The position numbers were made by a program, and so were the translations under genes. Positions 1 to 64,000 of a stretch of 64,000 bases of DNA are shown in pieces. The first letter of the stretch is position 1. Each line of letters opens with the position of its first letter. Source of the stretch: Cohnella sp. AR92 (GTDB taxonomy: Bacteria > Bacillota > Bacilli > Paenibacillales > Paenibacillaceae); the NCBI RefSeq assembly GCF_003990975.1, contig NZ_RZJR01000010.1, forward strand, positions 62,001 to 126,000, read 5' to 3'. The notes under the pieces were generated by a model. The model worked only from the letters and a program-made list of their open reading frames with translations, did not search any database and was not told the origin of the DNA.

Positions 1-381
1 GACGAAGCAGAGCGGTCCGCCTGCACCGGCGGAGAGGACGGCTTGCGCTCGACGGCGCAGCTTGCTTGCGACTTCGGGGTATGCGACAGTCCAAGGCTGG
101 AACGCCGGGAAGTCGTGATACGATTCGAGGTTGTAGCCGGTATCCCGGATAACGTGGTTCGTCTGGTCGATGCCGACCACCTGCAGCCGATTCACATTCA
201 GCAAGCCGTCGAACCGATTGCTTACAAGGCGGGAGATATCGGAGGCATTGCGGGAGATGAACCAGTCCAACGGACCGGCGAAACGCCTGAGGCCAAGCCT
301 GCGGAGCTGATGGGCGGTCTGACAGGTGGCACCCAAGCTGACGAATGCCTTATAGGCGCCCGCACAGTCGTACCAGCGCAT
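1..381 (-). CDS. DUF1796 family putative papain-like cysteine peptidase (3' end cut by window)
   Basis: The reading frame starts at an ATG behind AGGAGGG and stays open to the window edge, giving 127 residues of an incomplete protein. The N-terminus reads MRWYDCAGAYKAFVSLGATC followed by QTAHQLRRLGL and a GPLDWF motif, which is the conserved opening of the DUF1796 family (putative papain-like cysteine peptidases). The Cys in GATCQTA is the expected nucleophile of that family. No signal peptide is visible, so a cytoplasmic location is likely. Its substrate is not known. It is transcribed away from the subtilases and separated from them by a palindromic terminator. The family call rests on pattern memory of the N-terminal motif only, because the rest lies outside the window. 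Confidence 0.7.
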   Translation of the reverse strand, partial: MRWYDCAGAYKAFVSLGATCQTAHQLRRLGLRRFAGPLDWFISRNASDISRLVSNRFDGLLNVNRLQVVGIDQTNHVIRDTGYNLESYHDFPAFQPWTVAYPEVASKLRRRAQAVLSAGAGGPLCFV

Positions 382-504
382 TCGCACCCTCCTAGTGGGC
401 CGCCGGTGTGGCGGCGCTAATGTGGTATCAGTATATCGGTGCCCAGGTAGGTGCGACACGGATAACAGCCCGTGGGTTGAAAGGGAGGGATAGGGGCTCC
501 ATTG

Positions 505-538
505 CACCAAAACCATCCTCGAGAGGATGGTTTTGGTG
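505..538. terminator. Palindromic terminator, 16-bp stem
   Basis: A perfect 16-bp inverted repeat (CACCAAAACCATCCTC and its complement) with a 2-nt loop. It lies between the end of the SLH subtilase gene (minus strand) and the start of the DUF1796 gene (minus strand). The A-rich and T-rich outer arms could serve either direction. Confidence 0.7.
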
Positions 539-598
539 TGGAGATAAGAATGGGGAGTTGATCCGAATCCGGAAAGGCTTGTTCGATATTCAAAGCAA

Positions 599-3500
599 TC
601 AGTTTATAAGTTTTGCAGCTATAAGCAATTGGTACAACACCTTGGCGGCTGTCTCGCGCGTCGTCGCCTCGGCAGGGCGGAACGCGTAGGAGCCATTGGT
701 TGCGACTCCATTCATCAGACCGGCATCGGTGACCGCTTGGATGTCGTCTACCGCATAAGCGCCGAATGTCACCGCATCTTCGAAGTTGATGCCGCTGCTA
801 GCCTTGGATTTCACATCAAGCAATTGTAGCGCGCGATTCAGCATGACGGCCAATTCTTGGCGGCTGATCTCCGCATTCGGCTTAAAGCTTCCGTCGAAGC
901 CCGTTACCAAGCCGGCCTCATACGCGGCGGCAACGTCGTCGGCGAACCAATCCTTCTCGCCCACGTCCTTGAACGGAGCCGATTTGTCCGACGATGGCAG
1001 ACCGAGCGCTCTAGATAGCATCGATGCGAATTGGGCTCGAGTGACGTTGCTCTTCGGAGCGAACGTGCCTGCGGTTGTGCCGTTCATAATGAATTTGTCG
1101 GCGAGCTTCTGGATATCGTTCTTCGCCCATGAAGCTCCGATATCGGTGAACGCAATGTCGCGCTCGGCAACCGCATATGTCGAGAAGCCAGGTCGCGTGA
1201 TGATCACGATTGTCCCGCCGTTCTTGCTTGCCGTGAAGGTTGCAGGCGCCGGATGGACGGTGCCGTGTTCCTCATACAAAGCGCCGGCTGTCGTTACGTC
1301 GACGGCTCCATCGATCAGGAAGGAGCGGGTCACCGTTTCGCTTGCGGAGAGCGGAACCGGCGTCTCCTGGTTGTCCTTCACGATGTTCGCTTCGAAGGCG
1401 ACCGGCGTGCCGATTACCTTGGCGTCCGGATAAGAGGCTTCGAAGAGCTTGGTGCTGCCTCCGTCTTCCTTCACGCGAATGACAAGGCCTGCCCCCTCCG
1501 AAACGCTGCTTAGCGCGGAGAGCGGGAGAGCGACGGAAGCGCCGTTCCAGGAGAACACGACCGAGCTTCCCGCAGGCGCGGCTTTCAAGCTTTGCACTTG
1601 CGAAGCCGTGAATTTAAGCTCAGCCTCATGGGATTCCGCGGAGGATACGCCGACGATGATTGCGCTTGGTCCCTTCGCGCCTTCGAGCGCTTTGCCCAGG
1701 TCGGCGTCGTCAACGGTAGCCGTCAAGACTCCTCCGGAATTGCTTGTCTTGGCGTCTAGCGAAGTCGGCGTCTGGGATGCCTTGACCACCGATGCCGTCA
1801 CGGCTGTACTGGTCTCGCTTGGCGCCGGGGCTGTAGTAGGCGGAGCTTCAGAACCTCCCGTATCACCGTGCTTCGGCGGGGTTTCCGGCTCCTCGACGTT
1901 GTCTACATTGATCGTTATGTTGGTGAAATGAACATCCAAAGGATGCCCGAAGACAACCAACTCTGTAGCGGCTGACAACGTATATTGCCCATCAGGCAGC
2001 ATCGGAAGCTCAAAGACGCCGGAAATGCCGTCTTTCTGTGCTCCTCCCAGGTAACTTCCATCGAAGTCCTCAATGACATATTCGCCTTTCGGAATGGCTT
2101 GTTCCTCGCCGTCCTTACTGCTTTGAACATTCGCAAGCAGCCCATAATAGGTTCCGTTGTTGTCGAGAACGCCGAGCTGCATGATATTAAACAACCCGCC
2201 GTTATATTTCAAGGTGATATCGATCGGCGCATCCGACTTAACGATCCGATTGGAGACGCTAATCTCGCTGAATGGATTCTCGTTCTCGATCGCTTGCTTC
2301 CCGATATTAAACACGAATGGCATGTGCAGAGTAGGAACGCCTGGGCTTTCCAGGACGATGTCGCCTGCGTAAACCCCTTGCTTGGCGTCTGGATCTGCTT
2401 TGACGGTCAAACCGAAGCCGCGAGTTCTATTGGCAGCGACGGAGACCTTACCGCCTGAATCGAGACCGGTGAGCTCGACGGAGACGCCGTCCCAATCCGG
2501 AGTCGTGGTGAGACCGGGCGTATTGGTATACTCATCATGCAGTTCCACCTTAGCTGTGTACGTCACCGCTTGACCGGCTACGCTTTTCAGTTGAAGCGGA
2601 TTCGTTGCCGTGTCCTTGACGGCTGGATCGATGATTCCGAAGGCGACGCTGCTAGCTTCGCTCGGAAGAGTGATTTTGTTCATTTTTTTATCATAAATAG
2701 TAATTTCGTCAAGCGACTTTAATAGAGCGGGAGTGTGAAGGGCATTCACAATATTTGCGCGTCCCGCCCCTTGAGAGTAAGCGTCGTACAGAACGCCTTC
2801 TTCGTCCGACAACGGATCGGACGTATTCGCCAAAGCTGCCCGAACGTCCGACGTCGTCCAGTTCGGGTATTTCTCCTTCAGCAGTAAGCTTAGGCCGGCG
2901 ATATGCGGCGTAGCCATACTTGTTCCGCTATAACGTTCGTAAGCGTCGTCGTAATCGGCATCCGGATTTGTTTTTCCGTAAGCGGGAACGGTCGACTCGA
3001 TGCGATGCCCAGGTGCAACGACGTCCGGCTTGATCCCGAATCTGCCGTCGTTGTTCGGTCCCCGTGAGCTGAACGACGTAATCGTATCGCCAGGAAGCGT
3101 GTAACTCGTAAAGGGCTTGTTGAAGGTCAGGGTTACCGGTTCGTCAGGGTGCTCCATCATGGATCGAGCCAAAGCTCGGCCTTCCGCGCCCTTCATGTCG
3201 AAGGTGGGAATGAAGTCGCTAGACTCGCCCTGGAAGCCCATGTACCCGATAAAGCTGTCTCTTCCCGGAATGGATTCCGACAGATCGATCAGCTTGTATG
3301 GGTCTGTTTCTAGATATTTATCAGAATAACTTGTCCCGTTGAAAATGATGACCGCCTTGGCGCCATGTTTTTTAGCGTACTCAATTTTATCGCTGAACGT
3401 TATCATAGAGGCGCTATGCGTTCTCGAGACCAGGACGATTTTGCCTGCAACGTCTTTATCTTCATAGCGTTCGTCATTGCCCAGTCCGAGATAGACGACT

Positions 3501-4843
3501 TCCAACGGATCTGTTCCGAGAAGCTGGGCGAAGTCTGTTTGGCCAGGTTCCCATGCCATCGCACGAAGCGAGTAGCTTTGGTTCGGCGTGGAGCTTGCGG
3601 CAACCGTCTCATAAGTATCGATCTTGCTGGTTGCTGCGCCAACCGTGATGCCGAGCTCTGCCGTCGACGGGGCTCCAAGGGAATAATAGTAGGGGGCGTC
3701 CTGGCCGGAGTTGCCCGCCGCGAGAACCGGGATGACGCCGGCTAGCGCCGCATTGTTGATAGCGATCGCCTCCGCGGAGTTGGTGTCCTTCGTCCCGTCG
3801 TCGCCTAGCGATAGGTTGATTACGTCCATGCCGTCTTTAACGGCGTGCTCGATGCCGTCAACGATCATGGCAGAGCTGCCGGTGCCGAGTAGACCGCCTA
3901 ATACTTTATAAACGTATAAGTCCGATTCGTACGCGATGCCTTTCTGCAGATGGACTCCATCTTCATTTGCGGCGCGTCCGGCGATCGTGCCGGATACGTG
4001 TGTGCCATGTTGAGTGCCTGGGGCTACGCCCGGTATTAGGATATCTTCATAAGGATCGTCATCGCCGTAATAGGAGTCGTATCCGCCTTTATACGCTCCT
4101 GCCAGATCGGGGTGCAAATAATCGATACCCGTATCAATAACGCCGACCTTCAGTCCTTTGCCGGTATAGCCTTCCGCCCAAGCCTCGTCGACACCCAGTT
4201 GATGCAACGGAACCATGTCGATCCGGGGATCTTCCTCCGCCACATCGGATTGTTCCTCCGGCTGAGCCGTGTAGGTCAAGTTCGGGAAAATCGCCTTGAC
4301 GCCAGGGAGCTTCGCCAGATCGGAGATGCGATTGCCCGTTAACGTGACGGCCATTCCGTTCAGCACTTGGTTGAAGCGTAAGCCTACGTCCAGCGACAAT
4401 CCGCTGCTCTTAGCGTTCTTCAGGAATGCGGCTTGCTCGGTCTGAACGGCTGCAGTAGTTGCTTCGGCAGCCAACGCGGTATAACCCTTGCTCGCGGCGT
4501 AGATGCCGACGGCAGCGGGCTGTCCGCTCAATTGGACGATGACGCTGACAGGCTTGGAGGAGGACATGTCGATGTCCGGAGAAATATAGACGTCTGACGA
4601 ACTCGCGGGAGGCTGTGTTGGTTGGGATAAGCTGCTCTTCCATTCGTCGTAGAACTCTTCAAACAGATTTATTTCCGGCTTCGCCGAGGCATCCGCCGCG
4701 GGAATGGTGTCATTCAGCGAAGCGCTGGCCGCCGCGGGAATGGCAGATTGGAGAAGGCCGGTCGCCAAGAGGGTCGAGGCGACGATGGCGGATGACATCT
4801 TGTGGAATCGTTTATTCGTTCTCTTCAAGTCTAGTTCCCTCAT
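599..4843 (-). CDS. Secreted Vpr-like subtilase (S8) with PA insert and three SLH domains
   Basis: Cell-surface serine protease of 1414 residues. An N-terminal signal peptide ends near AAASA (about residue 41), followed by an inhibitor-I9-like propeptide (about 95-190). The S8 domain has an intact active site: Asp237 (GVIDTGID), His279 (QHGTHVSG), oxyanion Asn378 (AAGN) and Ser642 (YSGTSMATPH). A protease-associated (PA) insert lies at about 435-580, as in Vpr-type subtilases. After it come beta-sandwich regions, a Pro/Thr/Ser linker near 1020-1060, and three SLH repeats over roughly the last 195 residues, which should bind pyruvylated secondary cell-wall polymer. The gene ends 4 bp after the start of nothing else: its own ATG lies only 4 bp downstream of the stop of the neighbouring degenerate subtilase, so the two are very likely co-transcribed. 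A role in exoprotein processing or protein scavenging is inferred. Confidence 0.92.
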   Translation of the reverse strand: MRELDLKRTNKRFHKMSSAIVASTLLATGLLQSAIPAAASASLNDTIPAADASAKPEINLFEEFYDEWKSSLSQPTQPPASSSDVYISPDIDMSSSKPVSVIVQLSGQPAAVGIYAASKGYTALAAEATTAAVQTEQAAFLKNAKSSGLSLDVGLRFNQVLNGMAVTLTGNRISDLAKLPGVKAIFPNLTYTAQPEEQSDVAEEDPRIDMVPLHQLGVDEAWAEGYTGKGLKVGVIDTGIDYLHPDLAGAYKGGYDSYYGDDDPYEDILIPGVAPGTQHGTHVSGTIAGRAANEDGVHLQKGIAYESDLYVYKVLGGLLGTGSSAMIVDGIEHAVKDGMDVINLSLGDDGTKDTNSAEAIAINNAALAGVIPVLAAGNSGQDAPYYYSLGAPSTAELGITVGAATSKIDTYETVAASSTPNQSYSLRAMAWEPGQTDFAQLLGTDPLEVVYLGLGNDERYEDKDVAGKIVLVSRTHSASMITFSDKIEYAKKHGAKAVIIFNGTSYSDKYLETDPYKLIDLSESIPGRDSFIGYMGFQGESSDFIPTFDMKGAEGRALARSMMEHPDEPVTLTFNKPFTSYTLPGDTITSFSSRGPNNDGRFGIKPDVVAPGHRIESTVPAYGKTNPDADYDDAYERYSGTSMATPHIAGLSLLLKEKYPNWTTSDVRAALANTSDPLSDEEGVLYDAYSQGAGRANIVNALHTPALLKSLDEITIYDKKMNKITLPSEASSVAFGIIDPAVKDTATNPLQLKSVAGQAVTYTAKVELHDEYTNTPGLTTTPDWDGVSVELTGLDSGGKVSVAANRTRGFGLTVKADPDAKQGVYAGDIVLESPGVPTLHMPFVFNIGKQAIENENPFSEISVSNRIVKSDAPIDITLKYNGGLFNIMQLGVLDNNGTYYGLLANVQSSKDGEEQAIPKGEYVIEDFDGSYLGGAQKDGISGVFELPMLPDGQYTLSAATELVVFGHPLDVHFTNITINVDNVEEPETPPKHGDTGGSEAPPTTAPAPSETSTAVTASVVKASQTPTSLDAKTSNSGGVLTATVDDADLGKALEGAKGPSAIIVGVSSAESHEAELKFTASQVQSLKAAPAGSSVVFSWNGASVALPLSALSSVSEGAGLVIRVKEDGGSTKLFEASYPDAKVIGTPVAFEANIVKDNQETPVPLSASETVTRSFLIDGAVDVTTAGALYEEHGTVHPAPATFTASKNGGTIVIITRPGFSTYAVAERDIAFTDIGASWAKNDIQKLADKFIMNGTTAGTFAPKSNVTRAQFASMLSRALGLPSSDKSAPFKDVGEKDWFADDVAAAYEAGLVTGFDGSFKPNAEISRQELAVMLNRALQLLDVKSKASSGINFEDAVTFGAYAVDDIQAVTDAGLMNGVATNGSYAFRPAEATTRETAAKVLYQLLIAAKLIN

Positions 4844-4847
4844 TTCC

Positions 4848-7800
4848 TTATTCGATGTGGAACGCGTCGATCGAGATGGCCGTGCTGGTAGAGTCGACGT
4901 TCTTCTTGCCGCTGTTCACGATGCGGATGGTGTGCGTCCCTTCGGATAGCAATTCCGATTCGAAGCTGACGGTTTGATACTGCCTGGTTGGCGAATACAA
5001 ATCTACCGAATCTACTAACTTTCCGTCGATATAGATATCCGCGATGCCGCGATTGACGCCGCGAGGCGCGTAGAGACGAACCTTCTTTCCGACGAATGTC
5101 AGCTCACAGTAGCTGTCTTTCGCAATGGATGTTGTGGCGGATTGACCTAAATATAAAGAACTGAAGTTCGTTAACCACGCGCCGTCGTAGAGTACCTTGT
5201 AGAAGTCGGAATCTTGAACGAGATGCTTGACGACGAACGCGTCGACGTTGACGAATGCGGAAGTCTTCGTCCGATCTTTCGGGTCGGTATTGCCCGTCCA
5301 CTCGATCTTGATCGTATGCTTCCTGTTGCCGAGGACTTTCTTGAAGAGTGTCTGCTGTTTCAACTCGGTTGCGCTATACAAGGATACGGAGGTGACGAAG
5401 TCGCCGTCGATATAGACGTTGGCAATCCCTTGTTCCGCATTCTTAGTCCCGATCCATTCAATGTAGTTGTCATCAAGGGTGAATTCGACCGTACCCGGAC
5501 CGTCGAGACGCTTCAAGTGACCGCCGGACAGATCCGAGTCATCTATGGATTTCCAATCCCCAGTGAAATAAACTGCGTTCGAATCCTCTTCATAGGTGCC
5601 AAGAGGATTGCCGTCCTGTAGACCCAGGGTGAAGTTGCCCGATCCCCCGAATGCATAGACGTTAAGATAATAGGTGCCAGCCTCTGTAACCAAATAAGAA
5701 AGCTGTTCGGTAGACGTGTTTTTCGTTTCGGAAGAAGCGACAATACCGGTTTTGCCTCCGATGGTAGTGGCAGTAGGATCGTAGAGATACAGATCGAAGT
5801 CTGTTCCCTCATCGCCGGTCAACTTTGCCTTAATGGTCTCGCCTGCATGTAGATCAATCGCATAGACGCGGTCTGGATCGGTTGTTTCGTCCAGGTAATC
5901 GCTCACTTCTAAGTCCTGGAGCGGAGTGCCTGGGATATCTTTGTCAGACAGTGCACGATAAGCATCAACCATGCTGCCGGACATGTTCATATTTACTAAG
6001 GAACTGATTTTCTTCCCGCTATTCATTAAACGTTGAATAACCATTTTCGGATCGTACTTCGGATTCTGACCGAGTATCAAAGCTGCAACTCCGGCAGCGT
6101 GCGCGGTTGCTTCAGATGAAGGGGCGAAGATTAGATCGTAGTCCGGATTATCAAGGAGCAGATTGGTTTGAGCGTAAGAATCTATGGCAGCGATAACTTC
6201 GCCATCATAGATCTCCGGCATTGGGATTTCTTGGCCGGCATAGATGGTACCGTCCACGCCTAGCAACATATTATTGTTGAACCCTGTTGCTCCGAGTCCT
6301 GTATGCAGATATTCTAGATGAAGCATGTCCGTGACGAAAGAGGACTTTTCGTTCCCGGATAGCGCCTCCTTCCCTGATAGGAGAAGTCTGCCGCCGGCAT
6401 TCATGTAATCCGTTAAGCTCGCTTTGTCGGACTCGCTCAGTACCGGAACAACGTTGCTGCCACCACCAATGGCGTTGCCGGTGAACCATACCACAATATC
6501 GTATTGCTCCATGGTCTCAAGAGATGGACCGCTCTCACCCTTCGGGACAGTAACGACCTGGAAGGTTCCTTGCTGTTCATCATCGGGAATCCAATTCGCA
6601 TCTAAATCATAACCGGCAGACAGAAGTAAACCCTGGTACAGTCCCTTAAAATCTATCTCTGACGGATCAGTCGCGTTTAATGAATTGTCGTCCTGAACAA
6701 GCAAAATGGATGGGTTGTCGATGCCTTCGGCTAAGTAATCGAGTGCCGCTTTGGCGGAATCGGTTTGGTAAGATGAATTAAACCATTCATAGCCCAACCC
6801 GTTAAAAATCGCCTTGTACGTGCCGGTATCGATCTGCGCGGCGAATGCAAAGTTGTCCGAAGGCGTGGTAGATAACACCTCAGCAGCAGGCGCAGCGATA
6901 TCAACGCTATTTTTGCCGAAGGCACTATAGAGTGCGCCATCTCGAATCGTACCCATGACCGTCAGCAGATTGGGAAGGTCGTAAGATGCCGGATACATGG
7001 GGGTTTGATCCCGGTTCTCTATCATATCACCGCTGGGCGCGACGAATAGCATATTGGAATCTTTAAGAAGGTCATAGATCAGTTCGCTCGGTTCCCAAGA
7101 AGCAAAATCCAGGACAGCGATGTCGGCGCCCATCTGCTCGGCGTAAGCAATACCGCTGGCGATTTGGGCGAAGGAACCTCCCCTATACGTATAAGAAAAC
7201 GTTTTGATCGGTAATATTTTCGCATTCGGGGCGATCCCGGCGATCCCGATAGAGTTGTTAATAGAGGCGGCTATAATGCCCGTCATCGCTGTTCCTTGAT
7301 AGGGCAGGTCGTTATTGTCGTTAGTGTTGTTATCATCATTGAAGAAGTCCCATCCGTGGACGTCGTCGACAAATCCGTTACCGTCGTCATCGATGCCGTT
7401 GTCCGCGATTTCCTTGGGATTCGTCCAGATGTTATCCGCCAGATCGGGATGATTAATATCCACGCCGTCGCTGATTACCGCGACAACAACTTCCTTGCTA
7501 TTATCTTTCATAACCGACCAGGCTTCTGGCGCGTCGATGTCGACATTCGCTACACTAGGAAAATCCCCTGTATTGTCGAGCGTGTTCTGCAGCCCCCACT
7601 GTTGTGGGAACAAAGGATCGTTCGGGAAGGAATCCTCCGAATCTGAAGGAACAGATTCGGCCTCGCTACTGGATGTCTCAAGCCCCTGCGAGACGGGGGG
7701 CGTCAGGTTCGATGTGAGGACCTGATTGTTCGGCTCCGCGAACACAACGCTTGGATCGGACGCCAGCTTCGAGAGAATGGCGTCGATATCTGCGCCTTCG

Positions 7801-8162
7801 GGCAGCTTCAAGAGCTCGGTGCCGGTTCCCGGCAGCGGTTGTGCCGACTCCAAACCGTAAGTCTTGGCGAGCGAAACCGAGTTCGCTCCATTTTTGATTT
7901 TCACGATGATGCTGTCGGCTTTGGGCGTCGTGCGGTCGCTATTAGGGAGCGCGATGGGTTCCGAGGCAAGTCCTTCCGGGACTTCGATGATCGGCTCTGC
8001 CGTATTTCTATCGTCCGTCCACAACGTCTTCCGGAGTTTCTCGGAAGATGGGGCTCCCTGTGCATGGGCTAGCGCTTGGAAGTTCGGGACGATGGCGCCG
8101 GAAACCAAAATAAATGAAGACAACAGTGTAATGAACAGCTTGCTTTTCGAGTGATTCTTCAA
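4848..8162 (-). CDS. Secreted subtilase-like protein with degenerate active site (pseudoprotease)
   Basis: Exported protein of 1104 residues: signal peptide (about 1-34), an S8 propeptide-like region (about 80-150), a subtilase fold, a PPC domain (about 755-855) and two beta-sandwich modules at the C-terminus. Aligning the S8 motifs by eye shows three key changes. The catalytic Asp position reads ISDGVDINHPDL (Ser231, with an Asp shifted by one). The HGTH motif reads YQGTAMTG (Gln289 for His). The oxyanion Asn is Asp379 in APSGD. The Ser motif survives as PSSEATAHAAG (Ser683). About 240 residues are inserted between the last core strand and the Ser motif (about 441-679); this insert resembles a class-I glutamine-amidotransferase-like fold (ILLVQDD, YDIVVWFTGN, GGRLLLSG). 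It probably binds or scaffolds rather than cleaves. It lies directly upstream of the active subtilase in one operon. Confidence 0.85.
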   Translation of the reverse strand: MKNHSKSKLFITLLSSFILVSGAIVPNFQALAHAQGAPSSEKLRKTLWTDDRNTAEPIIEVPEGLASEPIALPNSDRTTPKADSIIVKIKNGANSVSLAKTYGLESAQPLPGTGTELLKLPEGADIDAILSKLASDPSVVFAEPNNQVLTSNLTPPVSQGLETSSSEAESVPSDSEDSFPNDPLFPQQWGLQNTLDNTGDFPSVANVDIDAPEAWSVMKDNSKEVVVAVISDGVDINHPDLADNIWTNPKEIADNGIDDDGNGFVDDVHGWDFFNDDNNTNDNNDLPYQGTAMTGIIAASINNSIGIAGIAPNAKILPIKTFSYTYRGGSFAQIASGIAYAEQMGADIAVLDFASWEPSELIYDLLKDSNMLFVAPSGDMIENRDQTPMYPASYDLPNLLTVMGTIRDGALYSAFGKNSVDIAAPAAEVLSTTPSDNFAFAAQIDTGTYKAIFNGLGYEWFNSSYQTDSAKAALDYLAEGIDNPSILLVQDDNSLNATDPSEIDFKGLYQGLLLSAGYDLDANWIPDDEQQGTFQVVTVPKGESGPSLETMEQYDIVVWFTGNAIGGGSNVVPVLSESDKASLTDYMNAGGRLLLSGKEALSGNEKSSFVTDMLHLEYLHTGLGATGFNNNMLLGVDGTIYAGQEIPMPEIYDGEVIAAIDSYAQTNLLLDNPDYDLIFAPSSEATAHAAGVAALILGQNPKYDPKMVIQRLMNSGKKISSLVNMNMSGSMVDAYRALSDKDIPGTPLQDLEVSDYLDETTDPDRVYAIDLHAGETIKAKLTGDEGTDFDLYLYDPTATTIGGKTGIVASSETKNTSTEQLSYLVTEAGTYYLNVYAFGGSGNFTLGLQDGNPLGTYEEDSNAVYFTGDWKSIDDSDLSGGHLKRLDGPGTVEFTLDDNYIEWIGTKNAEQGIANVYIDGDFVTSVSLYSATELKQQTLFKKVLGNRKHTIKIEWTGNTDPKDRTKTSAFVNVDAFVVKHLVQDSDFYKVLYDGAWLTNFSSLYLGQSATTSIAKDSYCELTFVGKKVRLYAPRGVNRGIADIYIDGKLVDSVDLYSPTRQYQTVSFESELLSEGTHTIRIVNSGKKNVDSTSTAISIDAFHIE

Positions 8163-8259
8163 GTTAGCTTCTCCTCCTACCTCGAATATATATAACTTCT
8201 ATAATAGAAAATTACTAATATAGACATGGTAGGTAAATGTATGAAGACGGTGTCTAATC

Positions 8260-8394
8260 TTCGGAACCCTGCAGTATCGTACGCTTCAAAAGGTGAAAAG
8301 CGACGTACAAGAAGTCGCCGCGGTGGCTGCCTTCTCGGAGGAATCCGCAGCTTCGGTCGAAGAGGTTCTGGCAAGCTCATCGGGTATGGTATGA
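8260..8394 (+). pseudogene. Remnant of a methyl-accepting chemotaxis protein
   Basis: One plus-strand frame encodes VQEVAA then SEESAASVEEVLASS before a stop at 8392. This is the signature of the C-terminal signalling part of chemotaxis receptors (compare the usual SEESAAS-EEV pattern). Only about 45 codons remain, with no start, no HAMP or ligand domain and no C-terminus. I read it as a gene scrap left between the subtilase operon and the LysR gene. Confidence 0.55.
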
Positions 8395-8430
8395 TAGCAA
8401 AAGAAGGCATAACCCAAAGGAGCACAGGAC

Positions 8431-9303
8431 GTGGCGGACTTTGAATGGTACAGAAGCTTTATCCATATTTACAAGAATCATTCCGTTTCCGAGGCTGCCA
8501 GGATCCGGAGCATGACGCAACCGGCCATGAGTCAACACTTGGCTGCGCTGGAAGCGGAGGTCGGAGGAGCTTTGTTTAACCGAACTTCAAGAAAAATGGT
8601 GCCAACGGAACGAGGCAAACAATTATATTCGCAGTTGGCTCCCCTGGTGGAGGCGCTAGAGGAGGCTACATTGGGCTTCAAGTTCGCTTCCGTACCTGCG
8701 CTTTCTGTTATCAGGATCGGATCCGCACATGAATTTTACAGCGAGCATATCCTTCCTAAGCTTCGACAATTCAATACCGGCTCCATTACCCGGTTCGGGA
8801 CAGCCGAATCTTTGTTGGAGGTGCTGAAGGAAGATCAATTGGATCTGGTCGTTACTTCGAAAAAGCTACCAATTCAGGGAGTCGAATATGCGAAATTGAT
8901 GGAAGAGCAATTTGTCATTGTTGCTCCCCGTTCTTATGAAGTCCCTCCAATGGAGAATTTAAAACGGAAGGAGCAGTGGCTTACCTCGCAAAGATGGATC
9001 AGTTACGGGCTGGAATTGCCGATGATCAGAAGAATATGGCGGGAGCACTTCAAACAACGGCCGCTCATTCAACCGGCTCATGTCATTCCGAATTTGCATA
9101 TGATGCATAGGGCCATTACGAATGGCGAGGGCATAGGCGTCCTTCCTACATACATTCTAGATAAATCTGCGCAAACGGATCAAACAAAGGTTCTCTTCGA
9201 AGAATTAAAGGTAAGCAATGAGTTGTTTTTCGCTTATAAATCAAAGCACAACCACCTGAATCAATTGAGAGAGATCATGAGTATCATTCAAGAGCGGGAA
9301 TAG
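8431..9303 (+). CDS. LysR-family transcriptional regulator
   Basis: DNA-binding regulator of 290 residues. It starts at GTG with AAAGGAG 9 nt upstream. The N-terminal winged helix-turn-helix covers about residues 1-60 (helix with VSEAARIRSMTQPAMSQHLA, then FNRTSRKMVPTERGK), followed by a linker helix and a LysR substrate-binding domain (about 88-290). The effector is unknown. The next gene downstream is a DJ-1/PfpI protein on the same strand behind a terminator and a 150-bp spacer, which makes it the nearest candidate target. LysR regulators often act on adjacent genes, but no T-N11-A operator was assigned here. Confidence 0.9.
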   Translation: MADFEWYRSFIHIYKNHSVSEAARIRSMTQPAMSQHLAALEAEVGGALFNRTSRKMVPTERGKQLYSQLAPLVEALEEATLGFKFASVPALSVIRIGSAHEFYSEHILPKLRQFNTGSITRFGTAESLLEVLKEDQLDLVVTSKKLPIQGVEYAKLMEEQFVIVAPRSYEVPPMENLKRKEQWLTSQRWISYGLELPMIRRIWREHFKQRPLIQPAHVIPNLHMMHRAITNGEGIGVLPTYILDKSAQTDQTKVLFEELKVSNELFFAYKSKHNHLNQLREIMSIIQERE

Positions 9304-9338
9304 GATCATCCGTCGAGAACGGTTGATCTTATTTTTTT
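9304..9338 (+). terminator. Rho-independent terminator after LysR gene
   Basis: Stem GATCATCCGT / ACGGTTGATC with one mismatch and a 5-nt loop, directly after the stop codon and followed by a run of T. Confidence 0.75.
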
Positions 9339-9454
9339 GTGCAAACTCATAAATATATTTATTGGTTAGTTATTATTTTATAATTTGTTTTATATATAAA
9401 TTGATCGTAGAATGAGGCTATCGAAATCGAAACGAATAATGGGAGGCGTATGAA

Positions 9455-10114
9455 ATGGCAAAGAAAGTATTGATCGTGATCACAAGTCATTCGGAGATAA
9501 AGGAAGGCAAGCCAACGGGCGTTTGGTTGTCGGAATTCGCCGAGTCCTATGATGGATTCCTCAAACAAGGGTATGATATCACGGTGGCAAGCCCGCAAGG
9601 CGGAAAAGCTCCGGTCGATCCGAGCAGTATTGGGGCCGACACGTCGGAGGAAATTATTAAGGCTGAGCAATATTTGGAGAATACCGTAAGTCTGAAAGAC
9701 ATTTCGAGCGACGATTTCGATGCCATTTTCTTGCCTGGCGGTCACGGAGCCATGTACGATCTTCCGCATAATGAAGAGCTTCAGACGCTGCTGCGCGAGT
9801 TTTATGAAGGAAATAAGCTGGTTGCCGCCGTCTGCCACGGACCGGCCGCGCTGGTTGGCGCTACCTTATCGAATGGGCTTCCGCTCGTTGCCGGCAAAAG
9901 AGTCAATGCCTTTACGGACAGAGAAGAAGCAGAGACGACATTGGCTCCGGTCCTGCCGTTTCTGCTGGAAAGCCGGCTTCGCGAGTTAGGCGCTATTTTT
10001 GTGGCGGCCCCGAATTGGTCTTCGCATCACGAAGTAGACGGCAATCTCGTTACAGGCCAGAATCCTCAGTCCACGCTGGCCGTAACGCAAGCAGTCATCG
10101 AAATACTGGGTTGA
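9455..10114 (+). CDS. DJ-1/PfpI family protein (Hsp31-like, type 1 glutamine amidotransferase domain)
   Basis: Cytoplasmic protein of 219 residues starting at ATG behind GGGAGG. The DJ-1/PfpI fold is recognised from the opening KKVLIVITSH, the FLPGGHGAMYDL motif and the nucleophile elbow AAVCHGPAAL, whose Cys sits in the expected His/Gly context of Hsp31-type enzymes. Members of this group act as glyoxalase III or protein deglycase/chaperone, so a role in reactive carbonyl stress is likely but not proven. It is monocistronic, bounded by terminators on both sides, and lies downstream of the LysR regulator. Confidence 0.88.
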   Translation: MAKKVLIVITSHSEIKEGKPTGVWLSEFAESYDGFLKQGYDITVASPQGGKAPVDPSSIGADTSEEIIKAEQYLENTVSLKDISSDDFDAIFLPGGHGAMYDLPHNEELQTLLREFYEGNKLVAAVCHGPAALVGATLSNGLPLVAGKRVNAFTDREEAETTLAPVLPFLLESRLRELGAIFVAAPNWSSHHEVDGNLVTGQNPQSTLAVTQAVIEILG

Positions 10115-10121
10115 GTAATGA

Positions 10122-10157
10122 AAAAAATCCACAACCTCGCGAGGTTGTGGATTTTTT
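10122..10157. terminator. Bidirectional terminator, 18-bp perfect palindrome
   Basis: AAAAAATCCACAACCTCG and its exact complement with no spare loop bases. It follows the DJ-1 gene by 7 bp and faces the end of the AhpD-like gene, so it can stop transcription from both sides. Confidence 0.85.
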
Positions 10158-10198
10158 CTTATGTTTATTAGCAGCCCCATTCCTGACAAATCGCCTTC

Positions 10199-10588
10199 CT
10201 AACAAAAACACTCCGGACCGCCGGACGCCCGCGTTTCTTCCGTCTTTTCCCTCCCATTTCCTTCTTCCTCATCGAAAGAATGCAGGAAGTGGGTGGCATG
10301 GCTCAATATCGCTCCTGCGCGGGTAGAGGTTGCGACCAGAACGGCTTCGAAGGCTTCTTCGCGAGTTCCGCCAAGCTTCTTGAGCTTCTGAGCATGGACG
10401 TCGATGCAATAAGGGCAGCCGGTCACGTGGGCGACGGCCAAGGCGATCAATTCCTTGGTCTTCAAGGGAAGGGCGTTCAGATCATGGTAGATCTCGTTCT
10501 CGAAAGCCAGGAACGTCTTGGAAGCTTGCGGAGCGAGTCGGATCAACTCGGGCAATCTGTCCAGATTAGAGCTGTCATAGTAGTTCAT
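10199..10588 (-). CDS. Carboxymuconolactone decarboxylase / AhpD-like protein
   Basis: Small protein of 129 residues starting behind GAGGAGG. The helical AhpD-like domain carries the peroxidase-type motif GCPYCIDVHAQ, with Cys58, Cys61 and His65, and the preceding LKTKELIALAVAHVTG helix. This CxxC-xxx-H arrangement supports thiol-dependent hydroperoxide reduction or a disulfide relay, and it separates the protein from true decarboxylases. The last 25 residues (DEEEGNGREKTEETRASGGP then ECFC) are unusual and end in two further Cys. It is 80 bp downstream of the Crp/Fnr gene on the same strand, so the two probably form an operon beside the persulfide locus. Confidence 0.85.
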   Translation of the reverse strand: MNYYDSSNLDRLPELIRLAPQASKTFLAFENEIYHDLNALPLKTKELIALAVAHVTGCPYCIDVHAQKLKKLGGTREEAFEAVLVATSTRAGAILSHATHFLHSFDEEEGNGREKTEETRASGGPECFC

Positions 10589-10668
10589 AAGGATTCGCCT
10601 CCTCGATAATCGGGATTACTCGAATCCATCATAGCGGGAATCCGCCATAGCTCTCCGTGACAAAGTCA

Positions 10669-11340
10669 CTATCCATCGGAATTCAACGTCTCCAGCAAGA
10701 GACTTCGATCCAAGATCTGCAGGCGGCCCCTTCGGGAGAGAAGAATCTTCTTCTGGACGAAGTCCTTTAAGCAGCGGCTGACGACCTCCCGGGCCGTTCC
10801 CAATTCGATTGCTAATTGCTCGTGGGTTATCTTGAGTACGGCCTCGTTCTCGTCGGATTGTCTGATCAGATAATCCGCGATTCGATAGGGAATAGGTTGA
10901 AACGCCACATTCTCCAGCAGGTTCGTTACGGAGGTTATCCGTTGGGTGATCTGCTTGAAGATGTATGGTTTCAGGAGCGGGTTCGTATCCATCCATCTCT
11001 TGAACAGCGGGATAGGAAGAAGGAGGATTTCGGTCTCCATCTCGATGGAAGCCGAAGCTTCATAGGGGGTCTCCCCTAAGATGCTCGCCATCATGAGGGC
11101 GCAGCATTGTCCCTTCTGCACGCGGTAAAGCGTTATTTCTTTGCCTTGCTTGCCGATTTTATGGATGCGTACGGATCCGCTTAGAACGAACATGGCATGC
11201 CGAAGCAGATGGCCCTCCCGTATGGAGTGGGGGGTACTCGGGGTCACGGTCACGATCTCGATTAGCGGCAGATCCATTTCGTTAACGGGAGAGAAGAACG
11301 GAAAGCTAGAGTCGATTCGCTGGATATCGGACGGTAACAT
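10669..11340 (-). CDS. Crp/Fnr-family transcriptional regulator
   Basis: Regulator of 223 residues. I chose the ATG at 11340 because GGAGGC lies 6 nt upstream; a frame extension of 28 codons upstream has no better site. An N-terminal cyclic-nucleotide-binding-like beta barrel (about 15-125, with GSVRIHKIGKQGKEITLY and a CC pair near residue 79) is followed by a Crp-type winged helix containing THEQLAIELGTAREVVSRCL. The barrel lacks the classic four-Cys Fe-S pattern of Fnr, so the signal may be a thiol, haem or metabolite. It is divergent from the TSUP exporter, whose promoter carries a CstR-type operator, and it precedes the AhpD-like gene. A role in sulfur or redox control is inferred. Confidence 0.85.
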   Translation of the reverse strand: MLPSDIQRIDSSFPFFSPVNEMDLPLIEIVTVTPSTPHSIREGHLLRHAMFVLSGSVRIHKIGKQGKEITLYRVQKGQCCALMMASILGETPYEASASIEMETEILLLPIPLFKRWMDTNPLLKPYIFKQITQRITSVTNLLENVAFQPIPYRIADYLIRQSDENEAVLKITHEQLAIELGTAREVVSRCLKDFVQKKILLSRRGRLQILDRSLLLETLNSDG

Positions 11341-11453
11341 TGCATAGCCTCCAAGCCAAGCCTTTTTTACTCCTTTCTCTCTCGGGAGTTCGTTTTCCTG
11401 CATTCTGCAATAAACGAAGGCCATGCCGACGAAGGCTTTGGGGAAAACGAGGG

Positions 11454-11496
11454 TTGACAGGATCGCCGCGAGTCTTTATGATACCCATAGGGGTAT
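11454..11496 (+). promoter_or_regulatory. Sigma-A promoter with CstR-type operator (TSUP gene)
   Basis: TTGACA at 11454-11459 and TATGAT at 11477-11482 with a 17-bp spacer. The operator-like ATACCCATAGGGGTAT (11481-11496) overlaps the -10 box. It is one of seven such sites in the window. Confidence 0.75.
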
Positions 11497-11586
11497 ACGT
11501 TATGTTTTCGGGAGGAGGTCACATACGACAGCTTTCCTTATGGCTTTGACGAGTATTCAACAACCTTAGAATAGGAGAGTGGCAAC

Positions 11587-12372
11587 ATGGATTGGAATCT
11601 AGGATGGCTGCTAACGCTGTTCGCCATCGGCTTCATCGGTTCGTTTATCTCCGGAATGGTCGGCATCGGGGGTTCGATCATCAAGTATCCCATGCTTCTG
11701 TATATTCCTCCCGCGCTGGGATTCGCGGCCTTCACCGCGCAGGAAGTGTCGGCGGTCAGCGCCGTTCAGGTGTTCTTCGCGACCATTGCGGGCGCCTTCG
11801 CTTATCGCAAGAGCGGCTTGATCAACAAGCAGCTCGTCATCTACATGGGAATTCCGATCGTCCTAGGCAGCTTTATCGGGGGATACGGCTCCAAGTTCTT
11901 GCCGGACTCTGTTATTAATGTGACCTATGCGGTATTGGCGCTCGTAGCGGCCATTATGATGTTCCTTCCGAAGAAAGGTTCGGACGGCGGCGATTATTCG
12001 AAGCTGACGTTCAACAAGGGAATCGCAACGGGTTCGGCAGCGGTCGTCGGCATTCTGTCGGGCATCGTCGGCGCTGCGGGAGCTTTCATTACCGTCCCGA
12101 TCATGCTAGTCGTCCTTAAGATCCCGACCCGGGTCGCGATTGCTTCGTCTCTTGTCATTACGTTTATCTCGTCGATCGGTTCGAGCGTCGGCAAGGTCAT
12201 GGGCGGCCACATGCTGCTTGTTCCTTCCATTATTATGGTTATTGCAAGCATTATCGCTTCTCCGATCGGCGCCAAGATCGGACAGAAAATGAAGGTGAAA
12301 GTGCTTCAGTACGTGTTGGCCTTGCTTATCGCGGCCACTGTCGTTAAGATCTGGCTGGATATTCTGTTGTAA
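11587..12372 (+). CDS. TSUP-family sulfite/sulfur exporter (TauE/SafE)
   Basis: Integral membrane protein of 261 residues with about eight hydrophobic helices. It starts behind AGGAGAGTGGCAAC. Two related halves are visible: GFIGSFISGMVGIGGSIIKY near the start and AAVVGILSGIVGAAGAFITV in the middle, the GxxxG-rich repeats typical of the TauE/SafE (TSUP) family. Members export sulfite or other small sulfur anions. In Staphylococcus aureus a TauE gene belongs to the CstR-controlled cst locus, and here the promoter carries the same kind of operator, so export of sulfite or thiosulfate formed during persulfide oxidation is a reasonable inference. Confidence 0.92.
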   Translation: MDWNLGWLLTLFAIGFIGSFISGMVGIGGSIIKYPMLLYIPPALGFAAFTAQEVSAVSAVQVFFATIAGAFAYRKSGLINKQLVIYMGIPIVLGSFIGGYGSKFLPDSVINVTYAVLALVAAIMMFLPKKGSDGGDYSKLTFNKGIATGSAAVVGILSGIVGAAGAFITVPIMLVVLKIPTRVAIASSLVITFISSIGSSVGKVMGGHMLLVPSIIMVIASIIASPIGAKIGQKMKVKVLQYVLALLIAATVVKIWLDILL

Positions 12373-12402
12373 ACCGTCCACGGAGCATGCGGTTATTTTT
12401 TT
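12372..12402 (+). terminator. Terminator after TSUP gene
   Basis: Short stem AACCG / CGGTT around a 13-nt loop, followed by ATTTTTTT. The stem is weak, but the T-run is clear. Confidence 0.5.
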
Positions 12403-12431
12403 GCCCGCACCAATACCCTATAGGGTATAAT
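12401..12431 (+). promoter_or_regulatory. Promoter with perfect CstR-type operator (TusA gene)
   Basis: The perfect 16-bp palindrome ATACCCTATAGGGTAT (12413-12428) runs into a consensus -10 box TATAAT (12426-12431). A TTGCCC at 12401 is a possible but widely spaced -35 box. Confidence 0.7.
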
Positions 12432-12457
12432 ATCCATCGATAAGGGAAGAATCTCGA

Positions 12458-12547
12458 ATGGTCGCAACGCACGGCCCGACGACCGTTCAACGATTGACAC
12501 TTGCTATTCTGGACAAAAAGCCGCTATTCATTCTCGACGTTCGCAAC
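12458..12547 (+). pseudogene. 5' remnant of a rhodanese-persulfide dioxygenase gene
   Basis: Thirty codons ending in [14 protein letters not shown] match the first 31 residues of the intact rhodanese/metallo-beta-lactamase gene at 31083, including start context, spacing from the operator and the same [14 protein letters not shown] string. After AAC the match ends and the sequence passes within about 25 bp to the CCAAGGAGGA ribosome site of the TusA gene. All of the remaining rhodanese, dioxygenase and TusA-rhodanese coding sequence found in the intact locus is absent. The simplest reading is an internal deletion in a second copy of the locus that left the promoter and the terminal TusA gene in place. 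Confidence 0.75.
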
Positions 12548-12584
12548 ATAAAATCAATCCCATTTTTCCAAGGAGGAACCAACG

Positions 12585-12812
12585 ATGCAGAAGGATTTGA
12601 CTGTCGATACCAAAGGACTGGCTTGCCCCATGCCGATCGTGAAGGCGAAGAAGGCTCTGGACGGCTTGCAATCCGGACAAGTGATGGAGGTTCTGTCGAC
12701 GGACAAGGGCTCGGTGAACGACTTCCAAGCCTGGGTAAAGCAGACGAACCACGAATTGATCAAGCATGAAGAAGAACAAGGCGTCTACAAGTTCTACGTT
12801 CGTAAATCCTAA
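12585..12812 (+). CDS. TusA-family sulfurtransferase, copy 1
   Basis: Small sulfur carrier of 75 residues, cytoplasmic. The TusA signature DTKGLACPMPIVKAKKAL carries the persulfide-bearing Cys (residue 14) in the CPxP motif. It accepts sulfane sulfur from rhodaneses and passes it to partners such as DsrE-like proteins. It differs from the second copy at 32888 at only four positions (71 of 75 identical), although many codons differ, so both copies appear to be under purifying selection. It starts behind CCAAGGAGGA and should be transcribed from the CstR-type promoter left by the deleted upstream genes. Confidence 0.93.
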   Translation: MQKDLTVDTKGLACPMPIVKAKKALDGLQSGQVMEVLSTDKGSVNDFQAWVKQTNHELIKHEEEQGVYKFYVRKS

Positions 12813-12840
12813 TTCAGAGGGCAAAAAAGCCATACCGATA

Positions 12841-12877
12841 AAACATGGACGATCATCGGATCGTCCATGTTTTTTAT
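12841..12877. terminator. Bidirectional terminator between TusA and AraC genes
   Basis: Perfect 14-bp stem AAACATGGACGATC with a 4-nt loop, flanked by A and T runs. It lies between two converging genes. Confidence 0.85.
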
Positions 12878-12878
12878 C

Positions 12879-13736
12879 CTATTTCATTTGCTTGCGATAA
12901 GCGTAAGGCGTCGTTCCCGTCAGCTTCCGGAAAATCTGATAGAAGTGCCTCATGCCCTGAAATCCGCAGGCCTGCGCGATCGTCTCGACCGTATCGTCCG
13001 TGGAGAGCAGCAGCTCCTTGACGAGGATGAGCCGCTTCGCATTGACGTAGTCCGTCACGTTCATTCCCGTGTGCTGTTTGAACACGCGTGAGAAGTGCGC
13101 CGCGCTCACGCAGGCATCGTCCGATAGCTTGCTGAGTCCGCCGCATCCGACCGGATCCAGGTGGATATCGCGCAAGGCCTTCCGGATCCACGGGGGACCG
13201 AAGGCGGAGGGCTCCGAGGGCGCCTGGGAGGAAGGATGTCGGCTGACTTCCAGCAGCAGGTTCTGCAAGTACAGCCGAAGCGCATGGCGATACCCCGGCG
13301 TTCTCGATCTCCATTCGTCCGACATCGAGCGGAGAATGCCTTCGATTTTCGGCCGTTTCGATGGGGATAGCGCGAGTCTGTATTGCTTGCTTCCGCGCGC
13401 GGCCTCGAAGCTTAGCAAGGGCTCATAATCATCCCCGAGCGATTCAGGCTGCAGAAGCGAGGGAGCGAAGAACAAGGCCGTGGAGACGATCGGATCGGCG
13501 TCGGACGGAAACGAGCGGTGGACGGTGTTGCCCGGAATGAGGAATAAATCTCCGGGCTCTTTGTCGTACAAGGCGTGATCGATAAAGATCATGCCTTTGC
13601 CCTCATGGACGTACACGAGTTCATAGAGATCGTGAAGATGGTCGGGCAGCTCGTTCTCCGTATAACGGACACCCTTGTAGACAATCTCGAAGGGAAAAAT
13701 CGGATCGAGAACGAACGGTTTGCGGATCGGTTCCAT
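12879..13736 (-). CDS. AraC-family regulator of the fucose-type operon
   Basis: Regulator of 285 residues. I prefer the second Met, 15 nt inside the longest frame, because TTGGAGG lies 8 nt before it. The N-terminal part is a cupin-type sugar-sensing barrel (LPDHLHDLYELVYVHEG, then GDLFLIPGNTVHRSFPS). The C-terminal AraC domain carries two helix-turn-helix motifs (KLSDDACVSAAHFSRVFKQH and ETIAQACGFQGMRHFYQIFR). It is divergent from the lactonase/dehydrogenase/mutarotase operon across a 130-bp promoter region, so it most likely activates that operon in response to the sugar. The effector is inferred, not shown. Confidence 0.88.
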   Translation of the reverse strand: MEPIRKPFVLDPIFPFEIVYKGVRYTENELPDHLHDLYELVYVHEGKGMIFIDHALYDKEPGDLFLIPGNTVHRSFPSDADPIVSTALFFAPSLLQPESLGDDYEPLLSFEAARGSKQYRLALSPSKRPKIEGILRSMSDEWRSRTPGYRHALRLYLQNLLLEVSRHPSSQAPSEPSAFGPPWIRKALRDIHLDPVGCGGLSKLSDDACVSAAHFSRVFKQHTGMNVTDYVNAKRLILVKELLLSTDDTVETIAQACGFQGMRHFYQIFRKLTGTTPYAYRKQMK

Positions 13737-13866
13737 GCGGATGGCCTCCAATAAGGAGAGTATGCTTTATTAATATCAAATTCGGATATAAAATTGCAAT
13801 CCCTAGCCATTCCATTTTCCGATTTTACGGGTTAAATTAGGATCAATAGAGAGGAGAGTGCTTCGA

Positions 13867-14706
13867 ATGCGAATCGATTCCCATCAACACTATTGGACAA
13901 TGTCCCGTTCCGATTACGGATGGATTACGCCTGAACTGCCCGTCTTGTATCGGGATTACTTGCCTGAGGATCTGGAAGCTCACTTGAAGCGTCACGACAT
14001 GGACGGAACGATCGTCGTTCAGGCAGCCCCCACGGTCGAGGAGACGGAGTATTTATTCGCGTTGGCCGACCGATACGATTCCATTCTCGGCGTGGTCGGT
14101 TGGCTGGAATTATCCGACCCCTCCCACCGGGAGCACTTCGAGCGATACCGCAAGCATCCGAAATTCGTCGGGGTTCGCATCATGATCCAAGATATGCCCG
14201 ACGCGAACCGCGTTCTGGAGCCGGAATACGTGGAAGCGCTTCGGGAATACGCAGCCATGGACATCCCTATCGATTTTCTTGTCAAGTCGAGTCAATTGGA
14301 TACGCTTAACGCGCTGCTCGACGCCGTTCCGGGCGTCCGGGGCGTCATCGATCACATCGGCAAGCCGCGTATCGCGGAGCAGATTATCGAACCGTGGTCG
14401 TCCCAGATCCAACGGGCGGCGAGGCATCCGAATATCTATTGCAAGCTCTCCGGCTTGGTGACGGAAGCGGATCACGAAGCTTGGGAACCGGAGCATTTCC
14501 AAGCGTACGTGGAGCACGTCGTCGGCCTATTCGGGGAGGACAGGGTGATGTTCGGCACGGATTGGCCCGTTTGTTTGCAGGCAGCCAGCTACGACGAAGT
14601 GGTAGACGTACTGGAAGCGTCGATCCCGGCCGCTTGGGGAGAGAAGGAACGGGCGAAGCTGTACGGGGATAACGCGAAGACATTCTACAAGCTGAGGACG
14701 GAGTGA
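13867..14706 (+). CDS. Amidohydrolase, L-fuconolactonase-like
   Basis: Predicted sugar lactonase of 279 residues. The ATG at 13867 is preferred over an in-frame GTG three codons upstream because GAGAGGAGA is 9 nt before it. The amidohydrolase TIM barrel begins MRIDSHQHYW (metal-binding HxH), with further motifs VIDHIGKP, CKLSGLVTEAD and FGTDWPV (metal Asp). This set is typical of the COG3618 group that includes L-fuconolactonase and L-rhamnonolactonase. The reaction would open a sugar lactone made by the dehydrogenase encoded next. It is the first gene of a four-gene operon with a 4-bp gap to the aldo/keto reductase. Confidence 0.85.
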   Translation: MRIDSHQHYWTMSRSDYGWITPELPVLYRDYLPEDLEAHLKRHDMDGTIVVQAAPTVEETEYLFALADRYDSILGVVGWLELSDPSHREHFERYRKHPKFVGVRIMIQDMPDANRVLEPEYVEALREYAAMDIPIDFLVKSSQLDTLNALLDAVPGVRGVIDHIGKPRIAEQIIEPWSSQIQRAARHPNIYCKLSGLVTEADHEAWEPEHFQAYVEHVVGLFGEDRVMFGTDWPVCLQAASYDEVVDVLEASIPAAWGEKERAKLYGDNAKTFYKLRTE

Positions 14707-14710
14707 GATC

Positions 14711-15655
14711 ATGAAGTATCGCCTTCTTGGCAGAACGGGATTAGAGGTATCGGCTCTCAGTTTCGGAGCGTCTTCGCTGGGCTCCGTGTTCCGGCAGACG
14801 GACGACGGGGAAGCCGTCCGCACCGTTCACTCCGCGCTCGACGCGGGGATCAACTATATCGACGTCTCGCCTTATTACGGCGCGACCAAAGCCGAGACCG
14901 TATTGGGCAAGGCTATCGCCCAGACGTCTCGGGACCGCTTCTGCTTGTCCACCAAAGCAGGGCGCTATGGCGTGGATACGTTCGACTTCTCCGCGGCGAG
15001 AATCGAATCGAGCCTGGAGGAGAGCCTTCGCAGGCTGAACACGGACTACGTCGATATTCTGTTCCTGCACGACATCGAATTCGTCGATCCGCGGATCATT
15101 CTGGAGGAAGCGATTCCCGCGCTGAACCGGCTGAAGGAGCAAGGGAAAATCCGCTTCACCGGCATCTGCGGATTGCCGCTCGCGCTGTTCGAGCAGGTGC
15201 TCCCTCAAACGGAAGTCGACGCCATTATCTCCTATTGCCATTATTCTCTGAACGACACGACCTTACTGGGATTGCTTCCGCTGCTGGAACGGAACGGAAC
15301 CGGCCTCGTCAACGCTTCGCCGATCTCGATGGGACTGCTGAGCACGCGAGGAACGCCCGATTGGCATCTGGCCAGCCCGGAGCTCAAAGAAACTTGCCTT
15401 CGGGCCGCGCGGCTGGCGGAAGCGAGAGGGGCGGACATCGCCAAGCTGGCCATCCAGTTCTCGACGAGCCATGATCGCATTCCTACGACGCTAGTGAGCA
15501 CGGCGAATCCGGACAACATCGTTCGTAACGCGCGCTGGGTCGACGAGCCGATGGACGAGGAGCTGCTGAACGACATTCTGGAAGTGCTGGAGCCCGTTCA
15601 AGGCCGCACATGGGTTAGCGGGCTGCCGCGATACAACGAAAATATACTTGTCTAA
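14711..15655 (+). CDS. Aldo/keto reductase, sugar (L-fucose/L-galactose type) dehydrogenase
   Basis: Cytoplasmic NAD(P)-dependent enzyme of 314 residues and standard AKR length. It opens with YRLLGRTGLEVSALSFGASS. The catalytic tetrad can be read as Asp and Tyr in NYIDVSPYYG, Lys in LSTKAGR and His in LFLHDIE. This subgroup includes L-galactose and L-fucose (D-threo-aldose) dehydrogenases, which oxidise C1 of the sugar to the lactone. The position between a lactonase and a mutarotase supports that role over a general aldehyde reductase. The exact sugar is not fixed by the sequence. Confidence 0.85.
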   Translation: MKYRLLGRTGLEVSALSFGASSLGSVFRQTDDGEAVRTVHSALDAGINYIDVSPYYGATKAETVLGKAIAQTSRDRFCLSTKAGRYGVDTFDFSAARIESSLEESLRRLNTDYVDILFLHDIEFVDPRIILEEAIPALNRLKEQGKIRFTGICGLPLALFEQVLPQTEVDAIISYCHYSLNDTTLLGLLPLLERNGTGLVNASPISMGLLSTRGTPDWHLASPELKETCLRAARLAEARGADIAKLAIQFSTSHDRIPTTLVSTANPDNIVRNARWVDEPMDEELLNDILEVLEPVQGRTWVSGLPRYNENILV

Positions 15656-15667
15656 GAGAAGAGAGGC

Positions 15668-16693
15668 ATGAGGATGAGAGGAATCGTATGCGAGGATGTC
15701 GGAGTGTTCGGAATGACGTCGGAGCTGCCCGAGCCCGAGCTTAAGGAAGGGCATGCGATCGTCGCGATTAAGCGAATCGGCATCTGCGGAACCGATTATC
15801 ATGCGTTCAAGGGCAATCAGCCTTTTTTCCAATATCCGCGTATTCTCGGCCATGAGCTATCAGGGGTCATCGAACGAATCGGAGACAACCAAGCAGGTCT
15901 CGCGCAGGGTGACCTCGTGTCGGTCATCCCGTACCTGCATTGCGGTCAATGCATCGCTTGCCGTAACGGCAAGACCAATTGCTGCACCGATATGAAGGTG
16001 CTAGGGGTACACAGTGACGGCGGCATGCGGGAGCGGGTCTCCGTTCCGATCGCGCATCTGCTGAAGGCGAACGGCCTGACGCTCGACGAGGCGGCGATCG
16101 TCGAACCGCTTGCCATCGGCGCGCATGCCGTGAGACGGGCGAACGTATCCGCGGGCGACAATGTGCTCGTCGTCGGCTCGGGTCCGATCGGACTCGGGGT
16201 CATGGCGTTCGCTAAGCTTGCGGGCGCTCGAGTGATCGCCATGGATATCAACGACGAGAGACTCGAGTTCTGCCGCTCCTGGGCCAAGGTCGAACAGACG
16301 ATCAACGCGCTGAACGCGGATGCGAAGAGGAGTCTGTCCGACATGACGGACGGAGAATTCCCGGTCGTCGTGTTCGACGCGACGGGCAACGCGGCGTCCA
16401 TGACCCAATCGTTTGAATTGGCAGCCCACGGCGGGAAGCTTGTGTTCGTAGGTCTCGTGAAGGGAGACATCGCGTTCTCCGATCCCGAATTCCATAAGCG
16501 CGAGCTGACGCTCATGGGCAGCCGGAACGCGACGGTCGCCGACTTCCAACACGTGATGGAAGCGTTGGAGCAACGTACTTTCGATATCAACCGTTTTATT
16601 ACGCACCGTTCTTCGTTCGAAGAGATGATCGATTCCTTCGACGAGTGGCTCAAACCGGAGTCTAAGGTGATAAAGGCGATCGTGGAAGTCTAA
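15668..16693 (+). CDS. Zinc-dependent alcohol dehydrogenase (sugar acid/polyol type)
   Basis: Medium-chain dehydrogenase of 341 residues. The catalytic zinc site is seen in GICGTDYHAF and GHELSGVIERIG, the structural zinc site as the Cys cluster HCGQCIACRNGKTNCC, and the Rossmann motif as VVGSGPIGLGVMAFAKLAGA. It resembles the YjjN/LgoD-like branch that oxidises L-galactonate or related sugar acids at C5. In this operon it would act after the lactonase on the open acid, or on a keto-deoxy derivative. No sugar-acid dehydratase or aldolase is encoded in the window, so the route downstream is incomplete here. Alternative starts lie 6 nt apart. Confidence 0.87.
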   Translation: MRMRGIVCEDVGVFGMTSELPEPELKEGHAIVAIKRIGICGTDYHAFKGNQPFFQYPRILGHELSGVIERIGDNQAGLAQGDLVSVIPYLHCGQCIACRNGKTNCCTDMKVLGVHSDGGMRERVSVPIAHLLKANGLTLDEAAIVEPLAIGAHAVRRANVSAGDNVLVVGSGPIGLGVMAFAKLAGARVIAMDINDERLEFCRSWAKVEQTINALNADAKRSLSDMTDGEFPVVVFDATGNAASMTQSFELAAHGGKLVFVGLVKGDIAFSDPEFHKRELTLMGSRNATVADFQHVMEALEQRTFDINRFITHRSSFEEMIDSFDEWLKPESKVIKAIVEV

Positions 16694-16722
16694 ATCAGGT
16701 TGATAAAGGAGAGAAGAGAGCC

Positions 16723-17154
16723 ATGCTGAAGGGCATTCCTCGTATTATATCCCCTGAATTATTAAAGACGTTAATGGAGATGGGCCACAGCGACGAGATC
16801 GTCCTGGCGGACGCGAACTTCCCGGCCGCCAGCCATGCGCAGCGGCTCGTGCGCAGCGACGGCCATGGCATTCCGGAGCTTCTGGAAGCAATATTGGGGC
16901 TGTTCCCGCTCGATGCGTACGTGGATAAGCCGATCTCTCTCATGCAGGTCGTGCCGGGAGATCAAGTGGAGACGCCGATCTGGGGAACGTACGAGGCGAT
17001 CGTGCGGCGGCAGACCGAGTTGGAAGCGCCATTCGAAGAAGTGGAACGCTTCGCGTTCTACGAGCGCGCGAAGCAAGCGTACGCGATCGTGGCAACCGGC
17101 GAGCAAGCTCTTTATGCTAACGTCATTCTGAAGAAGGGCGTCATCGGCGACTGA
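16723..17154 (+). CDS. fucU: RbsD/FucU-family L-fucose mutarotase
   Basis: Protein of 143 residues, the usual FucU size. The N-terminal motif EMGHSDEIVLADANFPAAS contains the conserved His and Asp of the RbsD/FucU fold, and YANVILKKGVIGD at the C-terminus matches the ligand-binding tail. It equilibrates the alpha and beta anomers of L-fucose or a close sugar so that the dehydrogenase gets the right anomer. It is the last gene of the operon, which ends at a strong hairpin. FucU rather than RbsD is preferred because of the neighbouring lactonase and dehydrogenase. Confidence 0.88.
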   Translation: MLKGIPRIISPELLKTLMEMGHSDEIVLADANFPAASHAQRLVRSDGHGIPELLEAILGLFPLDAYVDKPISLMQVVPGDQVETPIWGTYEAIVRRQTELEAPFEEVERFAFYERAKQAYAIVATGEQALYANVILKKGVIGD

Positions 17155-17155
17155 C

Positions 17156-17206
17156 GATAAAAATCCGGCTCTCCTCCGCATGTCGGGGAGGGACCGGATT
17201 TTTATC
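17156..17206. terminator. Bidirectional terminator between fucU and the yesN-type gene
   Basis: Outer stem GATAAAAATCCGG / CCGGATTTTTATC with an inner imperfect stem. It sits between convergent genes. Confidence 0.85.
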
Positions 17207-17208
17207 GT

Positions 17209-17979
17209 TCAGGCTTGCTTGAACCGGCTTCTATAATCCGTCGGGGTCATGCCGGTGAATTGTTTGAAGATCCGGCTGAAGTAATAGGGATCGGGGTATC
17301 CGACGACCTCTCCGATCTCCTTCACGGAGAGCTCCTTCGGCAGCGACAACAGGTGCTTCGCTTCGTTCATCCGAAGGGACATGATGTACCTGGAAGGCGA
17401 TTCGCCGGCGTATTTAAGGAAGATCTTGCTTAGATGCGGCGCGTTGACGTTATACTGCCTCGCGATATCTTCGAGGCTTAGCTCCCGGGCGTAGTTCGTC
17501 TTAATGAACTCGGCCACCGACTTGACGATCTCCTCTGCGGTATACTGCCGATTCGATAGCGGAATGGGGGACTTGATGGCGGATCTCTCCCCCGATATTC
17601 GAATTTTGAGCCGCGAGAGCAGGTCATCGAGGTCCTGTTTCTTAACCGGCTTAAGAAGATAGTCGAGGACGTTCATCTTGAGCGCTTGCTGGGCATAATC
17701 GAATTCGCTGTATCCGCTGATGATGACCTTTTTAACCGCCGGGTAATCCCGTTCGACGGCTTTGATTAAGCCGATGCCGTCCAGAACGGGCATATGAATA
17801 TCCGTTATGATGACGTCGGGAACTTGCACGTCGTTCACGAATCGGAGCGCGCTCTCCCCGTCGCCGGCGGCGAAGACAACCTGGAAGAAGGGGTCCGTCC
17901 TCTCTATCTGATGAACTAGCGTCCTTAATAGCAATGGCTCGTCTTCGGCGACAAGGACAGAGATCGGATTCATCTTCAT
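17209..17979 (-). CDS. YesN-type response regulator (REC + AraC)
   Basis: Response regulator of 256 residues. The ATG overlaps the stop of the sensor kinase gene in ATGA fashion (translational coupling); a TTG three codons upstream is less likely. The receiver domain (about 4-125) has the acidic pair AEDE, phospho-acceptor Asp60 in IITDIHMPVLDG, and Lys in LLKPVKKQDL. The AraC-type DNA-binding domain occupies about 155-256 (LEDIARQYNVNAPHLSKIFL, VKEIGEVVGYPDPYYFSRIF). It should activate the sugar transporter operon transcribed in the opposite direction upstream of the kinase gene. Confidence 0.93.
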   Translation of the reverse strand: MKMNPISVLVAEDEPLLLRTLVHQIERTDPFFQVVFAAGDGESALRFVNDVQVPDVIITDIHMPVLDGIGLIKAVERDYPAVKKVIISGYSEFDYAQQALKMNVLDYLLKPVKKQDLDDLLSRLKIRISGERSAIKSPIPLSNRQYTAEEIVKSVAEFIKTNYARELSLEDIARQYNVNAPHLSKIFLKYAGESPSRYIMSLRMNEAKHLLSLPKELSVKEIGEVVGYPDPYYFSRIFKQFTGMTPTDYRSRFKQA

Positions 17980-19841
17980 CAACCCCAATCGTTAGAAAGT
18001 AACGGGCCCCCGATGACGACGATGGCGCCGCGTTCCGGCAAGTTGCGGATCTCGAACAGCATCTCGCTGCCGTAGTGCAACTTGAGCCGAATGAACACAT
18101 TCAGAAGGCCCATTCCGTGCAGTCGAAGCGCGGGGAGCGCTCCGTTCCTCTCGATGTCGTCCACTTGCGAGTAGAAGCGGGTTATTTCTTGTTCTTCGAA
18201 GCCCGGGCCGTTATCCTTTACTTCGATGGTCCACCGGTTGCCTTCCATCGTTCCGCGAACGGAGATCTCCCACGGCGGACATGTTTTCGTGCCGTACTTT
18301 AACGCATTCTCGACCAGCGGTTGAATCATGATCTTCGGAATCCGGACGTTCTCGATCGAGTCGGGTAGGTCCATCCGGCAAGAGAGCATGTCCCCGTAAC
18401 GCAGCTTCATGCAAGTGAGATACATGTCGGTATAGTTGAGTTCCGTCTGGATATCGACCAGCGCGGTTTCGTCGGCGGCGATGTACCGCATCATGTCGGA
18501 TAAATTGTCGCACATGACAATGATCTGCTCATACATCTTCTCGTAGGCCATCGCGCTAATGGTTGCCAGCGAGTTGTATAGAAAATGAGGATTCATCTGC
18601 GATTGGAGCGCGGTCATCTTAGCCTGCAGTTCTTGCGTCCTAGCTAGCAGCAGCTGGTCGAAAGAGTCCTTTAGCCGGGCGTTCATCTTGACGAACGAAG
18701 CGTTAAGCCGGTCCCATTCGTTAAGACCGCTATTGAGCTCCGCAGCGGGTCCGGTCACGAGAGATTCAAGGCTCATCGATTTGACCGTTTTGTTCAGCTT
18801 GCTAAGCGGGCTCATGATTTTCTTGGATGCGAAATACGACAAGACGATCAGAAAGGCAAGAATAAAGAGCGTGACAAGAATCGCCAGGCGGGTAAAATGG
18901 TTGAGCGGGGCCAGCAGCGTCTTGTTGGAGATCATGACGGCGATGTTCCAGTCCGTTAGATCGGAATGCTTGAGCGTAAGGAGCACCTTGTCCTTGGTCT
19001 CGGGATCTTCGATATACGTGCGTTGATCGTACGGGAAATCGCCGGGCGAGCCACTGCGGATACGATCGACAATCTGACGGTCCTGTTCGGTGAATTTGTA
19101 GGGATAGATGATCTCGCCCGCATTGGAATAGATAATGACCTGTTCGAGCGAAGGGTTATTCTTGGCCAATTGATTAAACCCGCTGAACACTTTGTTGTAG
19201 CTCTGCTTAACCTCGACGATCCCCGTCGGCGTGTTGAATTTATCCGTGAAGTAGCGGAAAAGCGACAACGAGACGTTATTCGTCGGATTCGAGAATTCGC
19301 TTCCCGATTGCGTAAGAGACAATACTTTTTTCCTTTTATTCTTCATGACGGCATCGTACCAAGGCTGGCCGACGACGTTGATTTCCTTCTGGCTATTGTC
19401 GAAGCCGACGCCGATCGAAGTACCGGAGAAGAGGTGCAAGTATACCTGCTGCACCGGGTAGGAAGGACCGACCAAGGCAACCAAGATATCGTACAAGTCC
19501 GTATTCGGCTTCTTGATTCCGGTTACATTCTGTTCCGTCGAGGCTTCCGGCGGTTCTTCGGGGGCGGGTGCCTCGTATTCCGAGATGCGATCCGAGATCA
19601 AGTTGGAGTACAGGATGCTGACGGACACGGAGTCGAGCTTCTGCACCTCCAAATCCAATTGCGTCTGCAGCGAAGCGGACAGCTCGGAGATGGAGTTGAA
19701 GGCCTTTGTCTTGAGCAGGCTGGACGTCCACGAGTAGAACAGCACGAACAGGACCGTGATGCCGATGATAATAATCGATGAATAAGTGAGGAACAGAATC
19801 GAGCGAATGGAACGAGGTTTCCGTATCAAAGAATGGCTCAC
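17979..19841 (-). CDS. YesM-type sensor histidine kinase
   Basis: Membrane kinase of 620 residues with transmembrane helices at about 13-36 and 318-338 that enclose a sensor region of about 280 residues facing outside. A HAMP-like linker follows, then the His_kinase motif QMNPHFLYNSLATISAM (His419) and the ATPase boxes NALKYGTK and VKDNGPGFEE. This is the LytS/YesM class that pairs with AraC-type response regulators. It probably detects extracellular oligosaccharide, directly or through the ligand-bound binding protein encoded next to it. It is divergent from the binding-protein gene with 180 bp between them. Confidence 0.93.
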   Translation of the reverse strand: MSHSLIRKPRSIRSILFLTYSSIIIIGITVLFVLFYSWTSSLLKTKAFNSISELSASLQTQLDLEVQKLDSVSVSILYSNLISDRISEYEAPAPEEPPEASTEQNVTGIKKPNTDLYDILVALVGPSYPVQQVYLHLFSGTSIGVGFDNSQKEINVVGQPWYDAVMKNKRKKVLSLTQSGSEFSNPTNNVSLSLFRYFTDKFNTPTGIVEVKQSYNKVFSGFNQLAKNNPSLEQVIIYSNAGEIIYPYKFTEQDRQIVDRIRSGSPGDFPYDQRTYIEDPETKDKVLLTLKHSDLTDWNIAVMISNKTLLAPLNHFTRLAILVTLFILAFLIVLSYFASKKIMSPLSKLNKTVKSMSLESLVTGPAAELNSGLNEWDRLNASFVKMNARLKDSFDQLLLARTQELQAKMTALQSQMNPHFLYNSLATISAMAYEKMYEQIIVMCDNLSDMMRYIAADETALVDIQTELNYTDMYLTCMKLRYGDMLSCRMDLPDSIENVRIPKIMIQPLVENALKYGTKTCPPWEISVRGTMEGNRWTIEVKDNGPGFEEQEITRFYSQVDDIERNGALPALRLHGMGLLNVFIRLKLHYGSEMLFEIRNLPERGAIVVIGGPLLSNDWG

Positions 19842-20020
19842 CCGATCTCCGATTGGTTAATGGTTTCTCAATTGTGCAACTCGCGCGAAGAAGTTGTCAA
19901 CTCGGAAAAAAAGTACAACGAAACGCACAAACATCTGCATGGAGACGATGATAGCGCTTTACTATAATGAAGCTGAAACGATCTGAATGCGTTTTCAAAG
20001 ACGTTAAGGGGGAGCTAGCA

Positions 20021-21397
20021 ATGAAGAAAGCAGCGAGTTTGTTACTAACGGTTGGTCTGGCCGGAAGTTTGCTCAGCGGATGCGGGAACTCCAATGGGAA
20101 TAACGAAGCATCGCCGCAGAACACGAGCAAGGCTTCGGAGTCGAACGGACCAAGCGCGAGCGCTTCCGAAAGTTCCGCACCTCAGAAGAAGAACGTTACC
20201 TTGTCTTATCTGGCGAGCCAAGACTGGATCAAAGATCCGGAGATGAAGCTGGCCGAGCAGTTCGAGGAAAAAACGGGCATCCATATCGATTATCAAATCG
20301 TGCCTTCCGATCAGTACCTCAACGTACTAAAGGCGAAACTCGCCGCGGGCGAGGCGCCTGACATCTTCGGGGGCCAGAGCGGCAAGTTCGATCTGGGACC
20401 GCTGTACGATGTCGAGAACAATGCGGTAGACCTGTCGAATGAAGAATGGGTCAAACGCGAGGATCCTCTATTCGTCGAGCAGGCGACTTGGAAATCCAAA
20501 GTGTATGCGCTTACGATCTGGGATCCGAGCTATAGCTGGATCGTGGTCTACAACAAGAAGATTTTCCAGAACCTCGGTCTTAGCGTCCCGAAGAGTTATG
20601 ACGAATTCCTTAAAGCTTGCGAAGCGATCAAGGGCTCCGGCGTTACGCCGATCTACGAGCCGATCTCCGATGGCTGGCACCACGTTCTTTGGTTCCCTGA
20701 GCTAGGCGTCAGATACGAGGAGCAGGATCCCGGACTTGCCGATAAGCTGATTAACAATAAACAATCATTCGCCGATTCGGCGGTGCTCGAGCAATCGCTC
20801 AACCAATTCAACGAGCTGGTGCAGAAGGGCTACTTCGGCAGCAACGCGCTGTCCAATACGTACGCGGATACGGAGAAGAACATGGCCAGCGGCAAATACG
20901 CCATGACGGTGTATAATATCGGCCTGCCGTCTCAGATCGAGAAAGCCGTGTCGGGAAGCAGCGCGGCGGATTACGGATTCTTCCCGATTCCGCTCAACGA
21001 CAACCAAGACCTGAACGTCAATCCGGCGGCGCCAAGCAAGTTTATCTCGAGCACTTCCAAGCATATCGAAGAAGCGAAGCAATACTTCGAGTTCCTGACG
21101 GAGAAGAATAACCTTCAATTCTTCCTCGATAACGAGCCGAAGTTCACCGCGTTGAACTTCGGCGAGATTCCGGGGAAATACAACGACGAACAGAAAGCAT
21201 TCTTCGACACGTACGGGAAGAAGACGGGAACCGTCTATCAGACGGCAATCAACTACGTAAATCCGCAATGGATGGACATCGGCAAAGACATGGTCGCCAT
21301 GATCAGCAAGCAAATAACGGCCAAGGACGTCCTCAAGAATATCGACAAGAGACGCGCGCAGCAAGCCAAGACCGCGGAAGATCCGAATTGGAAGTAA
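20021..21397 (+). CDS. Sugar ABC transporter substrate-binding lipoprotein
   Basis: Lipoprotein of 458 residues. The ATG at 20021 has AAGGGGGAG 6 nt before it and gives a proper signal peptide (MKKAASLLLTVGLAGSLLSG) with the lipobox LLSGC; the longer frame has no such site. A Ser/Asn-rich tether leads to an extracellular solute-binding family 1 fold (SYLASQDWIKDPEMKLAEQF). A TATAAT box at 19963-19968 without a good -35 box suggests an activator-dependent promoter, which fits control by the divergent YesMN pair. It supplies oligosaccharide to the two permeases encoded downstream. No ATPase gene is present; a shared MsmX-like ATPase elsewhere is usual for such systems. Confidence 0.93.
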   Translation: MKKAASLLLTVGLAGSLLSGCGNSNGNNEASPQNTSKASESNGPSASASESSAPQKKNVTLSYLASQDWIKDPEMKLAEQFEEKTGIHIDYQIVPSDQYLNVLKAKLAAGEAPDIFGGQSGKFDLGPLYDVENNAVDLSNEEWVKREDPLFVEQATWKSKVYALTIWDPSYSWIVVYNKKIFQNLGLSVPKSYDEFLKACEAIKGSGVTPIYEPISDGWHHVLWFPELGVRYEEQDPGLADKLINNKQSFADSAVLEQSLNQFNELVQKGYFGSNALSNTYADTEKNMASGKYAMTVYNIGLPSQIEKAVSGSSAADYGFFPIPLNDNQDLNVNPAAPSKFISSTSKHIEEAKQYFEFLTEKNNLQFFLDNEPKFTALNFGEIPGKYNDEQKAFFDTYGKKTGTVYQTAINYVNPQWMDIGKDMVAMISKQITAKDVLKNIDKRRAQQAKTAEDPNWK

Positions 21398-21421
21398 TTC
21401 GATAAGCATCGCGACGGACGG

Positions 21422-21453
21422 GGCCCGAACGGATTGTTCATTAGTTTCGGGCC
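21422..21453 (+). terminator. Stem-loop between binding-protein and permease genes
   Basis: Stem GGCCCGAA / TTCGGGCC with a 16-nt loop and no T-run. It may stabilise or partly terminate the transcript so that the binding protein is made in excess over the permeases. Confidence 0.5.
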
Positions 21454-21493
21454 TTGTCTCGTCGAACGCCAGAACAAGAACGGGGAATGAATC

Positions 21494-22366
21494 ATGACTA
21501 GGCGAATGTATCCTTTTTATTTTATCGTCGTCGCTTTGGGCCTCTATGTCGTATTCGCAGTCGTTCCCAGTCTTATGGGGTTGTACCTGTCCTTAACTGA
21601 TTGGAATAGCTTCTCCAAAGCCGTTCACTTCATCGGATTCGACAACTTTAGAACGATCTTCTCTTCCGAGGAGAATTACTTGCACGGCATTAAGAATACG
21701 GTCGTCTTCACGGTCGCAACCATTGTTCTGAAGACGGCCATCGGGCTGCTGCTGGCGGTCCTTGTGAATAAAGGAATCCGATTCAGAAGCTTCCACCGCG
21801 TCATCATCTTCATGCCTTCGATCGTACCGATGCTCGTCGTCGGAATCATTTTCAAATCGATCTTCAATCCGGAGTATGGATTGATTAACGAGGCGCTAAG
21901 AGCGATCGGACTGGATCAATGGACTCAGCATTGGCTTACCGACATTCAGTGGGCATTCAAATCGATCATCGCAGTCGACGTCTGGAAAGGCGCAGGCTAC
22001 ATCATGGTCATCTTGCTTGCGGGTCTGCAGGCGATCTCCCATTCTTATTACGAAGCAGCCGATATTGACGGGGCGGGCGCTTGGATGAAGTTCAAGGCGA
22101 TCACCTTGCCGTTGCTAATGCCGGCATTGACCGTTACGACGGTGCTCAACCTTCTATACGGCTTAAAGATCTTCGATACGGTGTACGTCCTCACGAACGG
22201 AGGGCCGGGTTATGCCACGGAAGTTGTCTATACGCAGGTGTTCAGTCAGTTTTCTCTTGGAAGCTACGGTGTAGGAACGGCCTTGATTACCGTCCTGTTT
22301 ATCATCATGGCGGCTCTAGGTTACTTCGCGGTTAAGCTTATGTCCAGAGAGGAACAGAACGGATGA
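21494..22366 (+). CDS. Sugar ABC transporter permease (MalF/LacF type)
   Basis: Inner-membrane permease of 290 residues with six hydrophobic segments. The EAA loop that contacts the ATPase is EAADIDGAGAWMKFKAITLP, and the N-terminus has the usual PSLMGLYLSLTDWNSF periplasmic-loop entry. It overlaps the next permease gene by 4 bp, so the two are translationally coupled. It forms the channel with that partner for the sugar delivered by the lipoprotein encoded upstream. Confidence 0.93.
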   Translation: MTRRMYPFYFIVVALGLYVVFAVVPSLMGLYLSLTDWNSFSKAVHFIGFDNFRTIFSSEENYLHGIKNTVVFTVATIVLKTAIGLLLAVLVNKGIRFRSFHRVIIFMPSIVPMLVVGIIFKSIFNPEYGLINEALRAIGLDQWTQHWLTDIQWAFKSIIAVDVWKGAGYIMVILLAGLQAISHSYYEAADIDGAGAWMKFKAITLPLLMPALTVTTVLNLLYGLKIFDTVYVLTNGGPGYATEVVYTQVFSQFSLGSYGVGTALITVLFIIMAALGYFAVKLMSREEQNG

Positions 22367-23187
22367 GCCCTAACAAACGAATGAAAGCTGTCCTATCGAA
22401 TATCGTGATTTGGATGATCAGCCTGCTCGCCGTCATCCCGATCTTATTAATAGTCGTTAACGCGGTCAAATCAGGGTCGGAAGCGACCTCCATGTCGTTC
22501 AAGCTTCCGCATTCCTTCGAATTCGGCAATTTCTCCACCGTCATCGAGAAAGGGAAGCTCGGCCAATCCTTCCTGAACAGCTTGGTGTATTCCGGCATTG
22601 CGTCGGGTCTGTGCATTCTGTTCTCCGCCATGGCGGCCTACGTCCTGTCGCGAAACAAGTCGCGCCTCAATCGCTTCCTGTACCTGTTCCTTATTCTAGG
22701 CATCGCGCTGCCGATCAACTACTTCACGCTGATCGATGTCATGAAGTGGTCGCAGCTGATCAATACGCGCGCGGGCATCATCGTCTTGTACATGGTCACG
22801 CAAATTCCGTTCAGCGTGTTTATCCTGTACGGGTTCATCGGAGGCGTGCCGAAGGAGCTCGACGAGGCGGGGGTTATCGATGGCTGCGGTCCGAAGCGAT
22901 TGTTCTTCTCCATCATCTTCCCCATGCTGCAGCCCGCGGCGGTGACGGTATTCATTCTCTCCTTCCTTAATACGTGGAACGAGTTTTTGCTGCCGCTCTA
23001 TTATTTGAACAGCGCGGACAAGTGGCCGATGACCCTTGCCGTCTATAATTTCTTCGGCCAGTTCCAGCAATCGTGGAATTTGGTCAGCGCGGACATTATT
23101 CTGACGATCTTGCCCGTTATTATCATCTACTTGCTCGGCCAGCGATTCATTATCGCGGGCATGACCAGCGGATCCGTAAAAGGGTAA
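22363..23187 (+). CDS. Sugar ABC transporter permease (MalG/LacG type)
   Basis: Permease of 274 residues with six transmembrane helices. The EAA loop reads ELDEAGVIDGCGPKRLFFSI, and the C-terminus ends in IIAGMTSGSVKG, the standard ending of carbohydrate-uptake type 1 permeases. It lies 18 bp upstream of the GH31 gene, so uptake and cleavage of the imported sugar are on one transcript. Confidence 0.93.
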   Translation: MSPNKRMKAVLSNIVIWMISLLAVIPILLIVVNAVKSGSEATSMSFKLPHSFEFGNFSTVIEKGKLGQSFLNSLVYSGIASGLCILFSAMAAYVLSRNKSRLNRFLYLFLILGIALPINYFTLIDVMKWSQLINTRAGIIVLYMVTQIPFSVFILYGFIGGVPKELDEAGVIDGCGPKRLFFSIIFPMLQPAAVTVFILSFLNTWNEFLLPLYYLNSADKWPMTLAVYNFFGQFQQSWNLVSADIILTILPVIIIYLLGQRFIIAGMTSGSVKG

Positions 23188-23205
23188 CGCGGAGAGAGGG
23201 ATACG

Positions 23206-25623
23206 ATGCCAATCATTCAGCATAGCGCGGCGCCCGAAGGCCTTGTTCTGGAGACGTCGGATGGGAAAATGAGCTTGACTCCCTATTCGGACGCGATCGT
23301 GCGCATTCGGTATACGAGAGAGCCGGAGTTTAGCCAACAAGAAAGCTTTATGATCGTACAGGGGCTGCAAGCCCCCGCCTCCTACGAGGTTGATGAAACG
23401 GCCGATATCCTGGTTTTCCGCACGGCTAAGATCGAAGTGCGGATCGATAAGCGCACGTGCGCGTTCGCTTATTACGATTCGGACGGCCGGTTGTTGACCA
23501 GAGAGCCTTCCCGCGGCGGGAAGACGCTCGTGCCGGTCGACGTCTCCGTGTCGGTGTTCGACGAGACCGCCCAGATCGAAACGGGGCAAGGCGCGGACGG
23601 TCTGCGGGTAAGGGCGGATCATATCCGGAAGGAAGTCGACCGCCAAGCCTACAAGACGAAGCTCGAGTTCGAGTGGGCCGAAGGAGAGGCGCTGTACGGC
23701 CTCGGATCCCACGAGGAGGGCATGTTCAACCTGCGAGGGCAGCACCAATATCTCTATCAGCAGAACATGAAGGCGGTCGTTCCCGTCCTTGTATCGACGC
23801 GGGGATACGGCGTCCTGATCGACAGTTATTCGTACATGTCGTTCCATGACGATGCTTTCGGGTCTTACCTGTCGACGGACGTGGACGACGAGTTGGATTA
23901 CTATATCCTCTACGGTCCCGAGCTGGACGACATCGTCGGAGGCATCCGGAGCCTGACGGGCAAGGCGCCGATGCTGCCTAGATGGGCCTACGGCTACGTG
24001 CAATCCAAGGAACGGTATGCATCGCAAGAGGAATTGGTCGAGACCGTCCGCGAATACCGCGAGCGAGATCTGCCTCTCGATTGCATCGTGTTGGATTGGA
24101 AGTCCTGGACGGGCGAGCTGTGGGGACAGAAGACGCTTGACCCGGAGCGGTTCCCGAATCCGGGGCGGATGATGAACGAGCTGCATGGCATGGATGCTCG
24201 TCTCATGGTGTCCATCTGGCCGATCATGAATCCGGACAGCGACAATCACAGGGAGATGGCGGAGCAAGGCGGACTGCTCGGCAATCGGGCTACCTATGAC
24301 GCCTTCTCGGACAGCGCGAGAAATCTTTATTGGAAGCAAGCGTACGACGGCTTGTTCTCCCATGGCGTCGACGCTTGGTGGTGCGATTGCACGGAGCCGT
24401 TCGAAGCGGATTGGCAAGGAGCGGTTAAGCCCGATCCGGAAGAGCGGATGCGCATCAATACTGAAGAAGCGAAGCGTTACCTGGATCCCGAGTTCATCAA
24501 CGCGTATTCGCTCCTTCATTCCCGCGGCATCTACGAGGGGCAGCGCCAAGCGACGGATAGCAAGCGGGTCGTGAATCTGACCCGTTCGGCCTACGCGGGG
24601 CAGCATCGGTACGGCACGATCACTTGGTCGGGCGACATCTCCGCGAACTGGGAGACGATGCGCAAGCAAATCCCCGACGGCCTGAATTTCTGCGCGACGG
24701 GTTCTCCTTATTGGACGTTGGACATCGGCGGTTTCTTCGTTCAGAATAAGCCGGATCTATGGTTCTGGAGCGGGGATTACGATGACGGCGTGCAGGACCT
24801 GGGATATCGGGAGCTGTACACCAGATGGTTCCAATACGGCGCTTTCCTGCCTATGTTCCGCTCGCACGGAACGGATACGCCGCGCGAGATATGGCGCTTC
24901 GGCGAGCCGGGCGAGCCGTTCTACGAGACGCTGTCGACCTTCCTGCGCCTGAGATACAAGCTTCTGCCGTACATCTATTCTCTTGCCGCGCGCGTTTATT
25001 CGGACGATTACACGCTGATGCGGGCTCTGCCGTTCGACTTCCGCCGCGATCCGAACGTGTACGACATTCGGGATCAGTACATGTTCGGTCCGGCCTTCCT
25101 CGTGAACCCGGTTACCGAGCCGATGTATTACGAAGCCGAATCCAAGCCGATCGTCGGCTCCAAGAAATCCCGGAGCGTCTACCTGCCGCAAGGCTCGTCC
25201 TGGCACGATCTCTGGAACGGCGACGTATTCGAGGGAGGGCAAACGATCGAAGCCGACGCTCCATTGGAGCGGATACCGGTCTACGTCCGTTCGGGCTCGA
25301 TCGTCCCGATGGCCGAGCAGCTTCAATTCGCGGGCGATCGCACAGACGATACTCTGTACGTTCGGATCTATGCGGGACAGGATGGTTCCTTCGACTATTA
25401 TGAGGACGAGGGCGACGGCTATCGCTACGAGCAAGGAAGCTATGCCGTCATGCGAATGCGTTGGGACGATCGGAGCCGGACGTTCGCCGTAGATCGCAGA
25501 GAGGGGGAGTATCCGGGGATGAACAAGCAGCGGGATCTGACCGTCGTGCTGATGGAGCCTCGGAAGAATCCTCAGGAGAGAAGCTTCCGATACACGGGAG
25601 AACCCGTCGAGATTTCGTTCTGA
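23206..25623 (+). CDS. GH31 alpha-glycosidase (alpha-xylosidase or alpha-glucosidase type)
   Basis: Intracellular glycosidase of 805 residues without a signal peptide. An N-terminal beta-sandwich (about 1-240) precedes the GH31 barrel, which has PRWAYGYVQSKERYASQEEL, the nucleophile Asp394 in DAWWCDCTEPFEADW and a probable acid/base Asp477 in TWSGDISANWETM. C-terminal beta domains finish the protein. The nucleophile motif WWCDCTEP differs from the common WWLDSSEP. The family cleaves alpha-linked glucose, xylose or galactose from non-reducing ends. Beside an L-fucose-type pathway, trimming of fucosylated xyloglucan fragments is an attractive inference, but no fucosidase is in the window. Confidence 0.88.
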   Translation: MPIIQHSAAPEGLVLETSDGKMSLTPYSDAIVRIRYTREPEFSQQESFMIVQGLQAPASYEVDETADILVFRTAKIEVRIDKRTCAFAYYDSDGRLLTREPSRGGKTLVPVDVSVSVFDETAQIETGQGADGLRVRADHIRKEVDRQAYKTKLEFEWAEGEALYGLGSHEEGMFNLRGQHQYLYQQNMKAVVPVLVSTRGYGVLIDSYSYMSFHDDAFGSYLSTDVDDELDYYILYGPELDDIVGGIRSLTGKAPMLPRWAYGYVQSKERYASQEELVETVREYRERDLPLDCIVLDWKSWTGELWGQKTLDPERFPNPGRMMNELHGMDARLMVSIWPIMNPDSDNHREMAEQGGLLGNRATYDAFSDSARNLYWKQAYDGLFSHGVDAWWCDCTEPFEADWQGAVKPDPEERMRINTEEAKRYLDPEFINAYSLLHSRGIYEGQRQATDSKRVVNLTRSAYAGQHRYGTITWSGDISANWETMRKQIPDGLNFCATGSPYWTLDIGGFFVQNKPDLWFWSGDYDDGVQDLGYRELYTRWFQYGAFLPMFRSHGTDTPREIWRFGEPGEPFYETLSTFLRLRYKLLPYIYSLAARVYSDDYTLMRALPFDFRRDPNVYDIRDQYMFGPAFLVNPVTEPMYYEAESKPIVGSKKSRSVYLPQGSSWHDLWNGDVFEGGQTIEADAPLERIPVYVRSGSIVPMAEQLQFAGDRTDDTLYVRIYAGQDGSFDYYEDEGDGYRYEQGSYAVMRMRWDDRSRTFAVDRREGEYPGMNKQRDLTVVLMEPRKNPQERSFRYTGEPVEISF

Positions 25624-25630
25624 AGCGTCA

Positions 25631-25674
25631 AGCAGCTGTATCAGAGAATCCCTCTGCGACAGCTGCTTTTTTTG
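25631..25674 (+). terminator. Terminator after GH31 gene
   Basis: Stem AGCAGCTGT / ACAGCTGCT followed by TTTTTTT. Confidence 0.85.
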
Positions 25675-25741
25675 ATACTTACGATTGTTCGAGAGGTATT
25701 GTATTGTTAAGTATATTAATGGAAATCGGGAGGGCTGGAAG

Positions 25742-26578
25742 ATGACGGGGAAGATAGGCCTGGTTACAGGGGCTAATTCAGGGATCGGATTCGCGACTGC
25801 CGAAGGGTTGGCTAAGCAAGGGGCGCGAGTCGTTATGGTAAGCAGGGACGCCGAGCGCGGGGAGGAAGCCCGACGGCAGCTTGTTCGGCGTACAGGCAAT
25901 GCGAATATCGATCTCCTTGTCGCCGATTTGTCGTCGCAACAAGAGATTAGACGCCTAGCCCGGCAATTCGAAGAGCGGTACGATAAACTGGATGTGCTGG
26001 TCAACAATGCCGGGGGCGTGTTCGCCAAGAAGGAAATGAGCGCAGACGGCTATGAGATGACGTTCGCCGTCAATTACCTGGCCCCCTTCCTGCTGACGCA
26101 CCTCCTGCTCGATCGTTTGAAAGCGTCCGGCGCCGGCCGAATCGTGAACGTGGCTTCCATCATGCAAGCCAAGCGCTTCCAGCCGGATGAATCGGCGCAG
26201 CCCCGGCGATATTCAAGCATGACGGCCTATAAAGAAGCGAAAGTAGCCGTTCTGATGATGACTTATACCCTTGCCGAACGGCTGGCGGGAAGCGGGATTA
26301 CCGTCAATGCGCTTCATCCTGGAGTCATCTACACGCCTCAATCCGCAAGGATGGCTCCGGCTTTCGCAAGACCGCTAATGAAGCTGTTCATGAGTACGCC
26401 CGAACAGGGGGCTCGCATGTCCCTATACATGGCGTCTTCGCCGGATATGAATTCGGTAAGCGGGAAATTTTATGCGAAAGGACAAGCCCGGCGTACGGTT
26501 CCGGTGTCCTACGACTCCAAGCTCCAGGAGGAATTGTATAACAAGAGCATTCGGTGGGCGGGATTAACTTTAAATTGA
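25742..26578 (+). CDS. Short-chain dehydrogenase/reductase (retinol-dehydrogenase-like)
   Basis: NAD(P)-dependent oxidoreductase of 278 residues. The ATG at 25742 has GGGAGG 8 nt upstream and starts directly at the Rossmann strand KIGLVTGANSGIG; the longer frame has no ribosome site. Other motifs are NNAG (VLVNNAGG), the catalytic Ser region NVASIM and TAYKEAK in place of the usual YxxSK (Tyr and Lys kept). Its substrate is unknown; many members of this branch act on carbonyl or lipid-like compounds. It directly precedes a MarR operator and gene, which suggests a link to that small stress-type module. Confidence 0.87.
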   Translation: MTGKIGLVTGANSGIGFATAEGLAKQGARVVMVSRDAERGEEARRQLVRRTGNANIDLLVADLSSQQEIRRLARQFEERYDKLDVLVNNAGGVFAKKEMSADGYEMTFAVNYLAPFLLTHLLLDRLKASGAGRIVNVASIMQAKRFQPDESAQPRRYSSMTAYKEAKVAVLMMTYTLAERLAGSGITVNALHPGVIYTPQSARMAPAFARPLMKLFMSTPEQGARMSLYMASSPDMNSVSGKFYAKGQARRTVPVSYDSKLQEELYNKSIRWAGLTLN

Positions 26579-26580
26579 CA

Positions 26581-26600
26581 ATGGTTTGATATCAAACCAT
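26581..26600. promoter_or_regulatory. Perfect 20-bp palindrome, probable MarR operator 1
   Basis: ATGGTTTGATATCAAACCAT is its own reverse complement. It lies 9 bp before the marR-like start codon and 2 bp after the SDR stop codon. A related site precedes the hydrolase gene. Confidence 0.7.
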
Positions 26601-26609
26601 AATGGGGTT

Positions 26610-27032
26610 ATGGAAACCAGAGATGCCATTTCGTTGATTTCTAAGATTAGAGAGAAAGTGAACCGGTTTATCGCGTCGGAGATGGAGAACCATGGAGTGA
26701 GCGGAATCGGCACTTCGCATGGCGATATTTTCTATGCGCTTTTTAAGACTCCCCGACTCACGATGGCGGACATCGCCAGAAGGATCAATAAGGACAAGTC
26801 CACCGTCACGGCACTCGTCGACAAGCTGGTCCGGCTCGGCTACGTAACGAAGGAAAGAGATCGAGAGGATTCGAGGATTGTCTATGCGGCTTTAACCCCT
26901 AAGGGAGCCGGTCTGCAGCCGATCTTCGAGTCCATATCCAAAGACATGTTGGACGTGTTTTATTTAAATGTCACGGAGAAAGAAAAACAGGATTTGCTTA
27001 ACGTCCTTAAAAAGATTTACGGCAACTTCTAG
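26610..27032 (+). CDS. MarR-family transcriptional regulator
   Basis: Dimeric winged-helix regulator of 140 residues. The ATG at 26610 is preferred over an upstream TTG, which would lie inside the operator. The DNA-binding helix and wing read MADIARRINKDKSTVTALVD and RLGYVTKERDREDSRIVYAA, with the conserved wing DxRDxR-like pattern. It probably represses itself and the alpha/beta hydrolase gene through the two palindromes that flank it, and is released by a small hydrophobic or electrophilic ligand. The ligand is not identifiable here. Confidence 0.92.
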   Translation: METRDAISLISKIREKVNRFIASEMENHGVSGIGTSHGDIFYALFKTPRLTMADIARRINKDKSTVTALVDKLVRLGYVTKERDREDSRIVYAALTPKGAGLQPIFESISKDMLDVFYLNVTEKEKQDLLNVLKKIYGNF

Positions 27033-27047
27033 TTTTTTTTGCTCAAA

Positions 27048-27065
27048 TAGTTTGACATCAAACTA
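27048..27065. promoter_or_regulatory. Near-palindrome, probable MarR operator 2
   Basis: TAGTTTGACATCAAACTA has the same TTTGAnATCAAA core as the site upstream of the MarR gene. It lies just before the ribosome site of the alpha/beta hydrolase gene. Confidence 0.65.
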
Positions 27066-27084
27066 AATAGGAGGGGTCATGATC

Positions 27085-27918
27085 ATGAGGGACTTTGTTA
27101 GAGAATTGCCGGATCACAGGGAGTCGTATGTCGGAGAGAACGATTTGTTTCTGGAGATCTTCGAGGGGGAGGAGCTTTCGAAGGGAGCTGGACGAAGACC
27201 TCCTTTGCTCTTTGTACACGGGGCGTACACGGGAAGCTGGATGTGGAGCAAATACATTCCCCATTTTGTGAACGAGGGGTGGAATTGCTATGTCATGAAC
27301 TTGAGAAGCCATTACCGAAGCAGGCAGCTGGATATGACGAGAATAACGTTCGAGGATTATCTGGAGGACATCAAGGAAGTCATTGCGGAGGCGGTCGCGG
27401 AATGCGATGCCCCGCCGATTCTTGTCGGATTCAGCATGGGCGGGATTCTAAGCGAGAAGCTGGCGGAGACCGCGGAGGTTGCCGGGCTGGTGCTGATCGA
27501 CTCGGTCATCAGCCGAGAGGTATTCGAAGCGGTACCCTACAAGGAGCTTGGAGGGGCAATCCGGGATATCGTCGTGCCGGCCCCGACCCGGGAGGAGCTC
27601 TCCAGCATCGATGAGACGGAAGAAGACATTGCTTTTCAGAGAAAGTACCTGGCGATGGAATCGTCCCATGCATTCAATGCGTTTATCTTTACGCCCGAAT
27701 CGAAGGGAATATCGATCGACAGCCGTTCCATTTCTTGTCCGAGTCTGGTTATCAAGTCGGTTAACGACGAGGATGAAGATCGCCGGGGGAGGGTGACCGC
27801 CGAGCATCTCCGAGCCGAATACAAAGGGCTGTGGAACACCACTCACACCGGCGTGCTCATCGGGCAGAGGTATAGGGAAGCCGTGGATACCATCCTAGAA
27901 TGGTTAATAAGATTCTGA
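27085..27918 (+). CDS. Alpha/beta hydrolase
   Basis: Cytoplasmic hydrolase of 277 residues. The ATG at 27085 has AGGAGGGG at good distance; another ATG two codons earlier is too close to it. The fold is seen from LLFVHGAYTGSWMW (oxyanion HG), the nucleophile elbow LVGFSMGGILS (Ser) and a late His in TTHTGVLIGQ. The substrate class is unknown; esters or lactones are typical. Placement behind a MarR-type operator, after SDR and MarR genes, suggests an inducible detoxification step. Confidence 0.87.
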   Translation: MRDFVRELPDHRESYVGENDLFLEIFEGEELSKGAGRRPPLLFVHGAYTGSWMWSKYIPHFVNEGWNCYVMNLRSHYRSRQLDMTRITFEDYLEDIKEVIAEAVAECDAPPILVGFSMGGILSEKLAETAEVAGLVLIDSVISREVFEAVPYKELGGAIRDIVVPAPTREELSSIDETEEDIAFQRKYLAMESSHAFNAFIFTPESKGISIDSRSISCPSLVIKSVNDEDEDRRGRVTAEHLRAEYKGLWNTTHTGVLIGQRYREAVDTILEWLIRF

Positions 27919-27935
27919 GTAACGGGATTAGAAGG

Positions 27936-27956
27936 ATCTCTATCTCTATCTCTATC
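27936..27956 (+). repeat. Short tandem repeat (ATCTCT, 3.5 copies)
   Basis: Three full ATCTCT units and an ATC half unit in the intergenic space just before the terminator hairpin. The function is unknown and may be none. Confidence 0.6.
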
Positions 27957-27958
27957 CA

Positions 27959-27984
27959 AGCCAGCCCAATACGGCTGGCTTTCG
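27959..27984 (+). terminator. Terminator after alpha/beta hydrolase gene
   Basis: Perfect 8-bp stem AGCCAGCC / GGCTGGCT with a 6-nt loop, followed by TTTC. Confidence 0.7.
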
Positions 27985-28015
27985 GCATCTCGGCTAAGGG
28001 GACAGAATTAGGGAG

Positions 28016-28044
28016 TTGCACTTATACCCTATGGGGTATATAAT
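28016..28044 (+). promoter_or_regulatory. Sigma-A promoter with CstR-type operator (rhodanese operon 1)
   Basis: TTGCAC, 17 bp, TATAAT. The spacer is filled by ATACCCTATGGGGTAT (28024-28039), so a bound repressor would block polymerase. Confidence 0.8.
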
Positions 28045-28079
28045 CAATGGCAGCAAGTTCTTTTTTTATGATCAAAAAT

Positions 28080-28095
28080 ATACCTAGTGGGGTAT
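28080..28095 (+). promoter_or_regulatory. Second CstR-type operator before rhodanese 1
   Basis: ATACCTAGTGGGGTAT, 40 bp downstream of the first site and 36 bp before the start codon. One half-site is imperfect. The same two-operator layout recurs before the second rhodanese gene. Confidence 0.65.
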
Positions 28096-28131
28096 TGGGA
28101 TCAACATTCGAAAAAGCGAGGAGAGAACGAC

Positions 28132-28446
28132 ATGGCAGGTCAATTCACCAAATCGATCACATCGGAAGAAGTCGTTGCAAGGCTTGAGCAAGGGAAACCA
28201 TTGTCTATCATTGACGTTCGGGAGCCGGATGAGTGGAACTCGGGACACATACCAGGCGCCAAGCACCTCCCGCTTGGCCAGATCAGCGCCCGCCATTCGG
28301 AGCTCGATCCGAAGCGGGAGACGATCGTGGTATGCCGCAGCGGCAACCGCAGCGGGCTTGCTTGCGAGCTTCTGGAAGCCATGGGTTACGACGTCGTCAA
28401 TCTAACCGGAGGCATGCTGGGATGGAAAGGACGTCTCGAGTTCTGA
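28132..28446 (+). CDS. Single-domain rhodanese, copy 1
   Basis: Cytoplasmic sulfurtransferase of 104 residues, starting behind GAGGAGAG. The rhodanese fold is shown by LSIIDVREPDEWNSGHIPGA and the active loop VVCRSGNRSG with Cys68. It moves sulfane sulfur as a Cys persulfide. It is a close paralogue of the rhodanese at 30649, with the same length and nearly the same active loop and C-terminal TGGM motif. It leads an operon with a membrane protein, CcdA and a TlpA-like thioredoxin, which ties cytoplasmic persulfide chemistry to extracytoplasmic thiol reduction. Confidence 0.93.
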   Translation: MAGQFTKSITSEEVVARLEQGKPLSIIDVREPDEWNSGHIPGAKHLPLGQISARHSELDPKRETIVVCRSGNRSGLACELLEAMGYDVVNLTGGMLGWKGRLEF

Positions 28447-28495
28447 CCGCCGGCCGGCAGGAGTATCTCGGGAAGGAGCCGAAAGGAGCCGATCC

Positions 28496-29182
28496 ATGTA
28501 CACGCAGCAAGTGGGTTCATTCGTGTTGAACTTGGAGATTGCGGTTTATTTGATAGCAGGCTTGGCCGGCGTACTTGGGATACGCCTCCGCATGAGGCGG
28601 CATCCGGAGAAAGCCAGAATGTCGGCATATGCAGGGAATGCCGTGCTGTTATGGCTGCTCGTATGGAAAGGAAGCCTGCTTCTGTTCCACCCTGTCGACG
28701 TGATCTCCAATCCTTGGTCCCTGGTTTATTTCAGCGGAGGGGCCAATGGGATATGGCTTGCGACAGTGGTATCCGCAAGCTATTTGATTTACCGGTCCAT
28801 GAAGACAGAGTTTGACGTTAAAGCTGCCGGTTCCTTGCTAACCGTTATGATTCTCGGCTGGACGGCAATTTATTATTCGGCTCAGGCAATCCTGCTTGAC
28901 GATTCCGTCGTGCGGCATTCACTGATGGCCATCGGAGCGGCGGCATTGTACATGGTCATGGCAATCGGAAGTCCGGCCGACGGCCAATTAAGCACGGTTT
29001 GGCTCTGGTTAGGACTCGGCAAGGCCGCGCTTGCCTTCATGGAGCCGGACCGAGAGCCGCTGATTCTTGAATTCAGCGCCGAGCAATTGGCGTGGCTTCT
29101 ATTCGCCGGAGCGATGCTCGTCGTGGTCACCCGTTCGGAGCGAGGGAAAAGATTCCGCGAACGGGCTGGAGGGAAGGCCTAA
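28496..29182 (+). CDS. Unknown multi-pass membrane protein of the CcdA/TlpA operon
   Basis: I do not recognise this protein of 228 residues. It has about six or seven hydrophobic helices (for example around 12-30, 45-62, 75-97, 108-130, 138-152 and 185-200), a basic stretch after the first helix (RLRMRRHPEKARM) and a basic C-terminus. It has no Cys residues, so it is not itself a thiol carrier. The ATG has AAAGGAG 8 nt upstream, and its stop codon abuts the CcdA start, so the two are translationally coupled. Conserved placement with CcdA and TlpA under a CstR-type promoter suggests a role in membrane thiol or sulfur handling. It could be a transporter or a scaffold. Confidence 0.6.
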   Translation: MYTQQVGSFVLNLEIAVYLIAGLAGVLGIRLRMRRHPEKARMSAYAGNAVLLWLLVWKGSLLLFHPVDVISNPWSLVYFSGGANGIWLATVVSASYLIYRSMKTEFDVKAAGSLLTVMILGWTAIYYSAQAILLDDSVVRHSLMAIGAAALYMVMAIGSPADGQLSTVWLWLGLGKAALAFMEPDREPLILEFSAEQLAWLLFAGAMLVVVTRSERGKRFRERAGGKA

Positions 29183-29902
29183 ATGGAACAGATTACGATC
29201 ATTGCCGCCTTTGCGGCCGGCCTATTGTCCTTCTTGTCGCCTTGCGTGTTCCCGCTCGTTCCGGTTTATGTGACCCATCTGACGGAATCCGCGATCCGGG
29301 ACAACCGCGTCGTCGTGGAACGCAAGCTTCTGTTCCGGCGCTCGGTCAGCTTCATCCTTGGATTCAGCGCCGTGTTTGTCCTCATGGGGACGTCGGCTAG
29401 TTTCCTCGGTCAGCTATGGGCCGAGCAGCGCACATGGATCGAGAGAATAAGCGGGTTCCTGATTGTCGCATTCGGCTTGCAGATGGCGGGCCTGCTGAAC
29501 ATCCCCATGCCGTCATTCCTTCTTAACCGCTCGCGAGTCAGCGGCGTAAAGGGCGGAGGCCGGCTGCGTTCTTTTCTAATCGGAGTGGCTTTCGGAACGG
29601 GCTGGACCCCATGCGTAGGATTTGCCCTGTCGGGCATTCTGCTGTTGGCCAGCGCGACGGATACGATGTGGAACGGGATCTTTCTGCTTGCGGTTTACTC
29701 GCTGGGAATGGGGGCGCCGTTCCTGATTCTCTCCATGGTGATGACAAGAACGCTTGGCTTCTTGCGTCGCCTTAATCGTCTCCTGCCGGTATTGTCCGTT
29801 GCGAATGGAGTTCTCTTTATCGCGATGGGGACTTTGCTGTTCTCCGGCCAATTCCAGCGAATCAGCGCTTGGCTTGCCGGGCTGGCGGTATGGATCCGTT
29901 AA
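29183..29902 (+). CDS. CcdA/DsbD-family thiol-disulfide transmembrane protein
   Basis: Membrane electron carrier of 239 residues with six helices. The two redox Cys lie in the conserved proline contexts LSFLSPCVFPLVPVY and GTGWTPCVGFALSG. It passes reducing equivalents from cytoplasmic thioredoxin across the membrane to an extracytoplasmic thioredoxin-like partner, here most likely the TlpA protein encoded 20 bp downstream. The ATG follows the previous stop codon with no gap. Such genes usually serve cytochrome c maturation; here the regulatory site suggests sulfur-stress use. Confidence 0.93.
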   Translation: MEQITIIAAFAAGLLSFLSPCVFPLVPVYVTHLTESAIRDNRVVVERKLLFRRSVSFILGFSAVFVLMGTSASFLGQLWAEQRTWIERISGFLIVAFGLQMAGLLNIPMPSFLLNRSRVSGVKGGGRLRSFLIGVAFGTGWTPCVGFALSGILLLASATDTMWNGIFLLAVYSLGMGAPFLILSMVMTRTLGFLRRLNRLLPVLSVANGVLFIAMGTLLFSGQFQRISAWLAGLAVWIR

Positions 29903-29922
29903 GGAGAGGAGGAGTGGAACAG

Positions 29923-30477
29923 ATGAAGAAAACTTCGATAGGCGTCCTTGTCTTGTTTGCGCTGCTCGCTTACGGGATTTATCAGAGCCGTTTGGATGAC
30001 GATCCTTCAGACCGCGTGGAGACAGCCCGACAGGCGGAGTCCGGTATTCGGAAAGGCCAGCTTGCTCCGGACTTTCAACTGAGCGATCGGGCGGGGAATC
30101 CCGTTCGGCTGTCGGATTTCCGCGGAAGAACGGTCTTCGTGAACTTCTGGGCGACTTGGTGTCCTCCCTGCAAAGCGGAGATGCCCCATATGCAACGAGT
30201 CTATGAAGAATATAAAGAGCAGGATGTCGTTATTCTATCCGTCAATCTGACGACAACGGAGAAAAAAGCCGCAGCCGTCGATCATTTTGTGTCCGAGTAC
30301 GGGCTGACGTTCCCCGTCGTGCTCGATGCAGACGGGACCGTGAAGCAGCTATACCAGGTGACCGCCTACCCGACAACCTATGTGCTGGATAAGCAGGGCA
30401 TCATCCGCAACAAATTCACCGGCGCGATCAATGATGAGACGATGAAGCAAGTCATACGCAATATGGATTCGTTTTGA
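29923..30477 (+). CDS. TlpA/ResA-like membrane-anchored thioredoxin
   Basis: Protein of 184 residues. The ATG at 29923 has GGAGAGGAGG before it and opens with an N-terminal anchor (MKKTSIGVLVLFALLAYGI). The thioredoxin-like domain outside the membrane has APDFQLSDRAGNPVRLSDFR, the redox motif FWATWCPPCKAEMP and the cis-Pro loop TAYPTTYVLD. It reduces disulfides or polysulfides outside the membrane with electrons from CcdA. It is the last gene of the rhodanese-membrane protein-CcdA-TlpA operon. Confidence 0.92.
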   Translation: MKKTSIGVLVLFALLAYGIYQSRLDDDPSDRVETARQAESGIRKGQLAPDFQLSDRAGNPVRLSDFRGRTVFVNFWATWCPPCKAEMPHMQRVYEEYKEQDVVILSVNLTTTEKKAAAVDHFVSEYGLTFPVVLDADGTVKQLYQVTAYPTTYVLDKQGIIRNKFTGAINDETMKQVIRNMDSF

Positions 30478-30510
30478 ACGAATCGATCTCAACTTTCTAT
30501 AAATTAGCAC

Positions 30511-30539
30511 TTGCAAAGATACCCCATGGGGTATATGAT
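30511..30539 (+). promoter_or_regulatory. Sigma-A promoter with perfect CstR-type operator (rhodanese 2)
   Basis: TTGCAA, 17 bp, TATGAT, with the perfect palindrome ATACCCCATGGGGTAT (30519-30534) in the spacer. Confidence 0.8.
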
Positions 30540-30585
30540 GGATTCAAGCCGATCGACGCCAATGACATTTGGTTCGGTCGCAAAG

Positions 30586-30601
30586 TTACCCGTAGGGGTA
30601 T
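30586..30601 (+). promoter_or_regulatory. Second CstR-type operator before rhodanese 2
   Basis: TTACCCGTAGGGGTAT, 51 bp downstream of the first site and 47 bp before the start codon. Confidence 0.65.
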
Positions 30602-30648
30602 GTAAAATGAAACACAAGAAAATAACCATATAGCGAGGAGAGTATCGA

Positions 30649-30963
30649 ATGGCTGGAAAGTTCTCTAAATCCATTACAACAGATGAAGTTGCTGCACAGA
30701 TGAAGCAAGGCAAGAAACTGAATATCGTGGACGTTCGCGAGCAGGACGAGTGGAACTCCGGCCATATTGCCGGGGCCAAGCATATACCGCTCGGCATGAT
30801 CAGCCACCGGCATAAGGAGCTCGATCCGAAGCAAGAAACCATTGTCGTATGCAGAAGCGGGAACCGCAGCGGGCTGGCATGCGAGCTGCTGGAATCCATG
30901 GGCTACAATGTCGTCAATATGACGGGCGGCATGATGAGCTGGACAGACACCGTTGAATATTAA
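30649..30963 (+). CDS. Single-domain rhodanese, copy 2
   Basis: Sulfurtransferase of 104 residues with active Cys68 in the loop VVCRSGNRSGLACELLESMG. It closely matches the copy at 28132 along its whole length (same NSGHI-GAKH, ELDPK-ET and TGGM blocks), so the two arose by duplication together with their twin-operator promoters. It is transcribed alone, with about 120 bp and a further operator before the dioxygenase operon. Confidence 0.93.
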   Translation: MAGKFSKSITTDEVAAQMKQGKKLNIVDVREQDEWNSGHIAGAKHIPLGMISHRHKELDPKQETIVVCRSGNRSGLACELLESMGYNVVNMTGGMMSWTDTVEY

Positions 30964-31043
30964 GGAATTTGCAACCCCGATTGCAACTGACATTCCATTC
31001 TAAAAAACTTGCCTGAAATGGCAAAAAAATTTTACCCATCCCT

Positions 31044-31062
31044 ATACCCGTTAGGGTATAAT
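31044..31062 (+). promoter_or_regulatory. CstR-type operator and -10 box of the dioxygenase operon
   Basis: ATACCCGTTAGGGTAT (31044-31059) runs into TATAAT (31057-31062), the same arrangement as at 12413. No convincing -35 box was found. Confidence 0.75.
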
Positions 31063-31082
31063 AACGAAGGAGCGTATTCAAA

Positions 31083-32228
31083 ATGACAACTAACGCATAC
31101 AACCCGATGACCGCCAAAGAAGTGACTCGCTTCATTCTGGACAAGAAACCGTTATTCATTCTTGACGTTCGCAACGAGACCGATTATGCGGATTGGCGCA
31201 TCGAAGGCGAGACCGTCCAGTCCATCAACATTCCTTACTTCGATCTGCTCGAAGGCGTGGAAGCAGCGATCGAACGCATGCCGGCCGAAGGCCAAGTGCT
31301 TGTCGTTTGCGCCAAAGAAGGCTCGTCCAAATTCGTTGCCGAGCAGCTCGCGGAGACGGGCCGCACCGATGTGTTCTACCTCGAAGGCGGCATGAAGGCA
31401 TGGAGCGAATACCTGGAGCCGGTGAAGGTTGCCGATCTGCAAGGCGGCGGCGAGCTGTATCAATTCGTTCGAATCGGCAAGGGCTGCCTGTCGTACATGG
31501 TGCTGTCCGACGGCGAAGCGGCTACGATCGACACCCTGCGCATAACGGACGTGTTCGAGCAATTCGCGGCGGAGAAGAAGGCGGAGATCAAGCACACGAT
31601 CGACACGCACTTGCATGCGGACCATATCTCCGGCGGACGCCAATTGGCGGAGAAGGTCGGCGCGACTTACTGGCTGCCTCCGAAGGATGCGGGCGAAGTG
31701 ACATTCGAATACGCGGCGCTTAACGACGCGAATGAAATTACGGTCGGCGGCACGAAGATCAAAATCCAGGCGCTTTACTCCCCGGGTCATACGATCGGCA
31801 GCACGTCCTTCATCGTCGACGATCGTTACCTGCTGTCCGGCGATATTCTGTTTGTCGAGTCCATCGGACGTCCCGACCTCGCAGGCCTTGCGGAAGACTG
31901 GGTCGGCGATCTGCGCAACACGCTCTACAGCCGCTATAAAGAGCTGTCGGAGGAACTTATCGTGCTCCCGGCGCACTTCGGCAAGATAACGGAGCTCGGC
32001 GAAGGCGGCAAAGTATCCGCTCGCCTAGGCGATTTGTTCGCTCACAATCCGGGTCTCAACATTCATGACGAGGATGAATTCCGTCGCACGGTTACGGAGA
32101 ACTTGCCGCAGCATCCGAATTCTTACCAACAAATCCGCCAGACGAACATGGGCAAGATCGCTCCTACGGCTGACGAGCAGCGCGAGATGGAGATCGGACC
32201 GAACCGCTGCGCGGTCCATGACAAGTAA
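31083..32228 (+). CDS. Rhodanese-persulfide dioxygenase fusion (MBL fold)
   Basis: Cytoplasmic fusion of 381 residues. The N-terminal rhodanese domain (about 8-112) has active Cys76 in [10 protein letters not shown]. The metallo-beta-lactamase domain (about 120-345) carries the ETHE1-type iron ligands: His176, His178, Asp180 and His181 in [11 protein letters not shown], His236 in PGHTIGS, Asp254 in LSGDILF and a late His298 in PAHFG. It should oxidise glutathione-, bacillithiol- or CoA-persulfide to sulfite, with the rhodanese feeding or draining sulfane sulfur. In known CstB-type fusions the dioxygenase comes first; here the rhodanese does. It heads the operon with TusA-rhodanese, TusA, DsrE-like and CstR-type genes. 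Confidence 0.9.
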
Positions 32229-32268
32229 GAGATATCCCCTATAAACCTTCAGGAGGACGATAATCAAC

Positions 32269-32853
32269 ATGTCTAACCAATCGCAAATTCAAGTGGATCT
32301 GACGCTCGATTGCAAAGGGCTTGCGTGCCCGATGCCGATCGTGAAGACGAAGAAAGCCATCGAGACGGTTCAATCCGGACAGGTAGTAGAAGTGCAGGCG
32401 ACGGATAAAGGTTCGCTTGCCGACATGCAGGGCTGGGCGAGAACGACGGGCCATCAATACTTGGGCACGATCGAAGAGAACGGCGTCCTTAAACACTTCA
32501 TCCGCAAATCGAGTTCGGACGAAGCCAAGCCGGAAGTGAAATTCTCCGTCACGATGACGACGGAAGAGCTGCAGGCGAAGCTTGACGGCGGCGAGGCGAT
32601 CGTCGTGCTGGATGTACGCGAGCCTGCGGAGTATGCCTTCCAGCATGTGAAGGGGGCCGTCTCCATTCCGTTCGGCGAGTTGGAGAGCCGTGCCGGCGAA
32701 TTGAGTAGCGACGCTTCGATCGCCGTCATCTGCCGCACGGGAACCCGCAGCGATCTTGCCTGCCAGCTGCTGCAAGAGAAGGGCTTCGCGAATGTCGCGA
32801 ACGTTCTGCCCGGGATGACCGGCTGGAATGGACCGACGTCGAAATTAATCTAA
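32269..32853 (+). CDS. TusA-rhodanese fusion sulfurtransferase
   Basis: Protein of 194 residues with two sulfur-carrying domains. The TusA domain (about 8-80) has Cys15 and the CPxP Cys20 in LDCKGLACPMPIVKTKKA. The rhodanese domain (about 92-190) has Cys155 in AVICRTGTRSDLA. The fusion should relay persulfide sulfur between its own two sites and to the free TusA or the DsrE-like protein. It has the parts of CstA-type proteins, but in a simpler, two-domain form. It follows the dioxygenase gene by 40 bp and starts behind AGGAGG. Confidence 0.9.
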   Translation: MSNQSQIQVDLTLDCKGLACPMPIVKTKKAIETVQSGQVVEVQATDKGSLADMQGWARTTGHQYLGTIEENGVLKHFIRKSSSDEAKPEVKFSVTMTTEELQAKLDGGEAIVVLDVREPAEYAFQHVKGAVSIPFGELESRAGELSSDASIAVICRTGTRSDLACQLLQEKGFANVANVLPGMTGWNGPTSKLI

Positions 32854-32887
32854 TTACAGAACGATATATCCAAGGAGGATAACAAAA

Positions 32888-33115
32888 ATGGAAAAACATC
32901 TGGTTGTCGATACGAAGGGCCTCGCATGCCCAATGCCGATTGTCAAAGCAAAGAAGGCGCTGGACGGCCTGCAATCCGGTCAAGTGATGGAAGTGCTCTC
33001 CACCGATAAAGGCTCGGTCAACGACTTCCAAGCATGGGTGAAGCAGACGAACCATGAGCTCGTTAAGCACGAAGAAGAGCAAGGCGTCTACAAATTCTAC
33101 GTTCGTAAATCCTAA
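32888..33115 (+). CDS. TusA-family sulfurtransferase, copy 2
   Basis: Sulfur carrier of 75 residues with the CPMP motif (GLACPMPIVKAKKALDG). It is 71/75 identical to the orphan copy at 12585. It starts behind CCAAGGAGGA, the same ribosome site as in the orphan copy, which marks the right-hand edge of the ancient duplication. It sits between the TusA-rhodanese fusion and the DsrE-like gene and is expected to shuttle sulfane sulfur between them. Confidence 0.93.
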   Translation: MEKHLVVDTKGLACPMPIVKAKKALDGLQSGQVMEVLSTDKGSVNDFQAWVKQTNHELVKHEEEQGVYKFYVRKS

Positions 33116-33140
33116 TCGATAAGGGGGAACCTGTTTACCG

Positions 33141-33620
33141 ATGGAACAAAAGAAAAAGACGACAATCGTGCTTTTCAGCGGCGACTACGATAAAGCGATG
33201 GCGGCATTCATTATAGCCAACGGCGCGGCGGCTTATGATCACGAGGTTACGATTTTCTCGACCTTCTGGGGACTTAATACGTTCCGCAAAGAGCAGGCCG
33301 TTTCAACTAATAAAGGGCTGCTGGAGAAAATGTTCGGGTGGATGATGCCGCGCGGCGCGAACAAGCTGGGTCTATCCCGCATGCAGATGCTGGGCATGGG
33401 GCCGAAGATGATCAAGCACGTCATCAAGAAGCACAATGCGCTGACGCTTCCGCAACTGATGGAGCTGTCGCAGGAGATGGGCGTTAAGCTGGTAGCGTGC
33501 ACGATGACGATGGATTTGCTAGGCCTTCAGAAGGAAGAGCTGATCGACGGCATGGAGCTAGGCGGCGTGGCTGCTTACCTCGGCGACGCAGCCGAAGGCA
33601 ACGTGAACTTGTTTATCTAA
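33141..33620 (+). CDS. DsrE/DsrF/DrsH-like family protein
   Basis: Protein of 159 residues. The DsrE2-like fold is recognised from KKTTIVLFSGDYDKAMAAFI, the HEVTIFSTFWGLNTFR strand and a Cys near the C-terminal third in LVACTMTMDLLG, which can carry a persulfide. DsrE-like proteins receive sulfur from TusA in oxidative sulfur pathways. The hydrophobic MMPRGANKLGLSRMQMLGMG region may contact the membrane or partners. It is 25 bp downstream of the TusA gene in the same operon. Confidence 0.88.
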   Translation: MEQKKKTTIVLFSGDYDKAMAAFIIANGAAAYDHEVTIFSTFWGLNTFRKEQAVSTNKGLLEKMFGWMMPRGANKLGLSRMQMLGMGPKMIKHVIKKHNALTLPQLMELSQEMGVKLVACTMTMDLLGLQKEELIDGMELGGVAAYLGDAAEGNVNLFI

Positions 33621-33671
33621 TCATAACGGATGCCCGTCATCCAACCAGTCTTCGGAAAGGATGGGGAAGAG

Positions 33672-33938
33672 ATGGATTATCATTACTCGGATGAGATCAA
33701 AGCGCGCCTGAGAAGGATCGAAGGGCAAGTCCGCGGCGTACTCCGGCTCATGGAGGAAGGCAAACCGTGCAAGGATGTCGTCAGTCAACTATCGGCTGTC
33801 CGCAACGCTTCCGATAAAGCGATCGCTCAGATCGTCGCCGAGAATCTTCAGCAATGCATCCTGGAAGAGCAGACGACTGGCGAGGATACGGGCAAGCTTG
33901 TCAAGCAGGCGGTAGAGCTTCTGGTGAAGAGCCGATAA
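33672..33938 (+). CDS. cstR: CstR-type persulfide-sensing repressor (CsoR family)
   Basis: Helical repressor of 88 residues. The ATG at 33672 behind GGGGAAGAG is preferred over an ATG 14 codons upstream. The CsoR fold opens RLRRIEGQVRGVLRLMEEGK. The two conserved Cys are Cys33 (KPCKDVVSQLSAVR) and Cys62 (ENLQQC). At the position where copper-sensing CsoR has its ligand His, four residues before the second Cys, this protein has Asn58, so it should sense persulfides through a Cys-Cys di- or trisulfide as CstR does. It closes the operon and probably binds the seven ATACCC/GGGTAT sites in this window. Confidence 0.9.
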   Translation: MDYHYSDEIKARLRRIEGQVRGVLRLMEEGKPCKDVVSQLSAVRNASDKAIAQIVAENLQQCILEEQTTGEDTGKLVKQAVELLVKSR

Positions 33939-33969
33939 TCGGCGCAAGCAGTAGACGAGCGGCAAGAAA

Positions 33970-34004
33970 CCAAGAAACCGGCTATGGGATAGCCGGTTTC
34001 TTGG
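33970..34004 (+). terminator. Terminator after cstR
   Basis: Perfect 16-bp stem CCAAGAAACCGGCTAT with a GGG loop; the T-run is short. Confidence 0.75.
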
Positions 34005-34034
34005 TGTTAGCAAAGAAAGACACCCACGAAACAA

Positions 34035-34427
34035 TTGCCAAAATATAATGAGAAAGCGGATACGCCGAAGTCTTTCAAACCGGGAATATTCGTTGACTTC
34101 TCCAAGATCGACGATGAATCCATCCCGGATGAAGTGATCAAGAAATTAAAAGACAACCTAGAAGCTCTCCTAGACAAGAACGTAGAGGAGTTCAAAGCCG
34201 GTCTCCTTGAAGGGCATGATACAGAGGGGAATATGGGCTATATCTTAGACGAGAATCAATACCGATTTACGGACATTGCCGAAGCTAAATACTTTCCTGA
34301 CAACAACAGCATCATGATCTCATTATCCGTTCAAAGGTTAAGAGAAGGGCAAGTAGATGACGGAAGCATAACGTATTACTTCAATCTGGACAAAGCAGGA
34401 GAATGGAAAATCGTGTTGATTGACTGA
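34035..34427 (+). pseudogene. Unknown protein, probably truncated at its 5' end
   Basis: The frame gives 130 residues from a TTG codon, with no ribosome site before it and a stop only nine codons further upstream. The protein is acidic and soluble-looking (GIFVDFSKIDDESIPDEVI, ending WKIVLID) with no signal peptide, although the late beta strands resemble a small secreted or lipoprotein domain. I do not recognise the family. The frame begins only 30 bp after the cstR terminator, so the true start and any leader seem to have been lost when the two segments were joined. It may still be expressed from the TTG. Confidence 0.4.
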
Positions 34428-34448
34428 CGGGTCCAAGCAAACTCCTGC

Positions 34449-34492
34449 GCACCCGCATAGGGTAGAGGAACATTCCTCTGCCTATGGGGTGC
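34449..34492 (+). promoter_or_regulatory. Hairpin that covers the ribosome site of the next gene
   Basis: Imperfect stem between GCACCCGCATAGGGTAGAGGA and TTCCTCTGCCTATGGGGTGC. The only Shine-Dalgarno-like string, TATGGGG, lies in the 3' arm, 7 nt before the ATG at 34497, so folding would hide it. It might instead be a terminator stem of the preceding frame, but no T-run follows. Confidence 0.45.
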
Positions 34493-34496
34493 TTAA

Positions 34497-35063
34497 ATGG
34501 CTAAACGAGCCGCTCAGCAGCGAATACCTACCGCGACCATTCTGCAAAGCGTGGCTAAGGCCATGCTGCCTTTCTATAACGAAATCGCCCGCAACGGGAC
34601 TTATGCCGCCAGTTGGTCCAAGGCGGTCATCGACGCCGACCTGGACCGGATGCAGAAGCTGCTGCGGCAAGTCTCTCCTTCGATTGGCGATTCTCTCGGC
34701 TCGAACGCGATCGGCTATTTTATCTCGTTCTCGTTCGCCGATCCGGACGTCTCCTATACGAATGGAACGACGATCCCTCCGGGGAGCGTGCAGTTCTTCT
34801 TCGAGACGCGCGTGCACCGCGCCATCGCAAGAAGCGTATTGCCGTTCTACCGTAAGATCGCGACGTCCCGAGCTTTCGCTCTGGCATTGGCCAAGGCGAT
34901 TCGCCAGAGAGAGGTGTTATCCGTTAGACGGCTGACTCGATCCCTCGTTCGAACGGCGGCATTAAGGTCGGTGACGATCGAAGACTCCGGGATCGCCTTG
35001 TCTTTCAAGCATTCCTTCAGCAGGTACTCTTACCGCAATCTTCTTCTTCTCGAGGGCGAATAA
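34497..35063 (+). CDS. Unknown protein with two internal repeats
   Basis: Protein of 188 residues that I do not recognise. It is basic and has two similar units: ILQSVAKAMLPFYNEIARNG then SFADPDV in the first half, and RAIARSVLPFYRKIATSRAF then GIALSFK in the second. Each unit begins with a helix containing LPFY, continues with a helix rich in K/R/L and ends in a short strand. There is no signal peptide or transmembrane helix. The start codon follows a hairpin that may control translation. It lies between the sulfur locus and the lasso cluster, and no functional link can be shown. Confidence 0.6.
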   Translation: MAKRAAQQRIPTATILQSVAKAMLPFYNEIARNGTYAASWSKAVIDADLDRMQKLLRQVSPSIGDSLGSNAIGYFISFSFADPDVSYTNGTTIPPGSVQFFFETRVHRAIARSVLPFYRKIATSRAFALALAKAIRQREVLSVRRLTRSLVRTAALRSVTIEDSGIALSFKHSFSRYSYRNLLLLEGE

Positions 35064-35142
35064 TGCTTTTCTAGTAAACGGAATGGCCGTATACCTTCTC
35101 TATTACCCGGTAATAATGATAGTAATAGAAGGAGGGAGAGGC

Positions 35143-35406
35143 ATGATTACGAGGCCGTTCAACGTATTGCTCACGTTCAAGACGGGCAAGCAGAGAGTCG
35201 TGACGATCGTCGATTGCGACGGGTTCGTCGAGCTGCAGAACCGATGCTACAAGGGGAATTTTCTTCTTTATCCAGCGCTGGGCTTCTCGTTCAAGGTGTC
35301 GGAGATCGCGACGATGGAACCCACCTCGGAGATGACGGAGGACCTGCAGGGCCAGCTTGAACTGTATGATTGGCTTGAGACGGGCGAGACGAACGATAGC
35401 CATTAA
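35143..35406 (+). CDS. Small unknown protein
   Basis: Protein of 87 residues. The ATG at 35143 has GAAGGAGGGAG upstream; the longer frame from 35083 lacks such a site. Predicted beta-rich N-terminal half (FNVLLTFKTGKQRVVTIVDC) and an acidic C-terminus (LELYDWLETGETNDSH). It is about the size of a lasso RRE protein and lies 230 bp before the lasso cyclase, but it lacks the PqqD-like pattern I would expect (no Leu-Asn-x-Thr/Ala-Gly or Ile-W motif), so I leave it unassigned. Confidence 0.55.
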   Translation: MITRPFNVLLTFKTGKQRVVTIVDCDGFVELQNRCYKGNFLLYPALGFSFKVSEIATMEPTSEMTEDLQGQLELYDWLETGETNDSH

Positions 35407-35435
35407 TCTTAATTTGTTGGATCAATAAACAAAGT

Positions 35436-35480
35436 AAAACGGCGGCTTTGGGCGTACTTTTCCCTTAGTGACGCCGTTTT
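35436..35480 (+). terminator. Terminator before the lasso cluster
   Basis: Stem AAAACGGCG / CGCCGTTTT with a long loop, followed by T. Confidence 0.6.
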
Positions 35481-35634
35481 TCCGCATCCAATTTTCCCTA
35501 TGGAATTCCTCCGTTTATACCCCTTCCTGCTAGTCTCGTATACTCCTCTCGTGGCATTTGAATTTTCGCCCAGTCTGCTATAATTGTCCCCAAAAGCAGG
35601 TGGATCCCCGGATCCGCCGCAGGATTGGAGAACT

Positions 35635-37560
35635 ATGACGGCAATAGCTGGAATCGTTGCGGATAACGAACCCGTCTCTAGCGAGGCGGCGGAGAAGATG
35701 ATGGAGGCGCTCGGCAGATACCCTTCCGATCAGGTGCGAACCTGGCACAACGGGTCTGTGTTCCTGGGCTGCCACGCGCAATGGTTCACGCCCGAGTCGG
35801 TGCAGGACCGGCAGCCGTGCGGCAATCGTCGGCACGGGGCGGTGATTACGGCTGACGCGATCATCGACAATCGGGAGGAGCTGTTTAACCGGCTTCGGAT
35901 CGAGCATGCCCTTCGGAAGCGGATGACGGACAGCGAATTGATTCTAGAGTCTTACCTCCAATGGGGAGAGGAGGCTCCGAAGTCTATCATCGGAGACTTC
36001 GCCTTCGTCCTATGGGACGGTCGGAGACGCCGATTGTTCGGCGCTCGCGATCTGGCGGGGAGCCGGACGCTGTATTATGCTCATCGTCCGGGGCGGTTCG
36101 CTTTCTGCACGGTGATGAATCCGCTGTTCGCCGTGCCCGGCGTCCGTCGGGAACGGAACGAAGCTTGGCTGGCCGAGTTTCTCGCGATCCCGATCGTCCT
36201 GGACACGATCGACGTTCGCTCCACGGTGTACCGCGATATCGAACAGCTTCCCCCGGCTCATTCCTTTGTCTACGAGAACGGCCGTCTAAAGATCGACCGC
36301 TACGGAACGCTGGCGGCCGATGTGCCGAAGTTGAAGCTGAAGTCGAACGGCGACTATGAAGAGGCTTTCCGCGAGGTGTTCCGGGAAGCCGTGACGTCGA
36401 AGCTCCGAACCCACCGGAAAGTCGGCGCAAGCCTAAGCGGAGGGCTGGATTCGGGGGCCGTCGTCAGCTTCGCGGCGGGGCCGCTGCGAAGGGAAGGCAA
36501 GACGCTGCACACGTACAGCTTCGTTCCCCGTCCGGACTTTGCGGATTGGACCCCGAACGGGATGACGGCGGACGAGAGGCCTTATATCCAGTCGGTCGTT
36601 GACCATGTGGGTCATCTAACCCACGCCAACATGGACTTCCCGGATCGGAACCCGTACGAAGAGATCGACGATCTGCTCGAATGGATGGAGACCCCCTACA
36701 AATTTTTTGAAAATTCGTACTGGTTCAAAGGAATCCTCGAACAAGCGGGCAAGCACGATGTCGGCATCCTGTTGAACGGCGGAAACGGCAACTACAGCAT
36801 CTCGTGGGGACCGGCCCTGGATTACTACGCCCGGCTCCTGCGCAGGCTGCGCTGGGTACGCCTTCATCGCGAGCTGCGACAATACGGAAGACGGATGCGG
36901 CTCGGAAGATCGATCCTGCTTCCGCACATTGCCAAGCTTGCTTTCCCGTTCCGCTCATCCCAGCCGATGCCGAACGACATTCCCCTGCTGATCCATCCGG
37001 AGCTGGCGGAACGCACCGGCGTCTTCGAAAGGCTGAAGGGCCATGATGTCGGGCTAAGCGACCTCCGGATGGACGACTTCGACGCGAGAACGGATCAGTT
37101 CGACAACCTGTCGATCCTGAACCATCAGGGGACGTCATCGACGAAGCTGTCGCTGCGGTACGCCGTTCGCGAGAGGGACCCGACCGTGGATCCGAGAGTC
37201 GTTCGCTTCTGCTTATCCGTGCCGGTCGAGCAGTACGTTCAGAACGGCATGGATCGCGCTCTCGTGCGGAGGGCGACCGAGCATTATCTGCCCGATAAGA
37301 TCCGGCTCAACCAACGCGTTCGGGGCGTGCAGGGGGCAGATTGGATCCATCGGGTGATCCCGTTATGGGGCAGGATCGCGGAGGAACTGGACAGGCTGTG
37401 CCGCGATCCCCAAGCCGGGCACTATCTGAACGTGAAGCAGATTCGCGCTTCTATGGCGGCTATCGGGGACCTGCCGCGGCCGGAGCAGGCCTATGACCGG
37501 CATGCGAGACTGCTCATGCAGAGCCTGATCGCGTATCGCTTTATCCGGCAAGGCTCCTGA
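35635..37560 (+). CDS. Lasso peptide macrolactam synthetase (asparagine synthase-like C protein)
   Basis: Cyclase of 641 residues that should adenylate the ring Asp side chain of the precursor and close the macrolactam with Gly1. The N-terminal glutaminase-like half begins MTAIAGIV, where asparagine synthetases have a catalytic Cys at position 2; its loss is typical of lasso cyclases. The ATP-pyrophosphatase half carries SLSGGLDSGAVVSF (SGGLDS at 268-273) and later NQRVRGVQGADW and RFCLSVPVEQYVQNGMDRAL. The ATG is placed at 35635 before TAIAG. The gene lies 27 bp upstream of the precursor gene, an order with the cyclase first. Confidence 0.88.
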   Translation: MTAIAGIVADNEPVSSEAAEKMMEALGRYPSDQVRTWHNGSVFLGCHAQWFTPESVQDRQPCGNRRHGAVITADAIIDNREELFNRLRIEHALRKRMTDSELILESYLQWGEEAPKSIIGDFAFVLWDGRRRRLFGARDLAGSRTLYYAHRPGRFAFCTVMNPLFAVPGVRRERNEAWLAEFLAIPIVLDTIDVRSTVYRDIEQLPPAHSFVYENGRLKIDRYGTLAADVPKLKLKSNGDYEEAFREVFREAVTSKLRTHRKVGASLSGGLDSGAVVSFAAGPLRREGKTLHTYSFVPRPDFADWTPNGMTADERPYIQSVVDHVGHLTHANMDFPDRNPYEEIDDLLEWMETPYKFFENSYWFKGILEQAGKHDVGILLNGGNGNYSISWGPALDYYARLLRRLRWVRLHRELRQYGRRMRLGRSILLPHIAKLAFPFRSSQPMPNDIPLLIHPELAERTGVFERLKGHDVGLSDLRMDDFDARTDQFDNLSILNHQGTSSTKLSLRYAVRERDPTVDPRVVRFCLSVPVEQYVQNGMDRALVRRATEHYLPDKIRLNQRVRGVQGADWIHRVIPLWGRIAEELDRLCRDPQAGHYLNVKQIRASMAAIGDLPRPEQAYDRHARLLMQSLIAYRFIRQGS

Positions 37561-37587
37561 AGCACCGACCGAAAGGAGGTGAGACAG

Positions 37588-37731
37588 ATGAAGAAAGAGT
37601 GGAACCAACCGACTCTCGAAGTTCTGGACGTCAGCCAGACGTTCGGCGGCCCGCACGGCTTGTTCCCGGACCGCAACGGCAAAGGCGGGAACAACGGCCA
37701 TCCTCATGCTCCGCTTCCTCAAGAATCCTAA
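37588..37731 (+). CDS. Lasso peptide precursor, paeninodin-type
   Basis: A 47-residue gene starting 8 nt behind the strong site AAAGGAGGTGA. The leader MKKEWNQPTLEVLDVSQTF has the W/YxxPxLxxL recognition pattern for an RRE protein and Thr18 at position -2, the hallmark of lasso leaders. The predicted 28-residue core starts GGPHGLFPD: Gly1 and Asp9 can form a nine-residue ring, leaving a Gly/Asn/His/Pro-rich tail. The core ends in PLPQES with a C-terminal Ser, as in paeninodin, whose terminal Ser is phosphorylated by an HPr-kinase-like enzyme; such a kinase is the next gene. Core boundaries are inferred from family rules. Confidence 0.88.
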   Translation: MKKEWNQPTLEVLDVSQTFGGPHGLFPDRNGKGGNNGHPHAPLPQES

Positions 37732-37856
37732 GAGGTGAACGAATGGCCATATCGGAGGGTCCTCCTGCCTGCATGGGATAGGATAGGGCCCTTCTTTTGT
37801 CGGAAAACAGCTCCCGCGTGCCGGGACTTTACATACAGGCAGGAGAGGTGAGGTAG

Positions 37857-38795
37857 ATGACAGCAGCGGCGGCGCCCGTTCGATACACCGCATTCGGCTT
37901 GCGGATAAGAAGCGAATATCCTCTGCCCGAGCTGTTGCGGACCACGGAACAGGAAGGCGAACCCGATGTCGAGATCGCGATTGGAGACTTGTCCGGGGCT
38001 TGGAACCGATACGGGGGGCCGGACGATTATTATGCTTACCCGGACGATGAATTCTTGTTCCGCGTCCCCGAAGTTGCCATCTTCGGAGTTCGCGGCGGCA
38101 AGCATATAACCGTGTCTCCGTTCGCCGAAGCGGAGGAGAAGAGCATTCGCCTCTATCTGCTGGGGACGTGCATGGGCTCCATTCTGATGCAGCGCGGGAC
38201 GCTGCCCCTTCACGGAAGCGCGGTGGAGATCAACGGACGGGCCTACGCGTTCGTCGGAGAATCGGGGGCGGGGAAGTCCACGCTGGCTCGGGCCTTCTTG
38301 AGCCGCGGCTATCGGCTTCTGAGCGACGACGTCATCGCGGTATCGCAAAGCGCGAATGGAGGCTTCCCCATCGTCATGCCCGCCTACCCTCAGCAGAAGC
38401 TGTGGCGGGAGAGCATGGACCGGCTTGGCGTGGAGCCCCGCGGCTCCCGTCATTTGTACGAATCCAAGTATGCCGTCCCCGTCGCGTCCGGCTTCGCCGC
38501 GGAAGCCCTGCCCTTAGACGGGATCTTCGAGCTCGGCAAGACGGAGGGGAGAGAGGCGGAGCTCTCGCCCTATCGGGGGCTCGAACGGCTGGCGATTCTT
38601 CGGCTGCATACGTACCGTCCTTTTCTGATCCCGCGTCTAACCGGAGAACAGTGGCATCTGTCGGCTATTGCCGGGCTCTCGAGTCAGGTCGATCTGTATC
38701 GCATGCGAAGGCCTTCGGCCGGATTCTCCGCGTACGAGCTGGCGGAACGAGTCTTGGAGACGGTTCTTGAAGGAGAGAAGGTCATGCGCGGATGA
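37857..38795 (+). CDS. HPr-kinase-like lasso peptide kinase
   Basis: Protein of 312 residues with a C-terminal HPr kinase-like catalytic domain. The P-loop is AFVGESGAGKSTLARAFLSR (Gly134-Thr142), with LLSDDVIAV and LHGSAVEINGRAY around it. In Paenibacillus the equivalent enzyme (PadeK) phosphorylates the C-terminal Ser of the paeninodin precursor. The precursor here ends in Ser, which supports the same reaction. The start is ATG behind AGGAGAGGTGAGG. The stop overlaps the start of the exporter gene by 4 bp. Confidence 0.87.
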   Translation: MTAAAAPVRYTAFGLRIRSEYPLPELLRTTEQEGEPDVEIAIGDLSGAWNRYGGPDDYYAYPDDEFLFRVPEVAIFGVRGGKHITVSPFAEAEEKSIRLYLLGTCMGSILMQRGTLPLHGSAVEINGRAYAFVGESGAGKSTLARAFLSRGYRLLSDDVIAVSQSANGGFPIVMPAYPQQKLWRESMDRLGVEPRGSRHLYESKYAVPVASGFAAEALPLDGIFELGKTEGREAELSPYRGLERLAILRLHTYRPFLIPRLTGEQWHLSAIAGLSSQVDLYRMRRPSAGFSAYELAERVLETVLEGEKVMRG

Positions 38796-40624
38796 GAAGC
38801 GTCGAGAAGCTGGGAATCGGGCCTGTGCTTGTCTACCTGAAGCAGCTTCACGTCTTTGCGGGGCGAAGGTTGTATTTGAATCTGATAGGAACCATGGTCG
38901 TCAGCATGCTCGAAGGGATCGGAATTTTCCTTCTGGCTCCCATGCTGAGCCTGATCGGGCTGATGGATTCGTCCGCGGGCGGCATTCCTTTGCTCTCCGC
39001 CATCGCAGAACCGCTTCGGAAGCTGCCTTCCGACGGTCAGCTGCCTGCCGTGCTTGCCGTTTTCCTTGTTCTTGTATTGGGCCAAGGGCTGCTGCAGCGG
39101 CAGCTGACCGTCCGGAATTCCGAATTGGAGCAAGGCTTTATCCGGCAGCTCCGGATGAACATCTATAAGGGACTGTTGCAGTCGAACTGGTCGTTCTACT
39201 TGCGGCATCGCAAGTCTGATTTTATCCATCATGCGACTTCCGAGCTGCCCCGGGTGAGCTTCGGCGTGTTCATGTTCCTGCAGCTATTGACCAATATCCT
39301 GTTCACGCTGATCCAGATCGGCTTCGCGCTATGGCTGTCGGTCCCGCTCACGTTGGCGGTGCTGTTGTGCGGGGCTGCTCTTGTCGTCTTCTCCCGTTCC
39401 AAGGTGAGCCGATCGAGAGCGATCGGACAAGAGACGACCGAGCTGATGCAGCTCTACTTGGCCGGGATGACCGATCACTTGGGCGGCATCAAGGATATCA
39501 AGAGCAACCGGATGGAGAAGCCTCATCTGGCCTGGTTCCAAGCTCTGTGCGGCCGGCTGGAGAGCAATATCGTTCAGTTCACGCGGTTGCAGTCGGCCTC
39601 CCGATTCCATTACAAAGCGGCCTCGAGCCTCCTCATCGCGGGCTTCGCTTATTTCGCCTTCGCGGTTGTCCAAGTCCAGGCGGAGACTCTCTTGTTCATC
39701 GTTCTTATTTTCTCGCGCTTGTGGCCGAAGTTCTCGGCGCTGCAGTCCAATCTGGAGCAGCTCGCCCAGACGCTTCCCGCTTTCCGGAACCTTGGGGAGA
39801 TGCAGCGGGAGGTCGAGGCTTCCCGGGAACCGGAGCTGCCCGAGCCGGGGCACCCGGATGCCGGGCGCTCCGTCACACAAGGCTTCGAGCTGCGGGACGT
39901 CTTCTTCCGGTATGACCTCGAGCAGTCCAGCTATGCTCTTCAAGCGGTCAATCTGCGCATTCCGGCCAATCGGATGACGGCCATCGTCGGGCGATCGGGC
40001 GCGGGGAAGAGCACCTTGATCGATATGCTGATCGGGCTCATCCAGCCGGAGCGAGGGCAGGTGCTCGTCGACGGCAAGCCTCTGGAAGCGAGCGATTCGT
40101 ATGAGCTGAGGCGGGCCGTGAGCTACGTCTCGCAGGATCCGTTCCTGTTCCATGAGAGCGTGAGGTACAATCTATCCATTGCCGCGCCGGACGCGAGCGA
40201 AGACAAGATCTGGGAGGCGCTGCGTTTCGCCGCGGCGGATACGTTCGTCAAGAAGCTTCCGCAGGGGCTCGACACGATGCTGGGAGACCGGGGGGTTCGT
40301 CTATCCGGAGGGGAGAGGCAACGGATCGTGCTGGCGAGAGCGATCCTGCGCCGGCCCTCCATTCTTATTCTGGACGAAGCGACCAGCGCGCTGGACAGCG
40401 AGCACGAAGCCAGCATCCAGCAAGCGCTGGAACGGCTGAAGGGGAGCATGACCCTTATCGTGATCGCCCATCGTCTGTCGACGATTCGGGGAGCGGATCA
40501 GGTCGTCGTGCTGGACGACGGAACCATCGTGCAGCGAGGGGGCTATACGGAGCTTGCCGACGACCGGAACGGCTTGTTCGGCAAGCTGCTGGCCTATCAG
40601 GCAGGAGCTAGAAAATCGAAGTAA
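38792..40624 (+). CDS. ABC transporter, lasso peptide exporter (D protein)
   Basis: Half-transporter of 610 residues with a fused membrane domain (about 1-330) and nucleotide-binding domain (about 370-610). Motifs seen are Walker A IVGRSGAGKSTLIDM, signature LSGGERQRIVLARAIL and Walker B ILILDEATSALDSE. There is no N-terminal C39 peptidase, so it exports the mature peptide rather than trimming the leader. It should also give self-immunity. Translational coupling to the kinase gene supports a single lasso operon that ends here. Confidence 0.9.
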   Translation: MRSVEKLGIGPVLVYLKQLHVFAGRRLYLNLIGTMVVSMLEGIGIFLLAPMLSLIGLMDSSAGGIPLLSAIAEPLRKLPSDGQLPAVLAVFLVLVLGQGLLQRQLTVRNSELEQGFIRQLRMNIYKGLLQSNWSFYLRHRKSDFIHHATSELPRVSFGVFMFLQLLTNILFTLIQIGFALWLSVPLTLAVLLCGAALVVFSRSKVSRSRAIGQETTELMQLYLAGMTDHLGGIKDIKSNRMEKPHLAWFQALCGRLESNIVQFTRLQSASRFHYKAASSLLIAGFAYFAFAVVQVQAETLLFIVLIFSRLWPKFSALQSNLEQLAQTLPAFRNLGEMQREVEASREPELPEPGHPDAGRSVTQGFELRDVFFRYDLEQSSYALQAVNLRIPANRMTAIVGRSGAGKSTLIDMLIGLIQPERGQVLVDGKPLEASDSYELRRAVSYVSQDPFLFHESVRYNLSIAAPDASEDKIWEALRFAAADTFVKKLPQGLDTMLGDRGVRLSGGERQRIVLARAILRRPSILILDEATSALDSEHEASIQQALERLKGSMTLIVIAHRLSTIRGADQVVVLDDGTIVQRGGYTELADDRNGLFGKLLAYQAGARKSK

Positions 40625-40658
40625 CGGAAGCCCCTAAAAGGGCACCGCATCGACAGTC

Positions 40659-40690
40659 AAGTGCCCCTATTCTCATGAACAGGGGCACTT
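40659..40690. terminator. Bidirectional terminator between lasso operon and aroK
   Basis: Perfect 10-bp stem AAGTGCCCCT / AGGGGCACTT with a 12-nt loop between convergent genes. Confidence 0.75.
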
Positions 40691-40715
40691 CTAGCTTTAC
40701 GTTGCATTTTTGATG

Positions 40716-41270
40716 TTACCGATCCTTCGCTTGCCACTGCTCCAACGTCTCCAGGATGCGATCGGCGACCTGTTCCGGGTTCAACTCATCCGTTAGCACC
40801 GCAGCATGGTTGATCGAGTACGTGCTCTTCCGGAGATTGAACAGCTCTTCGACCTCTTCCAGGGACTTGCTCTGCAGGAGCGGCCGATTCTCCATAAGAA
40901 GATGGTACCGGTTCTTCCACAGCTCCCAGGAGATGTCGAGGAAGAACACGTTGGAGGTAGCCAAGCAAGCCTCGCGAATCTCCTCCTGCATGAACGCGCC
41001 TCCGCCAAGGGAGACGATCTTCTTGCTCGTGTTCACGCATAAACCGGTGATGAAGTCCCTTTCCATCTCCCGGAATTTCGCTTCTCCGAATTGGCTGAAA
41101 ATCTCGCGAACGGGCATCCGGTAACGTTCTTCGATAGCCTGATCGGCGTCCACGAAGTCGCGGTTCAGCTTCTTCGCCAGCTCCAGGCCGACGGTCGTTT
41201 TGCCGACTCCCATGAAGCCCGTCAGAACGATGTTTCTCTCAAGAATGGGGACTGGCCTGTTTCGATCGAT
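40716..41270 (-). CDS. aroK: Shikimate kinase, probable AUC start
   Basis: Phosphorylates shikimate with ATP in the chorismate pathway. Only from an internal ATG at 41213 does the frame have a normal start, and that would begin MGVGKTTVG, cutting off the first beta strand and most of the P-loop lead-in. In frame upstream the sequence encodes IDRNRPVPILERNIVLTGFM, which is the normal shikimate kinase N-terminus (from memory, Bacillus AroK also has RERNIVLIGFMGVGKT). No ATG, GTG or TTG is available before the upstream stop; the best candidate is ATC at 41270 with GAAGAGAG 9 nt before it. Other motifs are DADQAIEERY, FREMERDF and SLGGGAF. The start is uncertain; the enzyme call is firm. Confidence 0.85.
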   Translation of the reverse strand: MDRNRPVPILERNIVLTGFMGVGKTTVGLELAKKLNRDFVDADQAIEERYRMPVREIFSQFGEAKFREMERDFITGLCVNTSKKIVSLGGGAFMQEEIREACLATSNVFFLDISWELWKNRYHLLMENRPLLQSKSLEEVEELFNLRKSTYSINHAAVLTDELNPEQVADRILETLEQWQAKDR

Positions 41271-41372
41271 GGCGAATCACTCTCTTCCGATTATTATCCC
41301 AATTATAAGGCGAATCGGAGGAGGCTTCAATTGGACATCCCGCTCTTCCGTTCAGGGTAATCCTTAATATGG

Positions 41373-41390
41373 TAGAATATTAATATTCTA
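41373..41390. promoter_or_regulatory. Perfect 18-bp AT-rich palindrome
   Basis: TAGAATATTAATATTCTA lies 27 bp before the stalk-domain protein gene, in the space shared with the divergent aroK. It looks like an operator for a dimeric repressor; which one is unknown. Confidence 0.5.
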
Positions 41391-41417
41391 ACAAAGTGTT
41401 GATAGGAGGAGCATTCG

Positions 41418-42104
41418 ATGAGCAAAAGGCTGCTGGGCGGTTTCCTGGTTATCCTATTGGCGTTATCCGTAACCTCTTCGGTGTCTGCGGATTCGCAGAA
41501 GTACAAGAATCTGCCGGTTCGGGATTTAGTGTGGAATGATCAGACGGCGAAGGCGACGGACGTGCCGGTCGTGGTGATGGATGGGCGCACGATGATTCCG
41601 GCTTACCTGTTCAAGCAATTCGGATATTCTCTCTCGTCAGTAGGCGATAAGGTTATCGTGAAGAATACCCAGAATGAGCGTTATATCCGCTCGGCAGGAA
41701 TTGCCCATTCGTTCGAGAGCTTCCTGTGGGAAGCCCAGAATTACGAGGAGCAGCTTTCGGACGCCGTATTGGAACGGGCAGCGAACGAGGAGATTCCGGA
41801 AGAGACCGTCAGCCGTCTTCAGGATCAGTTAAAGGCGCTGCAGCAGAGTTATCAGCTTCAAGCTCAGAACCTCAGCCAAACCCCGGCGAAGTTCGAGGAT
41901 TACTTCGAAGCCGGCAGATGGGCCGAAGGGATGATGACGGCCTATCGCGAGATGACCGAAGCTGGGGCAGAGTTCCTGAAGGAGGGGACGCCGGAATCGC
42001 TAAAGACCTACCGATCCAAGAAACAGAAAGCGCTGAAGGAACTGCAGGGCGCACAGCTAGCGGTCACGAAATTGTTCAATCGAAGCATGACGAAGATCCA
42101 GTGA
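41418..42104 (+). CDS. Secreted stalk-domain (copper amine oxidase N-like) protein
   Basis: Exported protein of 228 residues with signal peptide MSKRLLGGFLVILLALSVTS and cleavage near VSA-DS. A region at about 45-85 (VVVMDGRTMIPAYLFKQFGY, VGDKVIVKN) matches the copper amine oxidase N-terminal/stalk domain often found on Paenibacillus surface proteins. The rest is helical and charged and probably a coiled coil (PEETVSRLQDQLKALQQSYQ). No catalytic domain is seen. A perfect palindrome lies upstream. Its role is unknown; a wall-associated structural part is likely. Confidence 0.7.
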   Translation: MSKRLLGGFLVILLALSVTSSVSADSQKYKNLPVRDLVWNDQTAKATDVPVVVMDGRTMIPAYLFKQFGYSLSSVGDKVIVKNTQNERYIRSAGIAHSFESFLWEAQNYEEQLSDAVLERAANEEIPEETVSRLQDQLKALQQSYQLQAQNLSQTPAKFEDYFEAGRWAEGMMTAYREMTEAGAEFLKEGTPESLKTYRSKKQKALKELQGAQLAVTKLFNRSMTKIQ

Positions 42105-42203
42105 CGTTTCCCATGACGCCATCTTTTCTTTTCCCTCACCATAACCCGACTCCCTGATTAAACTGCATTACATCCAGTAGAGCGGGCGCGATGGAGGGAT
42201 TCG

Positions 42204-42725
42204 ATGAGGGCTGCATATGATTACAGCTTCGAGACGAATTGGGAGTTCGAGGCCGATATTCGGCAGGTGTGGAGTTATATTGGCGGCGTCGAATACGGCG
42301 CATGGTGGCCGGGGGTTCGCACGGAGCTGGTCCACAAGAGCCCGTCGCCGTTCGGCATCGGCAACAAGTACAAGTTCGATATCCGCACGAAGCTGCCCTA
42401 CACGCTGACCTTCGTGGCGGAAGTCGCCGCGAGAAGGGTTCCGGAGTCCTTGGCGATTCGCGCGACCGGCGATCTGGAGGGCAGAGGCGCTTGGACCTTG
42501 GAGCAGGCCGGAGACGTCGCGCAGGTCCGGTACGTGTGGCAAGTGAACGTAACCAAGCCATGGATGAGAATGCTGGGACCCGCGCTGCGCCCTCTTTTCA
42601 TATGGAATCACGATCAAGTCATGCGCGAGGGCGCCAAGGGACTGGCGAACGCCCTGGGGACCAAACTCAGGAAGAGCGATAAACTCCGTATGCAACCGCC
42701 CCGGTTAGATCAAACTACACGTTAA
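42204..42725 (+). CDS. SRPBCC-family (polyketide cyclase-like) protein
   Basis: Cytoplasmic protein of 173 residues of the START/Bet v1-like fold, recognised from the opening FETNWEFEADIRQVWSYIGG (usual xxxIxAPxexVW pattern), GAWWPGVRTELVHKS and the C-terminal helix HDQVMREGAKGLANALGTKL. Such proteins bind hydrophobic ligands; some are cyclases or lipid carriers. No catalytic residues can be assigned. It lies 27 bp upstream of the ftsH-like gene on the same strand and may be co-transcribed with it. Confidence 0.72.
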   Translation: MRAAYDYSFETNWEFEADIRQVWSYIGGVEYGAWWPGVRTELVHKSPSPFGIGNKYKFDIRTKLPYTLTFVAEVAARRVPESLAIRATGDLEGRGAWTLEQAGDVAQVRYVWQVNVTKPWMRMLGPALRPLFIWNHDQVMREGAKGLANALGTKLRKSDKLRMQPPRLDQTTR

Positions 42726-42752
42726 GAAAAACTTGGGAGACGGGGCGAAGAC

Positions 42753-44605
42753 GTGAAGTCACAAGGGAACTCCAAGAAGCCGCTTATCTATTATCTGATC
42801 GCTGTCGCCGTCGTGGTGCTGCTGCTCAACCTGTTCCTGTTCCCGTCGATCCTGAAGCAGCAGGTGACGCAGGTCGATTACGGAACCTTCCTGTCCATGG
42901 TCGATTCCGGCAGGGCGCGGAGCGTCGAGATCGAGAATTCGAACATCTTGTTCACCGCGGTCGATGAGAAGGGCAACGAGAAGCTGTACTCCACCGGGCG
43001 AATGGACGACTATGTACTGGTGCAACGGTTGTACGAGGCGAAGGTGGAGTTTAAACGGGTCGTTCCGCGAGAGAATTCGCCGATCGTGAATTTCCTGCTG
43101 ACCTGGGTGCTGCCGCTTCTTATCTTCATCGCGATCGGGCAATTCCTCATGCGGACGCTGTCCAAGAAGATGGGCGGCGGACCGGGCGCAATGAAGTTCG
43201 GCAAGAGCAACGCCAAGATCTACGTGGAAGCGCAGACCGGCAAGTCGTTCGAGGATGTCGCCGGCCAGGAAGAAGCGAAGGAAGCGCTCGAGGAGATCGT
43301 CGATTTTCTCGAAACCCCCAGAAGTATCGGGAGATCGGCGCGAAGATTCCGAAGGGCGTGCTGCTCGTCGGGCCTCCGGGAACCGGCAAGACGCTGATCG
43401 CCAAGGCCGTCGCCGGGGAGTCCAAGGTTCCGTTCTTCTCGATCTCGGGATCCGAATTCGTCGAGATGTTCGTCGGCATGGGCGCGGCCCGGGTCCGGGA
43501 CCTGTTCAAGCAAGCGCAGGAGAAGGCTCCGTGTATCGTGTTTATCGACGAGATCGACACTATCGGCAAAAGCCGCAACTCGGGCGGAGGCGGGATGGGA
43601 AGCAACGACGAGAGGGAGCAGACGCTCAATCAGCTGTTGACGGAGATGGACGGATTCGCCGCCGACAAGGGAGTCGTCATTCTGGCGGCGACCAACCGGC
43701 CGGAGACGCTGGACAAGGCGCTGCTCCGGCCGGGGAGGTTCGACCGCCGGGTTCCGGTCGAGCTGCCCGACCTGCGCGGGCGCGAAGCGATTCTTCGCGT
43801 CCACTCCAAGAACGTCAAGATGGGCGACGACATCGACTTCAACGCGATCGCCCGGGCGACGCCGGGGGCGTCGGGAGCGGATCTGGCCAACATTATCAAC
43901 GAAGCGGCGCTCCGCGCGGTCCGGGAGGGACGGAAGGTCGTCCTGCAGAGCGACCTGGAGGAATCGGTCGAAGTCGTCATCGCCGGCTACCAACGCAAGA
44001 ACGCGGTGCTCTCGATGAAGGACAAGCTTACCGTTTCTTATCATGAGATCGGACATGCCCTGGTGGCCGCGAAGCAGAGCCACTCGGCGCCGGTCCACAA
44101 GATCACGATCATCCCGCGCACCTCGGGAGCGCTCGGCTATACGATGCAGATCGAAGAGGGCGAGCAGGTGCTGATGTCCAAGGAGCAGGGAATCGATAAG
44201 ATCGCGGTGTTCATGGGAGGACGCGCCGCGGAGGAGATTATCTTCGGCTCCATCACCTCCGGCGCTTCGAACGATATCGAACAGGCGACGAAGCTGGCCC
44301 GGGCGATGGTAACGCGGTACGGGATGAGCGAAGAGTTCGACATGATGGGCTTGGAGACGGTCAACAACCCTTATCTGGGCGGCGATACCTCGCTTACGGT
44401 ATCTGCCGTTACCGCCGCGAAGATCGACGAGGTCGTTCTGGGCATCATCAAGTCGACCCACAAGAGGGCCCTTGAGATCTTGGAAGAGAACAAGGCGAAG
44501 CTCCACGAGCTCGCGAAGTTCTTGCTGGAGAAGGAAACGATCACCGGCGAAGAGTTTATGTCCATCCTGGAGAAGCCTCTTGACACTCCCGTTGACGAAG
44601 CATAG
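42753..44605 (+). pseudogene. ftsH: FtsH-like AAA+ zinc metalloprotease, interrupted by a -1 frameshift
   Basis: Two overlapping frames together give a full FtsH of about 617 residues. Frame one (to 43397) has two membrane helices around the external domain and reads to [10 protein letters not shown]. Frame two resumes at [13 protein letters not shown], with Walker A GPPGTGKT, Walker B FIDEID, the SRH region and the zinc site SYHEIGHAL plus the distal NDIEQAT acid. The break is at 43311-43319, GAAACCCCC, where one base is missing relative to an in-frame E-N-P-Q reading. As written, only a membrane stub is made. Reasons could be a true mutation, an assembly error at the homopolymer or, less likely, ribosomal slippage. 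It starts at GTG. Confidence 0.85.
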
Positions 44606-44619
44606 AATAATCAACAATT

Positions 44620-44829
44620 AAACATTCCGGATCATGCCGATGAAGAGATTCCAACTCGGAGGCGTTCTCGTCAAGAGCAGCCCGTCAAGGGCCGGCTCCT
44701 AAGCTTACCGGCCCCGCCCGTTACCGCGGAACCAAGAGGATCGGATCGCGCCGAGCGCGATCCGATCAAGTTGGGTGGCACCGCGAGCAGACGCTCCTCG
44801 TCCCAATTAGGGACGAGGAGCGTCTTTTT
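44620..44829 (+). promoter_or_regulatory. T-box riboswitch leader (serine)
   Basis: The T-box core TGGGTGGCACCGCG (44772-44785) is followed by a terminator stem GACGCTCCTCGTCCC / complement (44790-44824) and TTTTT. Before it lies a perfect 12-bp stem III (44739-44750 with 44756-44767). The upstream part has a hairpin GGGCCGG / CCGGCCC (44689-44714) whose loop contains UCC, a possible serine specifier, but stem I is short and the specifier assignment is tentative. The downstream gene is serC, so sensing of uncharged tRNA-Ser is expected. Confidence 0.85.
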
Positions 44830-44863
44830 GTTACCCAACAAACGGGAGAGAGGGCGAGGAACG

Positions 44864-45949
44864 ATGAATCGGGCGTACAATTTTAATCCGGGACCGGCGG
44901 CGCTGCCGCTGGAAGTGCTGGAGCAGGCGCGGGACACTTTCGTCGAGTACGGAGAGCAAGGCATGTCGTTGATGGAGATGTCGCATCGCAGCAAGCCGGT
45001 GGAACGGATGGTCGAGGAGACGGAGAAGCTCCTGCTGGAGCTGATCGGGATTCCTTCCGGTTATCGGGTTCTGTTCATGGGGGGAGGCGCGAGCGCGCAG
45101 TTCGCCTTGCTGCCGCTTAATTACCTGACGGAGGGCAAAGTCGGGCGTTACGTGCTGTCGGGGAACTTCTCGGAGAAGGCCTATCAGGAAGCCCAAACGA
45201 TCGGGGCTGCGGAGATCGTCGCCAGCGGCAAGGCGGACCGCTGGGGGCGGCTCCCGGACCTGTCGAAGCTCGCCTTCGGCGACGATACGGCTTATGTTCA
45301 CTTGACGACGAACAATACGATCGAAGGCTCGCAGTGGCAGGAGTTCCCCGATACGGGAGCGATTCCGCTCATCGGAGATATGACCAGCGATATCCTGAGC
45401 CGGAGCATCGACTGGACGAGGTTCGCGATGTTCTATGCGGGGGCGCAGAAGAACCTGGGACCGGCGGGCGTGACGGCCGTCGTGATCCGGGATGATCTGC
45501 TGGAGCGGGGCAACGGGAAGATCCCGACGATTTTCCAATATGCCGCCTTCGCGAAGAACAATTCGCTCTACAACACGCCTCCGGTCCATTCCATCTACAT
45601 GATGAAGCTAATGCTGGAATGGGCGGTGAGCCAAGGCGGCGTCGCCGAGCTGGAGAAGCGGAACAGGCAGAAGGCGGGGATTCTCTACGAGGCGATCGAC
45701 GCCAGCGGCGGTTTCTATCAAGGGATCGTGGAGAAGCCATACCGTTCCATCATGAACGCTACGTGGAGAATGAAGGATGAAGCGCTGGAGAAGCAGTTCG
45801 CGAAGGAAGCTGACGAAGCCGGACTGGTCGGCCTCGCCGGCCACCGCAGCGTCGGAGGCTTGCGCGCTTCCATCTACAACGCGGTGCCGACGGAGGCTTG
45901 CGAGGCTCTTGCCGGATTCATGGGCGATTTCGCGAGAAGGCACGGATAA
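44864..45949 (+). CDS. serC: Phosphoserine aminotransferase
   Basis: PLP enzyme of 361 residues that converts 3-phosphohydroxypyruvate and glutamate to phosphoserine. The ATG at 44864 follows GGGAGAGAGGGCGAGG and comes after the T-box; the longer frame would run through the riboswitch. Motifs are YNFNPGPAALPLEVLEQA, MEMSHRSKP, FMGGGASAQFALLPLNYL and the PLP Lys in FYAGAQKNLGPAGVT. The C-terminus LAGHRSVGGLRASIYNAVPT is complete. Regulation by the T-box links serine synthesis to tRNA charging. Confidence 0.95.
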   Translation: MNRAYNFNPGPAALPLEVLEQARDTFVEYGEQGMSLMEMSHRSKPVERMVEETEKLLLELIGIPSGYRVLFMGGGASAQFALLPLNYLTEGKVGRYVLSGNFSEKAYQEAQTIGAAEIVASGKADRWGRLPDLSKLAFGDDTAYVHLTTNNTIEGSQWQEFPDTGAIPLIGDMTSDILSRSIDWTRFAMFYAGAQKNLGPAGVTAVVIRDDLLERGNGKIPTIFQYAAFAKNNSLYNTPPVHSIYMMKLMLEWAVSQGGVAELEKRNRQKAGILYEAIDASGGFYQGIVEKPYRSIMNATWRMKDEALEKQFAKEADEAGLVGLAGHRSVGGLRASIYNAVPTEACEALAGFMGDFARRHG

Positions 45950-45973
45950 GAGGTATTTTCACGGAGAAGAGAT

Positions 45974-46585
45974 TTAAGCCTCCCGAGGATGGAGAGGGGC
46001 TTGAATCTCTTTTTCCTGTGTTAGGCGCTTGGCGATCTTGTTCTTGTACAGGTTCACGACGAAGGAGATGATCGCGACGGAGACGGCGGAGTAGATCATG
46101 CCCTCCCAACCGATCGTATACCAACTGCTCAGAACCACGAGGACATCCAGGGAGAACATTGCGATACCGGGATTCCAGCCATAGGTTTTCTGCAGAAGCA
46201 GGACCAGAATCGTCGTGCCCCCGAGGGAAGACTTGCACATGAACAGCAGAGACATGCCTATTCCGCACAGGACGCTGCCGAACACGGTACCGAACCAGAC
46301 GGGGGTGTCGAGCGCTGGGATCGTTCCGGTGACCGAGGAGATTGCGCTGAGCAAGAGAATGGCAGCAAGAGAGGACAGCGTGAACGACCTTCCCATCGCG
46401 AAGAACGAGAGGAGGAAGAACGGAACGTTGATCAGGATGTAGGTCAGGTAGAAGGGGAAGTCCAGCCAGTAGGATGTGCTAAGGGCCAATCCGATCGTTC
46501 CTCCCGTACCGACGTGGGATTGATGAAGCACTAGGATCCCGAAGCCCATGACGAGGCAACTGGCGAATAGTTTGATTGCGTTCAT
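45974..46585 (-). CDS. YitT/YczE-family membrane protein
   Basis: Membrane protein of 203 residues with five or six hydrophobic helices. The ATG at 46585 follows CGGAGGG; a longer frame would extend into the promoter. The pattern MGFGILVLHQSHVGTGGTIG and SLLFMCKSSLGGTTILVLLL matches the YitT/YczE (DUF161-like) repeat with GGT motifs. Its function is unknown. A TTGCGA-17-TATAAT promoter lies 53 bp upstream. It converges with serC across a 24-bp gap without a clear terminator. Confidence 0.75.
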   Translation of the reverse strand: MNAIKLFASCLVMGFGILVLHQSHVGTGGTIGLALSTSYWLDFPFYLTYILINVPFFLLSFFAMGRSFTLSSLAAILLLSAISSVTGTIPALDTPVWFGTVFGSVLCGIGMSLLFMCKSSLGGTTILVLLLQKTYGWNPGIAMFSLDVLVVLSSWYTIGWEGMIYSAVSVAIISFVVNLYKNKIAKRLTQEKEIQAPLHPREA

Positions 46586-46637
46586 ACGATAACCCTCCGG
46601 AATCCAACGCTCATCGGTGTTGGAAGATATCGGATTG

Positions 46638-46666
46638 ATTATAGAAGGGAAGAATGGGGCTCGCAA
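46638..46666 (-). promoter_or_regulatory. Sigma-A promoter of the YitT-family gene
   Basis: On the minus strand TTGCGA, 17 bp, TATAAT. Between this and the next gene at 46859, the remaining 190 bp holds only a small hairpin (GCTTTGC/GCAAAGC at 46697-46714) and the terminator below; no gene is seen. Confidence 0.65.
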
Positions 46667-46802
46667 GAACGCGAGTTGACGCTTCTACGTGCATTCGCTT
46701 TGCCTGAGCAAAGCGGGAAAAGCCTGTCGCATCAAGGCCTCGGCCGAGATCATTCGTTTGTCCGGGTGCTCCCGGGGGAACATCTACAGCCACGAAACAA
46801 GA

Positions 46803-46834
46803 AAGCGCCGAGAGCTTGAACGCTCCCGGCGCTT
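46803..46834 (-). terminator. Terminator after DsbA/FrnE-like gene
   Basis: Stem AAGCGCCG / CGGCGCTT, followed on the minus strand by TTCTTGTTT. Confidence 0.65.
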
Positions 46835-46858
46835 CCGTTTTGTTCGGTTCGAATGACC

Positions 46859-47500
46859 TTACGCCTTGCTCTCGGAATAAGCCTTCTCCAGAGCTTGCAG
46901 GAATACCTCGGTCGGCTGCGCGCCGGACACCGCGTACTTGCGGTCCAGCACGAAGAACGGTACGCCGCGGACGCCGAATTGCGCGGCCAGCTGCTCGTCC
47001 TCGCGAACCTCCGACGAGAACTCGTCGTTCTTCAGCGCGGCCAGGGCGCCTTCGCGGTCAAGACCGATCTCGACGGCTAGGCCGGCGAGTGTCTCGTGGT
47101 CGCCGATGTGCAGCCCGTCGGTGAAGTAAGCCTTGAACAGCCTCTCCGCCATCTCTTCGCGCTTGCCGAATTGAGCCGCGTAGTGCGTCAGGCGGTGAGC
47201 GTCGAACGAGTTGGTGAGAATGGACTTGTCCATGTGGTAGTCCAAGCCGATCGCCTTCGCTTGTTCGGTTAAGCTGCGGTTATTCGCCGCCGCTTGCTCA
47301 ACGGTCATGCCGTACTTCTTGGCAAGCATCTCGTTGACGTTGTAATCCACGTCGCGCTTCGCGTTCGGATCGAGCTCGAAGCTGCGGAATTGCACTTCTA
47401 TATCGCCGCCGTGGCCGAACTGCTCCAGCGCGCCTTCCAATCTGCGCTTGCCGATGTAGCAGAACGGGCAGGCAAAGTCGGACCATACTTCGATTTTCAT
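46859..47500 (-). CDS. DsbA-family oxidoreductase (FrnE-like)
   Basis: Cytoplasmic thiol oxidoreductase of 213 residues without a signal peptide. The thioredoxin fold opens MKIEVWSDFACPFCYIGKRR with a CPFC active site, has the helical insert NNRSLTEQAKAIGLDYHMDK and ends with the cis-Pro strand GVRGVPFFVLDRKYAVSGAQ. FrnE-type proteins isomerise or reduce disulfides and take part in oxidative stress tolerance. It is transcribed from behind the AraC gene with a 19-bp gap, so the two may form an operon. Confidence 0.9.
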   Translation of the reverse strand: MKIEVWSDFACPFCYIGKRRLEGALEQFGHGGDIEVQFRSFELDPNAKRDVDYNVNEMLAKKYGMTVEQAAANNRSLTEQAKAIGLDYHMDKSILTNSFDAHRLTHYAAQFGKREEMAERLFKAYFTDGLHIGDHETLAGLAVEIGLDREGALAALKNDEFSSEVREDEQLAAQFGVRGVPFFVLDRKYAVSGAQPTEVFLQALEKAYSESKA

Positions 47501-47519
47501 CGAACTTCCTCCTAATCAC

Positions 47520-48356
47520 CTATGTTTCATTATTAAATGTAACATACTTCGTTTTTGAAAGGAATAACCATTCGTTTCTTCGCGCGGACGGCGGATAACC
47601 CTTGATGGCCTTGAAGACGTTGCTGAAATACGAGATGTCGTGGAACCCGCAGCGGTCGGCGATCTGCGTCACGGAGAATCCGCCGGTCGACAGCAGCATC
47701 TCGGCGTGATTGATGCGGATCAGGTTGACGTACTCTTTGAACGAATAACCGGTGTTCTTCTTAAACAGTTTGCCCAAATAGACGGGGTGCAGGTTCACGA
47801 GTTTGGCCATGTCGGACAAGTGCAGCTCCTCCGGGTAGTGCTCGCTCACGTATTCCAGAATCCTATTGATCCTCTGATCCGATTGATGGGAGTTCTGAAG
47901 ATAAGAGTTGACGAGTAGGCGATGGAGAATGAGCATGAACAGGGCTCTGGATTGCAGGATATATCCCGGCTGCTTGCCCATCCACACCTGCGTGAATTGC
48001 TTGATGTAACCGTAGATCTCGTTCGTGATGACGTTCTTGGTTACGGTCTGGAGCGGGAGCGGGGTAGGGCTTCCCGGTTCCCAGTTGAAGTTGAAGGCAT
48101 AAGAGTGCATCGGGTTCTCCTTGTCCGTATAAGCCTCGCGAACGTTGCCCAGCGGAATGTAGATCACGTCTCCGGCCTCGACATCGTATTGGACGTCGTT
48201 GACGTAATAGGTCGACTTGCCTTCGACGACGAACGTTAGATCATGGAACTGGATCTTCTGTTTGATAATCTCCCAATCGGGGAAGCACCGCCTATCGACA
48301 AAATAATTGATCCACGGCACATAATTCTGCAATTGTTCGAGCTCCAGTTCGATCAC
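47520..48356 (-). CDS. AraC-family regulator near the glucuronoxylan genes
   Basis: Regulator of 278 residues. The N-terminal cupin-like domain (DLTFVEGKSTYYVNDVQYD-type strands, GDVIYIPLGNVREAYTDKEN) is followed by a C-terminal AraC domain with two helix-turn-helix motifs (LSDMAKLVNLHPVYLGKLFK and VTQIADRCGFHDISYFSNVF). It is divergent from the alpha-glucuronidase gene over a 205-bp region that contains a cre-like motif, so it most likely controls the xylan-derived aldouronate genes. The inducer, perhaps an aldouronate or glucuronate, is inferred. Confidence 0.87.
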   Translation of the reverse strand: MIELELEQLQNYVPWINYFVDRRCFPDWEIIKQKIQFHDLTFVVEGKSTYYVNDVQYDVEAGDVIYIPLGNVREAYTDKENPMHSYAFNFNWEPGSPTPLPLQTVTKNVITNEIYGYIKQFTQVWMGKQPGYILQSRALFMLILHRLLVNSYLQNSHQSDQRINRILEYVSEHYPEELHLSDMAKLVNLHPVYLGKLFKKNTGYSFKEYVNLIRINHAEMLLSTGGFSVTQIADRCGFHDISYFSNVFKAIKGYPPSARRNEWLFLSKTKYVTFNNET

Positions 48357-48416
48357 CTGCTCCCGAAAAAGATGTTTAATAATTACAAGTTTTAGTCTAG
48401 TTTCCCCATAGCAAAA

Positions 48417-48430
48417 TGTAAACGCTTAAT
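48417..48430. promoter_or_regulatory. cre-like motif before the GH67 gene
   Basis: TGTAAACGCTTAAT shares the TGnAAnCGnTT core of catabolite-responsive elements (CcpA). It lies between the divergent AraC and alpha-glucuronidase genes. Confidence 0.5.
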
Positions 48431-48561
48431 TCTATAATGTTCACATAAGAACCATTAAAGAGCAAATATATACATGATTTTCCGAACTGTTTGCATGGGC
48501 ATGGAGAACTACGTTCGCTCGAGATTGGTTTAATTGTTGCAAGCTCCTTGGAGGTTACAGA

Positions 48562-50691
48562 GTGGCAGAGAACAAGACGATGGACATGGGAATGAGCCGC
48601 CAGAATGGGGAGCCGATTAGCGATGCCTACCAAGCTTGGCTGCGATACGTCCGGCTGAAGCCGGAACTCGCGAAAGAATATTCCTCTTGGTGCGGCGCGG
48701 CGATCGTCGTCGCTTCCGAAGGGGCTCCACTACTGGCGACGGCGCGGAAAGAACTCGCTGCCGGTATCGAATCCATGCTTGGCTTCGCTCCTCAAGAGAG
48801 CGAACAGAGTCAAGGGAACGAGAATTCAGGTCAAGAAGGCTTCCTGCTCATTGGAACATTAGGCGAGAAAGAGCTTCAAAACGTAGCAAGCGAGAGCGAA
48901 AGGTCAGCGCTGGGCAGCGAGGGTTATCTCCTTCGAACCGTCGAAGAACCGGGGCGTCGCTTCATCGCCATCGCAGGCAATACGGATCGAGGGGCTCTGT
49001 ATGGAGCGTTCCACTTCCTGCGTCTGATGCAGACCGGACAGCCGATTCGCGGCTTGAACGTCGTCGAACGGCCGGCCGGCAGCCTAAGGATGATCAACCA
49101 TTGGGACAACATGGACGGAAGCGTGGAACGCGGGTATGCGGGCCGATCGATCTTCTATCTCGACGGGGTTTTCCGGGAGGATTGGGGACGGATCCGGGAT
49201 TATGCCCGGCTGATGGCGGCCATTGGGCTGAACGCGGTCTCGATCAACAACGTGAACGTCCACGAGACGGAGACGAGGCTGATCGCTCCCGAGCTTCTTC
49301 CGACCGTGGCGAAGGCGGCCGGCGTGTTCCGTGAATACGGAGTCCGGCTGTACCTCAGCATCAACTTCGCGAGCCCGATGGAGCTGGGAGAGCTTGGGAC
49401 GGCCGATCCGCTCGACCCGCAGGTTCGGCGGTGGTGGGCGGAACGGGCAGCCGACGTGTACCGGCACATTCCGGATTTCGGCGGCTTCGTGGTGAAGGCC
49501 GACTCGGAATTCCGGCCGGGGCCGTTCACCTACGGACGGGACCACGCGGACGGAGCGAATATGCTCGCCGATGCGCTCCGGCCTCACGGGGGCATCGTGG
49601 TCTGGCGCTGCTTCGTGTACGACTGCCTGCAGGATTGGCGGGACCGAACCATCGACCGGGCCCGGGCGGCTTACGACCACTTCCGTCCGCTAGATGGGAA
49701 GTTCGCCGACAACGTGGTGCTGCAGATCAAGAACGGACCGGTCGATTTCCAGGTTCGTGAGCCCGCGTCCCCGTTGTTCGGCGGAATGCAGGCGACCAAT
49801 CAGCTGTTGGAGCTGCAGATTACGCAGGAGTACACCGGGCAGCAGAAGCACTTGTGCTATCTGGTTCCCCAGTGGAAGGAAGTCATCGACTTCGACACCT
49901 GCGCCATCGGCGAAGGCTCGACGGTCGCGAAGGCGGCGACCGGAGAACTGTTCGGCCGCCCGGTCGGGGGATTCGCCGGCGTCGCCAACATCGGCGACGA
50001 GAGCAATTGGACCGGAAATCCGCTGGCCCAAGCGAACTATTATGGATACGGCCGGCTGGCTTGGCGGCCGGAGCTGACGGCGGAGCAGATCACGGACGAA
50101 TGGGTGAAGCTGACGTTCGGGGACGATCCCGGGGTCGTCGAGACGATCAGCCGCATGCTGCTGGAATCCTGGAGCATCTACGAGAACTACACGTCTCCGC
50201 TCGGCATCGGATGGATGGTCAATCCGGGCCACCATTACGGGCCTAACGTCGACGGCTACGAATATTCCCTGTGGGGCACGTACCACTATGCGGACAGCCG
50301 GGGACTTGGCGTCGACCGCACCGTCCGCACGGGAACGGGCTACGCCGGACAATACCATGGGGCTCCCGCCGCAATCTACGAATCCGTCGAGAGCTGTCCG
50401 GACGAGCTGCTGCTCTTTTTCCACCATCTCCCTTACTCGCATGTGCTGAAGTCCGGCAAGACGATCATCCAGCACATCTACGACTCGCACTTCGAAGGGG
50501 TGGAACAGGCGGAAGGGCTGATCGTATCGTGGCGAGGACTCGAAGGGAAGATCGATGGCGAGCGTTACGAGAGCGTGCTCAGCCGGCTGAAGCTGCAAGC
50601 GAAGCACGCGGCGGAGTGGCGGGATGTCATCAACACGTACTTTTATCGCAAGTCCGGCGTTCCGGATGCGCATAATCGGACGATCTATTAA
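48562..50691 (+). CDS. Alpha-glucuronidase, GH67
   Basis: Cytoplasmic enzyme of 709 residues that removes 4-O-methyl-glucuronic acid from the non-reducing end of aldouronates. It starts at GTG behind TTGGAGG. GH67 hallmarks are [39 protein letters not shown]-type strands, the acid residue in [20 protein letters not shown] and the base residues in [12 protein letters not shown] and [10 protein letters not shown]. It has no signal peptide, in line with uptake of aldouronates by the ABC transporter encoded next. The C-terminus DAHNRTIY is complete for the family. Confidence 0.95.
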
Positions 50692-50741
50692 GCGGATTAA
50701 GCGGATGCCGAATTCGGGATTCGCTTTCTATCCAAGAAAAA

Positions 50742-50755
50742 TGTAAGCGATTACC
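50742..50755. promoter_or_regulatory. cre-like motif before the transporter genes
   Basis: TGTAAGCGATTACC, 35 bp before the first permease gene, with the same core as the sites at 48417, 62373 and 62460. Confidence 0.5.
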
Positions 50756-50790
50756 GAAGCGGCGAATTTCAAGATGGAAGCGGTGATGTC

Positions 50791-51753
50791 ATGTTAGCCG
50801 AAGAGAAGGTTGCTCGAACGATTCCCCGGACTCCTCAAACCTCTCTTTTAAGACACGTAAGAAAAGAGTGGAAGCTGTACTCGTTTCTCGTTATTCCCGT
50901 CCTCTACTTTCTGATCTTTAAATACGCTCCGATGATAGGGAACATTATCGCCTTCCGGAAATATAGAGGCGGTCCCAATATTTTTGGAACCGAATGGGTA
51001 GGTCTGCATTACTTCAAGATGTTCTGGAAGGACTCTGCTTTCTGGAGAGCTTTCTATAACACGATTTTCCTGAGCATCTCCTATTTGATCGTCCGTTTTC
51101 CGCTTACGTTAATCTTCGCTTTGTTGCTGAACGAGCTTCGCAGCATTAAAGTGAAGAAATTTGTTCAGACCGTTTCTTATCTGCCGCACTTTATCTCCAT
51201 GGTAATCGTGGTAGGGATGATCAAGGAGATGGTCTCCTTGACTGGCCCCATCAACACGCTGCTCGGTCATCTGGGGATAGAGAAAATATCGTTCATCCAA
51301 CAGCCGGGTTGGTTCCCGTCGCTCTACATCACGTCCGGCATCTGGCAGGGGCTTGGCTGGGGCACGATCCTGTACCTGGCTGCGATGACCGGCATCAACA
51401 CCGAACTGTACGAGGCGGCTAAGGTCGACGGGGCGAGCCGGTTCCGAAGGGCATGGCACGTTACCATTCCAGGAATCCTGCCTACCATCATGGTCCTTCT
51501 CATTCTCGATATCGGCGGCATCATGGGATCGAACTTCGAGAAAGTGTTGCTGCTTTACAATCCGCTTACTTACGAGACCGGGGATGTCCTCTCCACTTAC
51601 GTGTATCGGATGGGGATCGGCGGCAAAGAAGGCATCGGCGGCAACTTCAGTTACGCGACCGCTGTCGGTTTGTTCGAGGGTGTCGTCGGTTTGATTCTGG
51701 TGACCATGGCGAACTTCGTCTCCAAGAAGACGACGAAGACGAGCTTGTGGTAG
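50791..51753 (+). CDS. LplB-type ABC transporter permease (aldouronate uptake)
   Basis: Permease of 320 residues with six helices and the EAA loop YEAAKVDGASRFRRAWHVTI. The N-terminus (KLYSFLVIPVLYFLIFKYAP, MIGNIIAFRKY) is characteristic of the LplB branch of carbohydrate permeases. Together with the next gene and the binding protein it forms the aldotetraouronic-acid-type transporter found beside agu67 and xyn10 in xylanolytic Paenibacillus. No ATPase gene is present in the cluster. Confidence 0.92.
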   Translation: MLAEEKVARTIPRTPQTSLLRHVRKEWKLYSFLVIPVLYFLIFKYAPMIGNIIAFRKYRGGPNIFGTEWVGLHYFKMFWKDSAFWRAFYNTIFLSISYLIVRFPLTLIFALLLNELRSIKVKKFVQTVSYLPHFISMVIVVGMIKEMVSLTGPINTLLGHLGIEKISFIQQPGWFPSLYITSGIWQGLGWGTILYLAAMTGINTELYEAAKVDGASRFRRAWHVTIPGILPTIMVLLILDIGGIMGSNFEKVLLLYNPLTYETGDVLSTYVYRMGIGGKEGIGGNFSYATAVGLFEGVVGLILVTMANFVSKKTTKTSLW

Positions 51754-51768
51754 AAAGGAGCAAGACGC

Positions 51769-52641
51769 ATGAAAGAATCATCCTCCTATCGTGGATTTCT
51801 AATCTTCAACACGCTCGTCATGACGGTTGTCGTCCTCTTTACCTTGTACCCGTTCGTCTATCTGTTAGCGCAGTCCTTCAGTTCGGAGAGCGCTATCTAT
51901 GCGGGGAAGGTCTTCCTGTTCCCGGTAGAGTTCACAACGACATCGTATGATCTTCTTCTGAAAAAGCCGGAGTTTTACCGCTATTACGGAAACACAATTC
52001 TGTATTCGGTACTAGGAACGTTCATCTCGGTATCCGCAACGGCGATCCTGGCTTATCCATTGTCGAAGGAAAAGCTTCGCTTGAACAAGTTTTTTATCCC
52101 GTTCGTGCTTTTCACGATGTACTTCAACGGCGGCCTGATTCCGAACTACATCCTCGTCGCCCAGAAGCTGCAGATGCGGGATACGATTTGGGCAATCGTG
52201 ATTCCCGGCGCCATCAGCGCCTTCAATGTCATATTAGTGAAAACCTTCTTCGCAGGTTTGCCTAATGAAGTAGAAGAAGCGGCAAAGGTAGATGGATTGG
52301 GAGTTTACGGAATTTTCACGAGGATCGTCTTGCCTCTCTCGAAGCCCATTCTGGCCACGATGTTCCTGTTCGCCATGGTCGCTTACTGGAACGATTGGTT
52401 TACCGCTTCTTTGTACTTGAACACGAAGGAATCATGGCCTGTATCCTTGTACTTGCGGCAGATCGTTGACAACTTAGTCAGCACGCAAGAATTCAGTTCG
52501 TCCGACGCGGCATCCGTCCAGATTGCGGCGACGATTAAATCCACCGCGATGATCTTGACCGCTCTGCCGATTATCTGCATCTACCCGTTCATTCAGAAGT
52601 ATTTCGTACAGGGGATGCTGATCGGTTCCGTAAAAGGGTAA
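51769..52641 (+). CDS. YtcP-type ABC transporter permease (aldouronate uptake)
   Basis: Permease of 290 residues with six helices and the EAA loop VEEAAKVDGLGVYGIFTRIV. The C-terminus FVQGMLIGSVKG is the family ending. The opening TLYPFVYLLAQSFSSESAIY and FNGGLIPNYILVAQKLQM loop fit the YtcP branch. It pairs with the LplB-type permease 16 bp upstream. Confidence 0.92.
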   Translation: MKESSSYRGFLIFNTLVMTVVVLFTLYPFVYLLAQSFSSESAIYAGKVFLFPVEFTTTSYDLLLKKPEFYRYYGNTILYSVLGTFISVSATAILAYPLSKEKLRLNKFFIPFVLFTMYFNGGLIPNYILVAQKLQMRDTIWAIVIPGAISAFNVILVKTFFAGLPNEVEEAAKVDGLGVYGIFTRIVLPLSKPILATMFLFAMVAYWNDWFTASLYLNTKESWPVSLYLRQIVDNLVSTQEFSSSDAASVQIAATIKSTAMILTALPIICIYPFIQKYFVQGMLIGSVKG

Positions 52642-52742
52642 CGAACGGTTTCACAGAAGGGCTGCACCGCTGACACTGTCTATCCATCTATGTCCTGCAG
52701 CATTTCTACCATTATAAAAAATCGAGAATAGGGAGGCGCAAT

Positions 52743-54422
52743 ATGAAGACGGTTAAAAAGACAACAGGAGTTTTGCTAGCGGCATCATTGGCAGTCGGAC
52801 TTGCAGCATGCAGCAATAACGACAACGAGGCATCCAACTCGGCACCGAAGAGCTCGGCGCCAGCCAGCTCCGCAGCTTCCAACGATGCATCAAAGTTGGG
52901 TTATACCTTCGGCGAAGGCGTAACGTTCCATTCCGACAAGCCTGTAACTTACTCCATGATGTACAGCGATCACGAGGCGTATCCCTACCAGAAGGAATGG
53001 AGACTCTGGAGCGCAATCCAGGAGAAGACCAACGTATCTTTCGACCTGACTATCGCGGCTAGAACCGAATACGAGAATCAGAAGGCGCTGCTCATAAACA
53101 GCGGTGACGCTCCTTACATCATTCCCAAAACGTACGACGAGTCGCCATTTGTTGACGGGGGCCAAATCGTCGCGATCAGCGATTATGTGCAATACATGCC
53201 TAACTACCTCAAGGCCGTCAAAGACTGGGGTTTGGAGAAAGATCTGAAATCCAAACTTAAGGCTGATGGCAAATACTACGTGCTTCCGGGCTTGTGGGAG
53301 AATGCGGCCGGCGGTTATTCCTACGTCATTCGGAAAGATATCTTCGAGAAAGCCGGCGTAGACGTAGTGGGCCAAGAAGCCAACTGGACGTATGAAGACT
53401 TCTATGCGGCGATGAAGAAAGTAAAAGAGTACACGGGCGCGAAGTATGTCATGTCCGATCGCTTCAAGGGCGATTCCACGCTGAAAGTCGCAGGCGTTGA
53501 ATACGGAGTAAGAGCCGGCTGGGATTTGGCTAACGGCTTGAAGTTCGACGAGGCCGCGAAGAAGTTCTACTTCTCCAACACGACGGAAGACTACAAAGCC
53601 TTCCTCACCTACTTCAACAAACTGATTAAAGAAGGCATTCTTGACCCGGAATCCTTCACGGCGGAAGACGATCCGCAACTTGCAAAATTCTATAGAGGCG
53701 AAACGTACGTCATGGCCGCAAATTATCAGAACGTGGGCGACATGAAGGTGAAAATGCAAGTTCCGGATGCGGAGCTGTACATGATCACGATGCCAGGCGG
53801 TCCGAAAGGACAACTTCAAGTTGAAAACACCCGTCTGGAAAATGGCATCATGATCAGCAAGAATGCGCTTAAGGATCTTGGCGAAGAGAAGTTCATCGAA
53901 ATGCTTCGTTTCATTGACTGGCTGTGGTACTCCGATGAAGGTCAAACGCTAAGCCTGTGGGGCGTTGAAGGGGAAACCTATACGAAGGATGCGGACGGCA
54001 ACATCAAGCTAAATCCGGAAATCACGTACAATGGTCTGAACCCTGAAGCAACGAAGAAATTGAACTTCGACTATGGCTTCGCTGGCGGCGTATTCGCATA
54101 CGGAGGTACGAATAAGCTGAGAACATCGAAGTTCACCGACGGCGAGAAGGATTACACGAACCGTGTCTTGACCACGCGTCAACCTCGCGAGATCGATCCG
54201 CCGATTATGGGAACTCCTGACGAGAGCGAAGAGATGAACCTGATCCAGAAGCCTCTGATGGATTATGTGAAGACGATGACGCTGAAGTTCATTACAGGCC
54301 AAGCAGACATCGGCAAGGAATGGGATTCCTATGTCGCCCAAGCCAAAGCAAGCGGCAGCGAGCGGTATACCGAGATGGCGAACAAGATCTTCGAGAAGAC
54401 GAAGGGCTCTCTCGGTTATTAA
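52743..54422 (+). CDS. LplA-type extracellular sugar-binding lipoprotein
   Basis: Lipoprotein of 559 residues with signal peptide MKTVKKTTGVLLAASLAVGL and lipobox LAAC, then an Asn/Ser/Ala-rich tether and a long family 1 solute-binding fold (PVTYSMMYSDHEAYPYQKEW). The length, longer than most sugar-binding proteins, fits the LplA group. It should capture aldouronates released outside the cell by the GH10 xylanase and hand them to the two permeases. It starts behind GGGAGG. Confidence 0.93.
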   Translation: MKTVKKTTGVLLAASLAVGLAACSNNDNEASNSAPKSSAPASSAASNDASKLGYTFGEGVTFHSDKPVTYSMMYSDHEAYPYQKEWRLWSAIQEKTNVSFDLTIAARTEYENQKALLINSGDAPYIIPKTYDESPFVDGGQIVAISDYVQYMPNYLKAVKDWGLEKDLKSKLKADGKYYVLPGLWENAAGGYSYVIRKDIFEKAGVDVVGQEANWTYEDFYAAMKKVKEYTGAKYVMSDRFKGDSTLKVAGVEYGVRAGWDLANGLKFDEAAKKFYFSNTTEDYKAFLTYFNKLIKEGILDPESFTAEDDPQLAKFYRGETYVMAANYQNVGDMKVKMQVPDAELYMITMPGGPKGQLQVENTRLENGIMISKNALKDLGEEKFIEMLRFIDWLWYSDEGQTLSLWGVEGETYTKDADGNIKLNPEITYNGLNPEATKKLNFDYGFAGGVFAYGGTNKLRTSKFTDGEKDYTNRVLTTRQPREIDPPIMGTPDESEEMNLIQKPLMDYVKTMTLKFITGQADIGKEWDSYVAQAKASGSERYTEMANKIFEKTKGSLGY

Positions 54423-54445
54423 ACGATAGTAAGATTCAAACAGAG

Positions 54446-54490
54446 GGATCTACGGTCCGGTCGAATACTTCGGCCGGCTGCCGCAGATCC
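54446..54490 (+). terminator. Stem-loop between binding-protein and GH2 genes
   Basis: Imperfect stem with outer arms GGATCT / AGATCC and inner GC-rich pairs. The T-run is weak; partial termination or mRNA stabilisation is possible. Confidence 0.45.
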
Positions 54491-54528
54491 TGATTGTCAT
54501 TTTATCGAAGAAAGCGGGCGCGGCAGAG

Positions 54529-57500
54529 ATGAACAAGAAGACACTCTTTAACGACGGATGGGAATTCGCCAAGAGCGGACTCGACGAGACGGACTGGACG
54601 GAGCTCGTCTTCAAGCCGGTTGACGTTCCCCATGATTGGCTGATCGAGGACTCTCTCAACCTGTACGAGGACGGCATCGGCTGGTACCGCAGAAGATTCT
54701 CTTATACGGAAGAAGCCGAGAGCGTTCTTCTTTCTTTCGACGGGGTCTACATGGATTCTTCCGTATACGTGAATCGCGCGTTCGTCGGGGAGTGGAAGTA
54801 CGGCTATTCCTCCTTCGAGCACGATATCACGGGCGCTCTTCAGGCCGGAGTCAACGAGATCGTCGTGAAGGTCGTCCATCAGGCGCCGAACAGCCGCTGG
54901 TACTCGGGAGCGGGAATCTATCGGAACGTCTGGTTGAGAACGAGGGGTCCCAGCTGTCTGGCGACGGACGGCGTTTATTTTAGCATAAAACAGGCAGAGG
55001 ACGGGTGGGAGGTAGAGGTCGACACGGAGGTCGCCGCTGGCGAAGACGTTATGCTTACTCAGACAATCCTGCTCGGGGATGCGTCCGTCGCGTCCGTCTC
55101 CTGCGAAGTCCCTGCCGGAAATAGGCCGGATTCGCCGGTCAACCAGAAGCTGTCGATCCGCGATCCCCTCCCGTGGAGTCCGGCGGAGCCTCATCTCTAT
55201 CGGCTGGTCACGGAACTAAGGAAGCTGGATTCGTCCGAGGATAACCGCTTGCAGGAGGGGCAAGGCATTCTTCTGGAGCGAGTGACTCAGAACCTCGGCT
55301 TCCGCTCGATTGAACTCGATCCTTCTCAGGGGCTCATCCTAAACGGCCTCCGGATGAAAATAAACGGGGTGTGCGAGCATCACGATCTCGGGGCGCTGGG
55401 AGCGGCGTTTAATAAGGAAGCGCTGAGAAGAAGGCTCGCGATTCTCAAGGACATGGGGGCGAACGCGATCCGGACGGCCCACAACATGCCGGCGCCGGAG
55501 CTGATGGATCTGGCGGACGAGATGGGCTTCCTCGTCGTCTCGGAGGCGTTCGACATGTGGGAGAGGCCGAAAACCCCTTACGACTACGCCCGCTTTTTCC
55601 CGGAATGGGCCGCCTTGGACGTAAGAAGCTGGGTTCGCCGCGACCGAAATCGCCCGAGCCTGCTCCTGTGGAGCATCGGCAACGAGATCTACGATACCCA
55701 TGCGGACGAGCGCGGGCAGGAGATCACCCGAATGCTGATGGAGGAAGTGCGGAAGCATGATCCGAGGGGCAATGCCAAAGTGACGATCGGCTCCAACTAT
55801 ATGCCTTGGGAGAATGCGCAGAAGTGCGCGGACATCGTCAAGATCGCGGGCTACAACTATGCCGAGAAATACTACCGCAAGCACCGCGAGGAGCATCCGG
55901 ATTGGGTCATCTACGGAAGCGAGACAGCGTCGGTCGTGCAGAGTCGGGGAGTGTATCATTTTCCATATGAGAAGCCCATCCTGACCGACGACGACGAGCA
56001 GTGCTCGGCGCTCGGGAACAGCTCGACCAGCTGGGGAGCCAAGTCGGCGGAAGCCTGCATCATCGCGGAGAGGGATACCCCGTTCTCCCTCGGCCAGTTC
56101 CTGTGGACCGGCTTCGATTATATCGGGGAGCCGACGCCGTACCACACGAAGAATTCCTACTTCGGGCAGGTCGACACGGCCACGTTCGAGAAAGACTCCT
56201 ATTTTATCTACCAAGCGGCATGGACGGATTATCGCTCCCGCCCGATGGTGCACCTGTTCCCTTACTGGGACTTCAACGAAGGGCAGATCGTCGACGTCCG
56301 GGCCTGCACCAACGCGCCAAGGGTAGAGCTGCTCGTGAACGGCCGCTCCATGGGGCTTCAGGAGATAGACTGGGCGAAGGGGACGCAGCTTGTCGGCTGG
56401 TGGAAGGTTCCGTATGAGACGGGGGAGATCCGGGCGATCGCCTACGACGAGAATGGATCGGTTGTTGCTGCTGCCGCAAGAAGCTCGTTCGGAGATGCGG
56501 CGCAGATTAGGATAGGGGCCGATAAGGAGCGACTGATCGCCAACGGGACGGACTTGGTCTTCGTGGAGATCGGCATGGAGGACAAGGACGGCCGTCCCGT
56601 GGCCAACGCGAACAACCGGGTGCGGGTCGAGGTGACGGGAGCGGGCCGGCTTATCGGCTTGGACAACGGAGACAGCACGGATTACGATTCGTACAAGGGC
56701 TTGAGCAGAAGACTGTTCGGCGGCAAGCTGATGGCGATCGTGGCGGCGACTATGGAGCCGGGCAAGGCGAGGATTGAGGTGTCCTCCGAGGGAATGCGGA
56801 GCAGCTTCTTGGAGATCGAGTCCTTGCCCGTGGCCGATCCGAAGCTATTGGAGGGAACCTCCGCGAACGAGCGGAATCAAGAGAAGCCCGTCGCGATGGG
56901 GGAGATCGGAGAATTGCCTCTGCGGAAAATAGCCATCAAGAGTCCTTCCGGCCAGTCGTTCGGAGAGTCCGTGCGATTGATGGTCGTGCGCGCCGAGCTT
57001 TACCCCGTTAATAGTTCCTATCGCGAAGTAGAATGGAGCGCCGTCAACGATTCGGGAATCGCCTCGAATATCGCCAGGGTAGAAGCGAATGGTCTCGAGG
57101 CGAAGGTAATCGCCCTGGGAGACGGAGAGTTCCGCCTGCGATGCGCGAGCAAGAACGGGACGGGGAAGACGAAGCTGATCTCGCAGCTGGAGTTCAAGGC
57201 GGCAGGGATCGGCAAAGCCTTCAAAGATCCTTACGGCTTCGTCTCCGCCGGCTTATACGACTTCAGCAAGGGCGAGGTGGGCAACGGCAACGAGAGGGGA
57301 GTCGCGACAAGCCGGGACGGGGAGACCCAAGTCGGCTTCCGCGATCTCGACTTCGGTCCGTACGGCTCGGATACGATTACGCTGCCGATCTTCGCCCTGT
57401 CGAGCGAGGAGTATCCGATTCAGATCTGGGAGGGAATGCCCGGAGAAGAAGGAAGCGTCCTGCTGGCCGACGCGGTCTACCAGAAGCCTTCCCGGTGGAA

Positions 57501-58008
57501 CGTGTATCAGGAGGAGACCTATCGCTTGTCCAAGAGGCTGCGCGGGGTGAGCTCGATCTGCTTCGTTCTTCGGCAGAAGGTGCACATCAAAGGCTTCTCG
57601 TTCACGAAACCGAACAAGGCGCTTGAGCTTCACCATGCGGCGGACAGCGACCGGATCTACGGGGATACGTACGTTATGGAGGGGACATGCGTCGAAGGGA
57701 TCGGGAACAACGTCTCCCTGGAGTTCGATCAGATGGACTTCGGCAGCGAGGGGGTTACCCGACTTGCCGTGTACGGGCGGTCGGAGATCGATCGGAATAC
57801 GATCCATGTTCGGTTCTCCGGAAACGGGGTGGAGGGGGGCGAAGGAGAGGGCTCGGAAGAATCCATCTGCATTCTTGAATTCTCCCGAACCGATGGCTAC
57901 GAGAAGCGGCTGTTCGACCTGGGACAGGTGAGGGGCTCCCGGAAGGTGACCTTCCTGTTCCTCCCGGGAAGCCGCTTCGACTTCGGCTGGTTCCAATTCA
58001 TCCGGTGA
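54529..58008 (+). CDS. GH2 beta-glycosidase with long C-terminal extension
   Basis: Intracellular enzyme of 1159 residues, no signal peptide. GH2 jelly-roll (about 1-170; VDVPHDWLIEDSLNLYEDGI), immunoglobulin-like domain (about 170-270) and barrel with acid/base Glu386 in LLWSIGNEIYDTHADE and nucleophile Glu465 in VIYGSETASV. A DUF4982-like domain follows (CTNAPRVELLVNGRSMGLQE), then further beta domains and a CBM6-like end (FDFGWFQFIR). The family includes beta-galactosidases, glucuronidases and beta-xylosidase-like enzymes; the neighbours favour a hemicellulose side-chain sugar, but specificity cannot be read from the sequence. The last 11 bp overlap the end of the convergent Nif3-like gene. 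Confidence 0.87.
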   Translation: MNKKTLFNDGWEFAKSGLDETDWTELVFKPVDVPHDWLIEDSLNLYEDGIGWYRRRFSYTEEAESVLLSFDGVYMDSSVYVNRAFVGEWKYGYSSFEHDITGALQAGVNEIVVKVVHQAPNSRWYSGAGIYRNVWLRTRGPSCLATDGVYFSIKQAEDGWEVEVDTEVAAGEDVMLTQTILLGDASVASVSCEVPAGNRPDSPVNQKLSIRDPLPWSPAEPHLYRLVTELRKLDSSEDNRLQEGQGILLERVTQNLGFRSIELDPSQGLILNGLRMKINGVCEHHDLGALGAAFNKEALRRRLAILKDMGANAIRTAHNMPAPELMDLADEMGFLVVSEAFDMWERPKTPYDYARFFPEWAALDVRSWVRRDRNRPSLLLWSIGNEIYDTHADERGQEITRMLMEEVRKHDPRGNAKVTIGSNYMPWENAQKCADIVKIAGYNYAEKYYRKHREEHPDWVIYGSETASVVQSRGVYHFPYEKPILTDDDEQCSALGNSSTSWGAKSAEACIIAERDTPFSLGQFLWTGFDYIGEPTPYHTKNSYFGQVDTATFEKDSYFIYQAAWTDYRSRPMVHLFPYWDFNEGQIVDVRACTNAPRVELLVNGRSMGLQEIDWAKGTQLVGWWKVPYETGEIRAIAYDENGSVVAAAARSSFGDAAQIRIGADKERLIANGTDLVFVEIGMEDKDGRPVANANNRVRVEVTGAGRLIGLDNGDSTDYDSYKGLSRRLFGGKLMAIVAATMEPGKARIEVSSEGMRSSFLEIESLPVADPKLLEGTSANERNQEKPVAMGEIGELPLRKIAIKSPSGQSFGESVRLMVVRAELYPVNSSYREVEWSAVNDSGIASNIARVEANGLEAKVIALGDGEFRLRCASKNGTGKTKLISQLEFKAAGIGKAFKDPYGFVSAGLYDFSKGEVGNGNERGVATSRDGETQVGFRDLDFGPYGSDTITLPIFALSSEEYPIQIWEGMPGEEGSVLLADAVYQKPSRWNVYQEETYRLSKRLRGVSSICFVLRQKVHIKGFSFTKPNKALELHHAADSDRIYGDTYVMEGTCVEGIGNNVSLEFDQMDFGSEGVTRLAVYGRSEIDRNTIHVRFSGNGVEGGEGEGSEESICILEFSRTDGYEKRLFDLGQVRGSRKVTFLFLPGSRFDFGWFQFIR

Positions 58009-58795
58009 ACACCCGGAAAGCAGGCTCGCCCTTGAGGAAGCGAACGGGGAGATAAGGATACAAGGATTGCAAGCGGTCCGCCAGGAGGCGCATGCCCGGC
58101 TCCTCGCTCTCCGCGTGTCCTAATAATAGAAACGATCTCGAGACGCCTTGATACGCGGAATCCCTCGCGTATTCGGGCGTTTCCCATTCCGGGCCTTCGC
58201 CCGCTAGGATTAAGTCGAGGCCCTTCTCGCGGAAGAGAGGGATGGCATTGTCTCCGCCGCCCCGGTAGCCTACCAGCACTCCGACGCGTCGGCAGGCCAT
58301 GTCCGCGTCTCCCGCCAGCCGGACGAAGGGGATGTCGAGCCGCTCGCGGACTTGAACGGCGATGTCGCTTGCCTTGGCTTCCGGGATGCGAAGAACGGCG
58401 GCCGTCGGCAGCATCTCTTCTACATATTCCTCCCATCCTAGGCTATGAAGCAGGCCGGTCATGATGAGATCGGGCTCCGACCGATGGCAGTAGTCATGAT
58501 GCCGGTAGATGGCAAGACCGGCATGATCGATCCATGCGCTCTTGGTTTGATAGACCGGATCGGACGGAAGCGGGCCGCTCGGCATCCGATGGCTGTAATA
58601 GATCCCTTCATGCGAGATCAATAGGTTCGCTCCCAGCTCGGCGGCACGCTCGACTATCGACTGGGTCGCCATGAACGCCGTCGCGATGCCCGTCACCTCC
58701 GTGTCCTGATGGCCCGTCTCCAGCACGTCGACGCTTCCCTCGATCGGCGGCGCGGAGCCTCTCAATTGTTCGATAACCTCTCCAATAGTCGGCAT
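57998..58795 (-). CDS. Nif3-like dinuclear metal centre protein
   Basis: Protein of 265 residues of the Nif3/YqfO family. Metal-binding motifs are visible in NLLISHEGIYYSH, the AIYRHHDYCHRS stretch and a late LLLGHAESEEPG. It is shorter than YqfO, which carries an inserted PII-like domain, and closer to the simple form. The biochemical role of the family is unsettled (hydrolase-like or GTP cyclohydrolase-like claims exist). It converges with the GH2 gene and overlaps its 3' end by 11 bp; a link to sugar use is only by position. Confidence 0.82.
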   Translation of the reverse strand: MPTIGEVIEQLRGSAPPIEGSVDVLETGHQDTEVTGIATAFMATQSIVERAAELGANLLISHEGIYYSHRMPSGPLPSDPVYQTKSAWIDHAGLAIYRHHDYCHRSEPDLIMTGLLHSLGWEEYVEEMLPTAAVLRIPEAKASDIAVQVRERLDIPFVRLAGDADMACRRVGVLVGYRGGGDNAIPLFREKGLDLILAGEGPEWETPEYARDSAYQGVSRSFLLLGHAESEEPGMRLLADRLQSLYPYLPVRFLKGEPAFRVFTG

Positions 58796-58897
58796 GAGGG
58801 TTTCCTTTCTGCGTTGGAGTTGGAATAGAGTGTCTCTTCTTTTATCCCCTTAAACTTCGGCGACCGGGGGGCGATTTCCTTGTGGGAGAGGCATCTA

Positions 58898-58957
58898 GGC
58901 GACGTATCGCCGCCAAGTGAGCCGTCCGAGCACCCTGCAACCCGACAAAGTCGGGTT
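58898..58957. other. Structured intergenic element of unknown function
   Basis: Hairpin GGCGA/TCGCC (58898-58911) and a perfect hairpin AACCCGAC-AAA-GTCGGGTT (58939-58957), followed by AGAGCCAAGCTCTCG. The element lies in the 246-bp gap upstream of the Nif3-like gene. The GCAA-hairpin-ACAGAGCC layout on the plus strand faintly recalls a GEMM (c-di-GMP) aptamer, but no gene follows on that strand. Read on the minus strand it would be the 5' leader of the Nif3-like gene. Confidence 0.35.
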
Positions 58958-58995
58958 ACAGAGCCAAGCTCTCGCCCTACATGGAGAAAAGAAAA

Positions 58996-59028
58996 AGCCT
59001 CCTAATCCGCAAAGGGGATTAGGAGGCT
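58996..59028 (-). terminator. Terminator after the GH10 xylanase gene
   Basis: Perfect 13-bp stem AGCCTCCTAATCC with a 7-nt loop, followed on the minus strand by TTTTTCTTTTC. Confidence 0.85.
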
Positions 59029-59041
59029 CTATCCTGCTTGC

Positions 59042-62000
59042 TTAACCCCGGATCTGGGTCACGGAGAAGACGATTCTCCCGGTCGCGGCGTCATATTGAC
59101 CGTCAGGCACCACGGTTACATGGCCATCGCCGTTCAAGTACCGGATGAGGATATGGTCGGGACGGCGAAGCTCGGCGGCGGTCGGCGCATAGGGAACGGA
59201 GACCGTTAAAGGCGCCTTCTGGTTGCTCCAATCGCTCGCCTTGCCATCGAAGAAAGCGCTCAGGCTTATGATCGGAAGCTGATCGTCCTTCTTCTTGCCG
59301 TTATCCGTCGGAGCTTGAGCAACGCGGAAGGACGCTTGCTCCGCTTTGGATTTCTCTTTGGTCAGCGCGTCGCTTGGAATCCGCATCGTCGCCAGCTCCG
59401 TCTGCCAACTCAGCTCGAACTTGATCTTGCCTCTCAATCGTTCGGCAGGAAGCTGAACTTCGTAAGACGTCGCGCCCGTTTGCTTGGGCATGTCGATGAC
59501 AATCGTCTTGATGCCGTTCGAAGCCGGAGCGGCAAGCTCAAGAGCTTTCTTCAGGTTGCCCTCGGTAACGACTCCTTTAGCCAGGCTGCCTTGCAGCTTT
59601 ACCTCCGGCGTGATCGTGACGACGCCATCCTTGACCGTTACGGGCCCTTCGCTCTTGCCGTCCAGGGTCAGTACGCCGAACACCGAAGTGTCCATGTAGC
59701 CTGAGCCGGTCGTGTCGTTCCAGGCGGCGACGCTCTGACGAACGCCGTCCTTCGCGTCGTTGATCTGCACGTCGAAGCCCAGCTCCTTGCCATTGGCCGG
59801 GGCGACGGCTTCGATCGGGATCTTCGCTTCCACCACGTAGTTCGTTCCCGACGTCTTCGTTGCCGATACGAATCCTTCGGCTATGGCCGGCGGGTTGAAG
59901 GAAGTTTCATTTTCAAAGTTGATCCGATATTGCCCGTCGCCCTCTTGATAGAACGAAGTCTTGGCGTTGTCCGGATCGAGGAAAATCTCGACGGAGTCCT
60001 GTTCCCAAGGGTTCGCGCTCGCCTTGTTCAACTGCGTGTCGCTGACTTGGGTAAGGACGTAGAGATAGTGTTCGTCCCATAGAACCTTGGCGGTTCCGGT
60101 CGCGCCTTGCCAAGCCATCTGGTAACGGTTCACCGGGAGTTCGGGAGCCTCACTCCAGATCGCGTCGATCGTTCCATCGATGACCGGGGTACCGTATTTG
60201 GCGGTTCCTTGGTTCGCTTGCGTCGATTGAGGGGGATGCTCGGCCATGTACTTCTCCGGATCGATGACTCCGTAATAGGCAGGTTTGGCTTGGAGGTTCT
60301 TATCGAAAAGCAACGGGTTGGAGGAAGCTCTCCAGCTCGTGCCGTCGTCCATGCCCCAGAAGGTGACGCGAGCGATCTTGTCGGCGTGGGAATGGAAGAG
60401 TGCCATCAGCTGCGCGTACAGGTAGGCTTGAGCAGCCGCTTGTTTCTCGGACAACTGGTAGTTGCTGCCGGCCTGAATGTCCAGCTCGGAGACGCTGACC
60501 TCGACACCCAGGGAAATGAACCTCTCCAGCGACAGTTTCACATTTTCCGGATTCGTGTTGACGTTATAGTGTCCCTGCATGCCGATGCCGTCGATCAACA
60601 GCCTGCCGGGATGACTTTGCGCATACTTGGCGTTGAGCGCTTGAACCATGCCCGCGATAGCTTGGGCTTTGCTCTGGTTATCCTCGTTATAGTCGTTGTA
60701 GTAGAGCTTGATATCCCAATCGGGGTGGTCGTCCAGCACTTCCCGTGCCGCCAGGAACGCCTGCTCGACATAGTCCGGGCCGATCGCTTTGTACCAAGGC
60801 GTCTGACGCAGGGAACCCTGCCAGTCCGCCGGATTCGCGGGGGTGTCGTTCATCGCTTCGTTAACGACGTCCCAAGAGATGACCTTGCTGCCGAAGTGCT
60901 CCATGACCGTGCGGATATGCGTTCTCAGGTTGACGAGCGCCTCGTCCCGCCCCAGAGGAGCGCCGGAAGTCGTGTCGGTATTCAGCCACGCCGGAGATTG
61001 CTGGTGCCAGACGAGCACGTGTCCGTGCATTTGCATGCCTTCGGACCGTACTTTATCCACGAGAGCGTCGGCAGCGGCAAAGGTGAAGTTGCCCTTGGTC
61101 GGCTGAAGCGCGTCCGGCTTCATGGCATTGCCAGCCGTCGCGACATTGTGGTGCATCTTCAGCAGATCCAGGCGGACGCCCTCCAGATCCTCGGCGGAGA
61201 TCGCGTTGCCGATCAGGAAATCATCCTGATAAGCCGTCTTGATGGGGGTCAGGTCCTTCTGGATGGAGATCGGAGCCGATCCCGTGTTGACGAAGCTGAC
61301 ATCGTCAATGTAGAAAGAAGCGGTCGCGTTGCTTGAGCTCTCGACGTAGATCGTCAGGTACTCGTCGCCGACGCTGCTGTAGCGATAGGTTCCTTCGTAC
61401 TGCACCCAGCCATCGCTCGTGCCGATCGTCTTGGCGGCTAGGCTGACGTAATTGGCGGTGCTGCCTTGGCCGATCTGGGTCGAGAGCTGAAGCTGCGAGC
61501 TGGCCGGGGAGATCAGCTTGACCCAGGCGGTCACTTTATACTCGCTGCCTTTGTCGACATACTTCTCTACCCGAAGGGACGGGCCGTGCCAGGTGTCCGT
61601 TCGTCCTTCCACCTTCAGCGAGTAGCCGCCGCCTTCCGTATGGTTGGCTTCATTCGTGACCGAAAGCGTCTCCGTTCCGGCTCTTCCTGCGAAGCCTCCG
61701 GTCGTCTGATCCTCGAAGGTAACCGTGCTGAACGGCAGGGCAGGCGGGCGCGTCGGATCTACCCCGCCTCCGGCGTCGCTCTTCTTCGTAATCAGCACAT
61801 CGCCGATGTAGAAAGGGACGGTCGCGCCCGTATCGTTGGATTGCACGCGAAGCGCACGATCCGTGCTCGTATCGACCGTGAACTCCTTGGTCAGGGTGAA
61901 AGCCGCTCCTGCCGTTAGATTAGCCGCTGCGAGGAACGCATAGCTGTCCACCGTCTGGAGGAAGGCTTGGGAACCGCTCGGGACCGAAGCGTCCGCGTCA

Positions 62001-62335
62001 ACGTAGCCTTTAACGGTTACCGTATACGTCTCGCCGTTAACGAGGCCGATATTGGCAAAATTAAAGTCGGCGGCATCCCAGTTATTGGCGCGGTTGCTTA
62101 CGTACAGGGCGGCGCCGTCGTCATTGCCGTCGAATGTCTTGCCGGTTACGGCTGTCAGGGAAGCTCCGCCGGACTGGGACGCTGCCCCCTTGCCGCCGGC
62201 GAAGGTCTCATGGTAGACCGTTGCGACGGCTGGATCCGTCGAGTCGGCCGTTGCCGTTGCAGCGAACAAGCCGGATGGTACAAGCATGGCCGCCGCAAGC
62301 ACGAGCGACACGATTGCGGTCATTCTATTCTTCAT
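59042..62335 (-). CDS. Secreted modular GH10 endo-1,4-beta-xylanase
   Basis: Extracellular xylanase of 1097 residues with signal peptide (about 1-28), two carbohydrate-binding modules of the CBM4_9/22 type (about 38-187 and 205-352), a GH10 barrel (about 362-690), a CBM9 module (about 712-895; [20 protein letters not shown]) and C-terminal beta domains. Catalytic residues are acid/base Glu493 in [10 protein letters not shown] and nucleophile Glu617 in [10 protein letters not shown]. It cuts glucuronoxylan outside the cell; the aldouronates enter by the nearby transporter and meet the GH67 enzyme. Related Paenibacillus enzymes continue into three SLH repeats, but this one stops after [14 protein letters not shown], so it is probably released rather than anchored. 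Confidence 0.93.
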
Positions 62336-62372
62336 TTACTCCCTTCCTCTCCGAAAGCTAATAGGAATTAAG

Positions 62373-62472
62373 TTAAGCGCTTACAATTCTATTTGTTCAA
62401 ATTCCTCCTCTCCTAAGGCTGATTATAGCGGTTTGGAATTCAAGAGTTTACCGGGGGAATTTAAGCGCTTAC
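62373..62472 (-). promoter_or_regulatory. Promoter region of the xylanase gene with two TAAGCGCTTA motifs
   Basis: TTAAGCGCTTACA (62373-62385) and TTTAAGCGCTTAC (62460-62472), 87 bp apart, share a palindromic TAAGCGCTTA core related to cre sites and to LacI-type operators. Paired sites could allow looping. The rest of the 300-bp gap between 62336 and 62638 shows no gene and no further structure that I can name. Confidence 0.55.
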
Positions 62473-62638
62473 TTCATTTATTTAATAGGAAAACGAACCG
62501 TTCTTCATACCCCTTCAATGCAATCTGCCATATGAACCGGGTAATGCTTCCCTATTTTTATAGCATCGGCAATTGGTACAAGCATGAATCGCAAATCGGC
62601 ATAGCTTATGGTATCTCCATATAGAAAGGGTGAGAGTC

Positions 62639-62980
62639 ATGAGCAAAGCTAGAGTATCCTCCTACTCCTACTCCAACAATCAACGTCATCAATCCGCGGA
62701 AAAGTTCGAATGCATCTGCAAACGCAAAGAGCAGCACAAATCCTACGGCTACAGCAACAAAAGCGGCGGCCATAAGTCCGGTGGCTATAGCAGTTACGGC
62801 AGTCAGAAGTCTAGCGGCCACAGCAACCAGAGCCATCAGAAGTCCGGCGGCCATAGCAATCAAGCGTATTCCAACTACGGCATGAACAAATCCGGCATGC
62901 AAAAATCCGGCGGCTGCCACAAACAGCAATGCGGCGGGAATTACGGCGGTTACCACAACTATTACGGCCCTTGGATCTAA
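62639..62980 (+). CDS. Gly/Ser/Lys/His-rich low-complexity protein, possible spore coat component
   Basis: Protein of 113 residues. The ATG at 62639 has AAAGGGTGAG upstream. The composition is striking: Ser, Gly, Lys, His, Tyr and Asn make up most of it, with loose repeats such as KSGGHSNQ, KSGGYSSYG and KSSGHSNQ, four or five Cys (ECIC, GGCHKQQC) and a Tyr-rich end (YGGYHNYYGPWI). There is no signal peptide. Small Tyr/Lys/His/Cys-rich proteins of this kind are common in Bacillales spore coats, so a coat or crust role is plausible but inferred. It is monocistronic and followed by a GC-rich terminator. Confidence 0.6.
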   Translation: MSKARVSSYSYSNNQRHQSAEKFECICKRKEQHKSYGYSNKSGGHKSGGYSSYGSQKSSGHSNQSHQKSGGHSNQAYSNYGMNKSGMQKSGGCHKQQCGGNYGGYHNYYGPWI

Positions 62981-63011
62981 CGAAGGGCTCCTCCTGAATA
63001 AGCGATGGACG

Positions 63012-63034
63012 GCCGGCGGACGAGCTCCGCCGGC
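63012..63034 (+). terminator. Terminator after the low-complexity protein gene
   Basis: Perfect 9-bp stem GCCGGCGGA / TCCGCCGGC with a 5-nt loop, followed by TTTCTC. Confidence 0.7.
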
Positions 63035-63118
63035 TTTCTCGCCGTTGAGAGGGATTGTCCGGCTGCCGTCGAATTAGGAGGAAGGACCACCTACTATGAC
63101 GAGAGAGCGAGAACGATC

Positions 63119-64000
63119 ATGTATAAACTCTATTGCAGGCTCTATCAATCGGCGTTGCGCTTGTTCTCCCGATTCATGCCTTGGCGCGAGCCGGAGATAC
63201 TTGAAGGAGAGGGAAGTTTAAGACTGCTTCCGGCGTTGATTCAGCAACGGAGGATTGGAAGGGTGCTCCTTGTGACGGATCAAGGCATTCGAGCGGTCGG
63301 CTTAATGGACAAGCTTCTGGAAGGGCTGGACAACGCGAAGATCGCTTATTTTATTTATGACGGCACCGTTCCCAACCCGACCGTCGATAACGTCGAAGAG
63401 GCGCTGGAGATCTATCTCCGGAACGATTGCTCGGGCATCATCGCATTCGGCGGCGGTTCTCCGATGGACTGCGCCAAAGGAGTCGGGGCTCGCATCGCGC
63501 GACCGAACAAGAGCGTCGCCAGGATGAGAGGCATATTGAAGGTTAGGCGAGCCATTCCTCCTCTGTTCGCGATCCCAACAACTTCGGGAACGGGCAGCGA
63601 AGCTACGCTTGCGGCGGTCATCTCCAATAGCCGGACGCATGAGAAGTTCGCGATCAACGACCATTCCTTGATCCCTCATTACGCCGTGCTGGATCCCGCC
63701 CTTACCTATGGGCTTCCTCCCGCCATTACTTCGACGACGGGAGTGGATGCGTTGACGCACGCAGTCGAAGCTTACATAGGCCGAAGCAACACGAAGCAGA
63801 CCAGGCAGCGAAGCCGGGAAGCGGTAAGCCTGATCTTCGGCAATCTCTTGGAGGCCTATCGCAATGGGGACAATCGGGAGGCTCGAGCCAACATGCAGAA
63901 GGCGTCCTATCTCGCGGGCTTCGCTTTTACCCGAGCCTATGTCGGCTACGTGCACGCTATCGCCCACACGCTTGGCGGCTTTTATTCCGTTCCTCACGGG
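63119..64000 (+). CDS. Iron-containing alcohol dehydrogenase (3' end cut by window)
   Basis: The frame is open to the window edge and gives 294 residues of a group III alcohol dehydrogenase. NAD-binding and family motifs are IAFGGGSPMDCAKGVG and IPTTSGTGSEATLAAV. The metal ligands are Asp and His in TTGVDALTHAVEAY and the two His in VHAIAHTLGG. The N-terminus starts MYKLYCRLYQSALRLFSRFM, longer than usual. The ATG at 63119 has only a weak GAGAG site; a stronger AGGAGG lies further upstream, before an out-of-frame ATG at 63096 that opens a 42-codon overlapping frame. The substrate (alcohol, diol or lactaldehyde) cannot be told. Confidence 0.88.
   Translation, partial: MYKLYCRLYQSALRLFSRFMPWREPEILEGEGSLRLLPALIQQRRIGRVLLVTDQGIRAVGLMDKLLEGLDNAKIAYFIYDGTVPNPTVDNVEEALEIYLRNDCSGIIAFGGGSPMDCAKGVGARIARPNKSVARMRGILKVRRAIPPLFAIPTTSGTGSEATLAAVISNSRTHEKFAINDHSLIPHYAVLDPALTYGLPPAITSTTGVDALTHAVEAYIGRSNTKQTRQRSREAVSLIFGNLLEAYRNGDNREARANMQKASYLAGFAFTRAYVGYVHAIAHTLGGFYSVPHG

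What the first reader, a model, noticed from the sequence alone, without database searches (positions are those of the whole stretch)
35635..40624. Reduced lasso peptide cluster (C-A-K-D) without RRE protein or leader peptidase
Seen: cyclase, precursor, HPr-kinase-like enzyme and ABC exporter in tight order, with a 4-bp overlap between the last two. Known: lasso maturation in Firmicutes needs B1 (RRE, leader binding) and B2 (transglutaminase-like leader protease). Neither is encoded within the cluster, or among the recognisable genes on either side of it. Either B1/B2 are supplied from elsewhere in the genome, another protein replaces them, or the cluster is no longer productive. The cyclase-first gene order is also noteworthy.
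Basis: partly seen in the sequence, partly recalled or inferred. Interest (0 to 1): 0.85.

Follow-up and report, generated by a model that had tools for sequence, protein, structure and literature searches.

The report
Lasso peptide cluster borrowing distant enzymes
This bacterium keeps the genes for one knotted (lasso) peptide without the two genes that cut off its leader, and very probably borrows them from a second, distant lasso locus, an arrangement that recurs in related bacteria and that gene-cluster searches which expect all parts side by side could overlook.

Summary
In detail: window 35635-40624 is a paeninodin-family lasso locus, C-A-K-D, with no B1 or B2. The genome has one lasso B2, on contig C19 beside a lasso B1, in a second lasso locus (sulfotransferase-C-A-K-B1-B2-nucleotidyltransferase). 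That locus has no exporter, and the window's D is the only lasso-type exporter found, so the loci are complementary halves. In another genus the same two gene sets form one tandem cluster with a single B1-B2. In the window's genus (inferred Cohnella), 11 of 37 genomes have the window-type module and all 11 have the B1-B2 locus; 0 of 23 genomes without that locus have the module. The module sits at different sites, is under purifying selection and keeps its core peptide. Family-wide, 22 of 150 listed cyclase places lie more than 15 kb from any B2; all 19 genomes concerned have B2 elsewhere. Best reading: a module that depends on B1/B2 in trans, not a degraded cluster. Trans maturation is inferred, not shown. 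Cyclase-first order is normal here. New variant of a known kind; no published description found in the papers searched.

The parts
35635..37560 (+). C1: lasso macrolactam synthetase (asparagine-synthetase-like cyclase), 641 aa
   Evidence: NF033535 352 bits, PF00733, PF13537; in a 27-row cyclase clade (SH-aLRT 99), none of whose members is the only cyclase beside a B1-B2 pair
37588..37731 (+). A1: lasso precursor, 47 aa; leader MKKEWNQPTLEVLDVSQTF (37588-37644), core GGPHGLFPDRNGKGGNNGHPHAPLPQES (37645-37728); Thr at -2, predicted G1-D9 ring, C-terminal Ser (presumed target of K). Cleavage site and ring are predicted
   Evidence: NF033524 50.3 bits; precursors of relatives compared; Thr(-2) rule from PMC10368454 (passages)
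37857..38795 (+). K1: HPr-kinase-like lasso kinase, 312 aa; H119, K140, D157, D158 present
   Evidence: PF07475; these four residues are at least 95% conserved over 59 rows; taken to be the His-Lys-Asp-Asp motif reported for lasso kinases (PMC9266682, passage)
38792..40624 (+). D1: ABC exporter, 610 aa; the only lasso-type D found in the genome (next match 31% identity)
   Evidence: PF00664 and PF00005; genome search, 72 of 171 candidates scored in G000
38792..38795 (+). 4-bp ATGA overlap between K1 stop and D1 start
   Evidence: sequence

Best explanation
The window locus is one half of a two-peptide lasso system whose genes now lie at two separate places. Shown: the window half (Y) has C1-A1-K1-D1; the other half (X, contig C19) has sulfotransferase-C2-A2-K2-B1-B2-nucleotidyltransferase; the genome has one lasso B2 and one lasso B1 over cut-off, both in X, and one lasso-type exporter, in Y. 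Inferred: B1 from X binds the leader of A1 (W..P.LE.LDV..T, the same motif as in A2) and presents it to B2, which cuts after the residue that follows Thr(-2); C1 closes the G1-D9 ring; K1 phosphorylates the C-terminal Ser; D1 exports the product and, since X has no exporter here, perhaps the X product too. The ancestral form is probably a tandem cluster with one B1-B2 pair; the B-less module then moved out, and in this genus it is found only in genomes that keep X.
For: One B2 in the genome, next to B1, in a second lasso locus. In another genus both gene sets form one tandem cluster, ST-C2-A2-K2-B1-B2-NT-C1-A1-K1-D1 with CysC behind: 7 loci with this full order (L025, L026, L084-L088) and an eighth (L028) in which K2 and CysC were not seen; in G109 of the same genus the two are still adjacent. 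In 37 genus genomes, 11 have Y and all 11 have X; 0 of 23 without X have Y (Fisher p 4e-7; 1.6e-6 if the divergent G203 locus is counted as X; neither corrected for kinship). Four genomes with the tandem form (G045, G066, G077, G121) have one B2 for two cyclases and two or more precursors, so one pair must serve both if both peptides are made. G150 has a single system, with NT-B1-B2-D and C-A-K about 17 kb apart. 105 of 105 genomes with a paeninodin precursor have a B2 over cut-off, against 8 of 92 without one. Y cores are conserved and pairwise dN/dS of C1, K1 and D1 is about 0.13-0.27. PadeB1 and PadeB2 suffice for leader removal without PadeC (PMC5067487, passages).
Against: No expression, binding or mass-spectrometry data; a shared leader motif is compatibility, not proof. 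The assembly is 36 contigs, though 99.98% complete. X here has no exporter while all 12 other X loci of the genus that reach that far have one, which could mean that X is decaying in this species, though the X genes read are open frames. K2 is under Pfam's cut-off. The co-occurrence counts are not independent of phylogeny. GC differs a little (cluster 0.605, X 0.633, window 0.552).
Confidence: 0.85

Rival explanations
1. The window cluster is a decaying remnant that lost B1 and B2 and makes no peptide.
For: B1 and B2 are absent locally.
Against: The same C-A-K-D content is found in 9 other genus genomes (6; G208, G205 and G201, the last two with frame breaks in their assemblies); purifying selection on C1, K1 and D1 and a conserved core; co-occurrence with X in 11 of 11.
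Confidence: 0.06
2. Another host protein (a different RRE or protease) processes A1 without X.
For: Another PqqD-like protein exists on C5 beside an HprK-like protein, a 182-aa protein and an ABC transporter.
Against: It is weak for the Bacillales lasso B1 model (31-33 bits in NF033536, cut-off 80) and lies near sugar-nucleotide genes (read from sequence); the genome has one PF13471 protein, in X. Other protease families were not searched.
Confidence: 0.06
3. The contig C19 is a contaminant, so B1/B2 are not in the same cell.
For: Fragmented assembly; C19 is a separate 62-kb contig.
Against: Contamination 0.48%; X has orthologs in 13 other genus genomes, with the same large gene upstream in 13 of 13 and the UDP-glucose dehydrogenase-like gene in 12 of 13 (the 13th contig is too short), the nearest of the latter (88%) in G125, a genome that also has Y.
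Confidence: 0.03

Closest known systems
Paeninodin cluster (padeCAB1B2D with padeK), Paenibacillus dendritiformis C454
   Same: Precursor family, cyclase-first order, HPr-like kinase, C-terminal Ser, Thr(-2), ABC exporter
   Different: B1 and B2 sit in the paeninodin cluster; here they are on another contig in another lasso locus
Firmicute lasso clusters with a leading sulfotransferase and a nucleotidyltransferase between B2 and D (Zhu et al. 2016, as told in PMC8498205, passage seen)
   Same: The X locus is of this type
   Different: X here has no D, and a separate module without B genes appears to depend on it
Citrulassin: lasso tailoring enzyme (PAD) encoded far from the cluster (PMC9266682, passage)
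   Same: A lasso step supplied from a distant gene
   Different: There a tailoring step; here the essential leader-removal pair, shared between two loci
Neobacillus driksii AT2.8 paeninodin cluster without nucleotidyltransferase and ABC transporter (PMC11705953, passage)
   Same: An incomplete paeninodin-type cluster in print
   Different: It lacks the exporter, like X here, not B1-B2; no partner locus is described in the passages seen

Membership tests
Paeninodin-family lasso peptide system | Precursor over the NF033524 cut-off | tested here: met
   50.3 bits against 27
Paeninodin-family lasso peptide system | Lasso-type cyclase gene next to the precursor | tested here: met
   NF033535 is the best match at 352 bits, though under its strict cut-off of 525; groups with other precursor-linked cyclases
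Paeninodin-family lasso peptide system | B1 (RRE) and B2 (leader peptidase) genes within the cluster | tested here: not met
   none in the window
Paeninodin-family lasso peptide system | B1 and B2 present in the genome | tested here: met
   C19: NF033536 120.2 bits (cut-off 80), NF033537 100.6 bits (cut-off 33)
Paeninodin-family lasso peptide system | Kinase with His-Lys-Asp-Asp and precursor with C-terminal Ser | tested here: met
Paeninodin-family lasso peptide system | Threaded lasso product | not testable with these tools
   needs mass spectrometry and NMR
Asparagine synthetase (glutamine-hydrolysing) | Cys directly after Met in the amidotransferase domain (recalled) | tested here: not met
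   N-terminus MTAIAG; TIGR01536 169.7 bits, under its cut-off of 267.1

The most novel reading that the evidence does not exclude
Paenibacillaceae carry a lineage of lasso modules (C-A-K-D or C-A-D) that has given up its own B1-B2, moves about the genome and relies on the B1-B2 of a separate partner locus; in some genomes B1 and B2 themselves have separated (G105, G129) or the B1-B2 locus has no cyclase and precursor of its own (G150). Lasso biosynthesis there would be a dispersed, combinatorial system rather than a set of self-contained clusters.
Probability: 0.7. Interest if true: 0.65.

Novelty: new variant of a known kind. Interest (0 to 1): 0.55.

Why it matters
Essential lasso maturation genes are normally taken to be clustered. 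It also offers natural cases of one B1-B2 pair serving two very different cores, useful for engineering, and a direct test of how far one RRE and peptidase can be shared.

Tried and rejected
Ordinary asparagine synthetase: rejected. A B1 or B2 missed in the window: rejected. Use of the C5 PqqD-like protein: unlikely. A remnant of the exporter in X: no room, since the nucleotidyltransferase and CysC reading frames end 15 bp apart. An empty insertion site for Y: not found; one flanking gene (shikimate kinase) was sought in 14 genomes and its 5 matches (45-57% identity) were not followed to a site. Promoter- and terminator-like sites: 1 and 7 against 1.5 and 4.5 in shuffles, uninformative. Solved structures: 5 distant asparagine-synthetase-like relatives. 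Searches for a published account of lasso clusters lacking B genes and served in trans: nothing fitting in the listings shown; some searches were broader, and passages of PMC5067487, PMC9266682, PMC10368454, PMC8498205, PMC11705953, PMC7829367, PMC10308117 and PMC11668882 were seen. The library lacks most subscription papers, and the primary paeninodin kinase paper was not held.

Full report
What is there. The window (C26:62001-126000 of a 6.02-Mb genome in 36 contigs) carries C1 35635-37560, A1 37588-37731, K1 37857-38795 and D1 38792-40624, all on the + strand. A1 is a paeninodin-family precursor (50.3 bits, cut-off 27), C1's best match is the lasso cyclase family (352 bits, under the strict cut-off of 525), K1 is HPr-kinase-like and D1 an ABC exporter.

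Where B1 and B2 are. PF13471 (B2 fold) gives one match in the genome, C19:34716-35072; PF05402 (PqqD/RRE) gives three: beside that B2 on C19, in what looks like a PQQ operon at C26:211150, and on C5. The C19 pair passes the lasso-specific cut-offs: NF033536 120.2 bits (80) and NF033537 100.6 bits (33). Around it (L005) lie, in order, a sulfotransferase, cyclase C2, precursor A2 (NF033524, 50.8 bits), kinase K2 (PF07475 24.3 bits, under the cut-off), B1, B2, a PF14907 nucleotidyltransferase, and then CysC on the other strand. No exporter lies there, and the best other match to D1 in the genome has 31% identity (72 of 171 candidates scored). So each locus lacks what the other has.

Same gene sets joined elsewhere. 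I read 20 loci from relatives and 34. In genus g2 the order is ST-C2-A2-K2-B1-B2-NT-C1-A1-K1-D1 followed by CysC (L025, L026, L084-L088; in L028 K2 and CysC were not seen): one B1-B2 and one exporter for two cyclases and two precursors. In G109, of the window's own genus, X with its own exporter D2 and C1-A1-K1 are still neighbours. In the other nine genus genomes with Y, Y (C-A-K-D) lies apart from X (another contig, or 2.8 Mb away in G156), and their X has an exporter D2. All 12 other X loci of the genus that reach that far have D2; the window's genome is the exception. Whether this X lost D2 or never had it is not settled; the tandem form of g2 has no exporter inside its X part either.

Co-occurrence. 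Of 37 genus genomes, 11 have Y: G000, G109, G117, G125, G156, G171, G178, G184, G201, G205 and G208 (Y frames of G201 and G205 are broken in the assembly). X (C2 at 67% identity or more, with sulfotransferase) is in those 11 and in G199, G200 and G210; G210's is cut by a contig end. Six more genomes have a B2 but no X (G052, G063, G083, G197, G203, G209; C2 at 50-54%), and none of them has Y; G203 has a divergent locus of the same gene order, outside the X clade in the tree. Fisher p 4e-7, or 1.6e-6 with G203 counted as X, uncorrected for kinship.

Mobility. X keeps its upstream neighbours in both genera. Y does not: G000, G184, G178 and G125 share no flanking gene (38% identity, 70 aa, E 1e-12) with each other or with the site used by G156, G171, G208, G205 and G201 (G117 shares that site's downstream genes; its contig ends upstream) (about 5-8 kb of flank, 15 kb in the window). 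With G109 that makes up to six sites. No transposase was seen among the eight window flank proteins scanned.

Family-wide. In 197 genomes of the family, 105 have a paeninodin-type precursor and all 105 have a B2 over cut-off; 8 of the other 92 do. The cyclase search listed 150 places in 95 genomes (of 98 with a match; the listing was cut). Of these, 128 lie within 15 kb of a B2 and 22, in 19 genomes, do not; every one of those 19 genomes has B2 elsewhere. I read all 22: ten are C-A-K-D, seven C-A-D, two C-A-K, one C-A, and two C-A-K-B1-D with B1 but no B2. NF033536 puts no lasso B1 near the other twenty. G117's locus lies about 1.9 kb from a contig end. In G105 a B1 without B2 (C1:1500223) and a B2 without B1 (C1:1614192) are 114 kb apart; G129 is alike. 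In G150 the only B1, B2 and lasso-type exporter seen (with NT) and the only C-A-K lie about 17 kb apart; in G011 K-B1-B2-D and C-A-K-D are about 35 kb apart.

Descent. In a tree of 71 cyclases (quick method, SH-aLRT only) the eight unbroken Y cyclases form one clade (100), inside a 27-row clade (99) made of Y, seven other B-less loci and twelve second modules of tandem clusters; none is the only cyclase beside a B1-B2 pair. The other six of the 13 other B-less rows lie elsewhere, so the state arose more than once. X cyclases of both genera group together (100). The exporters D1 and D2 are separate clades (100 each).

Is it alive? Y cores keep GGP[NH]G..PDRNGKG.NNG in the ten genus Y loci outside G109, and pairwise dN/dS is about 0.13-0.27 for C1, K1 and D1 over four or five loci each (Nei-Gojobori, dS 0.4-1.0); A1 is too short to weigh (0.06-0.74). 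B2 in X keeps C83 and H118, invariant over 34 rows.

Mechanism. Known: PadeB1 binds its leader at nanomolar affinity and B1 plus B2 cut it without the cyclase (PMC5067487, passages); PadeK acts on the C-terminal Ser of the precursor (PMC9266682, passages). Inferred: X B1-B2 do this for A1. Leaders of A1 and A2 of this genome share W..PTLE.LDV..T with the same spacing.

Limits. No wet-lab data. Counts are not independent of phylogeny. Absence from print rests in an open-licence library only.

Noticed in passing
L005 7825-19625 (C19): The B1-B2 lasso locus lies beside a UDP-glucose dehydrogenase-like gene, a 982-aa protein with CHB_HEX and weak GH42 matches, a NoeE-like sulfotransferase and an APS kinase (CysC), largely syntenic across two genera; a sulfated lasso product or a link to cell-surface sugar is possible.
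   Followed up: partly
window 37645-37728 and orthologs: The conserved Y core PD[RK]NGKG.NNG resembles a DxNGxG metal-binding loop; this is a resemblance from memory, untested.
   Followed up: no
L007 2603-9271 (C5): HprK-like protein, PqqD-like protein, 182-aa protein, ABC transporter and a nucleotidyltransferase-like gene near sugar-nucleotide genes; looks like a lasso-related peptide or polysaccharide system without a cyclase.
   Followed up: partly
L006 5024-8053 (C26:210-213 kb): What looks like a PQQ biosynthesis operon, with a PqqD domain; only the PqqD domain was matched by a tool.
   Followed up: no
L080, L081, L127, L129 (G105, G129): B1 and B2 of lasso clusters separated from each other, reciprocally missing in two clusters more than 100 kb apart.
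   Followed up: partly
L070, L073, L074, L076-L078, L082: Seven C-A-D loci also lack a recognisable kinase although the precursor keeps its C-terminal Ser, so the kinase too may act in trans.
   Followed up: no
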